From: an uncultured Peptostreptococcaceae bacterium
GTDB lineage: Bacteria > Bacillota > Clostridia > Peptostreptococcales > Peptostreptococcaceae
Assembly (NCBI GenBank): GCA_944383455.1
Contig: CALWPP010000004.1
Span: forward strand, 62,001-126,000
DNA: 64,000 nucleotides
Reading direction: 5' to 3'
Part shown: piece by piece, positions 1 through 64,000 of the stretch
Layout of the letters: each line of letters starts with the position of its first letter
How positions within the stretch are numbered: position 1 is the stretch's first letter
The notes under the pieces: generated by a model
The model's input: the letters and a program-made list of their open reading frames with translations, nothing else
What the model was told of the DNA's origin: nothing
Database searches by the model: none
Made by a program: the position numbers and the translations under genes

Positions 1-315
1 AAAAAACATTCTACTTGTCCATCAAATACTCAAGGTGGAGATTTAGGAGAGTTTGGTAAAGGTCAAATGGTAAAAGAGTTTGAGGATGCAGTTTTTTCTA
101 TGAAGGAAAACGAGGTTTGTGGTCCTATAAAAACTCAGTTTGGATATCATATAATAAAACTTGTAAAAATAAACCCTTCTATTTCTTATAGTTATGAAGA
201 AGTTAGTCAAAATATTGAACAGATGTTAACTCAACAAAAACAACAAAAATTATTTGATAGTAAATTAAAAGAGCTATATCTAAAATATGCAAATAGTATA
301 AAATTTGAAGACTAA
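1..315 (+). CDS. Parvulin-type peptidyl-prolyl isomerase (PrsA-like foldase), 5' partial
   Basis: The reading frame is open from base 1, so the start lies outside the window; about 104 C-terminal residues are seen. The visible part is the second half of a rotamase (PF00639-type) domain: a GGDLGEF motif, then a phenylalanine-rich helix, then the FGYHIIKL strand that closes parvulin domains. A charged Gln/Lys-rich helical tail follows, as in PrsA/SurA-like foldases. The family assists folding of exported proteins outside the membrane; whether this copy is a lipoprotein cannot be seen because the N-terminus is missing. The stop codon lies inside a bidirectional terminator shared with the convergent CBS gene. 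Confidence 0.88.
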
Positions 316-343
316 AATAGGAAGGGCTTACCCTTCCTATTTT
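314..343. terminator. Bidirectional terminator between prsA-like and CBS genes
   Basis: Perfect 13-bp inverted repeat (314-326 and 331-343) with a CTTA loop; A-tract on one side and T-tract on the other, so it can serve both convergent genes. It overlaps both stop codons. Confidence 0.85.
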
Positions 344-752
344 ATCCTGAAACAGCAAAATTATTATAACAATACTCTATTATATCCCTTCTTTTTATAA
401 TCCCTATAAAAATATCATTATCATCAACAACAGGAACAAAATTCTGAGTCATTGATGTTAGTACTAAATCTTCTATATCAGAGTTTATACTCTTTGCTTT
501 GTTATCTTTTTTTCTATCAACTTTAGTAATAGGAACATCTTGCGCTTTTTTTAAATCTAGATAATAATCATTTTTTAAAGTCCAAAGTAAATCACCTTCT
601 GTTATTGTTCCAATATACTTACCTTCTCTGCTTATTATCGGTATAGATGAGTATCTATGGTGTTCCATCTTTTCTAAAGCTTGCCTCATATTAAAGTCTT
701 CATATAAATACGCTACTTCATTCTTAGGTGTCAAAAAAAACAATATATTCAT
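342..752 (-). CDS. Two-CBS-domain protein
   Basis: A 136-residue protein made almost only of a tandem CBS (Bateman) pair: the first half ends in a typical GKYIGTITEGDLL segment and the second in DIFIGIIKRRDII. Such pairs usually bind adenine nucleotides and act as energy or ligand sensors. No catalytic or DNA-binding domain is attached, so it is a stand-alone sensor or a subunit of something else. ATG at 752 is preceded by a GGAGGG ribosome site. It is monocistronic, convergent with the foldase gene. The specific ligand and partner cannot be told from sequence. Confidence 0.85.
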   Translation of the reverse strand: MNILFFLTPKNEVAYLYEDFNMRQALEKMEHHRYSSIPIISREGKYIGTITEGDLLWTLKNDYYLDLKKAQDVPITKVDRKKDNKAKSINSDIEDLVLTSMTQNFVPVVDDNDIFIGIIKRRDIIEYCYNNFAVSG

Positions 753-860
753 TGTGCCCTCCGAATACCTCAGTATTTAATTATATTTTACCATATTATA
801 AAATATAATTAAATGAATATTTCTTCACAAAGAAACAGATTTTTTTCATTTCTTTACATC

Positions 861-884
861 AAAAAAACCGCATAAAAGCGGTTT
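861..884 (-). terminator. Terminator of the cold-shock gene
   Basis: Reading on the minus strand, AAACCGC-loop-GCGGTTT is followed by a run of T (plus-strand A-tract 861-867), about 50 bases after the csp stop codon. Confidence 0.8.
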
Positions 885-935
885 ATTCTCACATACTACT
901 AGAATTACTAATATATATATGAAGTCTTTATTAGA

Positions 936-1136
936 TTATAATCTAACTACATTAGCAGCTTGAGGACCTTTTGCTCCATCAACTACTTCAAATTCAACTT
1001 TTTGTCCTTCTTCTAAAGACTTGTATCCTTCTCCATTTATAGCTGAGAAATGTACGAATACATCATCTTCGCCTTCTACAGATATAAATCCAAATCCTTT
1101 TTCATTGTTGAACCACTTTACTACACCAGTTTTCAT
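936..1136 (-). CDS. cspA: Cold-shock protein (CspA/CspB family)
   Basis: 66 residues forming one cold-shock OB-fold domain. The RNP1-type KGFGFI and RNP2-type VFVHFS motifs, which stack on single-stranded nucleic acid, are intact. The family acts as an RNA chaperone in the cytoplasm. I place the start at the ATG at 1134-1136 because GGAGGA lies 8 bases upstream; a longer frame to 1160 would read through that ribosome site and adds residues not found in Csp proteins. It is a single-gene unit with its own consensus promoter and terminator. The leader of about 43 bases is shorter than long thermosensing csp leaders. Confidence 0.95.
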
Positions 1137-1185
1137 TAAAAAAATCCTCCTAAAACACACTTCGTTACTCTAGTAACTTACAGAT

Positions 1186-1214
1186 ATTTTATCACAACAA
1201 ATATATGCTGTCAA
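1186..1214 (-). promoter_or_regulatory. SigA-type promoter of csp gene
   Basis: On the minus strand TTGACA (1209-1214), a 17-base spacer and TAAAAT (1186-1191). This is one base away from the full consensus and lies 50 to 78 bases upstream of the csp start. Confidence 0.8.
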
Positions 1215-1252
1215 TAAATAGTATTAACATTTTAACAATTATTATACTATAT

Positions 1253-2434
1253 TTAATAATGTACTCTTATTAGATGAAACTTTATATTTTGATTGCTCCA
1301 TCCTAAATCCCAAGGAACTAAAAGTCTATCTGTATTGTGGCAAGTAACTAAAGGGTATCCTTTTGAGTCAGTTCCTGTTACAGTTGATACATGAGTTATT
1401 CTGCCTCCTTTTTCGTATGCAACAAAATCTCCTGGTCTCATATTATATGCTACTTTATATATATCTTTATAACTTCCTTTTGATATTAGGCTTCCTCTCC
1501 CAGAATTTAGTATATAGTTTGTAAACCCTTGAGCATTAACCCAGGCTTTTGTTCCACTTCTATCTTCATAATTCCAAACACTATTTTTCTTAAACCTACC
1601 ACTTGCAAACATTATTTGAGATGCGAAATTTGCACAGTCTCCACCTTCAGGATTAAAGTTTTTATACTCTTTATTAAACTTAAAGTCGTATTCTTCCTCT
1701 TCAGATACACCACAATATCTATGAGCATACTCTATACCAATTTGTTGTTCTTTAGTTAAATCAAAATTCTTTTTTTCTTGACTTAATATAAAGTTTCTAG
1801 TATCATCAGATTTTATATTTTCTAAGTTAAGAGAATCTGCAAATGGGTCTTCATACCATTCTTTAGCTATTATGTATTCTCCATCAATATATTTTATATT
1901 TAAGTAATGATTCGTTCCTATTTTACAAGAATTTGAAATATCACTTTGATTTTCATATGAATATTTATAAGTTGTTGAAGTTGAGCAGATAACCTCATAT
2001 AAATTTTCTTTCTTTTTATTTATTTTTCTAAGTCTTATTTTTGTATTTATTTCATTAAACTTCACTCCTTGCTTATGAGACCAATTTTCTAAATATTTCA
2101 TCTTGTTTATTTCATGTTCATATGCCCATCTACCAGCATTTTTATCAGTTTCATATAATGATTTTATGTTTTCAGGATCTTTTTTTAGTATTAAATTATT
2201 TCTAGTATCAAAAAGATTTTGAAGTATGAGGATACATTCTTCTTCAGTTAATTCTTTTTGAGATTTATCATTATTTTCTTTATTATTACCTTTTTTATCT
2301 AGCTCTTTATCTTCTTCAATTAAATTAACTAAAACAATTTTTTCTTTATATAAAACATTATAAATTAAAAAACATGATGATAAAACTATAGTTAAGCTAA
2401 AAAATATAGCTATTATCTTCATTCTTTTTGACAA
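1253..2434 (-). CDS. Membrane-anchored Amidase_6 (putative NlpC/P60-like) protein
   Basis: About 393 residues. An N-terminal hydrophobic segment (residues 6-28) acts as signal anchor, followed by a Lys/Glu/Asn-rich stretch and a mixed region. The last 160 residues match the Amidase_6 family (PF12671): GGDCANFASQ carries the presumed catalytic Cys, RITHVSTVTG the His, and CHNTD follows. The family is related to NlpC/P60 cysteine peptidases thought to act on cell-wall peptides; the substrate is unknown. The GTG at 2443 overlaps the AGGAG ribosome site, so the TTG at 2434, 8 bases after it, is the better start; ATG at 2422 is the alternative. It is convergent with nothing and divergent from the kinase gene. 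Confidence 0.8.
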   Translation of the reverse strand: MSKRMKIIAIFFSLTIVLSSCFLIYNVLYKEKIVLVNLIEEDKELDKKGNNKENNDKSQKELTEEECILILQNLFDTRNNLILKKDPENIKSLYETDKNAGRWAYEHEINKMKYLENWSHKQGVKFNEINTKIRLRKINKKKENLYEVICSTSTTYKYSYENQSDISNSCKIGTNHYLNIKYIDGEYIIAKEWYEDPFADSLNLENIKSDDTRNFILSQEKKNFDLTKEQQIGIEYAHRYCGVSEEEEYDFKFNKEYKNFNPEGGDCANFASQIMFASGRFKKNSVWNYEDRSGTKAWVNAQGFTNYILNSGRGSLISKGSYKDIYKVAYNMRPGDFVAYEKGGRITHVSTVTGTDSKGYPLVTCHNTDRLLVPWDLGWSNQNIKFHLIRVHY

Positions 2435-2670
2435 TACTACCACTCCTAACTCTTTATTAATTCTAAGTTATTATGCCCAAAAAAATTGTAAAAATTAATC
2501 ATTAAACTTTAGTAATTATTTTTATATGTTATAATTATTTTAATATTTTAGGTTTTGTTAATTAGGTATGATGAAAATAGTTCTCTAAATCTAAAAATAA
2601 ACTGAGTTTTATATTTTAAAAATTTGTATAGTAAACAATCTTAGTGAAATTATAATAAACGGAGGTTTTT

Positions 2671-3489
2671 ATGAAAAAAATTGCTTCTATTAATGATTTA
2701 TCAGGTATAGGTAGATGTTCTTTAACAGTTTCTTTGCCTATTATCTCAGCTCTTAAAGTTCAGTGTTGTCCTTTTCCAACAGCTATATTATCTAGTCAAA
2801 CAGGATATCGTGAATTTAGTTTTTTAGACTTAACTAATGAAATGAATACTTACAAAAATGTTTGGAAAAATTTAAATCTTGATCTAGATTTTATATACAG
2901 TGGATTTTTAGGTTCTAAAAATCAAATAAAAATCGTATCTGATTTTATAGATGAAAACGAAAATGCTTTAGTTTTAGTTGACCCAATTTTAGGAGATAAC
3001 CTTATGATTTATCCTGTTTTTGATAATGATATGTGCAATAAAATCAAAGATTTAGTAAAAAAATCTGATATAACTACTCCAAACCTTACTGAAGCATTAA
3101 TATTAACTAATAAAGAACTGAAAACTCTAGACCTAAAAGAAAATGAAATATTAGAAATTGCAAAAGAAATTTCAGAGTTAGGACCTAATAAGGTAGTTAT
3201 AACTGGAATAGTAAAAAAAAATAAGATTATGAATTTAGGGTATGATAAAAAAACTAAAAATCACTTCTTTACTTGTAATACTTACAACAATAAGTCATAT
3301 AGTGGAACGGGAGATATTTTTTCATCTATTTTATCTGGTATGATTGTTAGAGGCTTTGATTTTGAGTACTGTGTAAATACTGCTAGTAATTTTATATCAA
3401 AAGTGGTTGATTATACATCTAAATTTGATATAGATAGAAATGATGGTATAATGTTTGAACTTTTTCTTGATGAATTAACAAAAATATAA
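2671..3489 (+). CDS. Pyridoxamine/pyridoxal kinase (PdxY/PdxK-type ribokinase family)
   Basis: 272 residues, the usual length for bacterial pyridoxal kinases. Family signatures are the N-terminal INDLSGIGRCSL segment, the SGFLGS motif, VDPILGD in the middle, TPNLTEA, and the anion-hole SGTGDIF near residue 212 with the catalytic Asp. The enzyme phosphorylates B6 vitamers with ATP in the cytosol, making pyridoxal phosphate by salvage. ATG follows an ACGGAGG site. No other B6 gene is adjacent and the unit ends in its own hairpin terminator. The closely related hydroxymethylpyrimidine kinases (ThiD) are less likely because the N-terminal motif is of the PdxY/PdxK kind. Confidence 0.85.
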   Translation: MKKIASINDLSGIGRCSLTVSLPIISALKVQCCPFPTAILSSQTGYREFSFLDLTNEMNTYKNVWKNLNLDLDFIYSGFLGSKNQIKIVSDFIDENENALVLVDPILGDNLMIYPVFDNDMCNKIKDLVKKSDITTPNLTEALILTNKELKTLDLKENEILEIAKEISELGPNKVVITGIVKKNKIMNLGYDKKTKNHFFTCNTYNNKSYSGTGDIFSSILSGMIVRGFDFEYCVNTASNFISKVVDYTSKFDIDRNDGIMFELFLDELTKI

Positions 3490-3512
3490 AAGGAGGCTAA
3501 GCCTCCTTTTTC
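3488..3512 (+). terminator. Terminator of pyridoxamine kinase gene
   Basis: AAAGGAGGC-TAA-GCCTCCTTTTT stem-loop directly after the stop codon, with a T-run. Confidence 0.85.
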
Positions 3513-3660
3513 CACGTTGAATAAACTCTGTAAGTCCTATAACTATATAATATTAAACTTTTTATTATTTGATACTTTTTTTAATATTTTTTTGATAATA
3601 AACATAGTATAAATTATATTCAAATAAAAACAATATTATTAAATAATTTTAGGGGGTCTT

Positions 3661-3981
3661 ATGTATTTAAATGAAGCAAAAAAATTAGCAAATTATATAA
3701 AAGAAACTTCTGAATTTAAAGATATGAAAAGAAATAAAATTGAATTAGAAAAAAATAAAACACTAAAAAAACAACTTGATTTGTATCTAAATAAAAAAAA
3801 TGAAATATATAGCAAAAATAATATAAAAGATTCATCAAGATTAATATCAAATCTTCAAGATGAATTTAGTGAATTTTTCAAAAATCCAGTTGTAAATAAT
3901 TATTTTGAGTCTAATAAAAAATTCAATAATTTAATGAATAATATTTATAAATCTATTGAAAATGAATTATTAAAAAAATAA
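3661..3981 (+). CDS. YlbF/YmcA-family protein
   Basis: 106 residues, almost all predicted helical and highly charged, in the pattern of the Com_YlbF family (PF06133): an N-terminal helix with ANYIKETSEF, a central Lys-rich helix and a C-terminal LQDEFSEFF...VVNNYFESNKKFN segment. In Bacillus subtilis, YlbF, YmcA and YaaT form a complex that supports RNase Y-dependent mRNA maturation and so affects competence, biofilm and sporulation. Which paralogue this one matches cannot be decided here. ATG follows AGGGGG. It is monocistronic and shares a bidirectional terminator with the next, convergent gene. Confidence 0.8.
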   Translation: MYLNEAKKLANYIKETSEFKDMKRNKIELEKNKTLKKQLDLYLNKKNEIYSKNNIKDSSRLISNLQDEFSEFFKNPVVNNYFESNKKFNNLMNNIYKSIENELLKK

Positions 3982-4007
3982 GAATGCTAAAAGCATTCTT
4001 ATTTTTT
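3976..4007. terminator. Bidirectional terminator
   Basis: Perfect 13-bp inverted repeat 3976-3988 and 3992-4004 with an AAA loop and T-tracts on either strand, between convergent genes. Confidence 0.85.
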
Positions 4008-4658
4008 CATCATCTTATTAAACATTTTATTCATCATTTCGCAGTACTCTTTCCACATTTGTTCAAACCCATTTCCAAAATAATTATTATTTTTATTCAT
4101 AGAAGGTTCTTCCATTGAAGGATATTTTTCCATAAAATCACTATTATTTTGCATATAATACATATCATAAATAGGTGTAACATAAGTCTTACAATCAGAT
4201 TTTATATATATAATATCATCATTATATTCCATATCATCTTTATCATTATATATATAATCATCAATATAATAGTAATCATCTTTAAAATTATTATTATTAT
4301 TATTCATAATAAATGGTGTTACTTTCATATATTCTTCGCTATTAATATAGCTTTTTCCATTATATTTTTTCATACTATCATCACATTCATTAATAGATTT
4401 TTCACACTTTTTAACCTTTTGTTCATACTTACATTCTTCACTGTTGTAACATTTTAAAGCTTTTTTATTGTACTCTTTTGCTTTTGAATATAGTTCTTTT
4501 GCTTTTTTATCGTATTCTTTTGCTTTATCTAAAAAATATTCTCCCTTATTAAAAAAGTTATCACAACAATCTCTATTTCTTAAATTATCTTTTTCTAGTA
4601 CTTCAATATAATCAGTCTCATAAATTTCAGGCTTAATAACTTTTCTTCTTTTTTTCAT
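3999..4658 (-). CDS. Uncharacterised Asn/Asp/Tyr/Lys-rich protein, possible spore-surface protein
   Basis: About 219 residues with no family I recognise. The N-terminus is basic (MKKRRK). Residues 45-75 hold imperfect repeats of the form KAKEYxKKA that should form a charged coiled coil. A middle section is rich in Asn, Asp and Tyr (runs of N and of D/Y), and the C-terminus is Met-rich (MWKEYCEMMNKMF). Several Cys are spread through the first half. There is no signal peptide or membrane segment. Low complexity with Cys and Tyr resembles clostridial coat or exosporium proteins, and a CATATAATT element preceded by AC with 16-base spacing lies upstream (near 4693-4720). The TTG at 4664 abuts the AGGGG site, so ATG at 4658 is chosen. 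Confidence 0.6.
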   Translation of the reverse strand: MKKRRKVIKPEIYETDYIEVLEKDNLRNRDCCDNFFNKGEYFLDKAKEYDKKAKELYSKAKEYNKKALKCYNSEECKYEQKVKKCEKSINECDDSMKKYNGKSYINSEEYMKVTPFIMNNNNNNFKDDYYYIDDYIYNDKDDMEYNDDIIYIKSDCKTYVTPIYDMYYMQNNSDFMEKYPSMEEPSMNKNNNYFGNGFEQMWKEYCEMMNKMFNKMMKK

Positions 4659-4774
4659 AGTCAATCCCCTTTGTTGAAAATATTTTCGTATGCTAAATTA
4701 TATGTATATTAGGTTTTTAAGTTACAAAAAATTAAATATAATTGATTTTATTTAAAATTTAATACTTTTAAAAA

Positions 4775-6070
4775 CTAAACTATAAAATATCCTTTATACA
4801 AAAATAAAAAAGAAGAGTATATAGAAATTATAAGAAACAATCTAATTACATAAGTTATTATAAAATCAGATTTACTTACGTTTATTTTAGATACTTTACT
4901 CAGTACAATATTAGAAGTTAAGCTTATTGAATTTAATGATAAAACTAAAAAAATTAAAACTTTATCGATATAATTTACATCAAAATCCATATTTTCAACT
5001 GAAAAAATATTATTATAAAAATTAAGTACAAAAAAGTCACTTAGTTCACTTATACTATTATATTTAAAAAACTCTAAAATAGGACATATTAAAAACTCAA
5101 ATACTCCTAATAAATCTATATTAAATATTATACTACTAATTATAAACATAATTATTATTATATCTGGTGCAACATTCATAAAAAGTTCTATACTATCTTC
5201 TATATTATTTAAAGTATTTTTTATTAAATTTTTATTGATTTTTCTAGAAACATAATCTATAACTTCATTTATATTTTTATAATCTTTACTTCTCACTTTA
5301 TTCTTTATTAAATATGATTTTTTCTTTTTATTTATAGGGTATATTCTACACATAATGAAATTTATAATAATAAACATAATAATACTTAGTATAAATACTC
5401 TTAACATATCTAAGTCAAATAATTCCATAATATACTTATATAAATAAAAAGGAATTATAAAAAAGTTAAGAAAAATCATACTAGCTTCTTTTTGTCTAAG
5501 TTTACCTAATGAATACATTCTATTTAAAATAAAAAATCCAAAGAAGTAATCTGTAAATATAAATAAAATAACACAAAAAACTCCCCTACCACTAATATTA
5601 AATAATTTCTTAGAAATTTTTGAAAAATAATACTCAAAAAGCTCTATAAAAATTGAGTTAATTAATACTTCTGAAAATAAACTCCCCACAAAAAGAGAAA
5701 TCATCATATCTATTATTATTTCATTTAATATAAGTAAGGTATTATTATCAACCAAAAATACATCACTTTTTCCATAATAAACACTAAAAATAATTACTAT
5801 ACTACTAAGCCTTATATATTTATATAAATCATTATCCTTACTTGATTTGTATATATTTTTTATCGAACCTATAATAATAAAAATTAATGAAGTAATTTTT
5901 ACAAGCTGTATGTGATTTAATTTAATGTATTTTATAATGTGAAAAAATATCGTTTTTACTTCATTATTTATAGATATAGGAATAAAAAATATAAATAAAG
6001 ATATCAATGAATAAATAATAGCTTTAAAACTATTAACATAATTTAAATCACTATTCTGTTTTACTTTCAT
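4775..6070 (-). CDS. YjiH-like multi-pass membrane protein (nucleoside-recognition/GATE domain)
   Basis: 431 residues with about ten hydrophobic segments and a charged Lys-rich cytosolic loop in the middle (roughly residues 240-280). The N-terminal pattern (basic start, a helix ending FFIPIS, then an amphipathic stretch before the second helix) and the overall layout resemble the YjiH group of proteins with nucleoside-recognition (GATE) domains, whose transport substrate is not settled. Related GATE proteins include SpoIIIYlbJ and SpmA/B, so a sporulation link is possible but not shown. Composition is extremely rich in Ile, Phe and Asn. It is divergent from the glycosyltransferase gene with only 82 bases between starts, so the promoters must be closely packed. 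Confidence 0.55.
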   Translation of the reverse strand: MKVKQNSDLNYVNSFKAIIYSLISLFIFFIPISINNEVKTIFFHIIKYIKLNHIQLVKITSLIFIIIGSIKNIYKSSKDNDLYKYIRLSSIVIIFSVYYGKSDVFLVDNNTLLILNEIIIDMMISLFVGSLFSEVLINSIFIELFEYYFSKISKKLFNISGRGVFCVILFIFTDYFFGFFILNRMYSLGKLRQKEASMIFLNFFIIPFYLYKYIMELFDLDMLRVFILSIIMFIIINFIMCRIYPINKKKKSYLIKNKVRSKDYKNINEVIDYVSRKINKNLIKNTLNNIEDSIELFMNVAPDIIIIMFIISSIIFNIDLLGVFEFLICPILEFFKYNSISELSDFFVLNFYNNIFSVENMDFDVNYIDKVLIFLVLSLNSISLTSNIVLSKVSKINVSKSDFIITYVIRLFLIISIYSSFLFLYKGYFIV

Positions 6071-6152
6071 AAAAATTACCTTTCTTTAGCATATTGATTA
6101 AAATTTTTTATAAATGTATAATAATACTCAAGTAATTTATAGGAGTGAAAAA

Positions 6153-7259
6153 ATGGATAAAAAAAACATTTTAATATTAACAGCACAATTTGGTGCTGGT
6201 CATATTAGCGCAGCAAAAGCTATAAAATATTGTATATTAAATAATAATAGTAATTATAATATAATAATCAAAAACTTTATAGATGCAAGTGTTCCTATTA
6301 TGAATAAACCTATGATAAAACTTTATGAAAGCAACACCAAATATACTCCTGGACTTTATAATTATTACTACTATCTAAAAAAATCATTTGACCCAAAACT
6401 TGATTTGTCAAATAAAATATATACTCCAAATCTTATTGAGTACATACTAGATATTAATCCTGATTTAATAATATCAACATTTCCACTTGCTGCATCTTGT
6501 GTTGATAATTTTAAAAATAAGTATCCTGAAAAATATATACCAACAATAACAGTTATAACAGATGTTGTTGATAGTCTTGAGTGGATATTTTCTTCTACGG
6601 ATATGTACTTTGTTCCTTCTTTAGAGATTAAAAATAGATTTATGCAAAAAGGAATAAACCCTGAAAACGTAAAAGTAACTGGTGTACCTATTAACAAAGA
6701 TTTTCATAATATAGAAAAAACAAAATCAGATAAATATAGACTTCTTCTTCTTGGAGGAGGTCGTGGACTTTTTGACTTTAATGAAAGTTTTATATATTAT
6801 GTTGACGATATATTAAATACTAACAATCACCTACTTGAAGTTAGTATTGTTACAGGAAAAAATAAAAAATTATATAATAACTTAACTAATAAAAAACCTC
6901 TTAAAAATATAAATGTACTTGGATTTGTAAATGATATGCCAAGTATTATTAAAAATACTGACCTACTAATTACAAAACCTGGTGGTGCAACTTTATTTGA
7001 GTCAATACATAGTGATACTCCTGTTATAGTTAGAAATCCAAAAATAGGTCAAGAAATCGAAAATGCTAAATTTATAATAGATAAAGGAATTGGTCTTATT
7101 TATAACGATGAGGATGATTTAAAGCGTATATTTGATAATTTAGTTTTAGGTAAATTAGATTTAACAATAGATTTTATGAAAAAAAATATACTATATTTAA
7201 AAAATACATTAGAATACGATAAAATTTCTGATTATATTCTTTCATTATTAAAAAACTAG
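6153..7259 (+). CDS. Diacylglycerol/MGDG-synthase-type glycosyltransferase (UgtP-like)
   Basis: 368 residues of the GT28 fold. The N-terminal half carries the MGDG_synth (PF06925) signature: FGAGHISAAKAI near the start, corresponding to the G-x-GHxxAA loop. The C-terminal half is the UDP-sugar binding domain with LLLGGGRG and TKPGGATLFES, the loop that contacts the nucleotide. Bacterial members add glucose or galactose to diacylglycerol to make membrane glycolipids and lipoteichoic-acid anchors at the inner membrane face. ATG at 6153 follows AGGAG by 7 bases; an upstream in-frame ATG at 6114 has no ribosome site. The sugar and acceptor cannot be settled by sequence. Confidence 0.82.
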   Translation: MDKKNILILTAQFGAGHISAAKAIKYCILNNNSNYNIIIKNFIDASVPIMNKPMIKLYESNTKYTPGLYNYYYYLKKSFDPKLDLSNKIYTPNLIEYILDINPDLIISTFPLAASCVDNFKNKYPEKYIPTITVITDVVDSLEWIFSSTDMYFVPSLEIKNRFMQKGINPENVKVTGVPINKDFHNIEKTKSDKYRLLLLGGGRGLFDFNESFIYYVDDILNTNNHLLEVSIVTGKNKKLYNNLTNKKPLKNINVLGFVNDMPSIIKNTDLLITKPGGATLFESIHSDTPVIVRNPKIGQEIENAKFIIDKGIGLIYNDEDDLKRIFDNLVLGKLDLTIDFMKKNILYLKNTLEYDKISDYILSLLKN

Positions 7260-7327
7260 TATCCTATTTATTATTTAAAAATTATAAGTTATACTTAAAT
7301 AAATAATAATAGTTAGGAGAAAACTTT

Positions 7328-8101
7328 ATGAAATACGTTGTATTTGACCTAGAGTTTAATCAGGGATTTGATTACAACTTAAATAAAACAGTTCCAAATG
7401 AGAAATGTCCATTTGAAATAATACAAATAGGTGCTATAAAATTAGACTCAAAATTTAAAATAATTGATACATTTAATAGATATGTAAAACCACAAGTATA
7501 CAAAAAAATTCATCCTTTTATATCTAAAATGACAAAAATAAATTCAGATACAATTAAAGATGCCAAAGAATTTAAATTTGTTTATGATGAATTTAAAAAT
7601 TTTTTAGGAGATGATAATATAACTTTTTGTACTTGGGGAGGATCTGACTTAAAAGAATTATTTAGAAATATAAACTACTATAATTTAGAATATAAAAGTT
7701 TTCCAAATGAGTATATAAATATTCAAAAATATGCATCATCTTTTTTTAATAACCCTTCTGGAAAAAGTATAGGTCTAGAAAATGCTATAAAGCTTATTGA
7801 TATAAAACAAGATAAAAGTTATCACGATGCTTTAAATGATGCTTACTATGCTACCCAAATTTTTATAAGAATTTATAACAAAAAAATGTTAAAAGAAACT
7901 TGCAATTACAATAAAAATAATAAAAATAATAATCAAAATAATGAAAAAAAATACATAGACTACAACAAACTGTTTCTTGAATTTAGAAAAATACTTGGAC
8001 GAGATTTAACTAAAGAAGAAGAGTATATTATTGACTTATCTTATAAAATGGGAAAAACAGGACAATTCTTGACTAGTAAATCAATATATAAAAGAAGATA
8101 A
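7328..8101 (+). CDS. DEDDh 3'-5' exonuclease (RNase T/DnaQ-like, KapD-type)
   Basis: 257 residues. Exonuclease III motif (FDLEF) at residues 6-10 gives the first Asp and Glu; the middle motif is in the FCTWGGSDLKEL region; motif III is YHDALNDA near residue 170, supplying the general-base His and last Asp. This is the DEDDh catalytic set. KapD-like and DnaQ-like members trim RNA or DNA 3' ends. The C-terminal 70 residues include a poly-Asn/Lys linker and a short helical domain unlike the classic fold. ATG follows TAGGAG. It probably forms a unit with the preceding glycosyltransferase gene (68-base gap), ending at a shared bidirectional terminator. Confidence 0.82.
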   Translation: MKYVVFDLEFNQGFDYNLNKTVPNEKCPFEIIQIGAIKLDSKFKIIDTFNRYVKPQVYKKIHPFISKMTKINSDTIKDAKEFKFVYDEFKNFLGDDNITFCTWGGSDLKELFRNINYYNLEYKSFPNEYINIQKYASSFFNNPSGKSIGLENAIKLIDIKQDKSYHDALNDAYYATQIFIRIYNKKMLKETCNYNKNNKNNNQNNEKKYIDYNKLFLEFRKILGRDLTKEEEYIIDLSYKMGKTGQFLTSKSIYKRR

Positions 8102-8134
8102 AAAAGCCCTTTTTTAATCTAAAGGGCTTTTTTA
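8100..8134. terminator. Bidirectional terminator
   Basis: AAAAAGCCCTTT (8101-8112) pairs with AAAGGGCTTTTT (8121-8132) between convergent exonuclease and symporter genes. Confidence 0.85.
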
Positions 8135-9484
8135 CTACTTATTGGCTTGTAGTTTATTTAATACTTCATTATGAAAGTCTCCATTTAATTTATACTTAGA
8201 TTTATACGCTATTATCATTATTATAGAGAATATTATTGGAGCACCTATCATTAAAAACCTAAGTCCCATTATAGTAGCTTCGCTTTGAGGTACATCTGGT
8301 ACATATCCTACTAAAGATAGTCCAACTCCTACTAACCAACCTGCTACTGCTGATGCCGTTTTTACAAGTAGTGTTTGAGCTGAGAATATTATACTTTCAT
8401 TTCTTGTTCCTAATTTGTACTCTCCATAATCAACAACATCTGCAAGCATAACAGTTGTTGAACCTAATAATAATCCACCACCAAGCTTTAATACAAATCC
8501 TGATATACCTACAAATAAAGCATTAGTTGGAGCAATAAATCCTACTATTAGTAATAATGTAAATCCTATTATAGGTAAAATACCACCTAATTTAAATACA
8601 TTTTTTCTTCCAATTTTTCTTACAAGTATAGGGAATAACATAAGTCCTGATATTTCAGCTATTCCTGAGAATCCACTATAAAAAGAGAATAAATTTTCAT
8701 CACCAGTAACATATTTAAAGTAATAAAGCGCTACTCCTCCAGAAACTTGCATCAATAAGTTCATAAATAATACTATTATAACAAATGCCATTAATTGATC
8801 ATTACTTTTTAATATTCTTAAAGTTTGCTTAAAACTTACTTTGTCTTTGTTATCATTTTTTATTTCAACTTTTTCTTTGACATTAAATACTGTTATTAAT
8901 GTACAAATAATAAATATTATAGAAATTATTAAAGCTAATCTTGAATAACCTACTGTATAATCTCCATTACCTAATTTAGGTATCATAGCTATACCAAACG
9001 TACCAAGTAAAAGCCACGCTGTACTTGCAAATATTCTTGGTATAACGGCAACCTTTTCTCTTTCTTCTTTATCACTTGTAAGTGCTGGTATCATTGACCA
9101 GTAAGGAATATCCATTATTGTATAAGTCATTCCCCATAATATATACATAACTGAGAAATATATGTATAAAGGAGCTCCTTCTAAATTTGGCTTTGTAAAT
9201 AATAAATATATAATTACTGCATTTATAACTGTTCCTATTAAAATCCAAGGTCTAAATTTACCATACTTACTTCTTGTATTATCAACTATCATTCCCATAG
9301 CAGGATCATTTATAGCATCCCATATTCTTGCTACTAAAAATAATGTTCCTACAAAAGCTGGGTTTAATTTAACAACATCAGTAAAATAAACCATCAAATA
9401 ATATGCAACTATCGCATAAGCAAAGTCTTTACCAAGAGCACCTATACCATAAGAGTATTTTTCTCTTGCAGTAAGTCTTTCCAT
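8135..9484 (-). CDS. GPH-family sugar:cation symporter (galactose/galactoside transporter candidate)
   Basis: 449 residues with twelve predicted membrane helices. The start EKYSYGIGALGKDFAYAIV and the RIWDAINDPAMGMIVDNTRSKYGKFRPW segment with its Asp pair are the hallmark of the glycoside-pentoside-hexuronide symporters (MelB, LacS, XynB groups), which take up sugars with Na+ or H+. There is no C-terminal EIIA-like domain as in LacS. The promoter region holds a site that is also present at the galK promoter, so galactose or a galactoside is the most likely substrate (inference); glucuronides or xylosides cannot be excluded. ATG at 9484 follows an AGGGGGT site. Confidence 0.85.
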   Translation of the reverse strand: MERLTAREKYSYGIGALGKDFAYAIVAYYLMVYFTDVVKLNPAFVGTLFLVARIWDAINDPAMGMIVDNTRSKYGKFRPWILIGTVINAVIIYLLFTKPNLEGAPLYIYFSVMYILWGMTYTIMDIPYWSMIPALTSDKEEREKVAVIPRIFASTAWLLLGTFGIAMIPKLGNGDYTVGYSRLALIISIIFIICTLITVFNVKEKVEIKNDNKDKVSFKQTLRILKSNDQLMAFVIIVLFMNLLMQVSGGVALYYFKYVTGDENLFSFYSGFSGIAEISGLMLFPILVRKIGRKNVFKLGGILPIIGFTLLLIVGFIAPTNALFVGISGFVLKLGGGLLLGSTTVMLADVVDYGEYKLGTRNESIIFSAQTLLVKTASAVAGWLVGVGLSLVGYVPDVPQSEATIMGLRFLMIGAPIIFSIIMIIAYKSKYKLNGDFHNEVLNKLQANK

Positions 9485-9500
9485 AATCTACCCCCTGTTT

Positions 9501-9515
9501 AGAAATACGTTTTCT
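9501..9515. promoter_or_regulatory. Second CG-centred palindromic site (cre-like) in symporter leader
   Basis: AGAAATACGTTTTCT is a near palindrome around a central CG pair, placed between promoter and ribosome site. It departs from the cre consensus at two positions on the better strand. A LacI/CcpA-family site is an inference. Confidence 0.35.
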
Positions 9516-9530
9516 TATCTTGTTAAAACT

Positions 9531-9559
9531 ATAATAACACATTAATAAACGTTTGCCAA
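9531..9559 (-). promoter_or_regulatory. SigA-type promoter of the symporter gene
   Basis: On the minus strand TTGGCA (9554-9559), 17-base spacer, TATTAT (9531-9536). The putative operator at 9545-9560 overlaps the -35 box, a layout that suits repression. Confidence 0.65.
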
Positions 9560-9560
9560 T
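9545..9560. promoter_or_regulatory. Putative LacI-family operator shared with galKET
   Basis: ATAAACGTTTGCCAAT here and GTAAACGATTGCTAAT at 40135-40150 agree at 13 of 16 bases, with the AAACG(A/T)TT core typical of LacI/CcpA-family sites. It overlaps the symporter -35 box. Confidence 0.55.
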
Positions 9561-9603
9561 ATTTTTTAGTAAATTTTTTTATACTTTTAGTAAATTTTTT
9601 ATT

Positions 9604-9637
9604 AAATAAAAAAATAAAGCTATAATTTTATAGCTTT
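9604..9637 (-). terminator. Terminator of the HEPN-motif gene
   Basis: Inverted repeat AAAGCTATAA/TTATAGCTTT (9616-9625, 9628-9637) followed on the minus strand by a T-rich tract; overlaps the stop codon. Confidence 0.65.
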
Positions 9638-10932
9638 TTACTCCAAGGTACTTTCTCAACTTCTCCAAAACATCTATCATTTAATCTGTTTGAATACTCT
9701 CCTTTATATCCAATAGAAAAAAGTATTATTAGCTCAATATATCTGCTACCAACTTGAATTATATTCCATATATCTTCATAATGAATATTTATAAAATTAT
9801 CTTTTCTAGAAGGATGTACTACTTTATTTCTAAGATAAATTATAAGTTCTACTCCATCATTAAATCTATTTTTTATATTTTCATCAAAAATACTAAGTCC
9901 TTTTTTACCATCATATATAAAACATTTCTCAAGAGTTAATTTTATATTATTGTATGATGTATTATCCTCAAACTGTTCATCTGTAAGTACCATTAAATCT
10001 TGTACCAAAATTATATATGATAATGTTTCAAGTGCTATTTGAATACTTATAATATTATTTTCTATATTTGTATTATCAATAGATTGAACATACCAGTCTA
10101 TAACTTTTTTAAGTGTTATATCAAAATATTTATCATCTAATTTTTTTAACATCAAAGAAATATACTTTTCTATATTATTATGGTTTGATATAGTATCAGT
10201 CCAACACGGAACAAACTTATACTCTGTAACCATATTTTGAATACATAATCTAAAATTATTCTTATCATTACTAAAACCATTAACTACACTAATTGATACA
10301 TATCTTGCACAAAAAAATGTAAGTGCATAATTTATTCTATCAATTAAATCTATTACTAAGTTTGTTTTAAATTTACTCTTATCTTTTCTTTGTATTCTAC
10401 CTATATGAGTTACTAAAAATCCAGAAGTTGATTTTAATCTTTCTTTTAGTTCTTTATTATAATCATTTCTTTTATCTATAGTTATTATGTAATCATTAAA
10501 TTCAAACTTTATTCTACCAGCAAATACCTTATCATTATATTTTATAAGACTTCCTGGAATTTTATCTAAATTTATTATATTAAAATCAACATAATCAACT
10601 ACTCTATTTTTAGACTTTATGAAATTATCACTAACGTATCCTTTTATCTTACTTTTAGTTATAGTTTTTATAGTTATACTAAAAACTTGGTAGCCATAAA
10701 TTTCAATAAATGCATCACAATAGTAATAACTATCTATATTTGGATTTATATTAAAATGTTTTGCAGTAAAATTTATAGAAATTTGTTTTCCCATTTTCAT
10801 ATAAACGCTACCATTTACTTTATATATTTTATCTAAATAAACAGAAAAGTTTCCTTCATATATTATTATGTCTTCATTTATTTTATTTTTAAAATAAGGA
10901 GATAATATAGCTTTTTCTATATTTTTTGCCAA
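9628..10932 (-). CDS. HEPN-motif protein with N-terminal beta-rich domain (ApeA/YopA-like architecture), unknown function
   Basis: About 434 residues. The first 180 are rich in alternating hydrophobic beta strands; the rest is helical. Near residues 368-373 the helix YLRNKVVHP carries the R-x4-H signature of HEPN ribonuclease domains, preceded about 80 residues earlier by a helix (IQIALETLSYII) of the kind that packs against it. The layout of a beta domain plus C-terminal HEPN resembles ApeA-type abortive-infection proteins, but I cannot confirm the family. HEPN proteins often cleave RNA in phage defence or toxin-antitoxin pairs; no antitoxin gene adjoins. GTG at 10941 lies within the GAGGTG ribosome site, so TTG at 10932 is the likely start. 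It sits between sugar genes. Confidence 0.55.
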   Translation of the reverse strand: MAKNIEKAILSPYFKNKINEDIIIYEGNFSVYLDKIYKVNGSVYMKMGKQISINFTAKHFNINPNIDSYYYCDAFIEIYGYQVFSITIKTITKSKIKGYVSDNFIKSKNRVVDYVDFNIINLDKIPGSLIKYNDKVFAGRIKFEFNDYIITIDKRNDYNKELKERLKSTSGFLVTHIGRIQRKDKSKFKTNLVIDLIDRINYALTFFCARYVSISVVNGFSNDKNNFRLCIQNMVTEYKFVPCWTDTISNHNNIEKYISLMLKKLDDKYFDITLKKVIDWYVQSIDNTNIENNIISIQIALETLSYIILVQDLMVLTDEQFEDNTSYNNIKLTLEKCFIYDGKKGLSIFDENIKNRFNDGVELIIYLRNKVVHPSRKDNFINIHYEDIWNIIQVGSRYIELIILFSIGYKGEYSNRLNDRCFGEVEKVPWSKKL

Positions 10933-10959
10933 ATAAATCACCTCAAAATGATTATACCA

Positions 10960-10992
10960 TAAAATAGGCTAAAGATTTTTCACCTTAGCCTA
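10960..10992 (-). terminator. Terminator of phosphoglucomutase gene
   Basis: Minus-strand TAGGCTAA-loop-TTAGCCTA (10985-10992 with 10965-10972) followed by TTTTAT, just after the pgcA stop. Confidence 0.65.
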
Positions 10993-10999
10993 TAATTAT

Positions 11000-12697
11000 T
11001 TATATTAATTTATTAACTACCCCATCTATAAATTCTCTAAACTCAGAAACCTTTTTAGTAGAAGACTCTTCGTCATCTGCTTTAACTGCAATATAAAACT
11101 TTAACTTTGGTTCAGTACCTGAAGGTCTTATAGCTATCCAAGAACCATCTTCTAAGAAATACTTTAATACATCTGATTTTGGAAGATTATCTATTCCCTT
11201 TGAATAATCTTTAAAGTCATCTATTTTAATATTAGAAAACTCTTTTAAGTCACTTTCTCTAAAATAAGTCATTATTTCTTTTATTTTAGAAAGCCCTTCT
11301 ATTCCTTTTAGAGTTAATGATATTGTTTCTTCTTTGAAAAAACCATACTTTTTATAAAGTTCTAAAAGACCTTCGTATAAACTCATTCCTTTTGATGAGT
11401 AGTAAGATGCCATCTCAGATATTAAAACTGCTGAAACTACACCATCTTTATCTCTTGCATGAGTTCCAACTAAGTATCCATAACTTTCTTCGTATCCAAA
11501 AAGATAAGTTTTATCGTTATATTTTTCAAAAAGTTTTATTTTTTCTCCTATAAACTTAAAACCTGTTAAAACATCCATAACTTCTAAATTATTTTTTCTT
11601 GCAATTGTAGCTCCAAACTCTGAAGTTACTATTGTTTTTATTAGGACTGAGTTTTCTTTTAGTTTATCTTTTTCTTTTAGTCCCTCTATTATATAATTAG
11701 TTAAAAGACCTCCTATTTGATTTCCAGTTAAAAGCTCATAATTTCCTTTAGTAGTTTTAACTGCAACCCCCACTCTATCACAATCTGGATCAGTTGCTAT
11801 AACTAAGTCAGAATTATTTTCCTTTGCAAGATTTATTCCTCTAGTTAAAGCTTTTTTGTCTTCTGGGTTTGGGTATTCTATACCAGCAAAATCTGGGTCT
11901 TTATTTTCTTCTTCTTTAACTACTAAAACATTTTTAAATCCTACTTCTTTTAACGCTCTTTTTATAGGTATATTTCCTGTTCCACAAAGAGGAGTATAAA
12001 CTATCTTGAAATCTTTTCCTATTTCTTTTACTAAATCTTTTCTTATAACTTGGCTTTTAACTGCTTCTATAAAATCTGTATCTTGTTTTTCATCTAGTAA
12101 TACAACTAAATCTTTTTTATCATCAGTTAAAGTTGGTATTTTACTATAATCAGTTATTTTATTTATTTCTTCAGTTATAAGATTTGCAATATCTGGCATA
12201 ACTTGTGCACCATCTTCCCAGTACACCTTATATCCATTATACTCCGGAGGATTATGACTTGCAGTTATAACTACACCTGCTATAGTATTTAAATTTCTAA
12301 TAGCAAAAGAAAGTTCTGGAGTAGTTCTTAAATCATCAAATATGTATGCTTTTATTCCACAAGAAGCTAATGTATTTGCAGTTTCTAAACAAAACTCTCT
12401 AGACATATGTCTATTATCATGTGCTATAACTACTCCTCTTTCTTGCTCTTTTTTATTTGTATTTTTTAGGATATAATTTGCAAGACCAAAAGTTACACGT
12501 CTTATTGTGTATATATTTATTCTATTTGTACCTGATGCTATTACTCCCCTTAGTCCTGCAGTTCCAAATTCTAAATCTTTATAAAATCTATCTTCTATTT
12601 CTTTTTCATTATCTTTTATACTTAGTAGCTCTTTTTTAGTGTCCTCATCAAAATAAGAACTCTCTAGCCACTCATTATATTTTTCTTTATAGTTCAT
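11000..12697 (-). CDS. pgcA: Alpha-phosphoglucomutase (PgcA type)
   Basis: 565 residues of the alpha-D-phosphohexomutase superfamily, in the length range of Firmicute PgcA. All four domains show their motifs: the phosphoserine loop [14 protein letters not shown] near residue 140, the Mg-binding DPDCDRVG loop near 303, the sugar-specificity loop GYEESYGY near 400, and the phosphate-binding [12 protein letters not shown] near 525. It interconverts glucose-1-phosphate and glucose-6-phosphate and thereby links galactose breakdown and UDP-glucose synthesis to glycolysis; some relatives also take mannose phosphates. It is on the same strand as galM and the symporter, but separated from them by other genes and by terminators. 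Confidence 0.93.
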
Positions 12698-12735
12698 AAG
12701 ATCCCCCTATACATAAAATTCGTTTTGTTAACCAT

Positions 12736-12764
12736 ATTTTATATCTTTTTTTTTGTTTAGTAAA
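12736..12764 (-). promoter_or_regulatory. Putative SigA promoter of pgcA
   Basis: Minus strand TTTACT (12759-12764), 17-base spacer, TAAAAT (12736-12741). The -35 box is imperfect. Confidence 0.4.
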
Positions 12765-12779
12765 TATTTTTGTATAAAT

Positions 12780-13601
12780 TTAGTTTTTACTGATAACATA
12801 AATTTCAATATTCCTTCTTCCCCAATTATAAGCTTCTTTATTGCTATTCATAAATATATCTATCATATTTCCTTTTATAGCTCCGCCACAATCCTCTGCA
12901 ACAAAAGTTTTATTAAACTCTGGTATATAAACACGACTTCCATAAGGAATTACCTTTGGGTCAACAGCTATTGTTCCCCATTTTGGAACAGTTCCTGTTG
13001 CAGTTATTGTATCACCTGCATACGCTGTTGACTCAACTTGTAATCTTTTTGCATTACTTAAATTTGAGTTAACTTTTTTAACTGAAATAGTATTTGTTGT
13101 AGTAACATTTTTAACTATTTTTTCTTTAGTACCTTTTTTTATTATTTTATCTACTGGTTCTTTTGTTATTTCCTCATTTAGTAATGTAGTTTTTACTATC
13201 TCGTCATTTTCATAAACATATTCATATACCTTTTTTATCTCACCTTCTTTCCCTTCTTTAAATATTTTTGTTTCTCCTTTTAAAATATTCTTATCTTCGA
13301 TAGTTTTTGTTTCAAAACCTATGCTTTCGTAATCTGTTTTTATTAATTTTTTTATGTCTACTACCTCTATTGTCATATTATCAACTACTACTTCTTCTAA
13401 GCTTGGTTTTATAATGTCATCTTTGTCGTATTTTATGTTATTTTCATCTAAAACATCTTTTACAGTTTTATTGAATGTTGATACAGTTATTTTATCATTT
13501 TTTGTGTTAATAGTTATATCATCTTTTTGCATATTACTATAAGTTGTACCAAAGGAACATGATAAAACTGTTGTTACTAAAAAAGTTACAGACTTTAACA
13601 T
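12780..13601 (-). CDS. Exported G5/DUF348 and 3D-domain protein (YabE/Sps-like cell-wall enzyme)
   Basis: 273 residues. A signal peptide (about residues 1-25, hydrophobic VTFLVTTVLSC) is followed by DUF348-like beta segments (DITINTKNDKITVSTFNKTVKDVLDEN), a G5-like region with EKIVKNV, and a C-terminal 3D domain of about 85 residues with the three Asp motif: AVDPKVIP, AEDCGGAIKG and MIDIFM. The 3D fold is shared with lytic transglycosylases such as MltA and with Bacillus YabE, YuiC and YocH, so peptidoglycan cleavage in growth or resuscitation is likely. ATG at 13601 is preceded by AAGGAG; the longer frame to 13622 runs through that site and is rejected. Confidence 0.85.
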   Translation of the reverse strand: MLKSVTFLVTTVLSCSFGTTYSNMQKDDITINTKNDKITVSTFNKTVKDVLDENNIKYDKDDIIKPSLEEVVVDNMTIEVVDIKKLIKTDYESIGFETKTIEDKNILKGETKIFKEGKEGEIKKVYEYVYENDEIVKTTLLNEEITKEPVDKIIKKGTKEKIVKNVTTTNTISVKKVNSNLSNAKRLQVESTAYAGDTITATGTVPKWGTIAVDPKVIPYGSRVYIPEFNKTFVAEDCGGAIKGNMIDIFMNSNKEAYNWGRRNIEIYVISKN

Positions 13602-13695
13602 AAAAAATCTCCTTAACCACATATTTTTATATACTATGTTTTAAGTTTTATGTATATGTCATTATTTTGTAACTTTTTTTTAATTTCTATACAAT

Positions 13696-13725
13696 AAAAG
13701 TCCTCTTTATTTAAAGTGGACTTTT
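13696..13725 (-). terminator. Terminator of fliB
   Basis: Long inverted repeat AAAAGTCC...GGACTTTT with an inner CTTTA/TAAAG stem, overlapping the fliB stop and followed by TATTG on the minus strand. Confidence 0.75.
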
Positions 13726-14923
13726 AAATCATTCTCATAATTATATTAAAAATATCTACTTCATTTGTAAAATTTAAGTAATCATCAATATGTATTGGCA
13801 AATTACCGTGATTTATTGTAATACTAAAACTTTGGAAAACATTTAATAGTTTATCTTTATTCATATTTTCTCTTTCATAAAGACAAACACCTATAACACT
13901 TAATTTTAATGCGAAAAAATTACTAAGTAAATCTATATAAACTCTGTAAAGTGAATTATAAGTAGCCATTGGTGTTTTTGAAAATATATAATTTACTAAA
14001 TAGTTCTCATAAAAATAATCGTAGTCTTTAATAAAATTTTCATAATAACTAAAGTTACCTAGTAACGATTGTTTTCTTTCTTCTATACTTTCTGAGTTCA
14101 TATTTAAAGAATATATTAATTTTTCTAGATTTAATAAATATCTTTTATTAGTTATTTCTCTATTTTGAACAATATAACTAAAAACTTTGTCAAAAAATAT
14201 TATTTTTGAATCTATATCATATTCTTTATGATTAATACTTTTTTCATCGTTTAATATGCTCAAAAAATTATTCCTATAATAGTTTATCAAATAATCTATA
14301 TTAGTATCTTTTTTTATACTTTCAAAGAATAAACCTAAAATTAATAATCTATCCTCAATACAAAAGCTTCTATTTTGAATTATTTCAATAGAGAAATTTC
14401 TAATGCTATTAAAATATTTATAGTTAGTATAATCATCAGTAGTATCTATTATTTTTTCAAATAATATCTCTCCACTTAATTCTTCAATTTCTAAATCAAA
14501 TTCTATTCCGTTTTTATTTAAAAGAATTAATTTACAAGCTTCTATGCAAGAAGTATTAAGTGATTTTTCAATTACTTTATCTACCATATTATATGTCCTT
14601 GGATATTCTCTACATACATAACTCATATTTTCTTCTCCAATATGAGTATATATACTACATAATCTATCTTCACTAAAAAAAGGACATATACCATCAACTA
14701 GCTCTATTACTCCATATTCAAAGTCTAGCTTTCTTTCTTTATTTATATGTACATTATTTTCTAATACGTTTGCAATTGGCGTGTTTTTTGATGATTTATA
14801 TACATCATAAATTTTTTTGTCAACGTGTATATCCCAACCCTTACAACAAGTATCTTCACACTCTGAACCAACACACTTAAAACTTTTGTAATAACTTGGT
14901 TTCAAAACTTTATAACTGCCCAC
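13724..14923 (-). CDS. fliB: Flagellin lysine-N-methylase (FliB family)
   Basis: 399 residues. The N-terminal 130 residues match the FliB family: C-x4-C-x3-CC pattern in GSECEDTCCKGWDI, then GICPFF, RLCSIY, VCREYPR and CIEACKL. These conserved Cys are thought to hold an iron-sulfur cluster or metal. FliB in Salmonella methylates lysines on flagellin surface; the mechanism is not settled. The rest is helical and poorly conserved. GTG at 14923 lies 6 bases after AGGAG. There are no flagellar genes beside it, but an unlinked flagellin gene lies about 9 kb away on the same strand (23444-24250) and is the obvious substrate candidate (inference). Confidence 0.85.
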   Translation of the reverse strand: MGSYKVLKPSYYKSFKCVGSECEDTCCKGWDIHVDKKIYDVYKSSKNTPIANVLENNVHINKERKLDFEYGVIELVDGICPFFSEDRLCSIYTHIGEENMSYVCREYPRTYNMVDKVIEKSLNTSCIEACKLILLNKNGIEFDLEIEELSGEILFEKIIDTTDDYTNYKYFNSIRNFSIEIIQNRSFCIEDRLLILGLFFESIKKDTNIDYLINYYRNNFLSILNDEKSINHKEYDIDSKIIFFDKVFSYIVQNREITNKRYLLNLEKLIYSLNMNSESIEERKQSLLGNFSYYENFIKDYDYFYENYLVNYIFSKTPMATYNSLYRVYIDLLSNFFALKLSVIGVCLYERENMNKDKLLNVFQSFSITINHGNLPIHIDDYLNFTNEVDIFNIIMRMI

Positions 14924-14976
14924 AATAATCTCCTGTAAATTTAATTTATAAGTTATACAAATATTATTTCTATATT

Positions 14977-16014
14977 CTATTTAATAAAAAATTTATAACT
15001 AGTATTTTGTATATAAGTTTCGTCTTTTTTAAGAATTGAATTTTCAATAAAACTCATATTTTTTCCAATTGGAGGTGCTTGAGTTTCAAAACATATCCCA
15101 AATCTTTTCTGATTAGTCTTCTTATTATATAAAACACAATCATCTGTAAAATTCATACTGTATACGACTACTACTTCTTGACTTGTATTAATTGTCATAC
15201 ATCTTTTTGAAATATCATCTTCTAAGTAAATTTCTCTAGTATTATTAAGTAAAAACGGGTGATCATAACCATTTCCAAGCTTTATTTGATAATTATCGCT
15301 ATCAATTCTATCTCCTATATTATGTAAATTCCTAAAATCAAAAGGAGTATCCTTAACATTTATTTTTTCTCCAGTTACCCCACAAGTTTCATCAATTTCT
15401 AATATATACTCAGAATCCAACTTCATATTATGAGTAGTTACAGGTCTTTTTAAATCACCACTTAAATTAAAATAAGTATGGTTAGTTAGATTTACTAAAG
15501 TAGTTTTGTCAGTTTTTACAGTATATGTTTGATTTATTTCAAAATCTTTTTTAACTTCAAAATTAACACATATATCTAAATTTCCTGGAAAACTTTCTTC
15601 CATATCAAAACTTTTTGTTGTTAATTTAAAGTCTACTTTATTATCTCCTTTGATAACTTCAACATCCCAAATTTTCTTATTAAATCCTTTATTTCCTCCA
15701 TGACCATTATGTGGATTATAATTTTTTGCTAAATCAAATTCGTTCCCTTCCAATATAAATTTTCCATTATATATTCTTCCAGAAGTTCTCCCAATTATTG
15801 CTCCAAAATAAGAAGGATTTTCTATATAACTTTTAATATCATCATAACCTACAACTATATTCTCAAAGTTGTTATCTTTATCTGGAGTGACTATTTTTGT
15901 TATTACTCCTCCAAGATTTAATATCTCAAATTCAAATCCATTTTCAAAAGAAACATTGTATGAAACTATTTTTTTATCATTAAAATTTAATACCTCTTTT
16001 TCATTTATAATCAT
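14977..16014 (-). CDS. galM: Aldose 1-epimerase (galactose mutarotase)
   Basis: 345 residues of the GalM family. Motifs: GAIIGRTSGRI near residue 75, HNGHGGNKGFNKKIWD with the catalytic His, LTNHTYFNLSG with the second His near 175, and the base Glu in the GICFETQAPP segment near the C-terminus. It interconverts beta- and alpha-galactose so that GalK can phosphorylate it. ATG at 16014 follows GGGAGGA; the TTG at 16026 lies before the ribosome site and is not used. It stands apart from galKET and follows the LytTR/DUF3021 pair with a weak hairpin between; fliB follows 53 bases downstream without a clear terminator, so the two may be co-transcribed. Confidence 0.9.
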   Translation of the reverse strand: MIINEKEVLNFNDKKIVSYNVSFENGFEFEILNLGGVITKIVTPDKDNNFENIVVGYDDIKSYIENPSYFGAIIGRTSGRIYNGKFILEGNEFDLAKNYNPHNGHGGNKGFNKKIWDVEVIKGDNKVDFKLTTKSFDMEESFPGNLDICVNFEVKKDFEINQTYTVKTDKTTLVNLTNHTYFNLSGDLKRPVTTHNMKLDSEYILEIDETCGVTGEKINVKDTPFDFRNLHNIGDRIDSDNYQIKLGNGYDHPFLLNNTREIYLEDDISKRCMTINTSQEVVVVYSMNFTDDCVLYNKKTNQKRFGICFETQAPPIGKNMSFIENSILKKDETYIQNTSYKFFIK

Positions 16015-16032
16015 ATATCCTCCCAAACAAAA

Positions 16033-16070
16033 AAATTATTCGCTAAAAATTCTAACATAACGAATAATTT
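16033..16070 (-). terminator. AT-rich hairpin before galM, probable weak terminator
   Basis: AAATTATTCG (16061-16070 read on minus) pairs with CGAATAATTT (16033-16042) around an 18-base loop, followed by a T-run on the minus strand. It could end the LytTR/DUF3021 transcript or attenuate galM. Confidence 0.5.
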
Positions 16071-16082
16071 TTTTCAAACAAT

Positions 16083-16511
16083 TTATCTAATTTTATTTTG
16101 ATAAGATTTTAGTTTTTTATGTAAATATTCATCTTCTTTTTTGTATCTTATATCAAATACTATATATATGAAAGTATATATAAAAGAAAAGCTAATAATA
16201 AATATCAAAATGTATAGACTATTATTCCAATCTCCCCACTTAAAATATTTAGCGTAATTAGTTATTATAAATAATAATATAAAATACTGAATAATTACAT
16301 AAAACTTAGTATTTAATATTTTTATATAGTTACTAAGAAAATCAAGACATAACATACAAAAAGTAAATATAAATGAAAGTCCTGCACTTTGAAGTGTTGC
16401 ATAGAAAAAACTTATATCAGAATTTAAAAATTCATTAAATATAGAATAAGTTAGTGTAGTAGTAGTAAATATTATACTAAATAACATCAAAGAAAATTTT
16501 ATAATACTCAT
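16083..16511 (-). CDS. DUF3021 four-helix membrane protein
   Basis: 142 residues with four hydrophobic helices and a charged Lys-rich tail, the standard form of the DUF3021 family. Such proteins are nearly always encoded next to a LytTR-type DNA-binding protein, as here, where its ATG overlaps the stop of the LytTR gene by four bases (ATGA). In streptococcal LytTR regulatory systems the membrane partner restrains the regulator without a histidine kinase; by analogy this one may do the same (inference). Signal and targets are unknown. Confidence 0.8.
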   Translation of the reverse strand: MSIIKFSLMLFSIIFTTTTLTYSIFNEFLNSDISFFYATLQSAGLSFIFTFCMLCLDFLSNYIKILNTKFYVIIQYFILLFIITNYAKYFKWGDWNNSLYILIFIISFSFIYTFIYIVFDIRYKKEDEYLHKKLKSYQNKIR

Positions 16512-16954
16512 TTTTTACCAACTCCTAACTTTTCTTTGAATAATGCTACTTGAGACCTTGATATAACTATTTTTTCATTACTCTCAAGGGTTACTTGCAT
16601 CCTTCCATTAAATAAAGATTTTAATGATACTATGTAAGAAATATTTACTATACAAGATTTTGAGGCTCTAAAAAAATATCTTTTAGAGAGCCTCTCTTCT
16701 AGTTCATAAAGTTTTAAATTTAGAGAATAAATTTTATTATTTGTATACGCAAAAACTTTATCATCAACACTTTCTATATAATATATATCATTTGGATTAA
16801 TTAAAAAACTTTCTCCTTCAAAATTTCCAACAATTTTTTGATTTTGGGTGCTTAAATCATTTATAAAATTTAAAAGCTCTGGAGTTATATTTTTACATCT
16901 TATATCTATTTCAGTTTCATTTAAATCTTTTATTTCTTCTATTGTAATTTTCAT
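16508..16954 (-). CDS. LytTR-domain DNA-binding regulator
   Basis: 148 residues: a short N-terminal part (residues 1-45) and a LytTR domain (PF04397) from about residue 48 to the end, with the typical NPNDIYYIESVDDKVFAYT, RYFFRASKSCIVN and RMQVTLESNEKIVISR segments. It has no receiver domain, so it is not a classical response regulator. It is translationally coupled to a DUF3021 membrane protein. A perfect 9-bp inverted repeat lies about 32 bases upstream of the start (16986-17011), which might be an autoregulatory site or the end of the upstream transcript. ATG follows TAGGAG. Confidence 0.88.
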   Translation of the reverse strand: MKITIEEIKDLNETEIDIRCKNITPELLNFINDLSTQNQKIVGNFEGESFLINPNDIYYIESVDDKVFAYTNNKIYSLNLKLYELEERLSKRYFFRASKSCIVNISYIVSLKSLFNGRMQVTLESNEKIVISRSQVALFKEKLGVGKK

Positions 16955-16985
16955 TTATTCTCCTAACTTTTATTAAGTTATAGAT

Positions 16986-17011
16986 ACTATTTTACTTTTA
17001 TATAAAATAGT
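16986..17011. promoter_or_regulatory. Inverted repeat upstream of LytTR gene
   Basis: ACTATTTTA (16986-16994) and TAAAATAGT (17003-17011) form a perfect 9-bp inverted repeat with an 8-base loop. There is no T-tract after it on the minus strand, so an operator is as likely as a terminator of the flavoprotein gene. Confidence 0.4.
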
Positions 17012-17012
17012 T

Positions 17013-18854
17013 TTATTTTTTAGATTTTTGAGAAAACATTTTTGGCAACCTCATAGATATTTTAATTGAGCCACTAAATTTTAATTCTCCATCCATATAC
17101 GCTATAGCCCCTTTTTTCTTACCAGTACCTATTTCATACCAAGTAGTATAAGACGTCTTTACTGATACATCTACCTTTTCAGGCTTTTTATCTAAAACTT
17201 TTGCTTCTTTATTTTTAACTTGTACATAAAATTTTCCTTCATCAGTAAAATCGTACTCAATATTACAATCAATGGCTTTTTCTTTATTTAAATTTGCACA
17301 CATTCCATTTAAAAAGTCTATTGGTCTAGTAATATTTGAATTTTCACTAAAATTATTATTAGTAGTAATATTATCAATATGTTCTTCTTTTAAAATTCTA
17401 TTAGAACAAAGTATACCAGAATCAATAGCACCTTCAAACCCTCCTCCAGGAGTTGTCCAAGCACCTGCTAAAAAAGTATTATCAAAAGAAGTTTTAAACG
17501 AAAGTCTATCAAATCCACCTTGCCCAACACTTTGCGCCCAACCATAAACCGAACCATCTGTATTGTTTGTATATCTTTTCATTGTATGTGGAGTTCCAAG
17601 TTCTAATACTTTTATATGATTTTTTATATTTGGAAAAACTTTTTGTGCTTTTTCAAGTAACTTATTTGTTACTTCTTCTTTTCTTTTTTTGTACTCTTCA
17701 GTTTTATATTCTGGCCAATTTTCAATTAAGTCTCCAACTATAATAGTTATAATCCCTAAATTTTCATTGTTTAATGTTGGGTCTAATATATCATAGCAAG
17801 TTATTCCAAATGTCATTTTATCGTAATCACCATTTTTTATAGCTTCATAAGTTTCTTGATTTTTACTTACTTCAATAAAATAATCTCCCTTAGTAATTCC
17901 AATTTCACTAGATTTAACATCAAGACCAACATATAATTGAGTTAAACTTATGCTTTTATCAAGTGAATTTAATTTTTCACTATAAGCTTTTATAACATCA
18001 TTATTTTCTATCATTGAATAAATATGATTTGGATCACAAGCTATTATAAATTTATCAGCAGTAAATGTATTTCCCTTTTTTGTTGTTACAGATTTTATTT
18101 TATTGTCTTTATAATCAATTTTAACAACTTCAGAACTAGTGAACACTTCAGAACCATTTTTTCTTATTTTACTAGTAAATATTTCTGAAAGTTTTCCTCC
18201 TCCACCTTTTATATAATAAGTACCTCCTATATGATAAGAAATCCATGGAGCAACATAAAAGTATGCATTTAATTCTTTTTGTGGAAGCCCAAAGTAAAGC
18301 CATAAAAATGAAAATTCTTCTATAAAATCATCATTATCTACATAACTTCTTAAAAACTCATCAAGTGTCAATGAACAAAGATAACTTTGATATTTTGGCA
18401 TCTGACCTTCATTATTAGCAACTTCATTCATATCATTTTTAAAATCCATTAAGAAACTAAATAACTTTTCAATTCCATCTTCATACTTTTTAAATCTTTT
18501 TATTAAATAACTTTTATAGTCATCAAAATTTGAAGGAATATCAAGTTCCTCACCTTTTAAATTTAATATTGTTGCAGTTTCTGGTTTCTCTAAAAATTCT
18601 ATATCATCAAATATACCTAACTCTTTAAGACGAGCATTAAAAGGGTTATTCTCTCTTATACCACCTATACCATGAAGTGCAGTATCAAAAGTGTAAAAGT
18701 TTCCTTCTTTATCTTTTCTTCTAAAATTTGTAGCATATCCACCTATAATATGATGTTTTTCCAGTATTGCTACTTTTTTTCCTTCATTACTTAATTTAAG
18801 CCCAGCAGTTAATCCACCAAGACCTCCACCTATAATTACTATATCATAGTTCAT
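17013..18854 (-). CDS. Phytoene-desaturase-like FAD oxidoreductase fused to a C-terminal SCP-2 lipid-binding domain
   Basis: 613 residues. The N-terminus is a dinucleotide-binding site (VIIGGGLGGLTAGLKL, then Glu at the end of beta2 and the GGYATNFRR loop), followed by a CrtI/retinol-saturase-like body up to about residue 490 with the C-terminal FAD motif TPGGGFEGAIDSG. The last 110 residues look like an SCP-2 sterol-transfer domain (PF02036): a FLNGMCANLN helix, then YVQVKN, VDVSVKTSYTTWYEI, GKKKGAIAYMDGELKFSG and a closing amphipathic LPKMF. The fusion suggests that the flavoenzyme holds a hydrophobic substrate such as an isoprenoid or fatty lipid; direction (saturase or desaturase) is unknown. 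It lies 66 bases after an aldehyde dehydrogenase gene without a terminator, so the two probably share a transcript. ATG follows CAGGAGGA. Confidence 0.8.
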   Translation of the reverse strand: MNYDIVIIGGGLGGLTAGLKLSNEGKKVAILEKHHIIGGYATNFRRKDKEGNFYTFDTALHGIGGIRENNPFNARLKELGIFDDIEFLEKPETATILNLKGEELDIPSNFDDYKSYLIKRFKKYEDGIEKLFSFLMDFKNDMNEVANNEGQMPKYQSYLCSLTLDEFLRSYVDNDDFIEEFSFLWLYFGLPQKELNAYFYVAPWISYHIGGTYYIKGGGGKLSEIFTSKIRKNGSEVFTSSEVVKIDYKDNKIKSVTTKKGNTFTADKFIIACDPNHIYSMIENNDVIKAYSEKLNSLDKSISLTQLYVGLDVKSSEIGITKGDYFIEVSKNQETYEAIKNGDYDKMTFGITCYDILDPTLNNENLGIITIIVGDLIENWPEYKTEEYKKRKEEVTNKLLEKAQKVFPNIKNHIKVLELGTPHTMKRYTNNTDGSVYGWAQSVGQGGFDRLSFKTSFDNTFLAGAWTTPGGGFEGAIDSGILCSNRILKEEHIDNITTNNNFSENSNITRPIDFLNGMCANLNKEKAIDCNIEYDFTDEGKFYVQVKNKEAKVLDKKPEKVDVSVKTSYTTWYEIGTGKKKGAIAYMDGELKFSGSIKISMRLPKMFSQKSKK

Positions 18855-18920
18855 TATTTATTCCTCCTGTTGTACATTTTATATTCTATTTAAATATTAA
18901 AACAAATATTTTTATCTAAA

Positions 18921-20288
18921 CTATTTTATTAATCTTTTTACTTTATTTAATTTATCTTTATATGGTGGAAAAACTAATTTCACATCAAATCTAAAATTTT
19001 TCTTAACTATTGATTTTTCATATGTGAATGTTTTAAAACTATTTATACCATGATACCTTCCTATTCCAGATGTTCCAACACCACCAAAAGGTAAATTATT
19101 TGATGCTACATGAGTTATGGTATCATTTACACATCCTCCACCAAAGCTAAAGTTATTTATAATATAATTAATAAATTCTTCATCTCTTGAAAAAACATAA
19201 AGAGCTAATGGCTTTTCATACTTTTTAAGATATAGTTTTATATCATCAATATTTTTATATTTAATAACTGGTAAGATAGGTCCAAATATCTCATCTTTCA
19301 TAGATTCATCTTCAAAAGTTATATCTTTTAATATGGTTGGAGATATATATTTTTTATCAATATCATATTCGCCACCAAAATAAACTTTATTGTAATCTTT
19401 TTTAATTATTTCAACAATCCTTTTAGTATGTCTATCATTTACTATTCTTCCAAAATCTTTGTTTTCTTTTATATTATTTCCATAAAAATCTATTATAGTT
19501 TTTTTAAGTAATTCTAAAAATTTATCATATATTTTTTCATTTACAAGTAGATAATCTGGCGCTACACAGGTTTGTCCTGTATTATAAAACTTCCCCCAAC
19601 AAATTCTTCTTGCACTAATTTCTAGGTCACATGTTTCATCTACTATAACAGGGCTTTTACCACCAAGTTCTAGAGTTATAGGAGTTAAATTTTTACTCGC
19701 TTTTTCCATTACTATTTTACCAACATTTACACTTCCAGTAAAAAATATATAATCAAATGGCATATCTAAAAGTTCACTGTTAACTTTATAGTCCCCTGTT
19801 ACTACTTTTATATATTTTTCATCAAAAGTTTCTGTAATTATTTTTTGAATTATTTTTTCTGTTTGTGGAGTGTATTCAGAGGGCTTTAAAATACAGCAAT
19901 TCCCACCAGCTATTGCACCAACTAACGGCTCAATACTTAGTTGAAATGGATAGTTATAAGGGCCAACTATTAATACTACACCATGTGCACATTTATAAAT
20001 ATATGACTTTCCAGTTATTTGGGCAGATTCATTTCTTACTCTTTTAGGTTTCATCCATTTTTTTATATTTTTTAAAGCATAATCTATACTACTATAAATA
20101 AATCCAACTTCAGAAACATAACTTTCAAGCTCAGGTTTTCCTAAATCAAAATAAAGTGCATCATAAATTTCTCTTTCATATTTTTTTATAGTTTGTTTTA
20201 GATTTTTAAGTGATTCTATCCTTTTTTCCAAACTTATATTACCACTTTCTTCCAAGTATTTTTTCTGGCTTTCAAATATATATTTCAT
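18921..20288 (-). CDS. Aldehyde dehydrogenase, class 3/fatty-aldehyde type
   Basis: 455 residues, the short class-3-like form (YwdH, AlkH, coniferyl aldehyde dehydrogenases). Catalytic and cofactor motifs are present: NAD-binding FTGSVNVGK, ELGGKSPVI with the general-base Glu near residue 215, NTGQTCVAP with the nucleophile Cys near 250, and EIFGPILPV near 340. The enzyme oxidises medium or long aldehydes to acids with NAD(P)+. The C-terminal 20 residues are basic and hydrophobic and might touch the membrane. It is the first gene of a probable pair with the flavoprotein-SCP2 gene, which hints at lipid aldehyde handling. ATG follows GGAGGATATT. Confidence 0.9.
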   Translation of the reverse strand: MKYIFESQKKYLEESGNISLEKRIESLKNLKQTIKKYEREIYDALYFDLGKPELESYVSEVGFIYSSIDYALKNIKKWMKPKRVRNESAQITGKSYIYKCAHGVVLIVGPYNYPFQLSIEPLVGAIAGGNCCILKPSEYTPQTEKIIQKIITETFDEKYIKVVTGDYKVNSELLDMPFDYIFFTGSVNVGKIVMEKASKNLTPITLELGGKSPVIVDETCDLEISARRICWGKFYNTGQTCVAPDYLLVNEKIYDKFLELLKKTIIDFYGNNIKENKDFGRIVNDRHTKRIVEIIKKDYNKVYFGGEYDIDKKYISPTILKDITFEDESMKDEIFGPILPVIKYKNIDDIKLYLKKYEKPLALYVFSRDEEFINYIINNFSFGGGCVNDTITHVASNNLPFGGVGTSGIGRYHGINSFKTFTYEKSIVKKNFRFDVKLVFPPYKDKLNKVKRLIK

Positions 20289-20422
20289 TAATATCCTCCA
20301 AATAAAAACTTCTAATTTATTAAGTAATTATTATCATTAATAAGTTAAATACTTATAATTAATATCATCAATAATCTTATTTCTAATTATAAATATCTTA
20401 TAATTTATAAGCAATATACATC

Positions 20423-20457
20423 AATGTAAAATACATTTTTTATGTGGTAAAATACAT
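20423..20457. promoter_or_regulatory. Palindrome and repeated half-operator upstream of the aldehyde dehydrogenase operon
   Basis: AATGTAAAATACATT (20423-20437) is a perfect 6-3-6 palindrome. An 11-base direct repeat GTAAAATACAT occurs at 20426-20436 and 20447-20457, exactly 21 bases or two helical turns apart. The site lies 135 to 169 bases before the ALDH start. Such a layout fits a dimeric repressor such as a TetR- or FadR-like protein, which is inference. Confidence 0.45.
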
Positions 20458-20463
20458 AAATAT

Positions 20464-21690
20464 TTATCTACCTTTTATACCCTCAGCTTTTACATCTCTT
20501 TTTAGTCTAAAAGAAACAATATCATTACTTAATGTTAAACTTTGAAATCCTGGTATTGGAAGCGTCCCTTCTATGTTTAAATCATATCTCCTTCTTAATC
20601 TATCATTTGAAAAAACTAATTGTTTCATAGATAATTTTTGTATTTCATCTGCAAATTGTTTTTCATTCATATATAGCTTTATATAAAATCCAAAATCATT
20701 ATTAAATTTATCTATTAAAGCATCTATATATTCATAGGATTTATCATCAATATTTAAAACTTTTCCTGTTACAGTTTTATTAGTAGTTATTGGATAATTT
20801 TTAAATTTATTGATTTGTCTAAACTTAAAACCTATGTCCTCACTAAATCTTTCATCAAAAAAACCTTCATAAAGGTAAGTATATCTATAGTTTGAGTTTT
20901 TAAGTAAAACCTTATTTATATTTTTTTCACCACTAAAAATATCTTTACCAAAGTTCTCAAACTCTTTTATAGTTGAATATTCTTTAGTTGTTAGCTCTAG
21001 TGGTTCTACTACTATTTCTTTTTGCATATCTAATCTAATATTTAATGTAGTATTATCTAATGATACTTTTATAATAACTCCATCACCATTAATTACTGCA
21101 TTGTAAGAACCATTCAAAACTCTCTTTATACACTCATTTAACTCTCTATTAAACTCTTCTTTTTCAATATTGTTAAATTCTTTATATATTTCATACATAA
21201 AAGCTATATAACTATCTTCAGTATTTATTTTTAAATCTTTATGAAATTCCTTATCAATTATTAAATCAAATCTTCCAAGACCACCATTATAATTAACATC
21301 TATATTAGACATAAAAAATTCTATATAATTTTTATCAAATTTATCATAAGCATAATTTTTAGAAACTATAAAAGAATTATCATTAGAAGAGTCATAATTT
21401 ATTTTATTAATATCTAGAAATTCTTTTATTTGTTTTGAAATTTCTTGAGTTAAAGCATAAACTTCCTCATAGTTTTTTAGATTTATTTTTTTGGATTTAA
21501 AAAAATCTTCTTTGAACTTTCTAATTCTTTCTTCTTCCTCTTCTTTTTTTAACTTTTCAAAAGCTTCTTCATCAGTTTGCACTACTTGTTCTACTTCATT
21601 ATTAGTATTATCTACATTATCCTCTTTTTTTGTACATCCAGTTAAATTTATACAAGCTAAAGATAAAAATAAACAGTAAATCTTTTTCAT
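20464..21690 (-). CDS. Lipoprotein of unknown function
   Basis: 408 residues. The N-terminal signal peptide ends in a lipobox LTGC, with Cys near residue 19, so the protein should be tethered to the outer face of the membrane. An Asn/Glu-rich linker and a long Glu/Lys coiled-coil (residues 40-75) follow. The rest is a mixed alpha/beta region that I cannot assign; it has a strong TLPIPGFQSLTLSNDIVSFRL segment near the C-terminus. It follows the alpha/beta-hydrolase lipoprotein gene on the same strand, 44 bases after a terminator, and has its own ribosome site AAAGGAGAG. No function is proposed. Confidence 0.75.
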   Translation of the reverse strand: MKKIYCLFLSLACINLTGCTKKEDNVDNTNNEVEQVVQTDEEAFEKLKKEEEEERIRKFKEDFFKSKKINLKNYEEVYALTQEISKQIKEFLDINKINYDSSNDNSFIVSKNYAYDKFDKNYIEFFMSNIDVNYNGGLGRFDLIIDKEFHKDLKINTEDSYIAFMYEIYKEFNNIEKEEFNRELNECIKRVLNGSYNAVINGDGVIIKVSLDNTTLNIRLDMQKEIVVEPLELTTKEYSTIKEFENFGKDIFSGEKNINKVLLKNSNYRYTYLYEGFFDERFSEDIGFKFRQINKFKNYPITTNKTVTGKVLNIDDKSYEYIDALIDKFNNDFGFYIKLYMNEKQFADEIQKLSMKQLVFSNDRLRRRYDLNIEGTLPIPGFQSLTLSNDIVSFRLKRDVKAEGIKGR

Positions 21691-21710
21691 TCAAAATCTC
21701 TCCTTTTTAT

Positions 21711-21741
21711 AAAATAAACTTCGCAAAAGCGAAGTTATTTT
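21711..21741 (-). terminator. Terminator of the hydrolase-lipoprotein gene
   Basis: Minus-strand AACTTCGC-TTTT-GCGAAGTT followed by TATTTT, overlapping the stop codon of the gene ending at 21735. Confidence 0.85.
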
Positions 21742-23315
21742 AACTGTATATTCTCTATCATTATAGCACCCGAATCTTTTTCGTTAAACAATAATGATAC
21801 TTTATTTATATTTTTAAGGTCTACCCCAAAAAAGTTAGATAAAGGTATTCTAATTTCTGAAATAAAAGTCTGTCTTGACCAATATTCTATTTTAATATCA
21901 TCTAAATCAGTATATTCAAACTCACTATCATATTTTTCAAGAGCAGTTATATTATCTCCTAAATCAATTATAGATTTATTTTTATTTTTATCTTCTAAAA
22001 CAACTGAAAAGCTTTGATAATCTATATTTTCATTAAGTTTATCCGATGGGTCTTGTAATATATCTATAGATAAACTATTAAAATTACTAAAATCTTTAAA
22101 TTTAGGAATAAAACTTAAAGATTGATTTTTTTCAGTCCATTTTATACTAAGAAGTTTTCTAATATGATTTCCTCCAAGAGGAGTATTAATACCTGGCTCT
22201 AAATCATCTTTATAAAATAGGGCATCTTGAGTTAAATTAATTTTAACGCCATCACTAGTAAAATTATCTTTATTTTTTAAATCAACTAAAGATGTTGTTT
22301 TATTATTTGTTAAAAGAGTTTTAACACCATATCCATACATTTTATTAATGCTTGATACCTTAGTATTATAAAAAGAGTTATCTAGTTTATCTTTTAATGA
22401 ATAATTGAAAAAATCAACTGCATAATCTCCTAAAAACTCTTGTTGTTCTTCTTTTGATAACTGTTTTGTATCTTCTTTTATATTATAACTAAAACTAGCA
22501 TCATTTCTTGTTAAGTTATCATTAAAATAATTATGGTTAGCATCTTCTAAAAGTGTAATAGATACAGTATTTTGTCTTTTTTTGCTTTTTAATTTATCAT
22601 ATATAGAATACCCATCAAGACCTATAACATCTCCATCAAGTTCTGGAACTATTATTGAAGTTTTTATATCTGTAGTTAAAAGCTTTGTATCTACATTTGA
22701 ATTAGTTGGTGCAACAGCTAATATTGCTGATATTTTTTTGTCTGTATTTTTTAGACTATCAGCCAAATTAAAAACCATTTCTCCACCTCTAGAATGACCT
22801 ATAATACCTATTTTATTAAAATCAATCCTATCTTTTAAGTTATCATCAGATTTATTATTCTTATATATAACTTCTAAGTATTTATTTATCATAGCTATCA
22901 TTTTTTCTTGTTCATCACCATCTCCATACTTCCAAATATAAGCCTTTGATAAGTCAAGAGATACTGCTACAAAACCATTGTTTGCTAATTTTTCAGTCAA
23001 ATATTTAAATCCTGTATCAAATCTTTTATCTTCAGATATATTTTCGTGGTTTCCATGAGCTATTAATATTAATGGATATTTTCCCTCCTCTTTAGGAAAA
23101 GACATAACACCTCTTAGTCTATAAGAAAGTTCTTTACCACTACTGGCTTTATATTTATATGTTCCTAAATCAAAATTTTTTGTACTTGAAGTATTTATAT
23201 CATCCTTTTTTTCTATCTCACTTTGATTAAATGTAGTTTCTGTTGTAGTTGGCTTTTGACAACCATTTAAAAATAAAATCATAAAGAATACAAATAATAA
23301 AATTTTATTTTTCAT
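21735..23315 (-). CDS. Alpha/beta-hydrolase lipoprotein with C-terminal beta-sandwich
   Basis: 526 residues. A signal peptide with lipobox LNGC (Cys near residue 19) anchors it outside the cell. Residues 50-320 form a chlorophyllase/dienelactone-hydrolase-like fold: LILIAHGNHENIS holds the oxyanion loop, GIIGHSRGGEM near residue 172 the nucleophile Ser, a VPELDGDV segment near 215 the likely acid, and DANHNYF near 265 the His. The last 150 residues are strand-rich (SLSIDILQDP, QSFSVVLEDK, ISEIRIPLSNF) and look like a jelly-roll or carbohydrate-binding type module. An esterase on polymeric or cell-wall substrates is likely but the substrate is unknown. Confidence 0.75.
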   Translation of the reverse strand: MKNKILLFVFFMILFLNGCQKPTTTETTFNQSEIEKKDDINTSSTKNFDLGTYKYKASSGKELSYRLRGVMSFPKEEGKYPLILIAHGNHENISEDKRFDTGFKYLTEKLANNGFVAVSLDLSKAYIWKYGDGDEQEKMIAMINKYLEVIYKNNKSDDNLKDRIDFNKIGIIGHSRGGEMVFNLADSLKNTDKKISAILAVAPTNSNVDTKLLTTDIKTSIIVPELDGDVIGLDGYSIYDKLKSKKRQNTVSITLLEDANHNYFNDNLTRNDASFSYNIKEDTKQLSKEEQQEFLGDYAVDFFNYSLKDKLDNSFYNTKVSSINKMYGYGVKTLLTNNKTTSLVDLKNKDNFTSDGVKINLTQDALFYKDDLEPGINTPLGGNHIRKLLSIKWTEKNQSLSFIPKFKDFSNFNSLSIDILQDPSDKLNENIDYQSFSVVLEDKNKNKSIIDLGDNITALEKYDSEFEYTDLDDIKIEYWSRQTFISEIRIPLSNFFGVDLKNINKVSLLFNEKDSGAIMIENIQLK

Positions 23316-23420
23316 AAATAAATCCTTTCACAAAAAAACTATTAATAAATGTATAAATTCCTAAGTAACACATATTATATTAACCAAATTTATAATAAAA
23401 CTTTCAAATTCCATTGCAAA

Positions 23421-23447
23421 CAACAAAAATCAGCAAAAGCTGATTAT
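23421..23447 (-). terminator. Terminator of flagellin gene
   Basis: Minus-strand AATCAGC-TTTT-GCTGATT followed by TTTGTTG, overlapping the flagellin stop. Confidence 0.85.
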
Positions 23448-24250
23448 TGTAATAAAAATTTTGCATTTTGTGAAAGATGCTCTTTGTACATAGATAAAAC
23501 CATAGCGCTTGATTCTTCCATTAATTTTTTTCTACTTAGTTCTATCATTTCCTTTGCTATATCAACATCTCTTATTCTTGAGTTTGCAGATATTATATTT
23601 TCTTGATAATTTCCTAGATTTCCTAATTTATATTCAAATCTATTAGTGTAAGCTCCCATCTTAGCTCTTTCTGTACTTATAATATCCATAGTTGATTTTA
23701 AAGATTCTATAGATTTTTGAGCTCCTGCTTGAGTAGATAAATCAAAATTAGAAAGCCCTAAACTATCAAGAGTTAGATATGGCATATTTATAGTCTGTGA
23801 GTTTTGTGCATCTGGACCAAATTGTATGTTTATATTATTGTTTTGCTGGCTAAAAAGAGGTTTTGTATTAAAATTAGTCTCTTCTATTATTTTAGAAATT
23901 TCATTTATAATCTCATCAGCTTCTTTTTGTATTATAGCTCTGTCTGAATCACTTAATATACCATTTGCACTTTGAATAGCAAGTTCATTTAGTCTATTAG
24001 TCATATCATTAATTTTTCCTAATGCACCTTCACCAACTTGTATCATAGAAATACCATCTTGAACATTTTTCATTCCTTGTTCTAGACCATTAATTTGAGA
24101 AATCATTTTTTCTGATATTGCAAGACCTGCTGGGTCATCACTTGCAGAATTTATTCTATTTCCTGTTGAAAGTTTCTCAAATGAACTTTCCATACTAATA
24201 TTTGATTCTCTATAATTATTTATAAGTCTATTTCCAAGACCCAAATCCAT
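23444..24250 (-). CDS. hag: Flagellin
   Basis: 268 residues with both conserved ends of flagellin. The N-terminal D0/D1 part has SSFEKLSTGNRINSASDDPAGLAISEKM and the GLEQGMKNVQDGISM helix; the C-terminal D1/D0 part has the NRIRDVDIA-like SRIRDVDIAKEM segment and ends in a short FLLQ. The central variable region is only about 70 residues, so the filament surface is small. The protein is exported by the flagellar type III system and polymerises into the filament. The gene starts only 20 bases after hydF with a GAGGTGATATT ribosome site, not in a flagellar cluster, and probably reads from the hyd transcript or an internal promoter. Confidence 0.93.
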   Translation of the reverse strand: MDLGLGNRLINNYRESNISMESSFEKLSTGNRINSASDDPAGLAISEKMISQINGLEQGMKNVQDGISMIQVGEGALGKINDMTNRLNELAIQSANGILSDSDRAIIQKEADEIINEISKIIEETNFNTKPLFSQQNNNINIQFGPDAQNSQTINMPYLTLDSLGLSNFDLSTQAGAQKSIESLKSTMDIISTERAKMGAYTNRFEYKLGNLGNYQENIISANSRIRDVDIAKEMIELSRKKLMEESSAMVLSMYKEHLSQNAKFLLQ

Positions 24251-24270
24251 AATATCACCTCATATTAAAG

Positions 24271-25461
24271 CTATTTGTTAAAAATTTCTATACTTCTTTT
24301 TAATATTCCGGTAAAATATGCTATCACTAAACCATAATTTGTTATTGGTATATTTTTTTCCTTGCATTTTTCGATTTTATTCAATACACTTTTTCTAGTT
24401 ACCATACAAGCTCCACAATGAACTATTAAATCATATTTGTCTAAATCATCAGTAAAGTCATATCCCACTTTATATTCAAAATTTAATTTTCCACCAGCTA
24501 TAATTTCAAGCATTCTTGGAATTTTAACTCTTCCTATATCTTCGTGAGAAATATTATGACTACAACTCTCACAAATTAATATGTTATCGTTTGGCTTTAA
24601 ATTATCAAGACTTTCACAACCTTTTATAAACTCATCAAGTTCTCCTTTTTGTCTTGCAAAAAGTATTGAAAAACTAGTTAATTTCAGTTCTTTTGGAATT
24701 ATTTCATCAACCTCTTTAAACGCTTGAGAGTCAGTTATTACAAGGTCTATATTTTTAATATCATTTAAAGCCTCCTTAAGCTCTGTATCTCTTACTACAT
24801 AAGTTTTTATACCATTATCTAGTGAATCTCTTATTATTTGAACTTGAGGAAGTATGATTCTTCCCTTAGGAGCCTCAGAATCTATTGGTACAACAAGCAA
24901 AACAGTTGAACCATAAGGAAGTAAATCTCCAAGTAATGACTTTTCTTCTTCCTCTTGACTTAAGTTATTTATTAGAGTTTCTTTTAGTTTGTCTATATTT
25001 TTATTTTCTTTAGTTGATATAAAAATACTATTCTCTAATTTTTCTTCTAAATCTTTAATCTGATTTTCATTTAGTTTATCTAATTTATTTACTACTACTA
25101 TATGGTTTATATTATATTTTTTAGCTTCTTTTTTCCAAGTTTTATATGTAGATATATCAGGATTTTCTCCATCGATTAAATAAATTGAATAGTCAAGCCT
25201 TTTTAAATAATCAAGACTTTTTTTTACACGTACTTCACCAAGTTCAGTCTTATCTTCAAGCCCTGCAGTATCAACAAATACTACAGGACCAAATGGAATA
25301 AGCTCAAAAGCTTTTAAAACAGGATCTGTGGTAGTTCCCTCAACACTTGATACTAATGATATTTCTTGTCCTAAAATTATATTCATTAGTGAAGACTTAC
25401 CACTATTTGTGTTTCCATATATACCTATATGTTTTCTATTAGCATTTGGAGTTTTATACAT
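24271..25461 (-). CDS. hydF: [FeFe]-hydrogenase maturation GTPase HydF
   Basis: 396 residues. The N-terminal GTPase domain has GNTNSGKSS (P-loop), DTAGLED (G3) and NKLDK (G4). The C-terminal part holds CESCSHN and the VHCGACMVTRKSVLN motif that binds the [4Fe-4S] cluster (HCxxC with an upstream His). HydF acts as a scaffold that carries the 2Fe precursor to the hydrogenase. The start ATG overlaps the hydG stop by eight bases, so translation is coupled. The hydrogenase subunit itself is not in this window. Confidence 0.95.
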   Translation of the reverse strand: MYKTPNANRKHIGIYGNTNSGKSSLMNIILGQEISLVSSVEGTTTDPVLKAFELIPFGPVVFVDTAGLEDKTELGEVRVKKSLDYLKRLDYSIYLIDGENPDISTYKTWKKEAKKYNINHIVVVNKLDKLNENQIKDLEEKLENSIFISTKENKNIDKLKETLINNLSQEEEEKSLLGDLLPYGSTVLLVVPIDSEAPKGRIILPQVQIIRDSLDNGIKTYVVRDTELKEALNDIKNIDLVITDSQAFKEVDEIIPKELKLTSFSILFARQKGELDEFIKGCESLDNLKPNDNILICESCSHNISHEDIGRVKIPRMLEIIAGGKLNFEYKVGYDFTDDLDKYDLIVHCGACMVTRKSVLNKIEKCKEKNIPITNYGLVIAYFTGILKRSIEIFNK

Positions 25462-26830
25462 AAAAATCCCTTTCGCCTTTTTTCATTTTTTCCATACTCT
25501 CTTTAGTATAATTTCTTAAATCTTCTCTTTCTATTTTTTCAACTTCTTTTTCTATAGTTTCTAAACTCTTTTCATAAATTTCTTTATCTCCATAATCAAG
25601 ACTAAACTCAAGTAAAGTCATTAATGCGTTTGGCTCACAAACGTATTTTATTTCTCCAGACTTTGCAAGTTCCATAAATCTGTCCCCTGTTCTTCCACTT
25701 CTATAACATGCTGTACAATAACTTGGAATATAACCATCATCTAATAATTCTTTTAGGATCTCAAGTGGACTTCTCTCATCATTAGTCTTAAATTGTTTTA
25801 TATCTCTTCCTTCTTCTCTTTCTTTATATCCTCCAACCCCAGTTGATGAACCAGCAGAAATTTGACTAACTCCATATTTTAAAAGTTCTTTTCTCATCGA
25901 AGGAGTCTCTCTTGTTGATAATATAAGTCCTGTAAATGGAAGTGCTATTCTAAGTATAGCTACAACTTTTTTAAACATTAAATCATCAAGTAAGTGTGGA
26001 TATGTTTCTAAAGTTACACCAGTAGCTTCTTGAAGTCTTGGAACTGATACTGTATGAAAACCTACTCCAAATTTTTCTTCTAAATGATTATTATGCATCA
26101 TTAAAGCTAGAACTTCAAACCTTGGGTCATAAAGACCAAATAATACTCCAGCTCCAACATCATCAATTCCAGCTTCCATTGCTCTATCAAAAGAAGTTAA
26201 ATGATATTCATAGTCTGATTTTAATGATTTTGGATGAACTTTTTCGTAAGTTTCTTTGTGATAAGTTTCTTGGAATAAAATATAAGTTCCTATTCCTATT
26301 TCTTTTAATTTTTTATAATTTTCAACTGTAGTAGCAGCAATATTTACGTTTACTCTTCTTATTTCTCCATTTGCATTTTGAGTATTATAAATTGTTCTAA
26401 TACAATCAAGTGTAAAATCTATATCAGCATTAACTGGGTCTTCACCTAACTCAAGTGCTAGTCTTTTATGTCCCATTTTTTCAAGAATTCTTACTTCTTC
26501 AGCAACTTCTTCCATAGTAAGTCTTCTTCTTTCAAACTTATTATCTCGTTTGTATCCACAATAAGTGCAGTTATTTACACAGTAATCGCTAACATAAAGT
26601 GGAGCAAAAACTACTATTCTTTTTCCGTATATATCTTTTTTTATTTCTCCTGCTAATGCGTAAATTTCTTCTAAATCTTTTTCGTCATTAGCTTGAAGAA
26701 GTATTGCTATTTCTTTATACGAAAGACCCTCTCTTTTTTTAGCTTTTTCTAAAACTTCTCTTATTTCTTCGTTTGTTGGATTTTTTGTTTCATATAAAAT
26801 ATTATATATATAATCGTGATTAATAAACAT
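25454..26830 (-). CDS. hydG: [FeFe]-hydrogenase maturase HydG (radical SAM tyrosine lyase)
   Basis: 458 residues. The radical-SAM site CVNNCTYCGY near residue 82 (C-x3-C-x2-C) is preceded by VSDY. A second, C-terminal cluster site, CTACYRSGRTGD with a further Cys about 20 residues on, is the HydG hallmark and separates it from ThiH. HydG cleaves tyrosine to p-cresol and dehydroglycine and makes the CO and CN ligands of the H-cluster. ATG at 26830 follows GGAGGACACA; the frame extends upstream to 26887 but that part lies within hydE and before the ribosome site. Confidence 0.96.
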   Translation of the reverse strand: MFINHDYIYNILYETKNPTNEEIREVLEKAKKREGLSYKEIAILLQANDEKDLEEIYALAGEIKKDIYGKRIVVFAPLYVSDYCVNNCTYCGYKRDNKFERRRLTMEEVAEEVRILEKMGHKRLALELGEDPVNADIDFTLDCIRTIYNTQNANGEIRRVNVNIAATTVENYKKLKEIGIGTYILFQETYHKETYEKVHPKSLKSDYEYHLTSFDRAMEAGIDDVGAGVLFGLYDPRFEVLALMMHNNHLEEKFGVGFHTVSVPRLQEATGVTLETYPHLLDDLMFKKVVAILRIALPFTGLILSTRETPSMRKELLKYGVSQISAGSSTGVGGYKEREEGRDIKQFKTNDERSPLEILKELLDDGYIPSYCTACYRSGRTGDRFMELAKSGEIKYVCEPNALMTLLEFSLDYGDKEIYEKSLETIEKEVEKIEREDLRNYTKESMEKMKKGERDFYV

Positions 26831-26840
26831 TGTGTCCTCC

Positions 26841-27890
26841 TTATTTTCTAAAATCTGGGTTGTCTCCTCTTGTTGTCTCAATTTCAAATCCTAAACTTTC
26901 TATTTTCTCACCAATCATTTTTCTATATTCTGCATCTTCATCTAGTATATATGCCTTATTATCATATAACGAATAGTTCTTACGAACTCCCATAGGTGAT
27001 AAATTTGGCATTATAACATTACCACCAGCTTTTATACCTTGATCTCTTCCTGTTTTATCTATACTTGAAAGTGCCGTGGTTGCAGGTAAAAGTACTTTTG
27101 GAAGTAATAGTCTAACTATTGCAAGACAAGTAATAGTTTTTTCTAGACTTCCATGGGGATAATCTCTAAGTGGTGTATCTTTATGAGGTATAAATGGACC
27201 TATTCCACACATAGCTGGTTCAAATTCTTTTACAAATAAAAAATCATTAACTAAATCTTCGTTAGTTTGGTTTGGTATACCAACCATAAATCCAGCACCT
27301 GTTTGGTATCCTATTTCTTTTAAGTTTTTAAGACATTCTCTTCTATATTCAAAACTTTCATTAGTGTGAATATCTTCGTATAGTTCTTTTGATGCACTTT
27401 CGTGTCTTAATAAGTATCTATCTGCACCTGCATCAAACATTTTCTTATAAGACTCATAACTTCTCTCACCTAAAGATAGAGTTATTGCATTATCAGGAAA
27501 CTCTTTTTTTATTGATTTAATTATATCTACCATAATTTCATCAGTAAAGTATGCATCTTCCCCTCCTTGCATAACAAAAGTCTTATATCCTAGTTTATCT
27601 CCTTTTCTAACACATTCTAAAACTTCTTCTTTTGTTAGTCTATATCTTTGTGCATTTTTATTATTCCTTCTAAGACCACAATATTTACAATCTTTCTTAC
27701 AATAGCTCGTAAGTTCTATAAGACCTCTTACATAAACTTTATTTCCGTAGTATTTCATTCTAGTTTTATGAGCTAAATTTACTAAAAGTTCTCTAGACTT
27801 TTCATCAATATTATCAAGAAGATATAAAAGTTCTTCTCTTGTAGCATTATTTTCTTCGTATAATTTATAAATTATCTTTTCTATATCCAT
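26841..27890 (-). CDS. hydE: [FeFe]-hydrogenase maturase HydE (radical SAM)
   Basis: 349 residues with the radical-SAM motif CKKDCKYCGLRR near residue 63. The body matches the HydE/BioB-like barrel: MQGGEDAYFTDE, SLGERSYESY, LLRHESASKELY and GIGPFIPHKDTPL are typical. HydE acts on a cysteine-containing iron complex during assembly of the 2Fe subcluster. It is followed by hydG after 10 bases and hydF with overlap, so hydE-hydG-hydF form one operon, likely with the PLP lyase gene upstream (52-base gap). ATG follows CGAGGTGAATAT. Confidence 0.94.
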   Translation of the reverse strand: MDIEKIIYKLYEENNATREELLYLLDNIDEKSRELLVNLAHKTRMKYYGNKVYVRGLIELTSYCKKDCKYCGLRRNNKNAQRYRLTKEEVLECVRKGDKLGYKTFVMQGGEDAYFTDEIMVDIIKSIKKEFPDNAITLSLGERSYESYKKMFDAGADRYLLRHESASKELYEDIHTNESFEYRRECLKNLKEIGYQTGAGFMVGIPNQTNEDLVNDFLFVKEFEPAMCGIGPFIPHKDTPLRDYPHGSLEKTITCLAIVRLLLPKVLLPATTALSSIDKTGRDQGIKAGGNVIMPNLSPMGVRKNYSLYDNKAYILDEDAEYRKMIGEKIESLGFEIETTRGDNPDFRK

Positions 27891-27942
27891 ATATTCACCT
27901 CGTTTTTTTTATACCCAAAATTATTTACATTAAAAGCTAGGA

Positions 27943-29223
27943 TTACTGTCCTAGCTTTTTTATATATTCTATTGCTTTTAGTGTTCCCATCTTTGAATGG
28001 TCAAATGTAAGACCACCTTGGAAATATACATTATAAGGTGGTTTTATAGGGGCATCAGAACTAAGCTCTATTGACGAACCTTGAACAAATGCACCTGCTG
28101 CCATTATAACTTCACTATCATATCCTGGCATTGCCCAAGGAACAGGCTTTACGTATGAATCAACTGGAGCTGCCGATTGTGTTCCTTGACAAAATGCTAT
28201 GACTTCTTCTTCATTATTAAGTTTTACTATTTGAATTATATCACATCTTTTATCATCAAATTTTGGTAATACTTCATATCCCAACTTTTCAAAACTTCTA
28301 GCACAAAAAATAGCACCCATTAAAGCTTGACTAACTATATATGGAGCCATAAAAAATCCTTGAAGTACATTTCTTGTAGTTCCAAATGTAAGCCCACATT
28401 CTTTTCCAATTCCTGGTGTAGTAAGTCTATAAGATATAAGTTCTATTAAGTCTTTTCTACCTGCTATGTATCCACCAGTTAATGCAAGCCCTCCACCTGG
28501 ATTTTTAATTAAAGACCCTGCCATTATATCGACTCCAACTTCTGTTGGTTCTTTAGTTTCTATAAACTCTCCATAGCAGTTATCAACCATAACTATAACA
28601 TCTTCTTTAATATTTTTAACAAACTTTACTACTTTTTCTATATCTGAAATAGTTAAAGATTTTCTCCAAGAATATCCTTTTGAACGTTGAATAAAAACCA
28701 TTTTAGTTTTATCATTTATTTTTTCTTTTATTCCATCAAAATCTATATCTCCACTACTAAGAAAATCAACTTGACTATAAGTTACTCCAAATTCTTTTAA
28801 AGAACCTTTCTCCTCTCTTATTCCAATAACTCCTTCTAAAGTATCATAGGGTTTTGAAGTAACTGATAATAACTCATCACCTGGTCTTAAAATGCCCTGA
28901 AGACAAAGAGTTAAAGCGTGAGTTCCATTAACTATTATAGGTCTTACTATAGAATCTTCACATCCAAAAACTTTCGAGTATATTTCCTCAACTTTTTCAC
29001 GACCAATATCATTATATCCGTATCCAGTAGTCCAATTAAAGTGATTATCACTTAATCTACACTCTTGCATTGCTTTTAATACCTTATATTGATTATATTC
29101 TCTTACTCTTTTTATATTTTCAAATTGATCACTTATATCTTCTAATACTTCATCTGAAAATTTTAAAGTATTATCATCAATTCCATAGTAACTCTTTAAA
29201 ATTTCTTTTGTTTCATTTAACAT
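27943..29223 (-). CDS. PLP-dependent methionine gamma-lyase-like protein (Alum_res/YnbB family)
   Basis: 426 residues of the family often labelled aluminium-resistance protein, a cysteine/methionine-metabolism PLP fold. Signatures: the N-terminal YNQYKVLKAMQECRLSD, TTGYGYNDIGREKVEEIY, IVRPIIVNGTHAL with the cofactor pocket, and GSLIKNPGGGLALTGGYIAG with the Schiff-base Lys near residue 234. The true reaction is not firmly known; C-S lyase activity is a reasonable guess. ATG at 29223 follows AAGGAGG; the frame continues to 29289 but passes the ribosome site. It heads the hydEGF transcript, which might reflect a need for sulfur or cysteine handling (inference). Confidence 0.85.
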   Translation of the reverse strand: MLNETKEILKSYYGIDDNTLKFSDEVLEDISDQFENIKRVREYNQYKVLKAMQECRLSDNHFNWTTGYGYNDIGREKVEEIYSKVFGCEDSIVRPIIVNGTHALTLCLQGILRPGDELLSVTSKPYDTLEGVIGIREEKGSLKEFGVTYSQVDFLSSGDIDFDGIKEKINDKTKMVFIQRSKGYSWRKSLTISDIEKVVKFVKNIKEDVIVMVDNCYGEFIETKEPTEVGVDIMAGSLIKNPGGGLALTGGYIAGRKDLIELISYRLTTPGIGKECGLTFGTTRNVLQGFFMAPYIVSQALMGAIFCARSFEKLGYEVLPKFDDKRCDIIQIVKLNNEEEVIAFCQGTQSAAPVDSYVKPVPWAMPGYDSEVIMAAGAFVQGSSIELSSDAPIKPPYNVYFQGGLTFDHSKMGTLKAIEYIKKLGQ

Positions 29224-29248
29224 AATTAACCTCCTTAAATTCTTTGAA

Positions 29249-29277
29249 ATTTTATCATATATGATTGTGTTAGTAAA
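29249..29277 (-). promoter_or_regulatory. Putative SigA promoter of the PLP lyase-hydEGF operon
   Basis: Minus strand TTTACT (29272-29277), 17 bases, TAAAAT (29249-29254), 26 bases before the start. Confidence 0.45.
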
Positions 29278-29286
29278 TAACTTTAA

Positions 29287-29323
29287 CAAAAAAGTAGCTA
29301 TCTAAAAAGATAACTACTTTTTA
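29287..29323 (-). terminator. Terminator of the LRR surface-protein gene
   Basis: Long near-perfect inverted repeat, AAAAAGTAGTTATC with GATAGCTACTTTTTT on the minus strand, right after the stop at 29327. Confidence 0.85.
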
Positions 29324-29326
29324 TAA

Positions 29327-32300
29327 TTAGTCTTTCTTTCTGTTAACTACTAAAAGTCCAATTCCTGATAAAACAGCTAGTGCTGATATACCTAGTATAG
29401 ATGTATCTCCTGTTTCAGGGTTTTTACCTTGCTCTGATGTTGTAGTATTGTTCTCATTTGATTGACTATTGTTTTGTCCATTTTGGTTATTTTGTCCACT
29501 ACTTTGATTATTATTTTGGCCATTATTATTTGCATTAGCTTCAACAACTTCAAATGTTCTCTCAAGTGGCTCTGCAAAGTTACCATCACTATCTTCTACT
29601 GTATAGCTTAGAGTAAACTTTTCACCTACTTTACTAGTGTCTATACTAGTTGGGTCTGGAGAAACTTTTATATTCTTAGTTAAATCTCCATCTTCTGTAT
29701 CTTGAGCTTCAACGCCTTTAAGAGCATCAACTTTTGCTGATTTTTCTACTGTTGCATCTTTAGAACCTAAAACTTCTGGTTTCTCATTAGTTACAGTTAC
29801 CTTTCTATCAACACTTAACTCTAATGTTTCATTTTCAGCAACTAATACACCATTTCTTAAAGAAATATTACCTAAAAGTAAAGAGAATACATTTATATCT
29901 TCTTTAGCAACTTTTTCATAACCTTTAACCTTATAAGTTATTATATAATCCTTTACTCTTTCTTCACCTTTTAAGTCCTCATCCGGATTAAACTTCTCCA
30001 TACCAACAACTTCAATATCATCAATAGTTATTCCCATATCATTTTGAACTATTTGAACATCTTTTAGAGGATTACTCTTAAACTTTCTAGCTTCAGATAA
30101 ACTTAAAGATTTATCTCCAGTTAAATCATACATATTCTTAAATATTGTATTTGGATGATCTCCTCCATTTGGTTTAGTAGTTGGTTTTTCATCTGGTTTT
30201 TGTTCTGGTTTTTGTTCTGGTTTTTGTTCTGGTTTATTAGTAGTATTATTGTTTCCATTGCTATTCCCATTGTTACTTCCATTATTATTTCCACTATTTT
30301 CACCTTCAGTAACATTTAATACCCTACTAAATTTACCTTCATTTCCATCGTTATCTACTACAGTATACTCTACATTATATACACCTGGTTTTAAATCGCC
30401 TGAGTTAGTTACTCCAGTTTCTTTTCCATCCATATAAAGTATTTTATAAGTTACTTTCTTCGTTAAATTACCATCCTCATCATCATTAGCTGAAATACCT
30501 TCTTTAAAAGCAATATCTCTCTTTTCAGTAGTTACTATTGTATGCTTTATACCATCTTCTAACGATATAACTGGTAATGAGTTAGTAACAGTAACTATAA
30601 GTTCTTTTAATATCTCAAACCCTCCACTTGGATTTGTATATATAAACTGAACTTTATGTGTTAATTTTTCTCCTTTAGGAACATCTGTAATTAATGAATC
30701 AAGATTATTGTTTCCACCTTGTATTATTCTAATTTCTTTGAATTTATATCCAGAAGGTGCACCTTTAACTAAACTCTTAAATTTATCTTTAGTGTATTCC
30801 TTTGCTTGTGTAATACTAAGTCTTAATTCTCCAGTCTCAGTTAACATATCTTCAAATTTATCATCAAAGTCAACTAATGAATCAGAAGCACCTTTAACTA
30901 TTATTGTAGCAAAAGCTTTACCTACATTTCCATCTAAATCAGTTGCTCTATATTCTAAGTCATATTCACCCACTTTTAATGTAGATGTATCTATATTTGT
31001 TTTCTTTTCACCATCCATAAATACTTCTATTTTATTAGTTAAGTCTTTATCCTCTGCATCAAATACACTAACTTGTTTTGATAGGTCTAACATCTCACCT
31101 TCATTAATGTATATAACATTTTTATCAATTTTTACTTCTGGTGCTTTATTACTTACAACAACTCGAATTTTCTTATTAGAGTATCCTTCCTTACCATCCT
31201 TATCTTTAGCAATAATTTCCATATCGTATTTGTATTCTGTATTATCCTTAGATGGTGGAACTTCTAATTCAACTTCTTTTTGTCCTTGATAATACTTTTC
31301 AGTTAGTTCTATTCCATTTAATCCATTTGTTGTATCTATTTTATCATCAGTTACTTCTATTCTTTCTTTATACTCTTGATATAATGAATTTGCATTAAAG
31401 TTTTCAACTTGTCTTGGATTTAATAATATATCACTGTCGTCCTTAACGTTAACTAATGGCTCTTCTGGATGTGATATTATTAGTGCTCTACTATAATTTG
31501 CACTATTTCCATCACTATCTTTTACTGTATAAAGTATTTCATGGTTACCTATTGGTAAATTAGTAATATTTATTGAATCAACAGTTGATTCTGTTGTTTT
31601 CTTAAATATACTATTAAATATTCCTTTAAATGGATTTTTCTTTGGATTTATCTTTACAGACCTTCCATCTTCACGCTTAACTTCTAATTTTTGAAGCTCC
31701 ATACCTACAGACGATAATTCATCAATAGATATATCTTCATCACTAGTATCTTCTAAATCTTTAGCATAAATACCTGTTGTAAGAACATCCTTAGGAATAT
31801 TTATTGTACTATTACTTTTAGTATACTTTAATTCTTCTGCATAATCTCCATCTATTTTTGGAGCTTGATTAGTAACAACTAAACTAAATTTATCCTCTAC
31901 TTCAGCACCATTACTATCAGTTATACTACAAGTTATTTCATATAAATTTATAGTATTTCTTTTAGGTCTTTCTATATTCTTCTCTTTGTTTTGAGTTTGC
32001 AAGTTACCATCTATTATCTTACCTATTATAGTTATATCTATTTTTCCATCTTTAAATCCATCAACTACATTATCAGAAGATATGTCAAATGATTCATCAT
32101 CATCACTAACATTCATAAATTTTTGTGTAGAGAATATTAAACTAGCAACATCTTCATCTTTTTTTAATGCTGGATTATTCGACTCACCTACTATATTTTT
32201 TATATCTCTTGGAGATATTTGGAATGTCTTTTTTGGATCAAAACCTGAAAGTTGCGATAAATCATATTTTTTTGTACCATCTGAATACTTTAAACCTTCA

Positions 32301-33970
32301 CTAACAGTAGCTCCTGTAGTGTTTACCGTGACTTTCGGTTTTTCATTTTCCTTTACAGTTAGTTCTATTTCACAGTTGTTAGTAAGACCATATCCATCAA
32401 CTACTTCGTAAACTAATTTTATTTTATCTCCATTTTTCTTATCTTTAACTATATCTTTTATATCCTCAAAAAATTTACTTTCATTTTCATGGTTAAGTGT
32501 TTCATTTCCACTCTTTACAGACTTAATTTTAGGTTTATCTGTAGTTGTTGTGCTCAATGACTTACCTTCTTCTTGTTGGTCATACTCTGTATCTTTAAGA
32601 ACTACTTTTATAGTGTTTACAACTTTTTTACCTAAATTTATAGTTACATTTTTTTCACCCTTTATAACAGTTAAACTATCACTTGGATTTTCTTTATCTA
32701 GTTCTATAGTAGGTTTTTGATTTTCTCTTATTACATGTGTTACAGTACCTGAAAATTTATCATCATTATTAAAGCTATATTTAATCTTTGCTTGATGATT
32801 CCCACTATTTCCATTTTCTTTAAATCCTAAATCCGATGCTTTCCATTTAATATTATTATTAGAATCAACTATACCCTTTACATTATTAGCTCCATTTGTA
32901 GGATTAATAATTTCAGAATCATCTATTTTTACGCTTTTTCCTCGTTTGTCTTTGGTTATATTTCTTATAAACGCCCCTGGCTCTGGTTTGTCGACTAATG
33001 AATTATTTATTTTACCTTTAGTTATATAAACTGGATACTCCATAAGTACATTTTGAGAAGCAGCCTCTACATTAGAAACATGACCTATAGGAGTTAAATC
33101 ATATACACAGTTATTATTTAGTTTAACAGTTTTTAACTTCTTTAGATGTCTTAAGGGGTCTAAATCTTTTATTATATTATAACTTATATCTAGAGTTTCT
33201 AAATTAGAAAATAAAGATATATCCCCTAACTTTTCTAACTTAGAATTAGAACCAACAGTTGAACCAGTAGTTGATTTTTTATTTTGTGAGCTAAGATTTA
33301 ACTCTATCATCTTATCTTTATTTGGTATAGAACTTAAAGATGATATATCAGTTATAGCATTCCCTTTTAAGTCAAGTACTTTAAGATTTTCTAGTCTCTC
33401 AAAAAGAGCAAAATTCTTTCCTTCACTAACCGCCTTTATATGGTCATCTGTAATACCAAAATCTATTAAAGATAATTTTTCTAATTTAGTTAAGTGTGAT
33501 ATAGTTTCTAATATTTTAGGATCAAATCCTAGAGTATCACTTTTTAGACTCAAGCTAAGTTCAGTTAAATTAAAACAATATGTTAATATCTCAATATCCT
33601 CAGGCTTTTCCGTTAATGTAGCGTGTAAAGAAGTTACATAACTTAAATAAGTTAGTGGTATACTATTCTTATCAGTTAGTTTTTCTCCATTTGGTAATTT
33701 TTTGTTGATTTCATTGAGTAGTTGTCCTTTAAGAACATCAGGCGCATTTTTTAATGCTTCTTCATAAGTTCCACTACTTTTTACATTATCATATTTAGAA
33801 TTTTGACTACTTACATTTTCCCTAACATCATTTTGCAATTGTTCTCTAAAATATTTATTTAATATAGATATATCATCAGCAAACGCACTTATAGGCGAAC
33901 TTTGAATTATAAGTCCACTCGCTAATAATGTAGCTACTATTTTTTCTTTATTTTTTATATATTTTAACAA
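29327..33970 (-). CDS. Wall-anchored LRR and Ig-like repeat surface protein with NPETG sorting signal
   Basis: 1547 residues. Signal peptide at 1-31 (cleaved near AFADD). A leucine-rich-repeat domain runs over about residues 120-310 (LTELSLSL, LEKLSLIDFGI, LKVLDLKGNAITDI, LETLDISYNIIKDL, LKTVKLNNNCVYDL). From about 330 to 1490 there are many Ig-like or DUF5011-type beta modules, most ending in a pattern such as YTVVDNDGNEG or YTVEDSDGNFA. An Asn/Gly tract and a KPEQ repeat separate the later modules. The C-terminus has NPETGDTS, a hydrophobic span and NRKKD, a sortase signal of the (N/S/P)PxTG type seen in C. difficile. The start is TTG, 8 bases after AAAGGAG. Likely an adhesin or internalin-like protein. 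Confidence 0.88.
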   Translation of the reverse strand: MLKYIKNKEKIVATLLASGLIIQSSPISAFADDISILNKYFREQLQNDVRENVSSQNSKYDNVKSSGTYEEALKNAPDVLKGQLLNEINKKLPNGEKLTDKNSIPLTYLSYVTSLHATLTEKPEDIEILTYCFNLTELSLSLKSDTLGFDPKILETISHLTKLEKLSLIDFGITDDHIKAVSEGKNFALFERLENLKVLDLKGNAITDISSLSSIPNKDKMIELNLSSQNKKSTTGSTVGSNSKLEKLGDISLFSNLETLDISYNIIKDLDPLRHLKKLKTVKLNNNCVYDLTPIGHVSNVEAASQNVLMEYPVYITKGKINNSLVDKPEPGAFIRNITKDKRGKSVKIDDSEIINPTNGANNVKGIVDSNNNIKWKASDLGFKENGNSGNHQAKIKYSFNNDDKFSGTVTHVIRENQKPTIELDKENPSDSLTVIKGEKNVTINLGKKVVNTIKVVLKDTEYDQQEEGKSLSTTTTDKPKIKSVKSGNETLNHENESKFFEDIKDIVKDKKNGDKIKLVYEVVDGYGLTNNCEIELTVKENEKPKVTVNTTGATVSEGLKYSDGTKKYDLSQLSGFDPKKTFQISPRDIKNIVGESNNPALKKDEDVASLIFSTQKFMNVSDDDESFDISSDNVVDGFKDGKIDITIIGKIIDGNLQTQNKEKNIERPKRNTINLYEITCSITDSNGAEVEDKFSLVVTNQAPKIDGDYAEELKYTKSNSTINIPKDVLTTGIYAKDLEDTSDEDISIDELSSVGMELQKLEVKREDGRSVKINPKKNPFKGIFNSIFKKTTESTVDSINITNLPIGNHEILYTVKDSDGNSANYSRALIISHPEEPLVNVKDDSDILLNPRQVENFNANSLYQEYKERIEVTDDKIDTTNGLNGIELTEKYYQGQKEVELEVPPSKDNTEYKYDMEIIAKDKDGKEGYSNKKIRVVVSNKAPEVKIDKNVIYINEGEMLDLSKQVSVFDAEDKDLTNKIEVFMDGEKKTNIDTSTLKVGEYDLEYRATDLDGNVGKAFATIIVKGASDSLVDFDDKFEDMLTETGELRLSITQAKEYTKDKFKSLVKGAPSGYKFKEIRIIQGGNNNLDSLITDVPKGEKLTHKVQFIYTNPSGGFEILKELIVTVTNSLPVISLEDGIKHTIVTTEKRDIAFKEGISANDDEDGNLTKKVTYKILYMDGKETGVTNSGDLKPGVYNVEYTVVDNDGNEGKFSRVLNVTEGENSGNNNGSNNGNSNGNNNTTNKPEQKPEQKPEQKPDEKPTTKPNGGDHPNTIFKNMYDLTGDKSLSLSEARKFKSNPLKDVQIVQNDMGITIDDIEVVGMEKFNPDEDLKGEERVKDYIITYKVKGYEKVAKEDINVFSLLLGNISLRNGVLVAENETLELSVDRKVTVTNEKPEVLGSKDATVEKSAKVDALKGVEAQDTEDGDLTKNIKVSPDPTSIDTSKVGEKFTLSYTVEDSDGNFAEPLERTFEVVEANANNNGQNNNQSSGQNNQNGQNNSQSNENNTTTSEQGKNPETGDTSILGISALAVLSGIGLLVVNRKKD
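30190..30236. repeat. 12-bp tandem repeat coding for KPEQ units
   Basis: The unit GGTTTTTGTTCT is repeated about three and a half times without change, encoding (Lys-Pro-Glu-Gln) repeats in the linker of the surface protein. The period is a multiple of three, so slippage alters the linker length without a frameshift. Confidence 0.85.
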
Positions 33971-34100
33971 TACGATTGCTCCTTTCTCACGAACTTTAAT
34001 AATATATTTAAAAAATATTATTTTTTTAGATTATACGTATAATTTTTTAAAAACTTTACATAATAATATTTAATGATAAAAACTAACTTTATATTATATC

Positions 34101-35150
34101 TTAAGAAGTATTACTTTTTACAATAGAATCTCTTTTACAAATAGTGTAATGAGTAATTATTGTAGCTATTCCACACAAAAAAAGTATAACATAATATACA
34201 AAAAAACTGTATAAAAAAACAGAATATCCCAAAATTTCTTTAGGAAATATATTTTTGTATATAGCTAAAAATGCTATTTCAGTTGCCCCTACATTTCCAG
34301 GAGTTGGAATTGAAGATACTGCCATATACAAAAATGATTGTAACATAATACCTTCAAGATAATCTAGATTACTAAGATTAAAAGATTTATAAACAAAGTA
34401 TGAAATACTAAAATAAATTGTTATCTGAATAAAAGTTAAAATAATACTTATAATAAATTCTTTTCTATTTCTTATAAATTTTTTTATATAAAAACTATAA
34501 TTATCTATAAATAAACATATATCTTCGTATCTTCTATATATATTATCAAAATTAAACTTTTTGGCAACCTTAAGAATAATTCCCAATATATTTTTCATTT
34601 TTTCTGGACTAAAAACAATAAAAATACCAACCAAAATACTAAATAAGTTAATAAAAAGGCTCGTATTTATAAATACTATAACTTCTGGAATATTCTCTTT
34701 TAAATAATTTAAATTAAAAATGACAAAAAATAGGGAATAAATAGTTACAACAGATTGAAATATTATAGTTTTATTAGTTATTATTGCACTAGCTTTACTA
34801 AAACTAATATTATGTTTATTAAAAATATAAATCTGCATAGGCTGACTACCAGAAGCTAGAGGAGTTACTAAATTATAATAAAACCCTGTAGTTGCAACTT
34901 TAAAACTTATAAATTTAATTTTTCTATTATCAACTGAATTTTTTATAATACTAATTATGAAAATTTCAAATAATATATAAAAAACAATTAAAACAAATAA
35001 AAGTACAATAAATTTTTTATCCACTAAATTTATAATATGCGGCAAGAGTTTTAAATCAATATTTTCTGATAAAAATCTAATTGTTAAAAATATAATTAAT
35101 AAAAGAAAACTATACTGAATTATACTTTTATTTTTTTGAGATAATCTCAT
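34101..35150 (-). CDS. UPF0104/LPG-synthase transmembrane-domain protein (YbhN/AglD type)
   Basis: 349 residues with about eight hydrophobic helices. It matches the lysylphosphatidylglycerol-synthase TM family (PF03706): PLASGSQPMQIYIFNKH in an early loop and SSIPTPGNVGATEIAF in a late loop are its signatures. MprF fuses this module to an aminoacyl transferase; here the transferase is absent, so the protein is the stand-alone form, proposed to flip or move lipids (inference). ATG at 35150 follows TTAGGAG; the 35171 frame extension lies before that site. The gene is monocistronic and divergent from the YeiH gene. Confidence 0.8.
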   Translation of the reverse strand: MRLSQKNKSIIQYSFLLLIIFLTIRFLSENIDLKLLPHIINLVDKKFIVLLFVLIVFYILFEIFIISIIKNSVDNRKIKFISFKVATTGFYYNLVTPLASGSQPMQIYIFNKHNISFSKASAIITNKTIIFQSVVTIYSLFFVIFNLNYLKENIPEVIVFINTSLFINLFSILVGIFIVFSPEKMKNILGIILKVAKKFNFDNIYRRYEDICLFIDNYSFYIKKFIRNRKEFIISIILTFIQITIYFSISYFVYKSFNLSNLDYLEGIMLQSFLYMAVSSIPTPGNVGATEIAFLAIYKNIFPKEILGYSVFLYSFFVYYVILFLCGIATIITHYTICKRDSIVKSNTS

Positions 35151-35346
35151 AAAAATTTCTCCTAATATCAATAAATATGAATTAATTATACCACTAAAAA
35201 AAGTTTTTGTATTAATATATTTTTGATAATAATTTATATAAATTAATTACAAAAAATATTATATAACATTAATATATTCAAATTTATTTACTTATATTTT
35301 TTTTAGGTGTATAATTTTTAAAAAAATCTAAGAAAGGGATGATTTT

Positions 35347-36372
35347 ATGTCAACTAAAGAAAACTCAAAAAATAAATTCCAAGAAATTTTACCAGGATTA
35401 TTAATAGCTACTTTGATAGGTTTTTTTAGTATATTCTTGGCAAAATTTGTTCCAAAGCTAGGTTCTGCAACTATTGCAATATTTTTAGGTATTATAATGG
35501 GTAATTTATTTTTGAATAAAAAAAGTTATCAAGCAGGATACAAGTATGCAGAAACTAATCTTTTATCTTATTCAATAGTTTTACTTGGTGCTACACTTAG
35601 CATTCCAAAACTATTTAGCATAGGTTTTAATGGACTTTTAATGGTTGTTATTCAAATGATAATAACTATTGTTAGTGTTTTATATATAGGTAAAAAACTT
35701 AACTTCTCTCAAAACTTTTCTATGCTTATGGCCAGTGGGAATGCTGTTTGTGGATCATCAGCAATAGCTGCGACATCTCCTGTTATAGATGCAGATGATA
35801 AAGAAAGAGGAATAGCTATAACAATAGTTAATGTAATAGGTATATTTTTAATGTTTTTACTTCCACTTATAGCTAATTTTTTATACAACTTAGAAGAACT
35901 TAAAACTTCAGCACTTATAGGTTCTATACTTCAGTCTGTTGGTCAGGTTGTGGCTAGTGGTTCTATGGTTAGCGAGGAAGTAAAAGATATTTCTATGATT
36001 TTTAAAATAGTAAGGGTTATACTTTTAGTTGGTGTTGTATTTTTATTTGGACACATTAAACATAAACAAAACTCTGAAATAATCGAAGAAGAAATAGAAG
36101 AAAATAAAAAAGGTAAAGTAAAAGTACCTTGGTATGTTATAGGATTTTTTATTACTTGTGGATTATTTTCACTAGGGATAATATCACAAGAACTTTCAGG
36201 ATTACTAAAAGAAATAAGTAATAAACTTGAAATAATAGCCCTTGCAGGGATAGGTCTTAGAGTTGATATTAAAGATTTATTAAAACAAGGAAAAACAGTT
36301 TCTATTTATGCAGTTTCAATAGCACTTTTACAAATAGTAAGTGCAGTTTCATTAATAATGATTTTACTATAA
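35347..36372 (+). CDS. YeiH family putative sulfate exporter (UPF0324)
   Basis: 341 residues with ten or so membrane helices. Family motifs include LSYSIVLLGATLSI, the MASGNAVCGSSAIAATSPVI segment with a conserved Cys and Ser-rich turn, and LAGIGLRVDIKDLLKQG near the C-terminus. The family (PF03601) is annotated as putative sulfate exporter, and sulfite or sulfonate export has been suggested; direct evidence is thin. ATG follows AAAGGGATG. It stands alone and ends in a bidirectional terminator shared with galT. Confidence 0.88.
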   Translation: MSTKENSKNKFQEILPGLLIATLIGFFSIFLAKFVPKLGSATIAIFLGIIMGNLFLNKKSYQAGYKYAETNLLSYSIVLLGATLSIPKLFSIGFNGLLMVVIQMIITIVSVLYIGKKLNFSQNFSMLMASGNAVCGSSAIAATSPVIDADDKERGIAITIVNVIGIFLMFLLPLIANFLYNLEELKTSALIGSILQSVGQVVASGSMVSEEVKDISMIFKIVRVILLVGVVFLFGHIKHKQNSEIIEEEIEENKKGKVKVPWYVIGFFITCGLFSLGIISQELSGLLKEISNKLEIIALAGIGLRVDIKDLLKQGKTVSIYAVSIALLQIVSAVSLIMILL

Positions 36373-36373
36373 A

Positions 36374-36401
36374 TTAAAAAGAGGCATTAGCCTCTTTTTT
36401 A
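36374..36401. terminator. Bidirectional terminator between yeiH-type gene and galT
   Basis: AAAAAGAGGC-ATTA-GCCTCTTTTT between convergent genes, overlapping the galT stop. Confidence 0.87.
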
Positions 36402-37877
36402 TAATGATTTTATAAATTTATTAAATGCCTCTAGTCCTTTTTTATCCCTTTTAAATACCCCTGCGTGTTCTAATACAATAAGGAATTTTTTTCCTACTTC
36501 CTCTTTTAAAATATTAATAGCTTCTTCTTTAGTTTCTACATTTTTAGATGATAACACTTCGTCAAACCACTCTTTGTGATGAGTTAATTTTTCGTCTATA
36601 TCAGATTTATTAACCATACAATCAGCCAAAACATCCAGCTCATCTTTAAGTCTTGCAGGAAGTACAGCAAGTCCCATAACTTCAATAAGACCTATATTTT
36701 CTTTCTTTATGTGATGAACTTCATTATGCGGATGAAATATCCCTAAAGGATGAGTACTACTTGTTCTATTGTTTCTTAAAACTAAGTCAACCTCATAAGT
36801 AGTTCCTTTTTTTCTAGCTATTGGAGTTATAGTATTATGCATTTCAGTCGTTTTGTTTATTATATCAACACTCTCATCAGAATAATTTTTCCAAGAATTT
36901 AAAATATGCTCACATAAATTTATAACTTCTTCTTTATCTTCACCATTTACCCTTATAACACTCATAGGCCACTTTACTCTACATAATGTAGTGTTATTAA
37001 ATCCATCTATTTTAAAACTCTCTTCAATATCTGCTCGTTCCATAGCAAATACATAGTTTCCACCTTGGTAATGATCGTGAGATAATATAGACCCACCAAC
37101 TATTGGTAAATCTGCATTACTCCCCACAAAATAATGTGGTATATAATCAACAAATCCTAATAAATTTTCAAAAGTTTTTCTGTAAATTTTCATAGGAGTA
37201 TGTTTGTCGTTAAATACTATAGAATGCTCGTTGTAATAAACGTATGGAGAATACTGTAAAAACCATTTCTCACCTGCAAACTCCATCGGAATTATTCTGT
37301 GATTTTGTCTTGCGGGATGATTTATATTTCCCTTAAATCCTTCGTTTTCTTTACAAAGTAAACACTTTGGATAAGAAGTTGATTTTAATAATTTTGCTTT
37401 TGCTATATCTTTTGGGTCTTTTTCTGGCTTTGATAAGTTTATAGTTATATCTAAATCTCCATACTCTGTTTTTGTTTTCCAAACTATATTCTTATCAGTT
37501 CTATCTTTTCTTATATAGTTTGATGAAATACTTAAATTATAATAATAAGAAGTCGCTTCTTTTTTATTTTTTTGATATTTTTTATTGAAAGTTTTTATAA
37601 CTTCTGAAGGTCTTGGCATTAGACAATTCATTATTTCAGTATCAAATAAATCTCTTTCTGTTGTAGTGTTTTCTATTATATTTTTAGATACTACGTAATC
37701 AAGCATATTCTCAAGTATTGGTGTTGCAGTTTCTAAATCTTCATCAACATTTTCATAAGTAAATTCATCAAGTTCTAAAACTTCAAGAAGTAAATTTGAT
37801 GCATATACTTTGTCAAGTTCATTTATTAAACCTTTTTTTATACCAAAATTTATTAATCTATTTATTTCGTAATTCAT
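36399..37877 (-). CDS. galT: Galactose-1-phosphate uridylyltransferase, Firmicute type (GalT class II)
   Basis: 492 residues, the long class found in Firmicutes. Motifs include CLLCKENEGFKG, RIIPMEFAGEKWF, SILSHDHYQGG (the His-x-His active-site region) and HPHNEVHHIKKENIGLIEVMGLAVLP. The enzyme swaps UMP from UDP-glucose to galactose-1-phosphate and releases glucose-1-phosphate. ATG at 37877 lies 7 bases after the galE stop with an AGTAGGTG site that overlaps it. The frame extends to 37934 but that part is inside galE. It is the last gene of the galK-galE-galT operon. Confidence 0.94.
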   Translation of the reverse strand: MNYEINRLINFGIKKGLINELDKVYASNLLLEVLELDEFTYENVDEDLETATPILENMLDYVVSKNIIENTTTERDLFDTEIMNCLMPRPSEVIKTFNKKYQKNKKEATSYYYNLSISSNYIRKDRTDKNIVWKTKTEYGDLDITINLSKPEKDPKDIAKAKLLKSTSYPKCLLCKENEGFKGNINHPARQNHRIIPMEFAGEKWFLQYSPYVYYNEHSIVFNDKHTPMKIYRKTFENLLGFVDYIPHYFVGSNADLPIVGGSILSHDHYQGGNYVFAMERADIEESFKIDGFNNTTLCRVKWPMSVIRVNGEDKEEVINLCEHILNSWKNYSDESVDIINKTTEMHNTITPIARKKGTTYEVDLVLRNNRTSSTHPLGIFHPHNEVHHIKKENIGLIEVMGLAVLPARLKDELDVLADCMVNKSDIDEKLTHHKEWFDEVLSSKNVETKEEAINILKEEVGKKFLIVLEHAGVFKRDKKGLEAFNKFIKSL

Positions 37878-37884
37878 AAAACAC

Positions 37885-38874
37885 CTACTTAGAAAATCCA
37901 TTTGGATTAGATTTATGCCAAGCCCAAGCATCACTTATCATTTTTTTAACGTCATCAAATTTTGGCTTCCAACCAAGTATTTCTCTTGCTTTATCACTTG
38001 ATGCAACAAGCTTTGCAGGGTCTCCTGCTCTTCTTTCACCAATAACAACTTTTATATTTTCTCCTGTAGCTTCTTTTGCAGCTTCTATCATTTCTTTAAC
38101 TGTAAATCCATTTCCACTACCTAAATTAAATATGTTAGACTCATTTCCTTCTCTTAGATAATTAAATGCCTTTATATGAGCATCTGCCAAATCTATTACG
38201 TGAATATAATCTCTTATACAAGTTCCATCGTGTGTATCATAGTCATCTCCAAAAACAGTTATATGCTCTCTTTTTCCAAGTGGCACTTGAAGTATTAAAG
38301 GTATTAGATGAGTTTCTGGGGTATGGTCCTCACCTATAAATCCTCCTTCAATTGCACCTGCTACATTAAAATATCTAAGTGATACATACTTAATTCCATA
38401 TGCTAAATCAGACCACTTCATCATTTTTTCCATAGAAAGTTTAGTCTCACCATAAGTATTTGTTGGATTTGTTATATCTGTTTCTAGTATTGGTATTTGT
38501 TTTGGCTCTCCATAAACTGCAGCAGTTGATGAGAAAACTATTTTTTTAACATTAAATTCAACCATAACTTCAAGTAAAACTTGTGTACCATAAACATTAT
38601 TATCATAATAGCTTAAAGGCTCTTTCATACTAACTCCAACTAAAGAGTTCGCAGCAAAATGAATTACACCTTCTATATTATTTTCACTAAATACTTTTCT
38701 TAAGAAATTTTTATCTCTTATATCTCCTTCAAAAAACTTAGCATCTTTATGAATAGCATCTTTATGTCCAGTTTGTAAGTTATCTACTATTACAACTTCT
38801 TCATTATTTTTTATAAGTTCATAAACTGTATGACTTCCTATATATCCTGCTCCACCACAAACTAAAATAGCCAT
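37885..38874 (-). CDS. galE: UDP-glucose 4-epimerase
   Basis: 329 residues of the extended SDR family. NAD-binding GGAGYIGSH at the start, the SSTAAVYG catalytic Ser/Thr region near residue 122 and NTYGETK with the catalytic Tyr and Lys near 145-150 are present. The C-terminal [11 protein letters not shown] is typical of GalE. It converts UDP-galactose to UDP-glucose and also supplies UDP-galactose for envelope sugars. It lies 17 bases after galK in the same operon. ATG follows AGGAGGAAAAA. Confidence 0.96.
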
Positions 38875-38891
38875 TTTTTCCTCCTAAATAA

Positions 38892-40055
38892 TTAACCTAT
38901 TTTTCTAGCTCCATTTGAAATGTGTGCTACATAAAAAGTTGGTGCATAACCTATTTCTTTTTCATATCCTTTAGTTACATTTTCTATAAAGTTTCCAACA
39001 CACTCATCTTTTACTATACTAACAGTACATCCTCCAAATCCTGCTCCAGTCATTCTAGAACCAATAACCCCCTCTTGCTTTAGTGCATAATTTACTAAAG
39101 TATCAAGTTCAATTCCTGTTACCTCATAATCATCTCTTAAAGAAACGTGAGAAGATACCATCAACTGCCCAAAGTGAGGTAAATTATTTTCTTCTAATGC
39201 TTTAACAGCACTTAAAGTTCTTTGATTTTCATAAACTGCATGTTTTGCTCTTTTTCTATCAATTTCATTTTCTATTAAATGTTTATTATCCTCAAACTCT
39301 TTCTCGGTTAATTCTCCTAAAGATTTTATATTAAGTTTTGTTTGAAGATTTTTAAGTGCTCTTTCACACTCAGCTCTTCTTTCATTATATTTTGAGTCTG
39401 CAAGACCTCTTCTTTTGTTAGTGTTACCTATTACTATCGAATATCCTTGCATATTTATTTCACTATATCTATAATTTAAAGTATTACAATCAAGAAGTAT
39501 TGCACATCTATCTTTTCCCATACCTATTGCAAATTGGTCCATTATACCACAGTTTACACCAATAAACTTATTTTCAGCTTCTTGAGAATACTTAACCATA
39601 TCAACCATATCTATATTAAATTTAAAAGTATCATTTAGTATAACAGCCATTAAAAGTTCAATTGATGCAGAAGATGAAAGACCTGCTCCATTTGGTATAT
39701 TCCCAAATACAAGTATATCAAATCCATGACTTAACTTATGTCCTTTATCTTTAAATACTTTACAAACACCTTTTGGATAATTTACCCAATCATGTTCTTT
39801 TATATATTCCATATTGTCTAAATCAAAACTTATAGTACCTACTTCTTCAAAATTCAAAGAATACATATTAACTAGTTTATCTTCTCTTTTTGATACTACT
39901 CCATAAGTCCCAAAAGATAATGCACAAGGAAAAACATGACCCCCATTATAATCAGTATGTTCACCTATTAAATTTACTCTACCTGGTGAGAAAAATACTT
40001 CTTGTACCTCTCTTTTAAAAACCTTCTTAAAATCTGCTTTTAATTTATTTATCAT
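38892..40055 (-). CDS. galK: Galactokinase
   Basis: 387 residues of the GHMP kinase family. The galactokinase signature [19 protein letters not shown] is near residue 27, the ATP loop [12 protein letters not shown] near 120 and the third GHMP motif [10 protein letters not shown] near 335. The catalytic Asp is in [10 protein letters not shown]. It phosphorylates alpha-galactose at C1 with ATP. It is the first gene of galKET; the upstream region has a LacI-family or cre-like site. ATG follows GGGAGGAGTT. Confidence 0.96.
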
Positions 40056-40132
40056 AACTCCTCCCTAAACATTAAATAAAATTAAGATTTATACAAATAA
40101 TTTATATTAAACAATTATATTCTTTGATTTTA

Positions 40133-40150
40133 TTGTAAACGATTGCTAAT
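40133..40150. promoter_or_regulatory. cre/LacI-family-like operator upstream of galKET
   Basis: TTGTAAACGATTGCT (40133-40147) fits the Bacillus cre consensus WTGNAANCGNWNNCW at every fixed position. Positions 40135-40150 also match the symporter operator at 9545-9560 at 13 of 16 bases. A putative promoter follows on the minus strand (TCGTTT, 17 bases, TATAAT) so the site overlaps a weak -35. CcpA or a GalR-type repressor could bind; neither gene is in the window. Confidence 0.6.
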
Positions 40151-40202
40151 AAAAAGTAAATAATTTTTACTAAATTTTTACTAATTTTTATACTTAAATA
40201 AA

Positions 40203-40234
40203 AATAAGTAGACAGTCAAAATCTGTCTACTCAC
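40203..40234 (-). terminator. Terminator of tyrS
   Basis: AGTAGACAG (40207-40215) and CTGTCTACT (40223-40231) inverted repeat overlapping the tyrS stop; T-rich on the minus-strand exit. Confidence 0.8.
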
Positions 40235-41423
40235 AAACTATCTTTATAAACTTTTTCTTACCAACTTGAACTACTAACTCATCAAGTAATTCTACTTTAC
40301 TTAAATCTTCTACCTTTTCTTGATTAACTTTAACTCCACCTTGTTTTGCCATTCTTCTTAATTCACTTTTACTTGGAGATAATTTATTATCAACTACTAT
40401 TTGAGCTAAATCGAAGTTTTCTTTACTAGATTTTACAGTTAATATATCTGTTGGAATTTGTCCTTTTTGGAAAACTGACTTAAATCTTTCCTCAGCAAAA
40501 TTTGCTTTTTCTTCTCCGTGATAAAGAGTAACTATTTCTTTTGCTAACCCCATTTTTATATCTCTTGGATTTTTTCTGTCTTCTTTTAAATCTTTTTCAA
40601 TTTCAGCTATAATGTCAGGATGAACATCAGTTACCAAATTATAGTATTTTATTATCAGTTCATCTGGTATTTCCATTGCTTTTTGGTACATAAGACCAGC
40701 TTCTTCATCAACACCAATATAGTTTCCTAGACTTTTACTCATTTTATTAACACCATCTAGCCCTTCGATAATTGGCATCATAATTACAGTTTGTGGCTCT
40801 TGGTTAAATTCTTTTTGTAAACTTCTTCCCATAAGTAGATTAAATCTTTGGTCAGTACCACCAAGTTCTATATCAGCTTTTATAGCAACAGAATCATATC
40901 CTTGCATTAAAGGATAGAAAAATTCGTGAACAGATATAGGAGTATTATTTTGGTATCTATTTTTAAAATCTTCTCTTTCAAGCATTCTAGCAACAGTTAT
41001 AGTTGATGCTAATTTCACAACATCTTCAAAATTTAATTTAGAAAGCCACTCGCTATTAAATCTAACTTCTGTCTTTTCTTTATCTAAAACTTTAAATATC
41101 TGTTTTTCATAAGTTTTAGCATTTTCTAAAACTTGTTCTGTTGTAAGTGCAACTCTTGTTTTTGATTTTCCTGTTGGATCTCCTATTTTTCCAGTAAAAT
41201 CTCCTATAATTATTATAACATGATGTCCTAAATCTTGAAGTTGTTTCATTTTTCTAAGAACAACTGTATGACCTAAGTGTATATCAGGTGCTGATGGGTC
41301 AAGACCTAGTTTAATAACTAATTTACGATTTTCTTTTTCAGCTTTTAAAAGTTTAGCTTCTAACTCTTTTTCATCAATTATAGTGTCTACACCCTTTAAA
41401 ATAATTTTCATTTTATCTTTCAT
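40227..41423 (-). CDS. tyrS: Tyrosyl-tRNA synthetase (TyrZ-like clade)
   Basis: 398 residues of a class I synthetase. The HIGH-type motif is HLGH in DPSAPDIHLGHTVVL near residue 50, and KMSKSLGNYIG near 236 is complete. An S4 RNA-binding domain covers the last 65 residues (SKSELRRMAKQGGVKVN). It charges tRNA-Tyr. The gene starts 39 bases after degV, so no T-box leader can fit; it may be a second, differently regulated copy or simply read from the degV promoter. ATG at 41423 follows AGGAG by 11 bases; the second ATG at 41411 is less likely. Confidence 0.95.
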   Translation of the reverse strand: MKDKMKIILKGVDTIIDEKELEAKLLKAEKENRKLVIKLGLDPSAPDIHLGHTVVLRKMKQLQDLGHHVIIIIGDFTGKIGDPTGKSKTRVALTTEQVLENAKTYEKQIFKVLDKEKTEVRFNSEWLSKLNFEDVVKLASTITVARMLEREDFKNRYQNNTPISVHEFFYPLMQGYDSVAIKADIELGGTDQRFNLLMGRSLQKEFNQEPQTVIMMPIIEGLDGVNKMSKSLGNYIGVDEEAGLMYQKAMEIPDELIIKYYNLVTDVHPDIIAEIEKDLKEDRKNPRDIKMGLAKEIVTLYHGEEKANFAEERFKSVFQKGQIPTDILTVKSSKENFDLAQIVVDNKLSPSKSELRRMAKQGGVKVNQEKVEDLSKVELLDELVVQVGKKKFIKIVCE

Positions 41424-41462
41424 TTAAATATCTCTCCTATATATGTAAATAATATGTAAAAT

Positions 41463-42302
41463 TTATATATCTAAACATCCAAGACCTAAAACATCTGGTC
41501 CAGAATGAGATGCAACACAAGAACCTATCTGAAAAATAAATATTTCTTTTGGAGATAGCTCTTGTTTTACTTTTTCAACAAATTCATCTCTTAACTTTAA
41601 GTCATCTCCATAACCAACACAAACAATTTTTTGCGAGAAATCACCATTAACAACTTCCTTTAATTCATTTATTAATGTTGGTATTATTTTTTTACTTCCT
41701 CTTACCTTTGATCTTTGCTTTACTAAGCCGTCTTCTATATTTAAAATAGGCTTTATATTCAGTAAATTACCAATAGTTGCAGTAGCTCCAGATATTCTAC
41801 CACCTTTTTTTAAATACTCAAGAGAATCAACTGAAAAAAATAAATGTACATTTTCTTTATACTCTTCTAATTTTTTTAATATATAATCAATACTATTTCC
41901 TTCTTTTACCATTTTGCTAGCTTCATAAATAAGCATTCCTCCACCTGCACTTAAAGAAAATGTATCAAATACGTATATATCATCACTTTCTAAGTCATTT
42001 TTTGCTAACATTGCAGATTGATAAGTTCCTGATGCAGCTGAAGAACCAGCCATATATAAAACTTTATATCCTTCATTTATGTATCTTTCAAAAACTTCTC
42101 TAAAAGTTGTATATGTTACTTGTGAAGTAGTTGGCATAGAAGAAGAGTTTCTAAGCTTCTTATAAAACTCATCAGTATCTAAATCAACTCCTGCCCTATA
42201 TTCTTTACCTTCAAAAATAATAGTTACAGGAAGGATCTCTACTTCTTCTATTTTAGTTGGCAAATCACTCATTGATTCACAAATTATTTTTATCTTATTC
42301 AT
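41463..42302 (-). CDS. DegV-family fatty-acid-binding protein
   Basis: 279 residues of the DegV family (EDD fold). Signatures: the IICESMSDLP start, MPTTSQVTYTTF near residue 55, MAGSSAASGTYQSA and SLEYLKKGGRIS near 165, which lines the lipid pocket. In other Firmicutes DegV/FakB proteins bind fatty acids and hand them to FakA kinase; no FakA is in the window. It is upstream of tyrS with a 39-base gap and no terminator, so the two are probably co-transcribed. ATG follows TAAGGGAG. Confidence 0.9.
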   Translation of the reverse strand: MNKIKIICESMSDLPTKIEEVEILPVTIIFEGKEYRAGVDLDTDEFYKKLRNSSSMPTTSQVTYTTFREVFERYINEGYKVLYMAGSSAASGTYQSAMLAKNDLESDDIYVFDTFSLSAGGGMLIYEASKMVKEGNSIDYILKKLEEYKENVHLFFSVDSLEYLKKGGRISGATATIGNLLNIKPILNIEDGLVKQRSKVRGSKKIIPTLINELKEVVNGDFSQKIVCVGYGDDLKLRDEFVEKVKQELSPKEIFIFQIGSCVASHSGPDVLGLGCLDI

Positions 42303-42445
42303 AAACTGCTCCCTTAAATAAAAATTTAAAAGTTTACTTTTAATAGTATATAATAGTGTTTATTATTATAACATAATTATCTTTATTAATAAATTGATAT
42401 AGCTATATTAATTTATAATTTTTTATAGTTTGGAGAGAAATAAAA

Positions 42446-43198
42446 ATGAAATTTATAAAAGAATCTTTTATTCCAAAAAATGATTTATCCTTAGCTTTAG
42501 TAGATAAGCGAGTTAGTAAATCAATAGAAAAAAAATTCAACGAATTAAATATAAAACTAATAAAGACTTATCCAGTTGATGAGGTTTATGATGCAATAAA
42601 ATATCATCCTGATATATCAGTTTGTAAACTAGATTATAATAATATAGTAGTTTCTCCTAATGTTTATGATTATTATACTAAAGAGTTAAAAAAATACAAT
42701 TTTAATGTTATAAAAGGAAATTCTACTTTACAAAATAAATATCCAAAAAACATTCAGTATAATGCTTGTATTTTTGGTAATTTTGCAGTACATAACTTTA
42801 AATATACAGATAAAAATATAATTGAATTTATAGAGAAAAATAATATAACAAAAATAAATGTTTCTCAAGGGTACTCTAAATGTAATATTTGTGTTGTTGA
42901 TGAAAATTCAATAATAACTTCTGATATTGGCATTTATAATGAAGTTATTAAATATGATATAGACTGTTTACTAATTGATAAAGGGCATATAGACTTATTT
43001 AATTTAAATTATGGATTTATTGGAGGGTGTAGTGGCTTAATATCAAACGATACTCTAGCTTTTTTAGGAAATATAAAACTTCATCCAAATTATTATGATA
43101 TTTATAAATTTGTTAAGCTAAAAAATAAAAATATAATAAGTTTAGGTAATGAAAATTTAATTGATCTAGGATCTATTATACCAATTACTACATATTAA
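42446..43198 (+). CDS. Conserved hypothetical protein, DUF6873/GME-fold-like
   Basis: 250 residues with no known function. The layout of repeated segments (HPDISVCKLD, GYSKCNICVVDENSIITSDIGI, YGFIGGCSGLIS) resembles the group annotated as DUF6873 GME-fold proteins, related to the guanidino-modifying (arginine deiminase-like) fold. Residues that would act as catalytic Cys are possible at SKCNIC and GGCSG, but I cannot say which, and the His expected in active members is not obvious. No signal peptide or membrane helix. ATG follows TGGAGAG. It is divergent from degV; the next gene is a chemoreceptor, 123 bases on. Confidence 0.6.
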   Translation: MKFIKESFIPKNDLSLALVDKRVSKSIEKKFNELNIKLIKTYPVDEVYDAIKYHPDISVCKLDYNNIVVSPNVYDYYTKELKKYNFNVIKGNSTLQNKYPKNIQYNACIFGNFAVHNFKYTDKNIIEFIEKNNITKINVSQGYSKCNICVVDENSIITSDIGIYNEVIKYDIDCLLIDKGHIDLFNLNYGFIGGCSGLISNDTLAFLGNIKLHPNYYDIYKFVKLKNKNIISLGNENLIDLGSIIPITTY

Positions 43199-43321
43199 TA
43201 GAATAATTTTTTAACCATATTTTGTATATTTTCAATATTTTTATATTCTAAAATATTAACTTTTATTATATAATACTTAAAGTCTTTGGTTATATTAATA
43301 AACTACTTTAGGAGGAGCTTT

Positions 43322-45475
43322 ATGGTAAAAAATATAAAAAGTTTGAAACTATCTACAAAAATATCTGCTGTGATAGCAATTATACTAATAGTTTCTCTTA
43401 GTATACTTGTAAGTATATCAGTATTTAAGTCAGGTTCTTCTATTGATTCTGCAATAAGCTCTAACTTTGAAAATATGGCTATTAATAATTCAGAATCAAC
43501 AAATGAAGTACTATCAAAATTAGATTCAATAGTTCTTAATCTTACAAGATACATAGAAAGAGAAGCTAATTATTACTTTACATCAGCTACTGATGATGAA
43601 TTAATACCTAGGAAAAAAAGTTTACTTTATGATGTTTTATTAGATGATATCGAATATAGACTAGAAAATTATATTGTAAATACTATGTGGTCTAGTATTA
43701 ATAGCAATGATTTTATAAATTCTATATCTGTAACTTACGAACCTTATGCATTTGAAACTGACTCTAAGGATTATAGTTTACATATAAATAAAGAAAATGC
43801 GAAAAACAATACTATAAATTCACTTGGAGCCTATGAATCATATAGTAATAATGAATATTATAATATGGTTAAAACTACTTTAAAACCACATATAACTAAA
43901 CCTTATCAAGAAGATGGAAAGTTTATTATTACTTGTGCTTATCCAATAATCTATGAAAATACTTTTTTAGGAGCAATAAGTGCTAATATAGATATTGAAA
44001 ATAGTTTTAATAGTTTAATCATTGATTCAAAAAAATATCCGACTATGTTTTCTCAAATAGTAGATAATGATTTAAACATAGTATATAATAAACAATACAA
44101 CCAACTAACTAACAGAAATTTATCAGAAATAACTAACTCTAAAGAACTAGAATATATAAAAAATAATACTTCTAAAAATGAACCTTTTTTCTCAGAATTT
44201 AGATCTCCTATAGATAAAAGTCTATATAGAAAATACTACTATCCTATAACTTTATCTACTGGGGACGTGTGGTGGTCTGAAACTTCACTTCAACTAAAAG
44301 ACCTTAACAAAGATGTTTTAAAATTATCTCTTATTATGGTATTTTTAGCATTTTGTACAATAGTTATTCTAGTTTTGGCCACAATGACAATTATTAAAAA
44401 TATGTTAAAGCCACTTGATGATATAGTAGTAGCAGCTAATAATATTTCGAGCGGAAACCTTGATATAAATTTAGATATAAATTCAAATGATGAAATTGGT
44501 ATTATTAGTAGAAATTTTATGTATATGTCAGATACTTTAAACTCTATTATAGTTGATACTAATAAGTTACTTCTTGAAATGTCAAATGGTAATTTTAATA
44601 TAAACTCTGAGTGTGAAGATAAGTATGTTGGTGAATTTAGCCAAATACTAGATTCTATTAATACTATAAAATATAATTTAAGTGATACTTTACTTAAGAT
44701 AAATGAGGCATCTTTTAATGTTTCATCAAGTTCAGAGCAATTAGCAAGTGCTTCACAAGAACTTTCTCAAGGAGCAACAGAACAATCAAATTCAATAAAT
44801 GAATTGTCTGAATTAATAGTAAATATAACCGAAAAAATAAATATAAATTCTGAAAATGCTCAATCTGCTAATTTATTGGTTAAACATACTAGTGAATCAA
44901 TATTTAATAGTAATGAAAAAATGAAAGAAATGATTGAAGCTATGAATGATATATCTAATAAATCAAACGAAATTAGTAAGATAATTAAGACAATTGATGA
45001 TATAGCATTCCAAACTAACATACTTGCACTTAATGCCGCAGTAGAGGCTGCTCGTGCTGGAAGTGCTGGTAAAGGATTTGCAGTTGTTGCTGATGAAGTT
45101 AGAAATCTAGCTCAAAAGTCATCTGATGCTGCAAATAATACAACAGATTTAATTGAAGGTACAGTACTTGCAGTACAAAAAGGTTCACAAATAGCTAATG
45201 AAACTGCAAAATATCTTCTTGAAATAGTTGAAGATGCATCAAAAACTACTCAAATGATGATAAATATAGCTACAGCTAGTAAAGAACAATCAAATGATGC
45301 AGAAAGTGTAAAATATAGTATACAAGAAATTTTATCTGTTGTTCAAACGAACTCATCAACAGCAGAGGAAAGTTATTCTTCTAGTGAGCTATTAAATAAT
45401 CAATCTGTAATTCTTAGTGAACTTGTAAGTAAATTTAAGTTATACGAAAAAGAAACTGAGTTAAATAATATATAA
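43322..45475 (+). CDS. Methyl-accepting chemotaxis protein (dCache-type sensor)
   Basis: 717 residues. First membrane helix at about 12-32, a large extracellular region of about 300 residues with dCache-like segments ([29 protein letters not shown]), second helix at about 334-358, then HAMP (about 360-412) and the cytoplasmic signalling coiled coil. The tip near residue 559-600 is fully conserved ([34 protein letters not shown]). Receptor of this type controls CheA. It should act in motility with the flagellin and FliB in this window, but no che gene is adjacent. ATG at 43322 follows AGGAGGAGC; the 43286 start has no site. Confidence 0.94.
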
Positions 45476-45512
45476 AAAAAATATGGCTACAAAATTTGTA
45501 GCCATATTTTTA
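45476..45512. terminator. Bidirectional terminator
   Basis: AAATATGGCTACAAA pairs with TTTGTAGCCATATTT between the chemoreceptor gene and the convergent coat gene. Confidence 0.88.
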
Positions 45513-45518
45513 ATTTTG

Positions 45519-46475
45519 TTAGAATATAAATCCTACTGAATCTAAGCATACTAGATATATTCTACCATTAGTATCGTCTATTTTATTGTAAAGTACTAAT
45601 ACACTTCCTATTACACCAAGTAATTTTATATCTTTTACTATTAAAGAACCTGCAGTAAGTCCTATAGATGGACTTGTAAAACTACCAGGGCTAGATAATG
45701 ACTTTAGAATACCTTCATTACAACAACAATCTGGACTACTTATCTCACAACAATCATATATAGTATTATCAAAGCAATTTTTTAGTAGTGATTGTACAGA
45801 CACTAGCGAGTTTGATTGAATTGTAGTTAGAAGCAAATTAAATGCTATGGCATTTATATCGCACAGTGATACTTTTGATATATTTTGAGTTATAGGTGTA
45901 TCCCCTTCGTATATAGGTATTAATTGACCTGCTTGTATATTTAATACATCTAAATTACAAGGGTCAAATGAGTTAAACTGCGCACTACTATCTCCTGTTG
46001 TAGTAGCTATATCAATATTATCTCCTTGAGTTATAGCTCCTGTTTTGTAAGTTGCACCAACTAAAAACTTATCACCAACAAATGCAAATTGATCAAATTG
46101 TACTAAACCATCTACTCTTGATAATGATCTTAATACTTTAAATAATGCCTCTTGCATACTTTTTTTACAACAGCATTCTTTTTCTTTTGCTCTACACTTG
46201 TTTAAATGACAATTATTTGTATTATTACTTCCATAACTATGATTCATACAACACCCATCTATATCATATTCATCTTGACACATACACTCTTCATCTTCAT
46301 CAGTATATAAAGAATATCTATCGCTACATTTATCTCTTTGTTTAAATCTATTACTATTATTTATTATAGATTGTTGACTAAATGCTAATTCTTCATCAAA
46401 CTCATCAATATTGTCACTTTTTATCTTAAGGTTATTATTCATTATTTTTTCTAATTCTCTAGTTTTATGATACAT
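45519..46475 (-). CDS. cotA: CotA-like spore coat protein (C. difficile type)
   Basis: 318 residues. The first 110 are polar with many Cys (DEDEECMCQDEYDIDGCCMNH, KCRAKEKECCCKKSM). The rest is a beta-rich domain: MQEALFKVLRS, then FDQFAFVGDKFLVGATY, a CDINAIAFNL segment, a CCCNEGIL cluster and the ending GRIYLVCLDSVGFIF. The CCCKKSMxEAL start, the FxEFAF-like strand, CNxKAVAF-like segment and RIYxVCxDSxxFI ending agree, from memory, with C. difficile CotA, which keeps the coat layers together. This CotA is unrelated to the Bacillus laccase of that name. It is divergent from another Cys-rich gene. ATG follows AAGGAG. Confidence 0.78.
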   Translation of the reverse strand: MYHKTRELEKIMNNNLKIKSDNIDEFDEELAFSQQSIINNSNRFKQRDKCSDRYSLYTDEDEECMCQDEYDIDGCCMNHSYGSNNTNNCHLNKCRAKEKECCCKKSMQEALFKVLRSLSRVDGLVQFDQFAFVGDKFLVGATYKTGAITQGDNIDIATTTGDSSAQFNSFDPCNLDVLNIQAGQLIPIYEGDTPITQNISKVSLCDINAIAFNLLLTTIQSNSLVSVQSLLKNCFDNTIYDCCEISSPDCCCNEGILKSLSSPGSFTSPSIGLTAGSLIVKDIKLLGVIGSVLVLYNKIDDTNGRIYLVCLDSVGFIF

Positions 46476-46576
46476 AAAACTTCACTCCTTTTTATTTTTA
46501 CCTTAATATATCTTATTTAATAAGTCTAATTTTGTTACATACTATCTAAAAATAATTTAATTTATTATTTAATTGC

Positions 46577-46604
46577 ACATTTTGTAATTAGATATCATAC
46601 AAAT
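46577..46604 (+). promoter_or_regulatory. Putative sporulation (SigE/SigK-type) promoter of the Cys-rich gene
   Basis: AC (46577-46578), 17-base spacer and CATACAAAT (46596-46604), close to SigE CATACA-T and SigK CATA patterns. The 17-base block from 46577 differs in one base from the block at 58954 upstream of cotJA. Confidence 0.5.
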
Positions 46605-46652
46605 ATAAAAAGACTAAAATCTTTTTAAATAATATTGTAAAGGTGATGTTTT

Positions 46653-47189
46653 ATGAAAAAATGCAACTGTGAGTGTTGTAGAAAAAATAGACAAAGTAGA
46701 AGTAGAAGATTTAATCCTAATTCAGACTGTAATCAACCTACTAATGCACAACAACTAATAAATAGAACAGAAAGAACTATTTCTGAAATTGAATGTCAAA
46801 ACAGAAACACAATTCAACAATTAAGTAATGCAAATAATAACTTTAACTGTGTTAATTTTTCTCAGCCAATAGCTGCTTTAACTAGTTCTCAAAATGACTT
46901 AAATGAAATAACTGAAGATTTAAATTCAATATCAAACACTTTAAAATGTATAAGTTCTTATATAGATGATATGAATATGCCAAATCTTAATAATACTATA
47001 TCTCAGTTAAATAATAGTGCATCAAATTTTGATTCTGGTGTTGAGGATGTTAACAATGCTATTTCATCAGCTAGATTTATTGATAACAGATTAATTCCAA
47101 AATTAAGAAATAACTTCGCAGATACCGTTAATTATCTACAAAATGGTAATGATGATGACGACGATTTCTGTGGTGGAGGTAATTTCTAA
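46653..47189 (+). CDS. Cys-rich, coiled-coil protein, probable spore coat or exosporium component
   Basis: 178 residues with no known family. It starts with CNCECCRKNRQSRSRR, a compact Cys cluster with basic residues, then a Gln/Asn-rich helical middle with regular heptads (TIQQLSNANNNF, LNEITEDLNSISNTL, LNNTISQLNNSASNF) that should make a coiled coil, and ends with an Asp run and FCGGGNF. No signal peptide. Cys clusters, location beside a CotA homologue and a promoter block shared with cotJ point to the spore surface (inference). ATG follows AAAGGTGATG. It ends at a bidirectional terminator. Confidence 0.65.
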   Translation: MKKCNCECCRKNRQSRSRRFNPNSDCNQPTNAQQLINRTERTISEIECQNRNTIQQLSNANNNFNCVNFSQPIAALTSSQNDLNEITEDLNSISNTLKCISSYIDDMNMPNLNNTISQLNNSASNFDSGVEDVNNAISSARFIDNRLIPKLRNNFADTVNYLQNGNDDDDDFCGGGNF

Positions 47190-47193
47190 ACAA

Positions 47194-47218
47194 AAAAAGA
47201 GGCTAAATGCCTCTTTTT
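47194..47218. terminator. Bidirectional terminator
   Basis: AAAAAGAGGC-TAAAT-GCCTCTTTTT between the Cys-rich gene and the convergent transporter gene. Confidence 0.85.
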
Positions 47219-48878
47219 AATTATATCCAATTGTAGTAGCTATAACAACAAATATAGATGCTAAAACAAATAACGAACCTAAAAATTTAACCTGAAACTT
47301 AGCCCAAATTTTCCAATCAAGCTTTGCTACACCAAGTATAGCCATCAAACAACCTGAAGTTGGAACTATTATATTTGTAAGTCCATCTCCTAATTGGAAT
47401 GCAAGAACAGAAACTTGTTTTGTTATTCCTATAAGTTCTGCAAGTGGTGCCATAAGTGGCATTGTAACAGCTGCTTGTCCAGAACCTGATACCACAAAGA
47501 AATTAAATATAGATTGGAAAACATACATAAACCATCCAGCAAGTGCAGTAGGTACACCTTGCAAAGATTCAGACATATTATGAAGTATTGTATTCATTAC
47601 AGTATATTCATAAGGCGATTGACCACCTAAGACAAGTATTATACCTTGTGCTAAACCTACTATCATAGCAGCACCAACTAATTCTTCAGATCCTTTTCTA
47701 AAAGATACTGCTATATCATTTATAGTCATATTATTTAATTTGAATAAAACACCAACTATACCAGATACAATTCCCATAGCAAAAAATATTCCTGCTATTT
47801 CTGGTATATAATATCCATATTCATTAACACCCCATATAATCCAAACTATACCAATTAATAATGTAAGTATTACTAAAAAATGACCAATATTAAATTTATT
47901 ATTTTCTATTTCTTCAGTATTAAAGTTTTGTCTATGATAATTATCACTTTCATAAGCTATCGATTTTGTTGGATCTTTTTTAATTTTTTTAGCATAAATC
48001 ATAGTATATAAAATACCAAAAGTTGTAAACACCAAAAACATTATTATCCTAAAATATGCTCCTGAAAGTATAGGAACACCTGCTATACTTTGGGCTACCG
48101 CAACGCTAAATGGATTCATCCAAGAAGTTGCAAATCCTATCTGAGCTGCAACTATTGTTATCATAAGACCAACTATAGAATCATACCCCATAGCAACCAT
48201 AATAGGAATTATAATCATAGAAAGAGGTATTACTTCTTCACTAAGTCCAAAAACAACTCCACCTATAGCAAATAAGAAAAATATAACTGGTATTAATAAA
48301 ACTTGAGCACTTTTTGATTTTTTCATCATAGAAAGAATACCAATTTCAATCGCTCCAGTTTTTAGTATTACACCAAAAGCACCACCTGATATTAATATAA
48401 ATGCAATTATACCAACAGCAGTACCCCATTTATCACCACTTACAAGACCTTCAAATGCGAAGTTGAAAAATCCAACGCCTCCTCCAGCCTCAAAAAGTGG
48501 AACTCCAGAAGTTTCACCTTTAGTAACATAATCACCATACTCTTGAGTTACTTTAAATTCTATTTCTTCCCCTTCTACGTATTCAAATGATTTAGCCTTA
48601 CTTTTATTAATTTCTGCTAAAGTTTCATCTTCTCTAAGAATTAAAGTAGTATTTTCATTACTCGCATCAACTGTAAATATTTCTCCTTCATGTTTAAAAG
48701 ACTTTACTTCTCCATCTTTTACAGTAGTTATAATTTCATTATTAAGTTTTTCTACAGAATATAAAACCTCAAATTTTCCAGTTGGAATAATATAAGTTAA
48801 AACTGATGCCAAAACTACAACCATAAAAATTATTACATATGTATCTGGCATTTGAAAGTTTCTTTTCTTATTTTGCAT
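47217..48878 (-). CDS. YfcC/AbgT-like secondary transporter under lysine riboswitch (putative lysine transporter)
   Basis: 553 residues. After the first helix (MPDTYVIIFMVVVLASVLTYIIPTG segment) there is an 80-residue outward Glu/Thr-rich insert, then about eleven helices. The IPTGKFE start and the internal repeats (GGAFGVILKTGAIEIGI; GLSEEVIPLSMIIIPIMVAMG) are those of the YfcC/DcuC family (PF03606), whose members are poorly characterised. A complete lysine riboswitch and terminator lie directly upstream, so lysine or a lysine-derived compound is the expected substrate (inference). Translation starts at ATG 48878 with GAAAGGAG. Confidence 0.85.
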   Translation of the reverse strand: MQNKKRNFQMPDTYVIIFMVVVLASVLTYIIPTGKFEVLYSVEKLNNEIITTVKDGEVKSFKHEGEIFTVDASNENTTLILREDETLAEINKSKAKSFEYVEGEEIEFKVTQEYGDYVTKGETSGVPLFEAGGGVGFFNFAFEGLVSGDKWGTAVGIIAFILISGGAFGVILKTGAIEIGILSMMKKSKSAQVLLIPVIFFLFAIGGVVFGLSEEVIPLSMIIIPIMVAMGYDSIVGLMITIVAAQIGFATSWMNPFSVAVAQSIAGVPILSGAYFRIIMFLVFTTFGILYTMIYAKKIKKDPTKSIAYESDNYHRQNFNTEEIENNKFNIGHFLVILTLLIGIVWIIWGVNEYGYYIPEIAGIFFAMGIVSGIVGVLFKLNNMTINDIAVSFRKGSEELVGAAMIVGLAQGIILVLGGQSPYEYTVMNTILHNMSESLQGVPTALAGWFMYVFQSIFNFFVVSGSGQAAVTMPLMAPLAELIGITKQVSVLAFQLGDGLTNIIVPTSGCLMAILGVAKLDWKIWAKFQVKFLGSLFVLASIFVVIATTIGYN

Positions 48879-48900
48879 AAATTTCTCCTTTCTAAAATAT

Positions 48901-48931
48901 AAAAAAAACCTAGGCTAAATCACCTAAGGTT
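48901..48931 (-). terminator. Riboswitch-controlled intrinsic terminator
   Basis: Minus-strand AACCTTAGG (923-931) pairs with CCTAGGTT (907-914) and is followed by eight T. It sits between the lysine aptamer and the ribosome site of the transporter gene. Confidence 0.85.
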
Positions 48932-48952
48932 ATATAAATCACATCCTTAAAT

Positions 48953-49115
48953 GATAGCACTCCACACATTTAAGTGTGACAATTGAGCAGATATTATCTA
49001 CACAACCAGAATATAGCCTTAAAGCAATCAGCTATAAACTTCGGCAATAATTCCTTTCTTAATAACACTATTTGCTTAAAATATTATTAATACTATTAAT
49101 TATTGCTCCTCTATC
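48953..49115 (-). ncRNA. Lysine riboswitch (L box) aptamer
   Basis: Read on the minus strand from 49115: GATAGAGGAGC, AGTA about 10 bases later, a GGAATTATTGCCGAAGT stretch, CTGG, TGTCAC, and the closing GTGGAGTGCTATC. The first GATAG pairs with the last CTATC to form P1. These are the conserved blocks of the lysine riboswitch in the same order as in the Bacillus lysC leader, and the length (about 163 bases) fits. Lysine binding would favour the terminator at 48901-48931 and switch off the YfcC transporter. Confidence 0.92.
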
Positions 49116-49124
49116 TTTAAAGTA

Positions 49125-49153
49125 ATTATATATTAACAATATAATTTTGTCAA
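49125..49153 (-). promoter_or_regulatory. Consensus SigA promoter for the lysine riboswitch transcript
   Basis: Perfect TTGACA (49148-49153), 17-base spacer and TATAAT (49125-49130) on the minus strand, ending 10 bases before the aptamer. Confidence 0.9.
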
Positions 49154-49254
49154 ATGTCATAATATTTTGAACTACTTATTAATTAATTGTAAATATTCCT
49201 AATGAAATAAATTTATACTGTATTAATACTTAATAAATATTATTAAAATTAATT

Positions 49255-50076
49255 TTAATTATTTATTTCTTGATTATTAGATTTATCACTTAAAAGAAAA
49301 TTTCCTAAAAAAATAAAAAGTGTACTTATTATAAAAATCATAACAAAAAACATCATACTATTATCTACAATAGATACGCTTTGAGTTGTTGAAACTTCTG
49401 ATAAAAATTCTGAATTATAGGAAGTATTAATTTTATCAACTAAAAACATCATAACTACAGAAAGTGCATTATTTAAAAAATGGATAAAAGAACCTACGAA
49501 TATAGAATTGCTTTTATATACAGAATAACCTATTATAAATCCTAATAAAGCAGTCGGAATTATTTTTATAAAATATATATGTAAAATCCCAAAAAGTACT
49601 GAACTTATAATAACTGATAATATTCTTGATTTTTCACCTTTATCAAAAGAACTCATAATAAATCCTCTAAAAATAAATTCTTCACAAAAAGCAGGAAATA
49701 CAGCAACTACTACTAAATTTAGAATAAACGAATCTTCAAATATAAGCGCTTCATTTAATGCTTCTAAACTTTCTAAGCCATTTGGAAAAATCATTATAAG
49801 TATATTGGTTATAATTATTATATAAAAATATCCACCTAACCATAAAAATAACCCTCCAAATAAATGTCTTATTTTAGGTTTATTTAATTTAAAAGTAGTT
49901 TTAAAGTCTAACTTTTTTATGTATGAGTATAATATTGGTGGAGTTACTAAAAAAATTTGACTTAATGCAAGGCCTATAAGTCCAAAATTATTCTGAACAT
50001 AACCCCCTATTGTAAAAAGAATTAATACAGACAAAATATAAATTATTATACCATCTAAAAATCTTGGTTTTAACAT
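49255..50076 (-). CDS. CPBP-family intramembrane metalloprotease
   Basis: 273 residues with about seven or eight membrane helices. The Abi/CPBP motifs are intact: EEFIFRGF (motif 1, the Glu pair and Arg) near residue 130, FGILHIYF (His) near 165 and HFLNNAL (final His) near 200. Members are glutamic/metal proteases related to Rce1 that cleave within membranes; some protect against the cell's own bacteriocins. Substrate is unknown and no bacteriocin gene is nearby. It is a single gene, separated from the M23 gene by that operon's terminator. ATG follows TAGGGAG. Confidence 0.87.
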   Translation of the reverse strand: MLKPRFLDGIIIYILSVLILFTIGGYVQNNFGLIGLALSQIFLVTPPILYSYIKKLDFKTTFKLNKPKIRHLFGGLFLWLGGYFYIIIITNILIMIFPNGLESLEALNEALIFEDSFILNLVVVAVFPAFCEEFIFRGFIMSSFDKGEKSRILSVIISSVLFGILHIYFIKIIPTALLGFIIGYSVYKSNSIFVGSFIHFLNNALSVVMMFLVDKINTSYNSEFLSEVSTTQSVSIVDNSMMFFVMIFIISTLFIFLGNFLLSDKSNNQEINN

Positions 50077-50139
50077 TATAAATATCTCCCTAAAAATTAT
50101 TTTTTATTATTATATTATCTATCTTGATATTGTATAAAC

Positions 50140-50174
50140 TAAAAATAAAAGGTTACTCTACATAAAGTAACCTA
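50140..50174 (-). terminator. Terminator of the ftsE-ftsX-M23 operon
   Basis: Minus-strand AGGTTACT (50166-50173) and AGTAACCT (50150-50157) followed by TTTTATTTTT. Confidence 0.82.
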
Positions 50175-50180
50175 AAAAAA

Positions 50181-51242
50181 TTATTTTGATATATATTTCA
50201 TTGGGTCAACTGCATTACCGTTTATTCTAACTTCAAAATGAAGATGAGGACCAGTTGAATTGCCAGTTGAACCAATCCTTGATACAACTTGTCCTTTTGT
50301 TACTTTATCTCCTTTTGATACTGCCAAAGAATTATTATGTGCATATAAAGTTACTTTTCCATCGTCGTGTTGTATCATAACTGTATTTCCATACCCATTT
50401 TGAACTCCAGAAAAAATCACAACTCCATCATCAATAGCTACTGCTGGAGTTCCAGTAGTTGCTGGTATATCTATACCTTTGTGTAATTTTTTTGTATTAA
50501 ATATTGGGTGTATTCTATAACCATATGAAGAGCTTATTCTTTTTACACTTGGAACAGGCCAAGAACCGCTAGATATTATCGATATTTCTCCATCTGTTAA
50601 TATAATTTTTGATGATAATTCTTGAATTTTATTTTCAAGTTCTTCTTCTTCTTTTTCTAATTCTTCTTTAAGATACTCTATTTCTTCTCTTTTTTGATTA
50701 AGAATTAAATTATCTTCTTGTAACGAAAGTTTTAAACTTTCCATTTCTTGCTTTTTATCTTCAACACTTCTTTTATTTTCTTCTAAATCATTTTTATTTT
50801 TATCAAGACTTTCAATAAGCTCTTTATCCTCTTCAACAACTTGTTTTACCATATATATATTGTCAAGAAATTGTGATATTGATTCACTACTTAATATAAC
50901 TTTTAAATATCCCATAGATTGATTTTGATGAATAACTTTTAATCTTTGACCTAAAAGATCTTTATTTTTTTCGATTTCAAGTTTTAATTTATCTGATTTT
51001 TCATTCAGCTCCTGTATTTTATCTTCTAAATCTTGTATTTGAGCAGTAGTGTTTTGAATATTTGCTTCAACTTCTCTTATAGAAAGTCTTATAGATTGTA
51101 TTTGCTCATCTAGTCTTTTTTGCTCTTGTTTGTTTTGTTCTAACTTTTTATCTAAACTTTCTTTGGTTTCTTCTTCTGCAAAAGCAAAACCATAACCAAC
51201 TAAAAGAGATGATATTGTTATTAATGATATAGCTTTTTTCAT
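50181..51242 (-). CDS. Coiled-coil M23 peptidase, FtsEX-linked murein hydrolase or activator
   Basis: 353 residues. Signal peptide (residues 1-23, ending near AFAEE). A long two-part coiled coil spans about 25-215 (KKLEQNKQEQKRLDEQ...). The C-terminal M23/LytM domain has HPIFNTKKLHKGIDIP (Zn-binding H and D), HNNSLAVSKGDKV, and HLHFEVRING (HxH). With all Zn ligands intact it should be an active endopeptidase, in contrast with E. coli EnvC. The gene directly follows ftsE-ftsX, as in Gram-positive FtsEX-PcsB-like and Gram-negative FtsEX-EnvC modules, so FtsX very likely controls it across the membrane. ATG at 51242 follows AGGAG by 9 bases; TTG at 51248 is too close to that site. Confidence 0.9.
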   Translation of the reverse strand: MKKAISLITISSLLVGYGFAFAEEETKESLDKKLEQNKQEQKRLDEQIQSIRLSIREVEANIQNTTAQIQDLEDKIQELNEKSDKLKLEIEKNKDLLGQRLKVIHQNQSMGYLKVILSSESISQFLDNIYMVKQVVEEDKELIESLDKNKNDLEENKRSVEDKKQEMESLKLSLQEDNLILNQKREEIEYLKEELEKEEEELENKIQELSSKIILTDGEISIISSGSWPVPSVKRISSSYGYRIHPIFNTKKLHKGIDIPATTGTPAVAIDDGVVIFSGVQNGYGNTVMIQHDDGKVTLYAHNNSLAVSKGDKVTKGQVVSRIGSTGNSTGPHLHFEVRINGNAVDPMKYISK

Positions 51243-51260
51243 ACTCAATCTCTCCTTTAT

Positions 51261-52139
51261 TTAAACCTTTAAATATTTTTTAACAGAAATTATACTCCCT
51301 AAAACCCCAACAATTATCCCACTAATCATTAAAACAGGAGTAATGTACATAAAAAGATTACTAGCAGGAAGTAAAAACTCAGAAGATATCGAATTTAAAA
51401 CTGTATTAATATTATCACTTATATATTTATAAATATATAAACAACTAAAAATAGACACTAAAGAACCTATAAATCCTATTAAAAATCCTTCTACTACAAA
51501 TGGTGATGTTATAAAGTAATTACTTCCTCCAAAACATTTTATAATTTGAATTTCTTCTCTTTTACTATAGACTCTACTTTTTATAGTATTTGATATTAAA
51601 ACGATACAAATAATAAATAAGAATATTATTACTAAAGAAGCAAATTTTTTAATTGTATTTGATATATCAAGAAAATTTTTAATTATATCCTGATGATAAT
51701 CAACATTTACTACATTTTCTATTTTTTTTATACTATTTGCTACACCTTCAACACTCTCACTATTTTTTATAGTGGCTATATAATAATCATCAAGAGGATT
51801 TTCTATTCCGTCTAAAAGATGAGAATCATCCTCCCAACTTTCTTTCATCTCTTTAAACGCTTTTTCTTTACTTTTATATCTTATTGATTCTACTTGTTTT
51901 ACACTTTGTATTTCCTTTTTTATAGTTTTTCTTTGTTCTTCTGATATATTAGATTTTATAGAAATTCTTATCTCATTAACTTCATCTCTTGTATTTTCAA
52001 CAAAAAAGTTTATATTAATAATAGAACCAAACACGATCCCTAATATTATTAAAGATGCACTAACAGATACTATTGATAAAAAACTCATACCTTTATTAAA
52101 AAGTAATCCTTTTATTCCTTGCTGTATACTATACTTCAT
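51261..52139 (-). CDS. ftsX: Cell-division ABC transporter permease FtsX
   Basis: 292 residues with four membrane helices: one near the N-terminus, then an extracellular region of about 100 residues (large loop with KTIKKEIQSVKQVESI) that meets the hydrolase, and three helices in the C-terminal part. The fold and length are those of FtsX. It relays ATP hydrolysis by FtsE to cell-wall hydrolases at septum or lateral wall. ATG overlaps the ftsE stop by 11 bases. The M23 gene follows after 18 bases. Confidence 0.93.
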   Translation of the reverse strand: MKYSIQQGIKGLLFNKGMSFLSIVSVSASLIILGIVFGSIININFFVENTRDEVNEIRISIKSNISEEQRKTIKKEIQSVKQVESIRYKSKEKAFKEMKESWEDDSHLLDGIENPLDDYYIATIKNSESVEGVANSIKKIENVVNVDYHQDIIKNFLDISNTIKKFASLVIIFLFIICIVLISNTIKSRVYSKREEIQIIKCFGGSNYFITSPFVVEGFLIGFIGSLVSIFSCLYIYKYISDNINTVLNSISSEFLLPASNLFMYITPVLMISGIIVGVLGSIISVKKYLKV

Positions 52140-52809
52140 AAATGTCCCTCTTTGAATCTCTTACTATTTTTCCTTTTTCAAGCTTTATCACTCTATTTGG
52201 AAACTGTCTAATCATATCAATATCGTGAGTCGCCATAATAACTGTAACACCATCTCTATTTATTTGATTTAATATATTTAATATATTTATAGAATTTTCT
52301 CTATCTAAATTACCCGTACATTCATCAGCAATTATTATTGAAGGATTATTTACTATTGCCCTTGCTATACCAACTCTTTGACACTCACCACCAGATAGAT
52401 CACTTGGATATTTATTGAATTTATCTTCTATGCCAACACTTTTTAACACATTCATAATCCTTGGTCTTATAGTTTTTATATCAGCCCCAACTGCCATCAT
52501 AGCAATCTCAACATTTTCATAAACTGTCTTATCATTTAAAAGTTTAAAATCTTGAAAAATTATTCCAAGCTTCCTTTTATATAAATAAAGTTTATTTTGT
52601 TTTATTTTATCAACATCAACACCAAGGACAGTTAATTTTCCAGATGTTATTTTCTCTTCTCCAGTCAATAACTTTAAAAAAGTTGATTTTCCTGCACCAG
52701 AATTTCCTATAACAAAAACAAACTCCCCTTGATTTATAGTTATATTTATATTCTGTAGAGTTTTTTTGTTATCATTATAAGTTTTTTCAACATTTGTAAA
52801 TCTAATCAA
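52129..52809 (-). CDS. ftsE: Cell-division ATP-binding protein FtsE
   Basis: 226 residues, an ABC ATPase. Walker A GNSGAGKST near residue 34, Q-loop IFQDFKLL, signature LSGGECQR, Walker B IIIADECTGNLD and H-loop ATHDID are all present. FtsE partners only with FtsX. The start is TTG at 52809 (TTGATTAG) 8 bases after AAGGA; no ATG is available in frame near the N-terminus. It is first in ftsE-ftsX-M23. Confidence 0.95.
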   Translation of the reverse strand: MIRFTNVEKTYNDNKKTLQNINITINQGEFVFVIGNSGAGKSTFLKLLTGEEKITSGKLTVLGVDVDKIKQNKLYLYKRKLGIIFQDFKLLNDKTVYENVEIAMMAVGADIKTIRPRIMNVLKSVGIEDKFNKYPSDLSGGECQRVGIARAIVNNPSIIIADECTGNLDRENSINILNILNQINRDGVTVIMATHDIDMIRQFPNRVIKLEKGKIVRDSKRDIYEV

Positions 52810-52910
52810 AAAATCATTCCTTATCTTTTTTATTTATAATTATATCTTTTTGTTATTTATTTGTAAACTAATTATAATATTTTAAAATATAAACATAGTA
52901 AATATGTATC

Positions 52911-52939
52911 AAAACAAACCTACCACCAAGTGGTAGGTT
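52911..52939 (-). terminator. Terminator of the 763-residue SLH gene
   Basis: AACCTACCAC-CAA-GTGGTAGGTT, perfect 10-bp stem, followed by TTGTTTTG on the minus strand. Confidence 0.8.
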
Positions 52940-52943
52940 ATTA

Positions 52944-55235
52944 TTACTTTATTAAACCTTCATCGTGTAACATTCCTATAGCTCTCATTAAATTATTGTA
53001 GTACTTTATATCTATAAATTGTTTAGTTTCTTTATCTAATTTATCATAAGCATCTTTTAAAGCTAGTACTTTATCTTTTTCATTTGATAATTGCTTAAAA
53101 TCTATTGAACTTATTTCTCTTTCCATTATTCTAGCTTTTAAGCTAGTTATTTTATTAATTGCTTTTGATAATAAATCGTGATTACTTACTGCTGGTTTCT
53201 TTTTAGAATCTAAACTATTATAACTATTTAAAACTGATTTTATTTTTTGTTCATCTTGTTTTAATTGTTCGTAATCTTTCTCTGTTTTATAATCATCAAC
53301 AGTTTTATCTTCCAAATTAGGTAATTGATTTATTAATTCTTCAACAGATAAAACATCTTTATTATTTTTATATTTTATAGCATTTTGTAGTCTATCTATA
53401 TTTTCTTGTGACGTTTTTATAGTAGTTAAATCTAGTTTACTTACAGCTCTTTTAGAATCTTCATCCAAATCATTATATATTTGTATAGCTATATCAACAA
53501 ATTTCTGTGCATTATCTAAATCTTCTTTTGACATTTCATCATATATATTAGGTATATTAGCTACTGCATTATATAGTTTGTTAATATTTGTATTTACTCT
53601 ATTTACATCATCTAAAGCTTGTTGTAATACGGTATAATTTTTAACTGACTCTTGTTCTTTTTTAGTTAATGAATTAAATTGTCTCTGAACGTTTAAAATA
53701 TTTTCATATACTAATTTAAATTCCTCAGAATCTTTAAAGGATTTTACATCTCCTATATTTGAAATTAAGTTTGATACATTATTTATTCTTTCTTCACTTA
53801 TAAGATTTTGATCCTTCTCAGGAATAACAAATGCAGGTAATTCACCTTTTTCCCAGTTTCCATTAGTTGTAGCACCAAAATGACCTTTTAAATATTCTTT
53901 ACTATTACCATTTTCAAATAATATAGCTTTATCTTTTAGAGTAAGATTTGCTCCATTTGTTGATTTTATTACTGCTTGCGTAAATTCTTTATTTATAGTT
54001 AAATTACCATCTACTAATAACAAGTGTTTGTTAAACTTTTCAAATCCACTTTTATTAAAATTCAATTCTCCGTCTATATTTAATATATCACCTATTAAAG
54101 ATATATTATTAATTAATATTTTAGAATTAGAATTTATATTTTTTATATCAGTTTTTATACTTAATAAAGAATTTGTTTTTAATGTACCTTTTCCAACTAT
54201 TATAGAACCACTACCATCTATTTTATCAGTAGATACTCTTTGTTTAGATTCTAAATTTAAAATAGCACCATTTTCTATTGATAAATCAGAATTTAAAGTT
54301 AAATTACCCTTAACTGTTAAGGTACCATTTATAACGACACCTTCGTTTATTGTAGCATTTTCTTTTATAATAACTTCTTTATCAGAAGGTACATTTATAT
54401 TTGATAGATCACCCTTAATCTCTATTGAATTTTCTGTTTCAAAAGCTTTATTTAAATCTGATTGTGTAGGATTTTCAACTACAATATTTTCATCTATAGA
54501 AGGCTTTTCAATTGGTTTATTAGGTTTTTCTGTAGGAGAGTTTTCATTATCATTATCTGGTTTATTAGGAATACTCGGATTCATTACAGGAGAATTAGTG
54601 GGATTATTAATTTCAGGTTTATTACTGTTTTCTTTGTTATTAGAAGCACTATGAATAGCTGCTACTGCTTCACCTCTTGTAGAATTATTTTTAGGCTTAA
54701 ACATTTTATCAGGATACCCTGATATTAATCCTTTATCTACTAATCCATCAATATATCTTTTAGCCCACGGTGCAATATTTGTATCATCTAAAAAGTTAGT
54801 TTTTCCATCTCCAGTTATATTTAATATGGTACCTAATATTTTAGCCATTTGTTCTCTAGTTATATTCTCATTTGGTCTAAATGTATTATCTTCGTAACCA
54901 TTTATATATCCTTTTTCAAGTGCTATTTTTACATCATCTTCATACCAAACACCTTCTTTTATATCTTTTAAAGTTTTTGTACCAACTTTATTAAATCCAA
55001 AGGCTTTATTTACTATCCTTACAAATTCAGCACGAGTTATTTTATCATTTGGTCTAAATGTCTTATCTGGGTAACCATTTATTATACCTTCTTTTATAAA
55101 TTCTTCTATTTGAGTTTTTGCAAAATAATTATCTGATATATCACTAGTTGCTGATGCTTTTATTGTATCTGATGCACCTAGTGTAATACCAAAAGCTAAA
55201 CCTTTTGCTATTACTTTTTTATTAAACTTTTTCAT
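52944..55235 (-). CDS. SLH-domain surface protein with beta-solenoid and helical tail
   Basis: 763 residues. Signal peptide at 1-29. Three SLH repeats cover about 35-205 (ITRAEFVRIVNKAFG, ITREQMAKILG, STRGEAVAAIHSA), which bind pyruvylated secondary wall polymer. A Pro/Asn/Glu linker follows (about 210-250). Residues 255-470 form short repeated strands of a beta-solenoid kind (GTLTVKGNLTLNSDLSIENGAILNL). The rest (about 480-763) is helical, with repeats of the YNSLDSKKKPAVSN / YNDLDEDSKRAV type. Paralogous at the N-terminal two thirds to the gene upstream. ATG follows CAGGAGGA. An S-layer or S-layer-associated protein. Confidence 0.88.
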   Translation of the reverse strand: MKKFNKKVIAKGLAFGITLGASDTIKASATSDISDNYFAKTQIEEFIKEGIINGYPDKTFRPNDKITRAEFVRIVNKAFGFNKVGTKTLKDIKEGVWYEDDVKIALEKGYINGYEDNTFRPNENITREQMAKILGTILNITGDGKTNFLDDTNIAPWAKRYIDGLVDKGLISGYPDKMFKPKNNSTRGEAVAAIHSASNNKENSNKPEINNPTNSPVMNPSIPNKPDNDNENSPTEKPNKPIEKPSIDENIVVENPTQSDLNKAFETENSIEIKGDLSNINVPSDKEVIIKENATINEGVVINGTLTVKGNLTLNSDLSIENGAILNLESKQRVSTDKIDGSGSIIVGKGTLKTNSLLSIKTDIKNINSNSKILINNISLIGDILNIDGELNFNKSGFEKFNKHLLLVDGNLTINKEFTQAVIKSTNGANLTLKDKAILFENGNSKEYLKGHFGATTNGNWEKGELPAFVIPEKDQNLISEERINNVSNLISNIGDVKSFKDSEEFKLVYENILNVQRQFNSLTKKEQESVKNYTVLQQALDDVNRVNTNINKLYNAVANIPNIYDEMSKEDLDNAQKFVDIAIQIYNDLDEDSKRAVSKLDLTTIKTSQENIDRLQNAIKYKNNKDVLSVEELINQLPNLEDKTVDDYKTEKDYEQLKQDEQKIKSVLNSYNSLDSKKKPAVSNHDLLSKAINKITSLKARIMEREISSIDFKQLSNEKDKVLALKDAYDKLDKETKQFIDIKYYNNLMRAIGMLHDEGLIK

Positions 55236-55268
55236 TTATGATTTCCTCCTGTTGTCTAAGTTTTTATT

Positions 55269-55297
55269 AGTTTAACCAAAAAGTATGATTTCATCAA
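55269..55297 (-). promoter_or_regulatory. Putative SigA promoter of the 763-residue SLH gene
   Basis: Minus strand TTGATG (55292-55297), 17 bases, TAAACT (55269-55274), directly after the upstream terminator. Confidence 0.4.
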
Positions 55298-55328
55298 AAA
55301 AGAGTTGCTAAAGTTAGCAACTCTTTTA
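55296..55328 (-). terminator. Terminator of the 774-residue SLH gene
   Basis: Minus-strand AAAAGAGTTGCTAA-CTT-TTAGCAACTCTTTT followed by TTG, 5 bases after the stop region. Confidence 0.85.
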
Positions 55329-55331
55329 AAA

Positions 55332-57656
55332 TTATTTCTCAACAACTGTTATTCTAAATTTATCATAATCAGTTTGTGCCCAAACTAATTCGTGAAGTTC
55401 GTCTTTAGTTAATGTTATAGTAACTACTGAACCTTTTTCTATTGTTTGTGAAGTAAGTTCACTTAAATTATGTGAATTTAATATAACTTGACTTAATGTT
55501 TTATCTTTTCCTAAACTGATTTTTACTTTAACTTCATTGTTATTATCTATTATATCTTTCATATCAAATCCAGTTACACTTTTATCCCCAACAAATACTT
55601 CAACTTTAGTATCTACAGTACTATTAGTAGTTGTTTTTTCAACTGTTATAGTACCAGCTGTTGTTGATTGCATTTGACTAACTGGTGAAGTAGTTATAGA
55701 TGTTTGTATATCTATTTGTTTTTCTTGGCTTTTAGCATCACATTCAACCCCTGTAAATTCTAAAATACCACCATGTGAATCTAAATTAGCTTTATCTAAA
55801 CCTATGTTCATATAATCTTGATCTTTTCTAAGATTTATAGTTACTAAATCACCTGGCTGAATCTTATCAGATATATTTTTTTCAATATCATATGAGTTTC
55901 CATTAAACTTAATCCCTGTTAATAATTTATCTTTACCAAGATTTATAAGTATTCTAAATTCTTTTACATCATCTATATCAAATACATTAGCATTCATTGG
56001 ATCACTATAATAGTCTAGTAATGTAATAGTAGTATTTTCGTTGTATTTATATTTACTCGTATCACGAGAAACACCTATTCTTGAAACTAATTCTCTACCT
56101 GGTATAATTGTACTACTTGTAGTTTTTTCCATAGAAGTCTTTACAGTTACAAGATTATCAAGTTTTTCCCAACTATTAGTTCCATTACCTTCATATGTTC
56201 CACCTTTAACGTCGCCTATTCCATATAAAGTTGCACCTATTGATTCCCATCTACCACTATTATTCTTTTTATTAGGTAAGTTTATCATACTATCAGAATT
56301 TGCTGATTTAATAACAAAACCATAGAAAGTATCATTTAATGTCACGTTACCATTTATAGTTACATAGTCTATATTATCTCCAGTTGAATTAAAGTCAAAC
56401 TTTAATGTAGTGTTATCATCGTGTATAGTTATTAATGCTTTTCCAAATATATTCTTTGCTCCATCAAGCCATAAGCAATCATTTATTTGTAATTTAGACT
56501 TTGATGTTACTTCAAAATCCACATCAAGTTCAGCTACATCTGTAAGGTATATCTCACCTTCATTAACTAAAATAGTACCATCTCCTATTATTTTAACTTT
56601 AGGAGCTTCTTTAGCTAATGAGAAAGTTTTAGCATTAGTAGTAGTTAACTTTCCTCCATCAGCTAATCTAACAGTACCATTTATTATTAAAGTACCTTTA
56701 CTAACATCTATATTTCCTGTTATTTCAGTATTTCCTGAAACAACTAATGTCTTACCTTCTGGTATATTTATAGTTTCTAATTGAGTATTACCTGAATATT
56801 CAACTACGGTATTGTTAGCATTATTTAATTCATTTTGTACTTCATTAGCATCAGATACTGTTTTATCAGCATCTACTTCACCTTGTCCTGGATCAGTTAC
56901 ATCTCCATTTCCTGGACCTGTTATACCTCCATTGTTAGAACCTCCGTTGTTAGAACCTCCAGTCGAACCTCCGTTGTTAGAACCTCCAGTCGAACCTCCG
57001 TTGTTAGACCCTCCAGTCGAAGAGTTATTATCTTCTGGTTTTTGTGTACTTTCAAAGTGATCCTTACCATTTGATATTACACTTACACTTTCCCCTCTAG
57101 TTGCATTTCCCTTTGGATTAAAAGTTTTATCAGGGTATCCAGATATTAATTTTGCATCTGCTAATCCATCAACGTATTTTTTAGCCCAAGGAGCTATTTT
57201 AGAGTCATCTAAGAAATCAGTTTTTCCATCTCCACTAATATTTAAAATAACTCCTAGTATCTTAGCCATTTGCTCTCTAGTTATTTCTTCATTTGGTCTA
57301 AATGTATTATCTTCGAAACCATTTATATATCCTTTTTCAACCGCTATTTTGATATCATTAGTATACCAAGCATCTTCTTTAATATCTTTAAAGCTTTTCG
57401 TACCTACTTTAGTAAATCCAAAAGCTTTGTTTATTATTTTTACAAACTCAGCTCTTGTTATACTATTATTTGGCTTAAAAGTTCCATCTGGATAACCTTT
57501 TATTATTCCTTCAGATATAAACTTGTCTATTTGAGCTTTTGCAAAATAGTTATCAGATATATCACTACTAGCAAATACTTTTAAAGTTTGAACTGAACCT
57601 AAAGTAATACTTACTGCAAGTCCTGTTGCAATCATTCTTTTTCTAAATTGCTTCAT
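55332..57656 (-). CDS. SLH-domain surface protein with beta-solenoid and Ig-like tail (major S-layer candidate)
   Basis: 774 residues. Signal peptide at 1-30. Three SLH repeats at about 33-205 (ITRAEFVKIINKAFG, ITREQMAKILG, ATRGESVSVIS) nearly identical to those of the neighbouring paralogue. A Gly/Ser/Asn repeat linker (GGSNNGGST units) lies at about 215-260. A beta-solenoid region shared with the paralogue runs over about 265-490, and two beta-rich modules of a similar kind (containing LGKDKLLTGIKF and LGKDKTLSQVIL) make up the C-terminus. A perfect consensus promoter and GGAGGG site suggest strong expression. The two SLH genes arose by duplication with different C-terminal parts. Confidence 0.88.
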   Translation of the reverse strand: MKQFRKRMIATGLAVSITLGSVQTLKVFASSDISDNYFAKAQIDKFISEGIIKGYPDGTFKPNNSITRAEFVKIINKAFGFTKVGTKSFKDIKEDAWYTNDIKIAVEKGYINGFEDNTFRPNEEITREQMAKILGVILNISGDGKTDFLDDSKIAPWAKKYVDGLADAKLISGYPDKTFNPKGNATRGESVSVISNGKDHFESTQKPEDNNSSTGGSNNGGSTGGSNNGGSTGGSNNGGSNNGGITGPGNGDVTDPGQGEVDADKTVSDANEVQNELNNANNTVVEYSGNTQLETINIPEGKTLVVSGNTEITGNIDVSKGTLIINGTVRLADGGKLTTTNAKTFSLAKEAPKVKIIGDGTILVNEGEIYLTDVAELDVDFEVTSKSKLQINDCLWLDGAKNIFGKALITIHDDNTTLKFDFNSTGDNIDYVTINGNVTLNDTFYGFVIKSANSDSMINLPNKKNNSGRWESIGATLYGIGDVKGGTYEGNGTNSWEKLDNLVTVKTSMEKTTSSTIIPGRELVSRIGVSRDTSKYKYNENTTITLLDYYSDPMNANVFDIDDVKEFRILINLGKDKLLTGIKFNGNSYDIEKNISDKIQPGDLVTINLRKDQDYMNIGLDKANLDSHGGILEFTGVECDAKSQEKQIDIQTSITTSPVSQMQSTTAGTITVEKTTTNSTVDTKVEVFVGDKSVTGFDMKDIIDNNNEVKVKISLGKDKTLSQVILNSHNLSELTSQTIEKGSVVTITLTKDELHELVWAQTDYDKFRITVVEK
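56926..57020. repeat. 27-bp tandem repeat coding for Gly-Gly-Ser-Asn-Asn linker
   Basis: GAACCTCCGTTGTTA and GAACCTCCAGTC blocks alternate about three times, encoding GGSNNGGST units in the linker behind the SLH domains. In frame, so length can vary by slippage. Confidence 0.85.
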
Positions 57657-57954
57657 AAATTCCCTCCAATAAAATAAATTTTGTATTTTGATTATATTTT
57701 AAGTAATTATAAATGTCAATAAATTTAAGTCGTTATATATATTATTTTGTCGAAAATATAATAAATACTATATTTTATAGTAATATATTAAAATATTAAA
57801 CTATAATTATTAACTAAAAATATATCTACCTACATTTTCTAAAAAATATATTACTTAAATTATATTTACTTATGGAATATTTACGACTAAATATTTTTAT
57901 CCTTTAATTTTACAAATATTTTCATAATCTTTTATATTATTTAATTATTAGTAA
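57657..57954. other. AT-rich intergenic region without genes
   Basis: Nearly 300 bases between the SLH gene and the terminator of the TtcA-like gene. It holds the consensus promoter at 57691-57719. Beyond that I see only AT-rich DNA with several short A/T runs and no clear RNA structure or conserved motif. It is on the upstream side of a highly expressed gene, so UP-element or regulatory function is possible. Confidence 0.5.
57691..57719 (-). promoter_or_regulatory. Perfect SigA promoter of the 774-residue SLH gene
   Basis: TTGACA (57714-57719), 17-base spacer and TATAAT (57691-57696) on the minus strand, 35 bases before the ATG; AT-rich upstream sequence could serve as UP element. Confidence 0.9.
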
Positions 57955-57989
57955 TAAAAAAGGTGATTAAAATTCTAATCACTTTTTTA
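57955..57989 (-). terminator. Terminator of the TtcA-like gene
   Basis: Minus-strand AAAAAAGTGATTA-loop-TAATCACCTTTTTT; overlaps the stop codon. Confidence 0.8.
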
Positions 57990-58856
57990 TAATTCATTAT
58001 CATAATTTTCCATAAAACTATGCTTCTTACCGTTTATTTGCCACCCTAACACAGAATCTATATTAACATTTTCTGCCGCTTTAAAAATTGACTTTTCAAC
58101 ATCTTTAAAATTTTCTCCTAGACTTTTTATAAGGTCTTTTATTTCATATCTTTTGTTTCCTGTCTTTTTAGCAGCAACCATACAAGCACAATTTAGTGGC
58201 CATATTCCACTATTTTGAATAAATCTTATAATATGTTCTTCTCTTATATAATAAAGTGGTCTTATTATTTGTATACCATCAAAATTTGTCGAATTTAACT
58301 TTGGAAGCATAGTTTTAAAGTTACCCGCACAAAGTAAATTAAGCATAGTAGTTTCTATAACATCATCATAATGATGACCAAGCGCTAATTTATTACACCC
58401 AAGTTCTTCAGCTTTTGAATATAATGCTCCTCTTCTCATTCTAGCACACATATAGCAAGGATAATCTTTTGCAATCTCATCTGCTATTTCAAATATTCTT
58501 GAATCAAACAAATGAATAGGTATTTGTAAGTACTCACAATTGTCTATCAAAAGCTGTCTGATATCTTTGTGATAACCTGGATCCATTGCAATAAATTCAA
58601 CTTCAAAGTTTACTTGACCGTGTCTTTTTAACTCTTGAAACATTTTTGCCATAAGTAAACTATCTTTACCACCAGATATTGCAACAGCTATTTTGTCTCC
58701 TTCTTCAACTAATTTATAATCTTTTATAGCCTTTATAAATTTTGACCAAATATGCTTTCTATATCTTTTTATTATACTTCTTTCTATATCTTTAAGGGGT
58801 TGTCTTTCTTCAAATGGAACTATTATTTCACAACCTTTTCCTGCTAACTCACTCAT
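57987..58856 (-). CDS. TtcA-family tRNA-thiolation PP-loop ATPase
   Basis: 289 residues. The PP-loop SGGKDSLLMAK near residue 60 binds ATP and the CYMCARMRRGALYSKAEELG segment near 135-155 gives C-x2-C; a further Cys lies in LNCACMV near 223. This is the Cys set that holds an Fe-S cluster in TtcA, which makes 2-thiocytidine at position 32 of tRNAs. LALGHHYDDVIETTML is also typical. In Firmicutes relatives of this group may have other thiolation targets, so the exact nucleoside is not certain. ATG follows AGAGGTGA. It is monocistronic. Confidence 0.82.
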   Translation of the reverse strand: MSELAGKGCEIIVPFEERQPLKDIERSIIKRYRKHIWSKFIKAIKDYKLVEEGDKIAVAISGGKDSLLMAKMFQELKRHGQVNFEVEFIAMDPGYHKDIRQLLIDNCEYLQIPIHLFDSRIFEIADEIAKDYPCYMCARMRRGALYSKAEELGCNKLALGHHYDDVIETTMLNLLCAGNFKTMLPKLNSTNFDGIQIIRPLYYIREEHIIRFIQNSGIWPLNCACMVAAKKTGNKRYEIKDLIKSLGENFKDVEKSIFKAAENVNIDSVLGWQINGKKHSFMENYDNEL

Positions 58857-58953
58857 TATTTCACCTCTTAATTTTCATATTTTTTAATTTTATCATAAAG
58901 TAAGTCATCTATTCAAGTTAATAAAATTATAATATCTAAAAATAAAAATTGTA

Positions 58954-58980
58954 ACATTTTGTCATTAGATCCATAGTATA
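58954..58980 (+). promoter_or_regulatory. Putative SigK/SigE promoter of cotJABC
   Basis: AC (58954-58955), a 16-base spacer and CATAGTATA (58972-58980), matching CATANNNTA of SigK. The first 17 bases repeat the block at 46577 with one mismatch. Confidence 0.55.
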
Positions 58981-59022
58981 TTATTAGATATTTTATCTAA
59001 ATTTTACAGGGAGGTAATTAAT

Positions 59023-59229
59023 TTGAAAAATAATAGAGGGATTTCAAAAAACTGTGGTGATTCTTTAGCTAGACCATATGTAAATGACCAAAAATTTACT
59101 AAAATGTATAGCCTAGAAAGAGCATTAAAATATGGAACAATATTTCCAGAACTTAATCTTTTTGATTCAATAATGTATAATAAAAATTTATATGCAAATC
59201 CGTCAAAAAGAAAGGTAGGTAAAAGATAA
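59023..59229 (+). CDS. cotJA: Spore coat associated protein CotJA
   Basis: 68 residues matching CotJA (PF11007): a short N-terminal region, then SLARPYVNDQKFTKMYSLERALKYGTIFPELN, the conserved core. It is required for assembly of the CotJC layer in Bacillus. The start is TTG, 8 bases after AGGGAGG. Its stop overlaps the ATG of cotJB (TAATG), so translation is coupled. Confidence 0.93.
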   Translation: MKNNRGISKNCGDSLARPYVNDQKFTKMYSLERALKYGTIFPELNLFDSIMYNKNLYANPSKRKVGKR

Positions 59230-59489
59230 TGAGTGATAAAAGAAGTTTAATTGTTAAGATAACAGAACTATCTTTTGCTTGTGTTGATTTAAATTTATAT
59301 CTTGATAGCCATCCAGAAGACACTAATGCAATAAATATGTATAATAATTTATCTGGAAAACTAAATCAAGCTATATCTTCATACGAAAAAAAATACGGGG
59401 CTTTAACTAATTTTGGTACTTCAAATAGCAAACAACCATCTTCGTGGATTGATGAGCCTTGGCCTTGGGAAATAGAATTTAATAATTAA
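59229..59489 (+). CDS. cotJB: Spore coat protein CotJB
   Basis: 86 residues of the CotJB family (PF12652): helical LSFACVDLNLYLDSHPED with conserved D-x-NLYLD, and the C-terminal SWIDEPWPWE motif that marks the family. It acts with CotJA and CotJC at the spore coat; its biochemical role is not known. It starts with ATG overlapping the cotJA stop and is followed by cotJC after 15 bases with an AAGGGGGA site. Confidence 0.94.
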   Translation: MSDKRSLIVKITELSFACVDLNLYLDSHPEDTNAINMYNNLSGKLNQAISSYEKKYGALTNFGTSNSKQPSSWIDEPWPWEIEFNN

Positions 59490-59504
59490 GGGGGAAATTA
59501 TAAA

Positions 59505-60077
59505 ATGTGGATTTATCAAAAAACTTTACAACATCCAGTTAATATAAAAAATGGGGATTTAAAAATGGCAAAAAATCTTATAACTCAATTTGGGGGTCCA
59601 AACGGAGAACTTGCAGCTGCTGTTAGATATTTAAGTCAAAGATACACTATGCCAACAGGAAAATCAAAAGCACTTTTAACAGATATTGGTACAGAGGAAC
59701 TTGCACACGTTGAAATGATAGCTACTATGGTAAATCAATTAACTTGTGATGCTAGTGTTGAGGAGTTAAAAAAAGCTGGGCTTGGTTCAAATTATGCTCA
59801 AAATGGTTTTGGAATATTTCCATCTGATGCAAACGGAGTCCCATTTAGTGCAGCACCTATTGCCGTTATGGGAAATCCTGTTACAGACCTTCACGAAGAT
59901 ATGGCAGCAGAGCAAAAAGCTCTTGCAACTTATTATCATTTAATTAACTTAACTGATGATGTTGATATAAAAAATACCTTAAGATTTTTAGCTGAAAGAG
60001 AAATAGTTCATTATCAAAGATTTGGGGAAGCTTTAATGGACGTTTATGATTACCAAGAAAATAAAAGAGTATTTTAA
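59505..60077 (+). CDS. cotJC: Manganese catalase-like spore coat protein CotJC
   Basis: 190 residues of the manganese-catalase family, four-helix ferritin-like fold. The Mn ligands are placed in ELAAAVRYLSQRY, TEELAHVEMIATM near residues 60-75, DMAAEQKALATYY near 130 and EREIVHYQRF near 165. In spores of related species CotJC is a coat peroxide-scavenging enzyme. The starting WIYQKTLQHPVNIK is typical for the CotJC group. It is last in cotJABC and ends at a stem-loop. Confidence 0.95.
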   Translation: MWIYQKTLQHPVNIKNGDLKMAKNLITQFGGPNGELAAAVRYLSQRYTMPTGKSKALLTDIGTEELAHVEMIATMVNQLTCDASVEELKKAGLGSNYAQNGFGIFPSDANGVPFSAAPIAVMGNPVTDLHEDMAAEQKALATYYHLINLTDDVDIKNTLRFLAEREIVHYQRFGEALMDVYDYQENKRVF

Positions 60078-60103
60078 AAGACCTAAATTTTTAGGTCTTA
60101 TTC
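60074..60103. terminator. Terminator between cotJC and DUF1653 gene
   Basis: AAGACCTAA (60078-60086) and TTAGGTCTT (60091-60099) between convergent genes; T/A-rich flanks on both sides. Confidence 0.75.
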
Positions 60104-60337
60104 TCCTTTATACAGTTCAAATCTATAAGTTTGATTAGTTATATTATCATCTCTTCCTTCTTCAACCTTTTCAATAAACATTTCAAGTGGTCTTGCACTC
60201 ATAGTGTATGGTGGATAAAGCGCTTGATATGATACTATTTTTTCACCAGTTTCAGTATGTTCTAAAATATTATGAACATAATATAATTTTCCTTTAAAGT
60301 GTCTATATGGTCTTTGAATTTCTATTTTTCTTTCCAT
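60098..60337 (-). CDS. DUF1653 family protein
   Basis: 79 residues with the DUF1653 core: YRHFKGKLYYVHNILEHTETGEKIVSYQALY followed by ARPLEMFIEKV. The domain is a small beta-barrel of unknown role found widely in bacteria, sometimes fused to other enzymes. ATG at 60337 follows GGAG by 6 bases; TTG at 60349 sits within this site. The preceding membrane gene ends 14 bases upstream, so the two form an operon. Confidence 0.85.
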   Translation of the reverse strand: MERKIEIQRPYRHFKGKLYYVHNILEHTETGEKIVSYQALYPPYTMSARPLEMFIEKVEEGRDDNITNQTYRFELYKGE

Positions 60338-60351
60338 AAACTTCTCCAATC

Positions 60352-60696
60352 CTATTTTATAAATCTTATTGTCAAAGGATAGTTATAATTTTCCTCATTT
60401 GCATATTTTATTATACCTTTTATAGATAAAACAAAATATAAAATTAAAACTATGGGTAATGCAATAATTCCAATAAGTAAAATCATAGTTATACCTGCTA
60501 AAATGTGATATATGGTAAATGATAAATTAAAATTAATAAGATTTTTAGCGTTTTCATTTAGATAATAACTCCTATCACCCCATTCTCTAAATAAAATATA
60601 GCTAATTATAATTCCTAAAAAATTAGAAAATATCATTCCAACAGACATAAGTATTAGTATAGAGCTTGGCTTTAATGGTAAATTATCTTCTTTCAT
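60352..60696 (-). CDS. DUF4870 (Tic20-like) small membrane protein
   Basis: 114 residues with three hydrophobic helices and the family pattern LNENAKNLINFNLSFTIYHIL between helices 1 and 2 and IKGIIKYANEENYNYPLTIRFIK at the C-terminus. Function is unknown; the family is common in Firmicutes. ATG follows AAGGAGGGTACTAT. Upstream is a divergent promoter region shared with the topoisomerase gene. Confidence 0.85.
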   Translation of the reverse strand: MKEDNLPLKPSSILILMSVGMIFSNFLGIIISYILFREWGDRSYYLNENAKNLINFNLSFTIYHILAGITMILLIGIIALPIVLILYFVLSIKGIIKYANEENYNYPLTIRFIK

Positions 60697-60825
60697 ATAG
60701 TACCCTCCTTAAATAAAATTTTATATTACTGATTATATATTATATCATTATTAAAAAATATATTATTTTAAATTTGATTTATTTATAAATATTGTTAAAA
60801 TAATAGTAAGAAAGGCGGTGTTTTT

Positions 60826-62664
60826 TTGAAATTAGTACTTGCAGAAAAGCCTTCGGTTGCAAAAACTATTTCTTCATTTCTAGGTGCAAACAAAAAATAT
60901 GATGGATATTTTGAAGGTAACGATTATATAGTAACTTATGCTGTTGGTCATTTAGTTAGTCTTTATGATATGAAAGATTATGATAAAGATAGATATTCAG
61001 GTTCGTGGAAAATAAATAACTTTCCATTTATTCCACCTGAAAAATTTAAGTTTAAAGTTGATAAATCCAAGAAAAAGCAATTTGATATAATAAAAAAACT
61101 TATAAATAGAAACGATATAGAATACATAATAAACGCAACAGATAATGATAGAGAGGGAGAATTAATTTCATTTCTCATACTTTATATTGCCAAAAATAAA
61201 AAGCCCGTAAAAAGGATTTTAGTAAACGAGTGGACAAAAGAAGATATTACTCGTGGAATGAAAAACTTAAAAGAAGACTCTGAAATGAGAAACCTTCAAG
61301 CTTCGGGATATACTAGACTTATAACTGATTGGCTAATTGGTATTAATTTTACATCAGTTGCTACACTAAAATACGGAAATGGAAAACTTTTAAATATTGG
61401 TCGAGTAATTTTGCCAACAGTTAAGTTAATATATGATAGAGATATTGAAATAAAAAATTTCGTACCAAAGACTTATTACGAAATCGAAGGAAATTTTAAA
61501 ACTTTAAATGGAGAATATAAAGGCAAATACATAAAAAATAAAATAAGTAAATTTGAAAACTTAGATGAAGTAAAAAATATTATAGAAAATATAAATTCAA
61601 AAACTGGAATTATAAAAGATAAAAAAACTACTTTATCAAAAGAGTATGCACCTAAATTATTTAGTTTAACTTCTCTACAAGGACATATTACATCAAAATA
61701 CGAAAATTTTACTTCTGATAAGGTACTTAGTATTTGTCAGTCTTTATATGAGGGAAAAGGAAAAGGAGGATATATTACTTATCCTAGAACTGACTCAGTA
61801 TATCTTGAAGAAAGCTTAGTATCTAAAGCATCTCAAACTTTAGATAAGTTAAAAAATGATTTTATCTTTCAAGATAAAATAAAGTTTTCTAAAACTAAAA
61901 GAGTTTTTGATTCATCAAAAGTAAATAGCCACAGTGCAATAATCCCAACTCATATAATTCCAAATAAATTAACGAGTGATGAACAAATCGTATACAACGA
62001 AATAAAAAATAGATTTATAGCAAACTTTATGCCTCCTGCAGAGTATGAAAATACAGAAATTAAAACTGAAGTAGATAAAAATATATTTATAACAAAAGGT
62101 AAAGTATTAAAAGAAAATGGTTATTTAGAAATTTATAATAAAGATAAAAAAGATGAATTACTACCAAAAGTTAATTTAGACGAAGAAGTTGATGTTTTAG
62201 AAATAAAACCTATAAAAAAACAAACTACTCCACCAAAACCATATACAGAAGATACTTTACTTAAAGCTATGCAAAATTGTGGTAAAAATATAGAAGAAGA
62301 TGACCCACAAGTTTTATCAGGATATTCAATAGGAACTTCTGCAACTCGTGCTGAAGTTTTAAAAAAGATTTCACAAGTTGGGTACGTTTCTAAAAAAGGT
62401 AAATCTTATTATATAACAGAACTTGGTACTAATTTAGTAGAGATATTTCCAGTGAAAGAACTTTTTGATGTTGACTATACAGGAAAACTTGAAAAAAGTT
62501 TAAGCGATATTCAAAATGGAAATTACACAAAAAAAGAATATCTAACTAATATTATAAACTTTATTATTAAAAACGTTACAATAATAAAAAATGACTCTGT
62601 TAAACATATAAATACTGAACAATATACTTATAACAAAAAAACTAAAAAATATACTAAAACTTAG
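60826..62664 (+). CDS. topB: DNA topoisomerase III (type IA)
   Basis: 612 residues. A TOPRIM domain occupies the start (LVLAEKPSVAKTIS with the catalytic Glu; ATDNDREGELI with the metal-binding Asp triad near 105-115). The active-site Tyr is in GYITYPRTDSVYL near residue 320. PPKPYTEDTLLKAMQ and GTSATRAEVLKK complete the family pattern. It relaxes negative supercoils and decatenates DNA. There is no C-terminal zinc-finger part, typical of the shorter TopB forms. The start is TTG in a T-run after AAAGGCGGTG. Confidence 0.93.
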   Translation: MKLVLAEKPSVAKTISSFLGANKKYDGYFEGNDYIVTYAVGHLVSLYDMKDYDKDRYSGSWKINNFPFIPPEKFKFKVDKSKKKQFDIIKKLINRNDIEYIINATDNDREGELISFLILYIAKNKKPVKRILVNEWTKEDITRGMKNLKEDSEMRNLQASGYTRLITDWLIGINFTSVATLKYGNGKLLNIGRVILPTVKLIYDRDIEIKNFVPKTYYEIEGNFKTLNGEYKGKYIKNKISKFENLDEVKNIIENINSKTGIIKDKKTTLSKEYAPKLFSLTSLQGHITSKYENFTSDKVLSICQSLYEGKGKGGYITYPRTDSVYLEESLVSKASQTLDKLKNDFIFQDKIKFSKTKRVFDSSKVNSHSAIIPTHIIPNKLTSDEQIVYNEIKNRFIANFMPPAEYENTEIKTEVDKNIFITKGKVLKENGYLEIYNKDKKDELLPKVNLDEEVDVLEIKPIKKQTTPPKPYTEDTLLKAMQNCGKNIEEDDPQVLSGYSIGTSATRAEVLKKISQVGYVSKKGKSYYITELGTNLVEIFPVKELFDVDYTGKLEKSLSDIQNGNYTKKEYLTNIINFIIKNVTIIKNDSVKHINTEQYTYNKKTKKYTKT

Positions 62665-62670
62665 AAATAA

Positions 62671-62706
62671 TAAATAAGGGATAACTTTTCTATTATCCCC
62701 TATTTA
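62671..62706. terminator. Bidirectional terminator
   Basis: AAATAAGGGATAA (62672-62684) pairs with TTATCCCCTATTT (62693-62705), between convergent topB and MerR genes. Confidence 0.75.
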
Positions 62707-63501
62707 CTATTTAAAATCCCAAGTCCAAGTCTCTTCATTAAAATATGCATTATAATAATTAACTATTGCATCTCTTAAAAACTTTGCAGAACCTTCCCCT
62801 GAATTATTTTCGTAATACTCTTTAAATCTATAGTCATCAACATACATTTGCCCAAGACCAACGTGAGCTTCTTTTGTATAGTTTCCAAAATAGCTTAACC
62901 ATTTCTTATGAAGCTTAACTACTTCAATCGCTAAGTCACTTTCTGGATTATTAGTTTTCATAGCTTCTTTTAAAGTTTCATTTATTTTTTTAGAAATATT
63001 TTCAGCTTCCTCAAAATCTTCTTTGCTTAAATTTTTAAATATATTATAACTTTTATTAACTTCATCATCTCCATATTTTTCTCTTATTTCTTTTCCATAC
63101 TTTTCTTCATTTTGTTTTAGTATATCTTCCTTAAAACATTCAAACTTTTCTTTATTGCTCATAATTATCTCTCCTTCTACTGATTTTATAGTATTTTCTA
63201 TTGTTTTTAACATAAGTTCTATCTTATTTTTTTGATTTAACAAATTATTTTTATGTTCATATAAAGCTAATTTAAAATCAAAGTCTTTAGAGTTTATTAT
63301 TTCTTTTATTTTATTAAGGGGTAAACCTAGTTCTTTATAAAATAATATTTGTTGAAGAATATCTATTTCTTTTTGAGAATAAATTCTATATCCCGATGAA
63401 TTTATTCTTTTTGGCTTTAATAAGTCTATCTCATCATAGTATCTAAGTGTTCTTGTACTAACTCCTGATATTTTAGCAACTTTATTTATAGTGTATTCCA
63501 A
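62707..63501 (-). CDS. MerR-family regulator with TipAS drug-binding domain
   Basis: 264 residues. The N-terminal 70 residues are a MerR winged-helix domain (VAKISGVSTRTLRYYDEIDLL, SGYRIYSQKEIDILQQILFYKELGLPLNKI). A dimerisation helix follows (75-115). The C-terminal 140 residues match the TipAS fold (PF07739): HKKWLSYFGNYTKEAHVGLGQMYVDDYRFKEYYE and SAKFLRDAI. TipA-type regulators sense bulky drugs; those of Streptomyces trap thiopeptides through a Cys, and I see no Cys in the matching place here. TTG at 63501 is 8 bases after AAAGGAG; the 63519 frame lies upstream of that site. It is likely autoregulated (see promoter). Confidence 0.88.
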   Translation of the reverse strand: MEYTINKVAKISGVSTRTLRYYDEIDLLKPKRINSSGYRIYSQKEIDILQQILFYKELGLPLNKIKEIINSKDFDFKLALYEHKNNLLNQKNKIELMLKTIENTIKSVEGEIIMSNKEKFECFKEDILKQNEEKYGKEIREKYGDDEVNKSYNIFKNLSKEDFEEAENISKKINETLKEAMKTNNPESDLAIEVVKLHKKWLSYFGNYTKEAHVGLGQMYVDDYRFKEYYENNSGEGSAKFLRDAIVNYYNAYFNEETWTWDFK

Positions 63502-63524
63502 TAAATTATCTCCTTTCAAATATT

Positions 63525-63555
63525 ATAATAATGTATTACGTAACGTTAATGTCAA
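63525..63555 (-). promoter_or_regulatory. MerR-type promoter with 19-bp spacer
   Basis: Minus strand TTGACA (63550-63555), a 19-base spacer and TATTAT (63525-63530). The spacer holds overlapping self-complementary TAACGTTA and TTACGTAA. A 19-base spacer with an inverted repeat is the signature of promoters controlled by MerR proteins, and this one reads into the MerR-TipAS gene. Confidence 0.8.
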
Positions 63556-63603
63556 TAAATTATTTATAAAACAAATATTAAAAACTATAAAAAGTACTCT
63601 AAA

Positions 63604-63636
63604 AGTAAAAAGACTGTATTTCATTATACAGCCTTA
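63604..63636 (-). terminator. Terminator of small membrane-protein gene
   Basis: Minus-strand AAGGCTGTAT-AATGAA-ATACAGTCTT (one G-T pair) followed by TTTTACTTTT, close to the stop at 63642. Confidence 0.8.
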
Positions 63637-63641
63637 AAAAT

Positions 63642-63959
63642 TTATATAAATAAGTATATTACACTTAGTAAAATAGATAATACAACTAATTTATAAGAAA
63701 TATTTTTATTATCACTACTTTTTAAATTTATAAATATAGATATAATAGAGGGTATTAAAAATGAACCTGAAATTATTCTTTGAAATACATAGTTAGTCGG
63801 TAAACTAGTAATATTAAAATAAGCTAATAACATTGACCACAAAACTAAAAAATAGTATGTATAATTTTTCGACCTGTAATTTTTTGATTTATAAAGTAAA
63901 AATATACCCAAGATACTAATTGATACTATGGAAACAAAAAATGTTAATAAAAAATCCAA
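63642..63959 (-). CDS. Small three- or four-helix membrane protein of unknown function
   Basis: 105 residues, four hydrophobic stretches (FLLTFFVSIVSISILGIFLL, YYFLVLWSMLLAYF, ISGSFLIPSIISIFI and VVLSILLSVIYLF segments) with short charged loops (YKSKNYRSKNY, LKSSDNKN). I do not recognise a family. The start is TTG at 63959, 5 bases after GAGGTG. It ends in its own terminator before the MerR promoter, so the two are not obviously one unit. What lies upstream is beyond the window. Confidence 0.6.
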   Translation of the reverse strand: MDFLLTFFVSIVSISILGIFLLYKSKNYRSKNYTYYFLVLWSMLLAYFNITSLPTNYVFQRIISGSFLIPSIISIFINLKSSDNKNISYKLVVLSILLSVIYLFI

Positions 63960-64000
63960 ACTATCACCTCATTAAATATATAATAGAAGTTATTATTTCT

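Follow-up and report, generated by a model that had tools for sequence, protein, structure and literature searches.

A lysine riboswitch upstream of a solitary yfcC-type gene

The stretch of DNA analyzed here (64,000 nt in total, hereafter the window) carries on its minus strand a promoter, an RNA leader and a transporter gene, made up of the following elements.

47217-49153, minus strand: whole feature, from the promoter (49153) through the leader to the end of the yfcC-type gene (47217)
49125-49153, minus strand: promoter, with -35 TTGACA (49153-49148), a 17-nt spacer and -10 TATAAT (49130-49125)
48947-49121, minus strand: complete five-helix lysine riboswitch (L-box) aptamer, from RF00168 and fold/duplex computation
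48919-48955, minus strand: antiterminator, AUCAUUUAAGG (48955-48945) paired with CCUUAGGUGAU (48929-48919), 11 bp
48901-48931, minus strand: intrinsic terminator, stem AACCU.AGGU/GCCUAGGUU followed by U8, -9.4 kcal/mol
47217-48878, minus strand: yfcC-type transporter gene, 553 amino acids, DcuC/YfcC (TC 2.A.118-type), from PF03606 and PRK11588
47190-47216, minus strand: terminator-like hairpin GAGGC..GCCTC with a T run, directly after the stop codon, from the sequence

The Rfam family Lysine (RF00168) matched positions 49121-48947 of the minus strand with 97.6 bits (E 1.2e-24, gathering score 30) over the complete model (1-182), which rules out a chance or false riboswitch; no other Rfam match was detected in the window. 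The earlier note had recognized a complete L-box aptamer here and had suggested an Infernal search of 48900-49130 (minus strand), with a missing match as the outcome that would speak against it; its range was right and the match was obtained. The promoter is a perfect sigma-70/SigA consensus (TTGACA-17-TATAAT), at which the transcription start is putatively placed (49153-49125). GAUAG (49115-49111) and CUAUC (48957-48953) form the strands of P1, L2 and L3 are complementary (AAGCAA/UUGCUU) and could make a kissing contact, and an RBS-like AGGAG lies upstream of the ATG at 48878. The promoter, P1 and intrinsic terminator described beforehand were thus all recovered in the sequence or its folds.

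The 5' arm of the antiterminator shares bases with the 3' strand of P1, and the other arm with the 5' half of the terminator; P1, antiterminator and terminator are mutually exclusive. The minimum-free-energy fold of the antiterminator reached -12 kcal/mol without the 3' half of the terminator and -16.1 kcal/mol with it. As read from the sequence, this order of exclusions would be the one expected of a textbook OFF switch. At low lysine, the aptamer would be empty and the 3' strand of P1 would enter the 11-bp antiterminator; once this has formed, polymerase would read through and the transporter would be produced. At high lysine, P1 would be locked and the antiterminator blocked, so that the terminator would form and transcription would end before the gene. 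We infer both lysine binding by the leader and termination in the cell.

The encoded protein scored 402 bits against PF03606 (DcuC; gathering cut-off 23.1), placing it in the DcuC superfamily, and 667.9 bits against NCBIfam PRK11588 (YfcC, putative basic amino acid antiporter), above the curated equivalog cut-off of 500, in agreement with its previous description as a 553-residue YfcC/DcuC-type transporter. Since a hairpin follows directly after the stop codon, yfcC is apparently transcribed alone. An AlphaFold2 model of the protein (pLDDT 85.2) gave VIA Z-scores of 20-27 to ArsB, NaS1, YdaH and INDY over 360-444 residues, and its best Foldseek match was 4r0c (E 6e-8). The predicted fold is of the AbgT/INDY elevator type within the IT superfamily.

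In this model, the segment linking helices 1 and 2 (residues 34-119) is predicted to fold into an outward beta domain with weak similarity to DUF1312/NusG domain II (Z about 5). The large loop that follows helix 1, previously regarded as unusual, is real (115 aligned residues) but is not peculiar to the window gene: it spans 64-132 residues across the clade of E. coli YfcC, and mostly 38-39 elsewhere. Its length is therefore not window-specific and does not track the riboswitch. Among the residue columns, only one (G125) separated lysine-led from arginine-led proteins, which is not meaningful.

Leaders of YfcC-type genes and their distribution on the protein tree

Lysine riboswitches are present in 70 of the 71 genomes of the host family, in which YfcC-type genes are common. 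We collected about 110 such genes with their upstream DNA; all were checked for motifs, and representatives were scanned with Rfam. A lysine riboswitch was located directly upstream of 16, the evidence for part of these being the motif together with an adjacent RF00168 match. Six further genes (L009, L010, L011, L012, L013 and L015) are preceded by a T-box leader; these were detected by Rfam, and a simple regular expression caught none. We calibrated the specifier position on host leaders of pheS (GAA-g-TTC-a), ileS (GAA-a-ATC-a), thrS (GAA-a-ACT-a), metG (GAA-g-ATG-g) and valS (GAA-g-GTA-g). The aligned YfcC T-box leaders read GAA-a-AGA-g, with AGA as the specifier for arginine. L014 and L041, sisters of these genes, carry a lysine riboswitch instead. 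Our literature search, to which subscription journals were mostly closed, returned no paper tying arginine T-boxes to YfcC.

The nearest protein relatives of the window gene (46-62% identity) had no detectable Rfam leader, and a protein search of the genome contigs with the window protein returned only two relatives. In another genome, a lysine riboswitch precedes an ORF of about 479 amino acids which, by eye, is not a standard lysine-regulon gene (L166, G056:C1:254500-257200). Other genomic settings were also observed. On E. coli plasmids, related yfcC genes lie within arcA-arcC-argF-yfcC-argR. YfcC-family genes of E. faecium and K. pneumoniae (L154, 4761-6161, and L155, 4743-6161) belong to fructoselysine-type clusters that encode a SIS-domain protein, a sugar kinase of the fructoselysine-6-kinase type, an amidohydrolase and a GntR regulator.

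In a protein tree of 61 rows with bootstrap and SH-aLRT support, with which a larger tree of 102 rows agrees, riboswitch-led yfcC genes occupy three separate places: a C. difficile-like clade, L014/L041, and the window gene. L014 and L041 are nested among the genes with arginine T-boxes (99/91). The window gene groups in a clade (100/100) with E. coli YfcC, clostridial relatives and one gene each from Fusobacterium and Photobacterium. The clade mates that were scanned showed no RNA leader, and the standing of the window gene as the lone riboswitch-led member of this clade is based on one genome. Mapping of leader states required 3 changes in the bootstrap trees (5-95% range 3-3), forced by well-supported branches. 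A single ancestral lysine riboswitch-yfcC unit that was inherited was thus rejected as the simplest reading. One gain followed by repeated losses is less likely, as the window aptamer resembles the leaders of NhaC-type genes rather than those of other yfcC genes. On this tree, the pairing in the window is read as having arisen independently of that in C. difficile, on another YfcC branch.

No other gene of the host family exceeded the equivalog cut-off for YfcC (PRK11588), and the window yfcC was therefore probably acquired from outside the host family. Joint transfer of riboswitch and gene was rejected, since no riboswitch precedes the gene in its closest relatives beyond the host family. The window aptamer is 71-75% identical to its closest NhaC-type leaders and 55-62% identical to other yfcC leaders, which suggests local recruitment; we lean towards a leader copied from an NhaC-type one, within a poorly resolved leader tree. 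A gene from outside the host family would then have been placed under a leader resembling the NhaC-type lysine-riboswitch leaders of that family.

More broadly, leaders may have been swapped repeatedly before YfcC genes, from an arginine T-box to a lysine riboswitch in one clade and by two further riboswitch gains, including that of the window gene, with each swap marking either a new substrate or a choice among substrates in the basic-amino-acid range. We offer this reading tentatively and would put it somewhat below even chances; if true, RNA leaders would give a direct readout of specificity throughout the uncharacterized YfcC family.

Lysine supply of the host and candidate substrates

The host genome contains two lysine riboswitches, each upstream of a transporter gene; the other one (L038, 5217-5391) precedes an NhaC-type antiporter gene (L038, 5422-7167; PF03553, 194 bits). 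No lysA (diaminopimelate decarboxylase) was found in the host assembly by profile or with the protein of a relative, nor is it present in the genus mate. The host assembly does contain two genes of the DHDPS/dapA family. As the assembly is 88.6% complete, lysA could sit in the missing part. With this combination, the host looks auxotrophic for lysine but possibly still able to produce diaminopimelate, and riboswitch-controlled lysine uptake makes sense. The riboswitch would then govern an essential uptake step and offer lysine analogues a point of attack. Elsewhere in the host genome, a T-box with an arginine specifier lies before the gene for an amino-acid ABC transporter binding protein (L138, G000:C1:39504-39711), and a second DcuC-family gene (G000:C6:67453-68694; PF03606, 298 bits) belongs to a distant clade and has no Rfam leader.

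We consider it likely that the lysine riboswitch acts as a transcriptional OFF switch of a single-gene unit, and that this unit encodes an ArcE-like basic-amino-acid transporter of the YfcC type importing lysine into a cell probably unable to make it. In a family relative, pneumococcal ArcE (TC 2.A.118), arginine/ornithine exchange takes place at about 1 µM and affinity for lysine is high (PMC5300872). By analogy, transport would likely proceed by exchange, with lysine entering and another cationic amino acid leaving. The arginine T-boxes of close homologs and the lysine riboswitches are two different RNA sensors, and both point to cationic amino acids. A riboswitch reports what the cell senses and not what the protein carries, and we infer the substrate and the direction of transport. 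The lysine-sensing OFF control and the uptake role for lysine or a basic relative proposed in the earlier note are therefore supported by RF00168, the exclusive leader pairings, the recurrence of such leaders, the missing lysA and ArcE. Its view that few YfcC substrates are known stands in part, ArcE being the exception.

The substrate range may also be wider. A general exchanger of arginine, ornithine and lysine, with the riboswitch marking one of its uses, overlaps with lysine import and is a serious contender, although we would not expect it to prevail. The alternation of arginine T-boxes and lysine riboswitches inside one YfcC clade, the range of ArcE, which takes all three amino acids, and the yfcC genes in arc operons of E. 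coli plasmids are in line with it. Against this, the leader of the window gene is lysine-specific by its RNA family, and the host already has an arginine T-box before another transporter-related gene (L138).

It is rather unlikely, but worth weighing, that the protein transports lysine in bound form (as beta-aspartyl-lysine or a different dipeptide, an N-acyl-lysine or a sugar-lysine adduct) and that this compound is split in the cell, the riboswitch reading lysine as end product. In the E. coli clade, three relatives directly precede a gene for beta-aspartyl-peptidase (iadA; L125, L128 and L129; TIGR01975, 497-521 bits) and two are directly followed by an M20 amidohydrolase gene (L123 and L126), so that the substrate of this clade may be a dipeptide or an acyl derivative. 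M20 amidohydrolases also lie downstream of lysine-riboswitch and arginine-T-box yfcC genes of the host family, and the fructoselysine-type clusters of E. faecium and K. pneumoniae fit the same idea. By contrast, the window gene stands alone, no beta-aspartyl-peptidase over the cut-off was found in the host assembly (best 32 bits), ArcE carries free arginine, ornithine and apparently lysine, and beta-aspartyl-peptidases are promiscuous (PMC10206079) and give no particular pointer to lysine or arginine. Given the pointers to cationic amino acids and a host assembly without this peptidase, free lysine is favored, and a lysine-yielding derivative is the main rival. In L125, L128 and L129, yfcC and the peptidase gene could be a dipeptide-use unit in their own right; apparent sigma-54-type activator genes lie upstream of yfcC in L125 and L127.

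An ion/proton antiporter serving pH control at low lysine, an idea stated for NhaC among riboswitch-controlled genes (PMC11477304), is very improbable, since YfcC belongs to a DcuC/ArcE-type family with amino-acid exchange measured in one member and the operons and leaders of its relatives are those of amino-acid metabolism.

Comparison with known systems

LysW/NhaC-type transporters share the riboswitch class and the expected regulatory logic with the window gene but differ in Pfam family (PF03553 compared to PF03606). Streptococcal ArcE/ArcD, assigned by literature naming to the basic amino acid antiporter family and likened to the window protein by this published placement, show the basic-amino-acid exchange and lysine affinity described above (PMC5300872). 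They serve arginine deiminase pathways, whereas the window gene stands outside any arginine deiminase cluster, and no lysine riboswitch upstream of ArcE/ArcD was reported in the literature examined. E. coli YfcC (L121; 43% identity), described as a putative transporter, falls in the same clade as the window protein, exceeds the same equivalog cut-off and has the extended loop after helix 1; unlike the window gene, it had no detectable RNA leader.

The closest precedent is C. difficile CD3100-3099 (yfcC and an M20D amidohydrolase), which a 2024 review lists under a lysine riboswitch (PMC11477304); YfcC/DcuC is not mentioned in the lysine-riboswitch regulon papers PMC5584792 and PMC3766115. The link between lysine riboswitch and yfcC has thus been published before, in C. 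difficile; this makes the pairing less surprising and corrects the previous statement that transporters of these regulons come from other families. As in the window, a lysine riboswitch predicted to be an OFF switch precedes a YfcC-family gene in the CD3100 unit, to whose type L048-L055 presumably belong, judged by their matching lysine-riboswitch gene content. In contrast to that unit, the window protein lies in the E. coli YfcC clade (100/98 for the separation), shares about 36% identity with proteins that are likely of the CD3100 type and carries the long outward domain, and its gene is followed by neither an M20D partner nor any other gene in the same unit; identity between its aptamer and C. 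difficile-type yfcC aptamers amounts to only about 55%.

What is new compared to C. difficile is the different YfcC branch, the repeated recruitment of riboswitches and the exchange of arginine and lysine leaders. YfcC proteins are widespread and mostly without an assigned substrate, and the three associations with lysine sensors, together with the sister genes led by arginine tRNA sensors, predict lysine (or arginine) transport for the subclades named here, including that of E. coli YfcC.
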